Positions 1 through 10,000 of a stretch of 10,000 bases of DNA are shown here, piece after piece. The translations under genes were made by a program, and so were the position numbers. Source of the stretch: Candidatus Hydrogenedens sp. Its GTDB lineage: Bacteria; Hydrogenedentota; Hydrogenedentia; Hydrogenedentales; Hydrogenedentaceae. Position 1 is the stretch's first letter, and every line of letters begins with the position of its first letter. The DNA lies in contig JAIWNQ010000027.1 in assembly GCA_020216745.1 (NCBI GenBank), forward strand, positions 1 through 10,000, in the 5' to 3' direction. The notes below the pieces were generated by a model. The model saw only the letters and a list, made by a program, of their open reading frames with translations, was not told the DNA's origin and searched no databases.

Positions 1-1
1 T

Positions 2-7
2 AGGAGG
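2..7 (+). promoter_or_regulatory. Shine-Dalgarno site of the prepilin-like gene
   Basis: The consensus AGGAGG lies six bases before an in-frame ATA codon at 14-16. The same AGGAGG with the same six-base spacing precedes the ATG of the gene at 7487, so the geometry is that of a working site in this genome. It could be coincidence if the reading frame really begins before the window, because AGG AGG also reads in frame as two arginine codons. Confidence 0.5.
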
Positions 8-13
8 TTTTAT

Positions 14-994
14 ATAAAGAAAAGTAAGAAAGGTTTCACACTAATTGAACTGTTAGTCGTCATTGCTATTATCGGAATTCTTGCGGCTATCTTATTACCT
101 GCGTTAGCGAGGGCACGTGAAGCGGCGAGAAGGTCAAGCTGTCAGAATAACTTGAAGCAGTGGGGATTAGTATTCAAGATGTATTGCAATGAAACGAAAG
201 GTGAACGGTTTCCACGAATTCTCGTAAGGGAAGGTGCTCAACCTATTTACAGAGATTGCGATGTCGCCAACCCGACATACACTACTTTCCAGAGGTCTGT
301 ATTCCTTGCGATGGGTCCTGATTTAACGACTTTGTATCCTGAATATTTAACTGACCCTGCAATAATCTTTTGTCCCTCTGATGCACAAAGTACTATTAAA
401 GATGTTACCAATGATGCAACAGGAGAAAATACAGCAGGCTGGTTATGTACTAATGAGCATTACGGTGCAGCTGCGATAGATGAAAGCTACATATATATTG
501 GCTGGGTTTTGGACCGTGCTAAAACGACAGACAATCCGATGACACTACCCCCAGTTCCTCCATTAATTAATCAGTCTGTAACTGGGCCTGGTCAAGTTGT
601 TGAACTTGCAATGAATACCCTCGTTCCTGTTTTTATGAATCCGTCCCAATGGCCCAATCTTGTTGATAAAGATGTACCTGTAACAGCAGGTAATGGGAAT
701 GGCGGAGGGAATGTGGTATATAGACTTAGAGAAGGTATTGAAAGGTTCTTAATTACGGATATTAATAACCCTGCTGCTTCTGCTCAAGCACAGAGTTCCG
801 TATGGATTATGCTTGACCATGTTTCAACCAAGCCAGAAGGGTTTAATCATATTCCAGGAGGTTCTAATGTGCTTTATATGGATGGGCATGTAGAATTTAT
901 CCGTTATGTGGCAGAAGACCCATTAAACCCGACAGGTGCTGGAACTCCTCCTGTAAATGCAGGTATGGCGGAAGTTATAGGTATGTTTATTTAA
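14..994 (+). CDS. Type IV prepilin-like protein (N-methylation motif, H-X(9-10)-DG family)
   Basis: Secreted pseudopilin-like protein of the kind handled by a type IV pilus or type II secretion machine. The N-terminus reads [21 protein letters not shown]: a short basic leader, a prepilin peptidase site between Gly (32-34) and Phe (35-37), the Glu at mature position 5, and one long hydrophobic helix running into ARAREAARR. Near the C-terminus [17 protein letters not shown] matches the prepilin-associated H-X9-DG signature, here with ten residues between His and Asp. Planctomycetes, Lentisphaerae and Hydrogenedentota carry many such proteins, often as dispersed single genes; the function of most is unknown. 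The start is uncertain. ATA at 14 follows an ideal ribosome binding site and would give a normal seven-residue leader of 326 residues in total, but the frame is open to the window edge, so a standard start upstream is possible. The TTG at 152 is too late because it removes the whole pilin signal. No pilus assembly genes are visible. Confidence 0.88.
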
Positions 995-1054
995 TAAATG
1001 CCTTTTTTTAATTAACCAAGCTGAATTATTACATGCTTATATATAATGTGAAAA

Positions 1055-1086
1055 TAGAATGGGCGGATATATATTCGCCCATTCTA
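1055..1086. terminator. Hairpin terminator between convergent genes
   Basis: A perfect 11-bp inverted repeat, TAGAATGGGCG (1055-1065) with CGCCCATTCTA (1076-1086), encloses a ten-base loop that can close two further pairs. It sits between the stop of the prepilin gene (994) and the stop of the peroxidase gene (1191). On the minus strand the stem is followed by TTTT; on the plus strand the tail is the weaker AATTTAT. It probably ends transcription from both sides. Confidence 0.7.
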
Positions 1087-1190
1087 AATTTATGTCTTCC
1101 AAATTGAAGAAGAATCACATACGTTTATTTTTTATTACTTGATACTAATTATAAAGTTATTTCATTCTATCAATTAGAAAACGTATTTGT

Positions 1191-2573
1191 TTATTGGAGT
1201 AATTTTCCTTGATATTCCCCTGTTAGGGTCTTTAAGAACTTTGTAATTTTTTCCTCTTCTGCTTTTGGTATCTGTTTTCCTACCTGATACTTCAGCATGA
1301 TATTCACTACTTTTTGTAGGTCATCGGTAGAACCATCATGAAGATATGGTTGTGTAACTGCAATATTGCGAAGTAATGGCACTTTAAATTTATGTTTATC
1401 TTCTTCGTTTTTCGTTACATTATATCTCCCCAAATCGGCTTCTTTTATTTCTCCACCACGATCTTTGAAATAATCTGCTTTCAAGCCCATCTTTTCATAG
1501 GATTGCCCACCCATAGCTTTGCCTACATGACAGGTGGCACATCTATATTTTTTAAATAGAGCATATCCTTCTTTTTCTTCAGCATTCAGGGCATCTGCTT
1601 TCCCTAATAAAAATTGGTCGAATCGAGAATTGGGAGTTATAAGGGTCTTTTCAAATTCTGCGATGGCGTTTGTAAAGTTGTCTTTATTGTATCCTGATGG
1701 ATAGACTTCAAGGAAAGCCTGTGTGAATTCTGCATCTTGATTTAATTTAGATGTTACCTCTTCCCAATTGGAAGCCATTTCAATTGGATTATTTACAGGA
1801 CCATCTGCCTGTTCTTGTAAATCTTTTGCTCTGCCATCCCAGAATTGAACGAAGTTAAATAGTGCATTATAAACAGTGGGAGCATTAATAGGTCCAATGG
1901 CTCCGCCGACACCTTCTGAAAACTTTTTGCGGTCAACACCACCTGTTGCTAAATCATGGCACCCAGCACAGGCAAGGGTGTTATCTTTAGACAATCTTTT
2001 GTCATGGTATAATTTATTTCCAAGTGCCACTTTCTTTTCATCTACATCTACCTTTTGAGGTAAAGGTTGGACAACTTCTTGTTTTAAGTTTTCAGGAATA
2101 CCTTCTGTGGCATAGTGTTTGGCTCGCGTAGACTTTACCCAGGTTAAAATTAAGTTTTGTTCTTCTTTTGAGAGCATACTATCCCAATGAAGAGCAATGT
2201 ATCGTAATGGAGGCATTTCATTCATTAATGTTGTGTGTTCAATTTTTGCTAATGCTACTTCTGTAGGTGGTTTGTTTTCTCCAGGGAAAAGTTCCTTTAG
2301 CATGTTCATGTAGAATAAGCCCAATTTAATATCTGCTTCTATAATTCCTTTAGCAATAGGGAAGTTTGCATAGAATGGAAGTTTATATTCTTTTGTATGG
2401 CAATTCACACACTTTTTTTCTAATATAGGTAATACTTTTGCAAACGTTGGGTCATCTACTTTTTTGTCTGTTATTGTTGTTCCGACAGGTGGTCCAACAA
2501 TAAGATTTACGATAGGGAATGCTAATGCGACAATGACACCAACGACAATAAGACCAATAATGTACTTCTTCAT
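1191..2573 (-). CDS. Membrane-anchored three-heme cytochrome c peroxidase
   Basis: Predicted to reduce hydrogen peroxide to water on the outer side of the membrane using electrons from the respiratory chain. The 460 residues hold an N-terminal hydrophobic segment (about 4-28) with no clear cleavage site. A heme-binding domain (about 40-155, resembling Pfam Haem_bd) follows, with CVNCH at 55-59 and an MPPLRY block at 120-125 whose Met may ligate that heme. The di-heme peroxidase core has CAGCH at 202-206 (peroxidatic heme), FWDGR at 244-248 with the inter-heme Trp245, NPIEM with the probable catalytic Glu265, CATCH at 345-349 (electron-transfer heme), and Met426 as its likely sixth ligand. The position where the Pseudomonas enzyme has its distal His (before GPxNxPT) appears to be Val222. 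ATG at 2573 has AAGGAGA seven bases upstream. The gene stands alone, divergent from a methyltransferase gene. Classical periplasmic enzymes lack the extra N-terminal heme domain. Confidence 0.92.
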   Translation of the reverse strand: MKKYIIGLIVVGVIVALAFPIVNLIVGPPVGTTITDKKVDDPTFAKVLPILEKKCVNCHTKEYKLPFYANFPIAKGIIEADIKLGLFYMNMLKELFPGENKPPTEVALAKIEHTTLMNEMPPLRYIALHWDSMLSKEEQNLILTWVKSTRAKHYATEGIPENLKQEVVQPLPQKVDVDEKKVALGNKLYHDKRLSKDNTLACAGCHDLATGGVDRKKFSEGVGGAIGPINAPTVYNALFNFVQFWDGRAKDLQEQADGPVNNPIEMASNWEEVTSKLNQDAEFTQAFLEVYPSGYNKDNFTNAIAEFEKTLITPNSRFDQFLLGKADALNAEEKEGYALFKKYRCATCHVGKAMGGQSYEKMGLKADYFKDRGGEIKEADLGRYNVTKNEEDKHKFKVPLLRNIAVTQPYLHDGSTDDLQKVVNIMLKYQVGKQIPKAEEEKITKFLKTLTGEYQGKLLQ

Positions 2574-2622
2574 ACGCTCTTCTCCTTATTAAATTGTTTT
2601 CCCAACCCCAGTCTCCAATATT

Positions 2623-2651
2623 AGTATAATATATTACAAAAGTATTTTCAA
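2623..2651 (-). promoter_or_regulatory. Sigma70-type promoter of the cytochrome c peroxidase gene
   Basis: On the minus strand, TTGAAA (2651-2646) and TATACT (2628-2623) are separated by 17 bases, a near-consensus housekeeping promoter about 50 bases upstream of the start codon. No clear operator for a peroxide or Fnr-type regulator is visible in the 124-base divergent region. Confidence 0.6.
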
Positions 2652-2697
2652 GTAACAGGAATAAATATAAAATTTTTAATTGCTTTTTTTAAGTATT

Positions 2698-3615
2698 ATG
2701 AACTCAAAAACTTTGGAAAATTACCTGGATGATAATAATTCTTATCAACTAATTGATTCTGGTGATAGAGTTAGGTTAGAACAGATAGGACCTTATAAAG
2801 TTATACGTCCAGCACCAGAAGCATGTTATCCCAAAAGTCTTCCAGAGCTGTGGAATAAAGATATTGACGCAATATATCTTCGTTCATCTGAAGGTGGAGG
2901 GCACTGGGAATATCGAAGGTTAATACCCCAACAATTTCCAGTTTCTATAAAAAACCTTCATGCCTATGCAAAGTTAACTGGCTTTGGTCATATCGGTTTT
3001 TTCCCAGAACATTATCATTTATGGAATCTTTTGTTAAATCTCAAAGTAGAAAATAGTAGCGATATCAACGTATTAAATTTGTTTGCATATACTGGCTTAT
3101 CCACAGTTGCATGTGTGAAAAAAGGATTTAATGTTTGTCATGTTGATTCATCAAAAGGGATGGTGGAACTCGCTAAAATGAATATGGTTTTAAATAATCT
3201 TGATAATAGTTCTGCCCGATGGATGGTTGAAGATGTAAAAAAATTTGTTTCAAGAGAAGTTAGACGAGACAAAACGTATAATGGTTTTATTCTTGACCCT
3301 CCTTCTTTCGGGAGAGGACCTAAAAATGAGGTTTGGAAGTTAGAACAACATATATCTGCCTTGTTTGAAGATTTAATGATACTATGTAATTATTCACCTT
3401 TATTTGTATTTTTCACATGTTATTCCTCAGGATTCACACCTCTTATTTTAGAGAGACTATTAAAAACATTTATCAAAAGTGATGGAATTTTTCTATCAGG
3501 TGAGTTAGCGATAAAGGAGGCTTCTGGGTATCCTTTCTCTTCTGGTGGGTTATGTAGTGTTTACATAAGAAAAGATATAGCACCTCAAAATATCTCTATT
3601 TTTCAGGATTTTTAA
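2698..3615 (+). CDS. Class I SAM-dependent methyltransferase, RlmI-like (probable rRNA methyltransferase)
   Basis: Probably methylates a nucleobase in ribosomal RNA with S-adenosylmethionine. In the 305-residue form the Rossmann methyltransferase motifs are clear: VLNLFAYTG (125-133, SAM binding), HVDSS with Asp150 (ribose contact), VEDVKKFV with Asp179 (adenine contact) and LDPPSFGRG (199-207, motif IV). Cys241 in FFTCYS lies near where m5C methyltransferases of the RlmI group have their motif VI cysteine, so an m5C activity is possible but unproven. The PUA domain that starts RlmI is absent. Instead there is an N-terminal region with YQLIDSGDRVRLEQIGPYKV, as in short relatives of about 300 residues. 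I chose ATG 2698 over the in-frame TTG 2680, because the TTG only adds a short hydrophobic tail. No Shine-Dalgarno sequence precedes either start. A possible -10, TATAAA at 2666-2671, would leave a leader of only about 20 bases. Confidence 0.85.
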   Translation: MNSKTLENYLDDNNSYQLIDSGDRVRLEQIGPYKVIRPAPEACYPKSLPELWNKDIDAIYLRSSEGGGHWEYRRLIPQQFPVSIKNLHAYAKLTGFGHIGFFPEHYHLWNLLLNLKVENSSDINVLNLFAYTGLSTVACVKKGFNVCHVDSSKGMVELAKMNMVLNNLDNSSARWMVEDVKKFVSREVRRDKTYNGFILDPPSFGRGPKNEVWKLEQHISALFEDLMILCNYSPLFVFFTCYSSGFTPLILERLLKTFIKSDGIFLSGELAIKEASGYPFSSGGLCSVYIRKDIAPQNISIFQDF

Positions 3616-3628
3616 CTAAAATAAAAAA

Positions 3629-3655
3629 GGGAGATAAAGTTTAACTTTATCTCCC
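3629..3655 (-). terminator. Rho-independent terminator of the EF-hand protein gene (probably bidirectional)
   Basis: A perfect 11-bp stem, GGGAGATAAAG (3629-3639) and CTTTATCTCCC (3645-3655), with a five-base loop. On the minus strand the stem runs directly into six T residues (complement of 3623-3628), the classic intrinsic form, 25 bases past the stop of the EF-hand gene. It also lies 13 bases past the stop of the plus-strand methyltransferase gene and may serve both, though the plus side has no T tract. Confidence 0.85.
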
Positions 3656-3679
3656 GATATATCTAATGTGTAATGGTCT

Positions 3680-6600
3680 TTAATTTAAAAGTGGAGCGAA
3701 TCCGTCTTCTGTACCTTCTTGTATAATATAGCCTTTACCTGGTGCATTATACAGTTGAATTTGTCGTAATAGTTCAGAGAGGTCAATTTTCCAATCCTGA
3801 ATACGATAATCCGCTGTATGTGGTCTACAATTTCTGTGTTTTCCTTCACCTGGCATAAATCCATCTTCAGAGGTTTCATCACATCCATAACCACCAGAAT
3901 TAAACATCTGTATAACTCGTAACATTTCTGTTAAGGAAATGGCCCAATCTCGATTTGAGTCTGCAGAATGTGCTTGTTCTGGAGCCCAACCTTTTAATAA
4001 CACTGTTTCACAGACAGGTGACCTTAACTCTTCACTATCGGGAGTTCTATAGAGAACCTGTCCACTAAATACAGCAGTTCCATCTGCATCGTTTGGCACT
4101 AATACTGTATAAGCAACTTTTACTGGGAATGGTGGTATATTCATCCATGCGAATTCAAGGGTTCCAGTAGCACCTTGTGATGGAGCAACTGAAGCCCCAC
4201 TTGTTTCGATTATAGATTGTAACTCCCACCCAGTCGGGAGTGTCTCTTGTAATCCCAAAGCAGAAATTCGTAATCTTTGTGGGTTCCTAATTGTCAATAT
4301 TACAGTAACTAACTGTCCAGGCCAATAACGTTTGTTATTTGTAGTTGCACGTTCTAATATTAGTGTTGTTGGCTGATTCTCGCCACCAGGTCCACCAGGT
4401 CCACCAGTCCCATTTTCACCAGTACCTCCTTGCCATGCATTGGTACACTTATCAATGATAGACTGTAATTCATTCATTGTTAGTGTTCCATTTGCATCTA
4501 AGTCTAACAACATAATGGCTTTTGTAAGCCATGTCATATCAATAGGGCTTTGAAGGGCAGTACTTATTAAATTTGTAATATCTTCGATTGAAAGGTCACT
4601 TTCTTGTTGACCAATCTCTCCATATAGTTTCAACAAATATTGAGCTAATCTACATGGGTCCCAAACATCTGGAATATCTACTTCGCCTTCTCCACCTGGG
4701 ACAATGTTACAATCTTCTAATATTTTCTTGACTTCTTCTATGACTACCTTTCCATCAGCATTTAAATCGAATTGTGTAAAGATCTCAGTTAAAATAGAGC
4801 TGTCAATAGGCAACGTAATATTTATACTCACAAGACCTGTTATTTCATCAAGAGTTATTGCACCATCACCGTTCTGGTCAATATATTCGAAATATTTTAA
4901 AACTATTGGTGCAATAATACATGGGTCTCTCGGAATTTCGATTTCACCTTCGATAGGTGGCCAGATTTCACCTTCAATCGGGATTATTTCGTCACAATTC
5001 GCTATAATCTCATTTAATTCATCTTTTGTTATGCTTTCATCTGCATTCAAATCTAATTTCTTAAATATTTCAACAATTAACTCTTGGTTAATAGGTAATG
5101 GATAAATCATAATCACAGGACCTGTTACTTCATCAAGAGTTATTGCACCATCACCATTCTGGTCGATATATTCGAAACTCTGTAATACGATGGGGGCAAT
5201 CAAGCACGGGTCTGTCGGAATATCAATTTCTCCCTCGATAGGCCAGGGTTCACCTTCAATTACTATATTGCATAAACTGTCAATAATGGTCTGTATTTCC
5301 TCACGAGAAATAGCTGAATCCCCATCTAAATCAAATTCTGCAAATAACATATCTACTGTGGCTGGGTCAACAGGAATAGGATAAACAACGGTCAACGTTG
5401 TAATAAGTTCATCTCTTGTTATTTTTCCATCCTTATTTGCATCGAGCATATCAAAATATTCTAACGCGATAGGTCCTAATGCACATAGGTCGAGAGGTAT
5501 TTCACCTTCGAATGATGGTTCACCTTCCCAACCTTCCCAACCTCCATTTAACAGATATAAAACTGTATTTAAATCGTTACAATCAATAAGACCGTTAGCA
5601 TTAAAATCAATAGATGCAAATTGGTCTTCTGTAAGATATTGTGAGACCTCATCGTAATCAATCATTTGATTTCCATTTTTGTCAACCATACTTAAAACAT
5701 TGTTTGGGTCAATACCAACCTGTGGAGCTAATAAAGTTAATTCGAAGACAATCTCTTCTATACTTAATCCGCCATCTTTATTTAAATCAGCAATAGCAAA
5801 AATTTCGTCTAAGTTATCAGTAAGATTAAGAGAGTAACCTGATAAAAATCTGTTTATTATGGTTAGTATTTTTTCAATCTCTTCTTTACTTATTTGCCCA
5901 TTATTGTCTAAATCAACCAATGGGAAAAATATTTCGATTATAGAGCGAATATCTGTCGTTGGTAAAGGACATTCGCCATTATCTCCTCCACCATTATATC
6001 CACATTCTTCTGCCCATGCTTTCAGTTCTTCCATCGTTATTTCACCATTTGAATCTAAATCAAATGCGGAAAATAGCACATCAAAATCAACAATAGGCGG
6101 ATAGATCAAGATGATAGGGAAATTCAACTCATCTTTTGTAATTACACCATCACTATTCTGGTCTAATTCGTCAAAACTACTAATTGCTAAATCAACCCAG
6201 TCGCAGGGGTTTGTTTCTGGTGGGATAACTTCTCCTTCCCATATTTCTCCTTCTATGATAATTTCGCCTTCCCATGTTTCACCTTCTATATCAATGGGTG
6301 GTTCTCCCACATCTTCACAATCAATAACACCATTCATATTTCTATCTAACATTTTGAATTGGTCTGATGAAACATAAGCAGATACTTCCTCATATTGAAT
6401 TAAGGCGTCTCCATTTGTGTCTACTAATGAAAGAATTCCAGCAGGTAAATATACCTGTAGCAATGCTATTATCGGCTGAAATTCTTGACGGTCTACTTTG
6501 CCATCTCTGTTAGTATCAAACATAGTAAAATACTGTTCTGGAACAGGATATAATGCTGACAATTCAGCCAGTGATAAGCCTCCATCTCCATTAGTATCAA

Positions 6601-6736
6601 CGAGAGGCCAGATGATATCTAATATGGCATTAGGGTCATTTGGCAATGGACAGGGTGGGTTTGTGGCTGTTTGAGCCCATGGCGACAACAGTACCATCAT
6701 AAACCCAATCATTGTTAATGTTGTAATCTTGTTCAT
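3680..6736 (-). CDS. Large secreted multi-EF-hand protein with cysteine-bounded modules and duplicated dockerin-like tail
   Basis: A probable extracellular calcium-binding structural or adhesive protein of 1018 residues; exact role unknown. A signal peptide (1-24, MNKITTLTMIGFMMVLLSPW, then AQTA) is followed by seven EF-hand modules. Type A modules (29-143, 256-390) hold four loops each; type B modules (178-245, 416-491, 510-582, 605-677, 694-765) hold two. Of 18 loops, 17 keep a DxDxDG-like pattern, for example DTNGDGGLSLAE at 47. The loop near 709 (GQQESDLSIEDI) is decayed. Linkers are rich in EGE and WEGE. After a Gly-rich linker (769-788) comes a beta-sandwich, DUF11-like segment (about 791-914), then two dockerin-like repeats (922-1018). 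I see no LPXTG, lipobox or C-terminal membrane helix, so it is secreted free or held by its tail. ATG 6736 is chosen over the in-frame ATG at 6772 because of its ribosome binding site and because the signal peptide then starts at Met1. Confidence 0.9.
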   Translation of the reverse strand: MNKITTLTMIGFMMVLLSPWAQTATNPPCPLPNDPNAILDIIWPLVDTNGDGGLSLAELSALYPVPEQYFTMFDTNRDGKVDRQEFQPIIALLQVYLPAGILSLVDTNGDALIQYEEVSAYVSSDQFKMLDRNMNGVIDCEDVGEPPIDIEGETWEGEIIIEGEIWEGEVIPPETNPCDWVDLAISSFDELDQNSDGVITKDELNFPIILIYPPIVDFDVLFSAFDLDSNGEITMEELKAWAEECGYNGGGDNGECPLPTTDIRSIIEIFFPLVDLDNNGQISKEEIEKILTIINRFLSGYSLNLTDNLDEIFAIADLNKDGGLSIEEIVFELTLLAPQVGIDPNNVLSMVDKNGNQMIDYDEVSQYLTEDQFASIDFNANGLIDCNDLNTVLYLLNGGWEGWEGEPSFEGEIPLDLCALGPIALEYFDMLDANKDGKITRDELITTLTVVYPIPVDPATVDMLFAEFDLDGDSAISREEIQTIIDSLCNIVIEGEPWPIEGEIDIPTDPCLIAPIVLQSFEYIDQNGDGAITLDEVTGPVIMIYPLPINQELIVEIFKKLDLNADESITKDELNEIIANCDEIIPIEGEIWPPIEGEIEIPRDPCIIAPIVLKYFEYIDQNGDGAITLDEITGLVSINITLPIDSSILTEIFTQFDLNADGKVVIEEVKKILEDCNIVPGGEGEVDIPDVWDPCRLAQYLLKLYGEIGQQESDLSIEDITNLISTALQSPIDMTWLTKAIMLLDLDANGTLTMNELQSIIDKCTNAWQGGTGENGTGGPGGPGGENQPTTLILERATTNNKRYWPGQLVTVILTIRNPQRLRISALGLQETLPTGWELQSIIETSGASVAPSQGATGTLEFAWMNIPPFPVKVAYTVLVPNDADGTAVFSGQVLYRTPDSEELRSPVCETVLLKGWAPEQAHSADSNRDWAISLTEMLRVIQMFNSGGYGCDETSEDGFMPGEGKHRNCRPHTADYRIQDWKIDLSELLRQIQLYNAPGKGYIIQEGTEDGFAPLLN
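3683..3973 (-). repeat. Tandem pair of dockerin-like units at the C-terminus of the EF-hand protein
   Basis: Two units with a 50-residue period cover residues 922-971 and 972-1018. Unit 1 has HSADSNRDWAISLTEMLRVI and later EDGFMP. Unit 2 has HTADYRIQDWKIDLSELLRQI and later EDGFAP. Shared features are H-[ST]-A-D, D-W-x-I-x-L-[ST]-E, an amphipathic helix ending in [FY]N, a Gly-rich turn and EDGF. Only the first keeps an EF-like loop rich in Asp and Asn. I recall similar tails on other Hydrogenedentota secreted proteins, which suggests a shared surface-sorting or docking role; this is inference. Confidence 0.7.
4835..4892 (-). repeat. 58-bp near-identical direct repeat, copy in module B4
   Basis: Encodes FEYIDQNGDGAITLDEITG, the first EF-hand of module B4. 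It matches 5120-5177 in module B3 at 55 of 58 bases. Two of the three differences are silent and one changes Ile to Val. Confidence 0.9.
5120..5177 (-). repeat. 58-bp near-identical direct repeat, copy in module B3
   Basis: Partner of 4835-4892, at a distance of 285 bases, which equals the length of one module plus its linker (95 codons). It encodes FEYIDQNGDGAITLDEVTG. The match points to a fairly recent in-frame duplication, or recombination, of a whole module. Confidence 0.9.
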
Positions 6737-6743
6737 ATATTTA

Positions 6744-6750
6744 TCTCCTT
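6744..6750 (-). promoter_or_regulatory. Ribosome binding site that fixes the start of the EF-hand gene
   Basis: AAGGAGA on the minus strand lies seven bases upstream of the ATG at 6736. This favours that start over the ATG twelve codons earlier, which has no such site and would place a basic, unneeded extension before the signal peptide. Confidence 0.75.
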
Positions 6751-6789
6751 TGTTAATTTTTATTTTCATCAATTTAAGTTCATATATTT

Positions 6790-6818
6790 ATTTTATCACA
6801 AATTTCCTAAAATTAAAA
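6790..6818 (-). promoter_or_regulatory. Possible internal promoter of the EF-hand gene
   Basis: On the minus strand a TAAAAT -10 (6795-6790) preceded by TG one base upstream (extended -10) stands 17 bases from a poor -35 (TTTTAA, 6818-6813). In such AT-rich DNA chance matches are common. The gene could equally be read from the promoter of the upstream dockerin-like gene, since no terminator lies between them. Confidence 0.3.
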
Positions 6819-6837
6819 GATCAAATAATACAAATTT

Positions 6838-7338
6838 TTATATTTGCGGAGGGGATAAAGAACCGAGATGAAAAGCAAAATATTTTGCTCCTTCAGTGTT
6901 AAGCCCACATACTATTTCATACCCCATTTTTTCTTTTTCCATTAGCACCCTTTTCCAATTATCATTTGAAAGACTTTCCCCACTGTTGTTTTGTGGTGTT
7001 TTCATTTTGATATTTTTGAAATTCGAGTTATCTTTAATAAATCGTTGTGATATTGAGATATATCCTATTTCATTTTTTACTATTCTTTCCTGCTTCTTAC
7101 CCAGATTTTTTATAAGAATTTGCAAATCTTGTATATCAACTTTACCATCACCATTTATATCGGGGATAGATGTCATATTATATGAAACAATCCCTGCAAT
7201 CATCTGTTGAACATCACAAACATCTACCTTCCCATCATTATTTATATCTAAATTGATGTGTTCTGAATGTAAAAACGTTCCCCCAAACAACCCCCCGATG
7301 ATTAAAATAGCAACTATTTTTACTTTAAGTTTAATCAT
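6838..7338 (-). CDS. Small secreted dockerin-like protein
   Basis: A 166-residue exported protein. An N-terminal signal segment (about 1-25, basic MIKLKVK then IVAILIIGGLFGG) is followed by two calcium loops of the dockerin type: DINNDGKVDVCD (31-42) and DINGDGKVDIQD (60-71). Each has ligand positions D/N/D/K/D/D and is followed by a short helix (VQQMIAGI, LQILIKNLG). The spacing and the paired arrangement match dockerin I; in cellulosomes such domains bind cohesins, but no cohesin or glycoside hydrolase is visible here. Residues 85-166 match no family I recognise; they end in EIVCGLNTEGAKYFAFHLGS and then LSPPQI. ATG 7338 has AAAGGAAG (7348-7341) close upstream. The gene lies 101 bases upstream of the large EF-hand gene on the same strand with no terminator between, so the two are probably co-expressed. 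Confidence 0.75.
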   Translation of the reverse strand: MIKLKVKIVAILIIGGLFGGTFLHSEHINLDINNDGKVDVCDVQQMIAGIVSYNMTSIPDINGDGKVDIQDLQILIKNLGKKQERIVKNEIGYISISQRFIKDNSNFKNIKMKTPQNNSGESLSNDNWKRVLMEKEKMGYEIVCGLNTEGAKYFAFHLGSLSPPQI

Positions 7339-7355
7339 ATCTTCCTTTATTTATA

Positions 7356-7384
7356 ATTATAGCATAAATTTGGAAATGAATCAA
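7356..7384 (-). promoter_or_regulatory. Promoter of the dockerin-like/EF-hand gene pair
   Basis: On the minus strand TTGATT (7384-7379), a 17-base spacer ending in ATGC, and a perfect TATAAT (7361-7356) form a strong sigma70-type promoter with an extended -10 (TGC). The expected start point is near 7349, which leaves a leader of only about 11 bases that is almost all ribosome binding site. Confidence 0.65.
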
Positions 7385-7413
7385 TAATATTTATTTTATT
7401 TTTATTCCATCCA

Positions 7414-7444
7414 TTACCATAAATAACATGTCAACTATTATAAT
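7414..7444 (+). promoter_or_regulatory. Possible promoter of the methyltransferase/oxidoreductase pair
   Basis: A perfect TATAAT (7439-7444) lies 42 bases before the ATG at 7487. The best -35 is TTACCA (7414-7419), with a long spacer of 19 bases. If real, it is arranged back to back with the promoter at 7356-7384. AT richness makes the call tentative. Confidence 0.4.
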
Positions 7445-7486
7445 AAAGTATCAATAATAAAAATTTATTTCATGAGGAGGTAAAAA

Positions 7487-8068
7487 ATGTCGTTCTGGAC
7501 TTTTATGGGTGAAATTTTTAGAGCGAACAAAACAACAGGTGCAATTGCTCCAAGTAGTCCTGCATTGGCAGATTGTATTACTGATCTGGCAAATTTACAA
7601 GATGCAAAAGTAATTGTAGAGTTTGGACCTGGAACAGGGGTCTTTACCGAATATATTCAAAAGAAGAAAAATCCATCTGCTTATTTTCTTGCGATGGAGA
7701 TTAATCCAGTTTTTGCGAAAGCGACAAAGGAACGATGTCCCGAGGTACATGTCGTTCAGGATTCTGCTGAGAATACAATGAAATATTTAAATGAGGCAGG
7801 ATATAACTATTGTGACGTTATCATTTCTGGCCTACCCTGGACACGATTTGAAGATGAACTCCAGAATAAATTACTTAATGCGACCTATGTGTGTCTACGT
7901 GAAAAAGGGACATTTTTAACATTTGCTTATTTCTTTAGTCCCTGGGTTCCTTCTGGTAAAAAGTTTTTTAAAGGTAAACTACCTAAAAAATTTAACAATA
8001 AATGCAGTCGTTCACCTATCATCTTAAAAAACTTTCCTCCCTGTCATGTTTATATCTGTGAAAAATAA
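7487..8068 (+). CDS. SAM-dependent methyltransferase, phospholipid N-methyltransferase-like (PmtA/COG3963 type)
   Basis: A 193-residue class I methyltransferase resembling the soluble bacterial phospholipid N-methyltransferases, which convert phosphatidylethanolamine stepwise to phosphatidylcholine; they share a fold with KsgA-type rRNA dimethylases. Motif I is VIVEFGPGTGVFT (42-54), with acidic Glu71 in AMEIN, Asp92 in VVQDSAEN, and the post-motif SGLPW (114-118) at the place of motif IV. The C-terminal NFPPCHVYIC resembles the conserved N-PPA-x-VY ending of this family. The N-terminus (FRANKTTGAIAPSSPALA) matches the family's substrate-side loop. AGGAGG ends six bases before the ATG. An oxidoreductase gene follows after 24 bases and is probably co-transcribed. 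The substrate is inferred; a small-molecule or rRNA substrate cannot be excluded. Confidence 0.8.
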   Translation: MSFWTFMGEIFRANKTTGAIAPSSPALADCITDLANLQDAKVIVEFGPGTGVFTEYIQKKKNPSAYFLAMEINPVFAKATKERCPEVHVVQDSAENTMKYLNEAGYNYCDVIISGLPWTRFEDELQNKLLNATYVCLREKGTFLTFAYFFSPWVPSGKKFFKGKLPKKFNNKCSRSPIILKNFPPCHVYICEK

Positions 8069-8092
8069 ACCATTTCATTTCAGGGACTAAAA

Positions 8093-9202
8093 ATGAAACC
8101 TATCCATTGTGCTATTGTCGGTTGTGGCAATATTTCTGATGTTTATATAAAGAATATACTACGTTTTACAAATTTAAAATTAATGGGATGTTCGGACATC
8201 CTTAGAGAAAAAGCCGAAGAGAAAGCACAACAATACAATCTAAATGTATATGACACAAATGACGTTTTTGATTCTGACAACATTGATTTAATCATTAATT
8301 TAACAATTCCGTCATCTCACTTTGAGGTTTCATTAAAAGCATTAGAACATGGAAAACATGTGTATAGCGAGAAACCTCTTGCCCTAACAAATGAACACGC
8401 AACCACTCTATTAGAAATTGCTAACAGGAACTCGTTATTCGTCGGATGTGCTCCAGACACTTTTTTAGGTGCAAGCTGGCAAACAGCAAAGAAACTAATC
8501 AATGATGGCTGGATTGGTAAACCTCTTTCAGCCACTGCTTTTATGCTTTGCCATGGTCATGAATCATGGCATCCCTCTCCTGAATTTTACTATCAAAAAG
8601 GAGGCGGTCCTTTGTTTGATATGGGTCCTTACTATCTCACAGTTCTCATTTATCTTCTTGGACCTGTAAAATCTGTATTTGCTGTTGGAAAAAAATCTTT
8701 TGATACACGACTTACTACAAGTATGCCAAAATTTGGTGAAAAGGTAATAGTAGAAATACCAACCCATATTCATGCAACACTTTGTTTTGAAAATAATATT
8801 ATATGTACACTTATTGTTAGTTTTGATACATGGGCTCATCGTTTGCCTTATGTTGAAATTTACGGTGAAAAAGGCTCTCTCTCCTTACCTGACCCTAACC
8901 AATTCTTTGGGACTACTTACTATTATAATCAATATATGAAAGAGTGGAAGGAAGTACCTACATGTTATGACATTTTCACTAATATGCGAGGTATCGGCAT
9001 AAGTGATATGGCAACTGCAATACAAGAGAAGAGGCAATTTTTAGCGAATGGTGAATTAGCCAGACATGTTGTTGATATTATGGAAAAAATTCAGGAATCC
9101 GTAACTACTGGAGAACACCTTCAAATAGAAACAACGTGCCCTTGTCTCAATGTATTTAATCGTATAACTACCGCTTCAATCCTTCCCGACAACAAAACAT
9201 AA
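8093..9202 (+). CDS. Gfo/Idh/MocA family NAD(P)-dependent oxidoreductase
   Basis: A cytoplasmic dehydrogenase of 369 residues, probably acting on a sugar, inositol or a related polyol. The N-terminal Rossmann fold opens with AIVGCGNIS (7-15, dinucleotide-binding GxGxxx). SDI at 34-36 ends the second strand, and VYSEKPLALT (90-99) holds the family's catalytic-site Glu93-Lys94-Pro95. In the C-terminal alpha/beta domain GGGPLFDMGPYYLT (170-183) is the conserved block in which many relatives have a His where this protein has Tyr. The length is normal for the family. The start codon follows a weak CAGGGA site, and the gene lies 24 bases after the methyltransferase, so they probably share a transcript. 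Substrate cannot be read from the sequence. There are no adjacent sugar transport or isomerase genes to help. Confidence 0.9.
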   Translation: MKPIHCAIVGCGNISDVYIKNILRFTNLKLMGCSDILREKAEEKAQQYNLNVYDTNDVFDSDNIDLIINLTIPSSHFEVSLKALEHGKHVYSEKPLALTNEHATTLLEIANRNSLFVGCAPDTFLGASWQTAKKLINDGWIGKPLSATAFMLCHGHESWHPSPEFYYQKGGGPLFDMGPYYLTVLIYLLGPVKSVFAVGKKSFDTRLTTSMPKFGEKVIVEIPTHIHATLCFENNIICTLIVSFDTWAHRLPYVEIYGEKGSLSLPDPNQFFGTTYYYNQYMKEWKEVPTCYDIFTNMRGIGISDMATAIQEKRQFLANGELARHVVDIMEKIQESVTTGEHLQIETTCPCLNVFNRITTASILPDNKT

Positions 9203-9271
9203 TTTATCATTATTATCTCTATTTGCTGTTCCATTTTGATTTTCAATTCTACTTTTAATATATAATCTTTT

Positions 9272-9302
9272 TTGACAAATAAATATAATTAATATGTATA
9301 TC
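9272..9302 (+). promoter_or_regulatory. Possible promoter of the pentapeptide-repeat gene
   Basis: A perfect TTGACA (9272-9277) is followed after 19 bases by TATATC (9297-9302). A second pairing just upstream is TTGATT (9236-9241) with TATAAT (9261-9266), also 19 bases apart. Both spacers are long, so which is used, if either, is open. Confidence 0.35.
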
Positions 9303-9307
9303 AAAGG

Positions 9308-9327
9308 TTTAGTTAATACTAATTAAA
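9308..9327 (+). repeat. Imperfect palindrome in the leader of the pentapeptide-repeat gene
   Basis: TTTAGTTA and TAATTAAA are inverted around ATAC with a single G-T mismatch. The element lies between the possible -10 and the ATG at 9339, a fitting place for an operator. It is very AT-rich, so chance is a serious alternative. Confidence 0.3.
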
Positions 9328-9338
9328 GTTGTTATCTT

Positions 9339-9992
9339 ATGGCATATAAAGAGCATGTAAAAATACTTGAATCTGGAATTGAAATCTGGAACCAATGGAG
9401 AGATAGTGACCCAGCAATTTCCCCTGATTTAAGTGGATTAAATTTTTCAAAGAGGAATCTGGTGGGTATCAATTTCAGAATGTGTGATTTAAGACATTGT
9501 GTGTTTAGTGAAGTTGATTTACGTAGGGTAAATTTTCGGAAAGCCTATCTTCATTCCGTATCGTTTATTAAGTGTGATTTGAGAGATATAAATTTTAGTT
9601 ATGCAGATTTAACCTACGTAAAGATAATTGACTCTTTATTAGACGGAAGTAACTTTTCATGTGCAATACTCAACGAAATAGATTTTTCTAACAAAGTCAT
9701 GCACCAATTTGATTTTTCAGAAAGTAATCTTTATCGGGCTAAATTTAGAAACTGCGATTTAACCAGGTGTAATTTCAGAAAGGCATATTTAGGAGAAGCT
9801 GATTTTTTCATGGCAAATTTATCTCAGGCAGATTTAAGGGAATCAAATTTGTCTGGAGCAAATTTATCCAATGCCTTTTTAAAAGACGCTCATCTTGAAG
9901 GAGCCATCATTACAAATGCTAATTTCGATGGAGCCATTTTATCAACACGTCAAAGACTATCTCTTTTGTTTCCTTTCCTCCCCCTTAAATAA
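9339..9992 (+). CDS. Pentapeptide-repeat protein
   Basis: A 217-residue protein made almost entirely of pentapeptide repeats (A(D/N)LxX type), which fold as a right-handed square beta-helix. After an N-terminal cap with WNQWR (17-21), a motif seen before such repeats in other family members, about 35 consecutive repeats run from residue 31 to 201 with the central residue every five positions: L31, F36, L41, F46 and so on. Only residue 96 (Ile), residue 121 (Met) and residue 191 (Ile) depart from Leu/Phe. The chain ends with a hydrophobic tail, LSLLFPFLPLK. Some family members protect DNA gyrase from inhibitors (Qnr, MfpA), but most have no known function and nothing here points to gyrase. There is no signal peptide. 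The gene stands apart from its upstream neighbour (136 bases) and lacks a good ribosome binding site. Confidence 0.92.
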   Translation: MAYKEHVKILESGIEIWNQWRDSDPAISPDLSGLNFSKRNLVGINFRMCDLRHCVFSEVDLRRVNFRKAYLHSVSFIKCDLRDINFSYADLTYVKIIDSLLDGSNFSCAILNEIDFSNKVMHQFDFSESNLYRAKFRNCDLTRCNFRKAYLGEADFFMANLSQADLRESNLSGANLSNAFLKDAHLEGAIITNANFDGAILSTRQRLSLLFPFLPLK

Positions 9993-10000
9993 TTTATTCT

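Follow-up and report, generated by a model that had tools for sequence, protein, structure and literature searches.

An apparently exported EF-hand protein of Candidatus Hydrogenedens with seven modules that are probably each closed by a cysteine pair

A stretch of 10,000 nucleotides from Candidatus Hydrogenedens sp. (contig JAIWNQ010000027.1, positions 1 to 10,000; here termed the window) contains a gene for a protein built of EF-hand modules, each of which has its own pair of cysteines. This locus raises the question of whether the two cysteines of a module are bonded to each other, so that each calcium-binding unit is covalently closed from end to end. The gene, here termed EF-string, and the other features of the window are listed in Table 1. 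The protein consists of seven EF-hand modules, acidic linkers rich in 'EGE', a β-sandwich domain, and a C-terminal double-repeat domain. It is strongly acidic (179 D+E vs 49 K+R). The N-terminus contains a hydrophobic stretch that, by eye, resembles a signal peptide, and the protein is apparently exported. Reading of the sequence showed canonical 12-residue loops, with 17 of the 18 EF loop positions intact. The EF-string protein belongs to the EF-hand superfamily, scoring 208.9 bits with EF-hand_7 (PF13499; cut-off 30, E 9.7e-63) and 199.2 bits with EF-hand_1 (PF00036; cut-off 25.4, E 2.6e-61). Its close homologues are named as proteins of Candidatus Hydrogenedentes or Hydrogenedens, and the homologous contigs bear the name Candidatus Hydrogenedentota.

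Table 1. Positions of the EF-string gene, its modules and domains, and the neighbouring genes in the window.
Feature	Position	Strand	Remarks
EF-string gene	3680..6736	-	ATG at 6736 gives 1018 aa; TTG at 6772 gives 1030 aa
Module A	6317..6652	-	C29-C140; four EF loops; C140 is loop 4 position 10
Module B	6002..6205	-	C178-C245; two EF loops
Module C	5579..5971	-	C256-C386; four EF loops; C386 is loop 4 position 10
Module D	5270..5485	-	C418-C489; two EF loops
Module E	4994..5206	-	C511-C581; two EF loops
Module F	4709..4921	-	C606-C676; two EF loops
Module G	4445..4654	-	C695-C764; one EF loop intact, the first degenerate
Ig-like β-sandwich domain	3986..4369	-	fold common to pilin, CLIPPER, integrin, and cohesin domains
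C-terminal double-repeat domain	3683..3979	-	own cysteine pair C952/C970
Small dockerin-like protein	6838..7338	-	directly upstream of EF-string; Dockerin_1 50.7 bits vs cut-off 22.9
MauG/di-haem peroxidase-like gene	1191-2573	-	84-93% identical within the genus
DUF1559 pilin-like protein	2-994	+	C-terminal H-X9-DG motif

The C-terminal double-repeat domain carries the motif HxxDxxxDWxISLxELLRxIQ...EDGY.PG, and has 20-26 matches in each genome of the genus. Of its 101 distinct copies, 99 lie no more than 15 aa from the end of their ORF. No model of its own was found in Pfam (E <= 0.01) or NCBIfam (0.1). It resembles a domain for sorting or anchoring. An ORF with a dockerin motif and an SPP/APP tail is located upstream of the EF-string ORF in 7 of the 20 cases examined (the window, L031-L035, and L037); none was found at L036 or at 12 others, where the upstream DNA is short in several cases. 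The dockerin-like protein is a candidate operon partner of EF-string, and perhaps a partner of its cohesin-like β domain. The MauG-like gene also lies a few kilobases from the EF-string gene in three genus relatives, and the window begins with the gene of the pilin-like protein.

All 14 module cysteines, counted from the ATG at 6736, occupy the positions listed in the preliminary description of this DNA, exactly two to a module. That description placed the second cysteine of every module just after its last EF-hand. This is correct for modules B and D-G, where it follows the last loop by 8-9 residues, but not for the four-EF modules A and C, where it lies inside loop 4 at position 10 (these fourth loops begin at residues 131 and 377, as read from the sequence). 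Apart from these two loop-4 residues, the modules contain no internal cysteine, and the linkers between them contain none. Module G, which has lost its first EF loop, retains both cysteines, as had been noted, and its orthologues in L031, L032, and L033 possess that loop. Three more cysteines (909, 952, and 970) are found in the C-terminal part, of which C909 has no obvious partner. In a simulation, 14 cysteines were placed at random, and a module was counted if it had one cysteine no more than 20 residues ahead of its first loop and another close to where its last loop ends; all seven modules satisfied this in 0 of 200,000 trials. The modules are homologous repeats, so conservation across divergent homologues is a better test than random placement.

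The four-EF architecture recurs throughout the order, as a cysteine, four EF loops (in some modules only three can be recognised), and a cysteine at position 10 of the last loop. Among 83 such module ends (20 ORFs in 18 genomes, the window included), which were selected by cysteine, 82 have an upstream cysteine at a distance of at least 90 residues, an extra loop cysteine having been counted as the upstream one in 4; the remaining end is truncated by the contig end. The 77 modules of alignment A1 share 29-68% identity with module A, and were chosen for having both cysteines. Their cysteine invariance is circular, and searches with masked cysteines were therefore used. In the search of 146 homologous proteins, both cysteines were present in 196 of the 200 modules scoring at least 80 bits; three were one-sided and one had neither. 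One of the one-sided modules (P0063) has its cysteine just beyond the search window, and the other two (P0030 and P0058) are truncated at the protein start, while the module with neither (P0072) scored 80.2 bits. Between 50 and 80 bits, 20 modules had both, 58 neither, and 3 one. The 73 matches below 50 bits (4 both, 54 neither, and 15 one-sided) are distant EF proteins and were left out of the conservation argument. The first 55 proteins of this search gave both cysteines in 160 of 178 modules, neither in 14, and one in 4.

Two further counts were made. The first used an alignment of 347 unique modules, of which 238 have both cysteine columns filled (the other 109, with a gap at one cysteine column, were set aside); 228 of these have both cysteines, 6 have neither, and 4 are apparently one-sided, although both cysteines can be read in these 4 and are shifted by the alignment. 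A cysteine-masked search of ORFs in genome stretches gave 129 matches: 108 with both, 12 with neither, and 9 one-sided. The last group comprises 4 matches out of register over two-EF modules in the genus of the window, one truncation at a contig end, and 4 members of cysteine-poor families (L098 and L099). The terminal cysteine pair is all-or-none in the four-EF modules of the homologues. The check for homologues that separate the two cysteines, which the preliminary description had named as evidence against a staple, favoured the staple for these modules.

The two-EF modules are a weaker test of whether the cysteines are kept together. In 11 proteins of the genus both cysteines are present in 45 of 45 two-EF modules, with a profile seeded from cysteine-delimited segments. 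Beyond the genus, the search windows were too loose, and the 850 matches among those listed comprise 59 with both, 501 with neither, and 290 one-sided. Two-EF modules with both cysteines occur in P0034 (6 modules), P0027, and L034; the last two-EF module ahead of the β domain has neither cysteine in many homologues across the order. It is conceivable that the whole pattern was simply inherited through repeat duplication and has no functional meaning, and the counts from homologous repeats are indeed not independent. We consider this very improbable, because in cysteine-blind searches complete modules have both cysteines or neither although the remaining module varies, and because both cysteines persist in module G despite the loss of an EF loop.

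The pairing might also run between modules or between molecules. The second cysteine of one module is separated from the first cysteine of the next by 11-38 residues, so that linker-closing pairs such as C140-C178 and C245-C256 would be sterically easy, and they would create a cross-linked network instead of closed beads; intermolecular dimers may also form through the module cysteines. Pairing across linkers would leave C29 and C764 stranded. Moreover, in a lipoprotein of another family (L087, an 882-aa ORF; L088 has a similar one) the only four-EF module still contains the cysteine pair, and in L087 these two are the only cysteines besides the N-terminal ones up to the lipobox. In a coevolution analysis (195 modules, Neff 151), the loops of EF3 and EF4 were the main partners of the N-terminal cysteine segment, with a signal that far exceeded that of the other blocks. 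The null model swaps N-termini among modules within one protein, and the segment thus coevolves with the EF3/EF4 loops of its own module. The rank of this block varied from 1 to 44 of 496 across ten settings, and three further blocks (columns 31-39, 91-99, and 97-105) also narrowly exceeded the highest of 80 nulls. Pairing between modules or molecules is rather unlikely on this evidence. A disulfide staple within each module is the best reading of the sequences, and we regard it as probable.

Other cysteine pairs were found in these proteins. The cysteine pair of the C-terminal double-repeat domain is complete in 77 copies, absent in 23, and half present in one; 5 further matches lack the motif. 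Within the profile columns, insert columns being excluded, 208 of the 228 modules with both terminal cysteines have no other cysteine. Two extra cysteines are present in 13 (9 at EF1 position 9 and EF2 position 7, 3 at columns 70 and 72, and 1 at columns 36 and 58) and one extra in 7; in four of these or similar modules it is at EF2 position 9 alone. Like C909, these single cysteines lack an evident partner, which counts against the staple. The pair at EF1 position 9 and EF2 position 7, found in modules that have the terminal staple cysteines, is complete in 9 cases and half present in 1. The pair at EF1 position 7 and EF2 position 9 is complete in 11 cases and half present in 4, and all 11 are modules without the terminal pair. 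Positions 7 and 9 of EF1 and EF2 are opposite each other in the EF-hand β bridge. These cross-strand pairs suggest that the secreted proteins of the phylum Hydrogenedentota are adapted to disulfides. The EF-strings P0035 and P0072-P0074 have the EF1-position-7/EF2-position-9 pair in place of the terminal one. Other EF proteins encoded in these genomes (L081-L085, comprising G000:C136 and its genus relatives) likewise have such Cys-(EF)-Cys modules, among further cysteine-rich domains.

The usual catalysts of such bonds were not recognised in the staple-bearing lineages. DsbA, DsbB, and VKOR had no match in any of the 4 genomes of the genus (three of them at least 90% complete), and the 23 genomes that carry strong staple modules (A1 E <= 1e-23; families f1, f3, f9, and f10; staple cysteines read in all 23) likewise had no match to these families or to Thioredoxin_4. 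In 68 genomes across the order, VKOR was found in 8, Thioredoxin_4 in 7, DsbA in 7 (6 above the cut-off), and DsbB in 0. VKOR and Thioredoxin_4 share one ORF of 391-436 aa, apparently a fusion, in seven genomes (G036, G044, G050, G058, G060, G061, and G067), all of which belong to family f5, apart from the staple-bearing lineages. All 4 genomes of the genus have 5-7 Thioredoxin_2 matches each, and these proteins could include non-canonical oxidants.

These results bear on a third explanation, that the cysteines remain reduced, as structural thiols or a two-cysteine metal site, in a lineage that has no disulfide machinery. Exported proteins of obligate anaerobes reportedly tend to lack cysteine, and a bias towards even cysteine numbers generally accompanies DsbA and DsbB/VKOR (PMC12453122), which fits reduced thiols together with the 23 genomes that match none of the catalysts. 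The invariant and nearly invariant columns of A1, whose rows were chosen by cysteine, contain no histidine and no cysteine beyond the two, and the further all-or-none pairs, some of them cross-strand, and the Thioredoxin_2 proteins also argue against it. We consider this explanation improbable. In Helicobacter pylori an oxidant resembling DsbC/DsbG is reported to work without classical DsbA/DsbB (PMC4597128). Taken together, the missing Dsb/VKOR proteins, this precedent, and the Thioredoxin_2 matches suggest that the oxidant may be non-canonical, or that the thiols may be reduced. The end-to-end staple proposed in the preliminary description is thus favoured by the all-or-none conservation, the coevolution, the single-module lipoprotein, and the further cysteine pairs, and disfavoured by the absence of canonical disulfide catalysts from the lineage. 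The missing catalysts are either a warning about the staple or its most interesting part.

A model of the EF-string protein can be proposed. It would be secreted and probably surface-attached, and would consist of EF-hand beads that are independent of one another, strung on acidic 'EGE' linkers and each shut by one intramodular disulfide. The bond of a two-EF bead would run from where the first helix begins to where the last one ends; that of a four-EF bead would link the N-terminal CPLP segment with loop 4 at position 10. The exit helix of loop 4 is short or missing in the four-EF beads, and the disulfide would replace that helix. The AF2 model of module A has a pLDDT of 92.3 and a pTM of 0.81. 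If it forms, the disulfide might keep the bead folded at low calcium, comparable to the non-covalent dockerin clasp that ties head to tail. The signal peptide, the repeats, the β-sandwich, and the C-terminal domain suggest that EF-string may be a calcium-loaded component of the cell surface or matrix, held by its C-terminal domain. More tentatively, and with real doubt, in Hydrogenedentota the exported EF-hand beads, along with further secreted domains, might be disulfide-closed through an extracytoplasmic route of thiol oxidation that is not yet recognised, since no DsbA, DsbB, or VKOR can be recognised in the lineages that bear the staple; EF-string would be one of its principal clients, and the staple would amount to a covalent dockerin clasp. 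If the bonds form, this would be an EF-hand family with a fold covalently locked end to end, in which calcium binding and folding could be separable. It might be helpful for understanding extracellular calcium proteins, and could provide a robust calcium-binding module. EF-string also makes it possible to test how secreted proteins are oxidised in bacteria without recognisable DsbA, DsbB, and VKOR.

Several known EF-hand systems were compared with the EF-string protein. The EF-pair fold of calmodulin, calbindin D9k, S100, and troponin C, which are mostly cytosolic, matches the first half of the bead; calmodulin-like chains reached TM scores (query length) of 0.35-0.47 against the whole bead in Foldseek, and there were 513 sequence matches, in none of the 60 listed of which the best stretch spans from cysteine column to cysteine column. 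The type III effector XopAW (NF041410) scored 154.7 bits (cut-off 120) over 7 separate stretches, which is apparently a sum of EF repeats and an annotation trap. Lanmodulin (NF053806) is a periplasmic bacterial protein with multiple EF-hands and a different EF spacing, and to our knowledge has no cysteine staple; EF-string scored 45 bits with its model, far under the cut-off of 135. SPARC/BM-40 contains an animal extracellular EF-hand pair with disulfides, in which the disulfide lies within one (the second) EF-hand and there is one such pair per protein. SPARC_Ca_bdg (PF10591) scored 53.6 bits on the whole EF-string protein (cut-off 22), although no single stretch passes alone and the best covers profile positions 52-110 of 113, and none of the window modules has two cysteines in one EF-hand. 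A literature search of partial coverage found no described extracellular EF-hand family with units closed by cysteines in this way. Dockerin_1 (PF00404) had no match on the EF-string protein of the window at E <= 0.01, and PF00404 is among the precomputed domains of several EF-string homologues. Type I dockerins, such as those of Ruminococcus flavefaciens ScaA and Clostridium thermocellum, are likewise secreted bacterial pairs of EF-hand-like motifs with head and tail tied. In the dockerin clasp, the tie is a non-covalent ring stacking of Tyr-5 and Pro-66 (PMC4728124), whereas EF-string would use a disulfide, in seven copies and on four-EF units as well.
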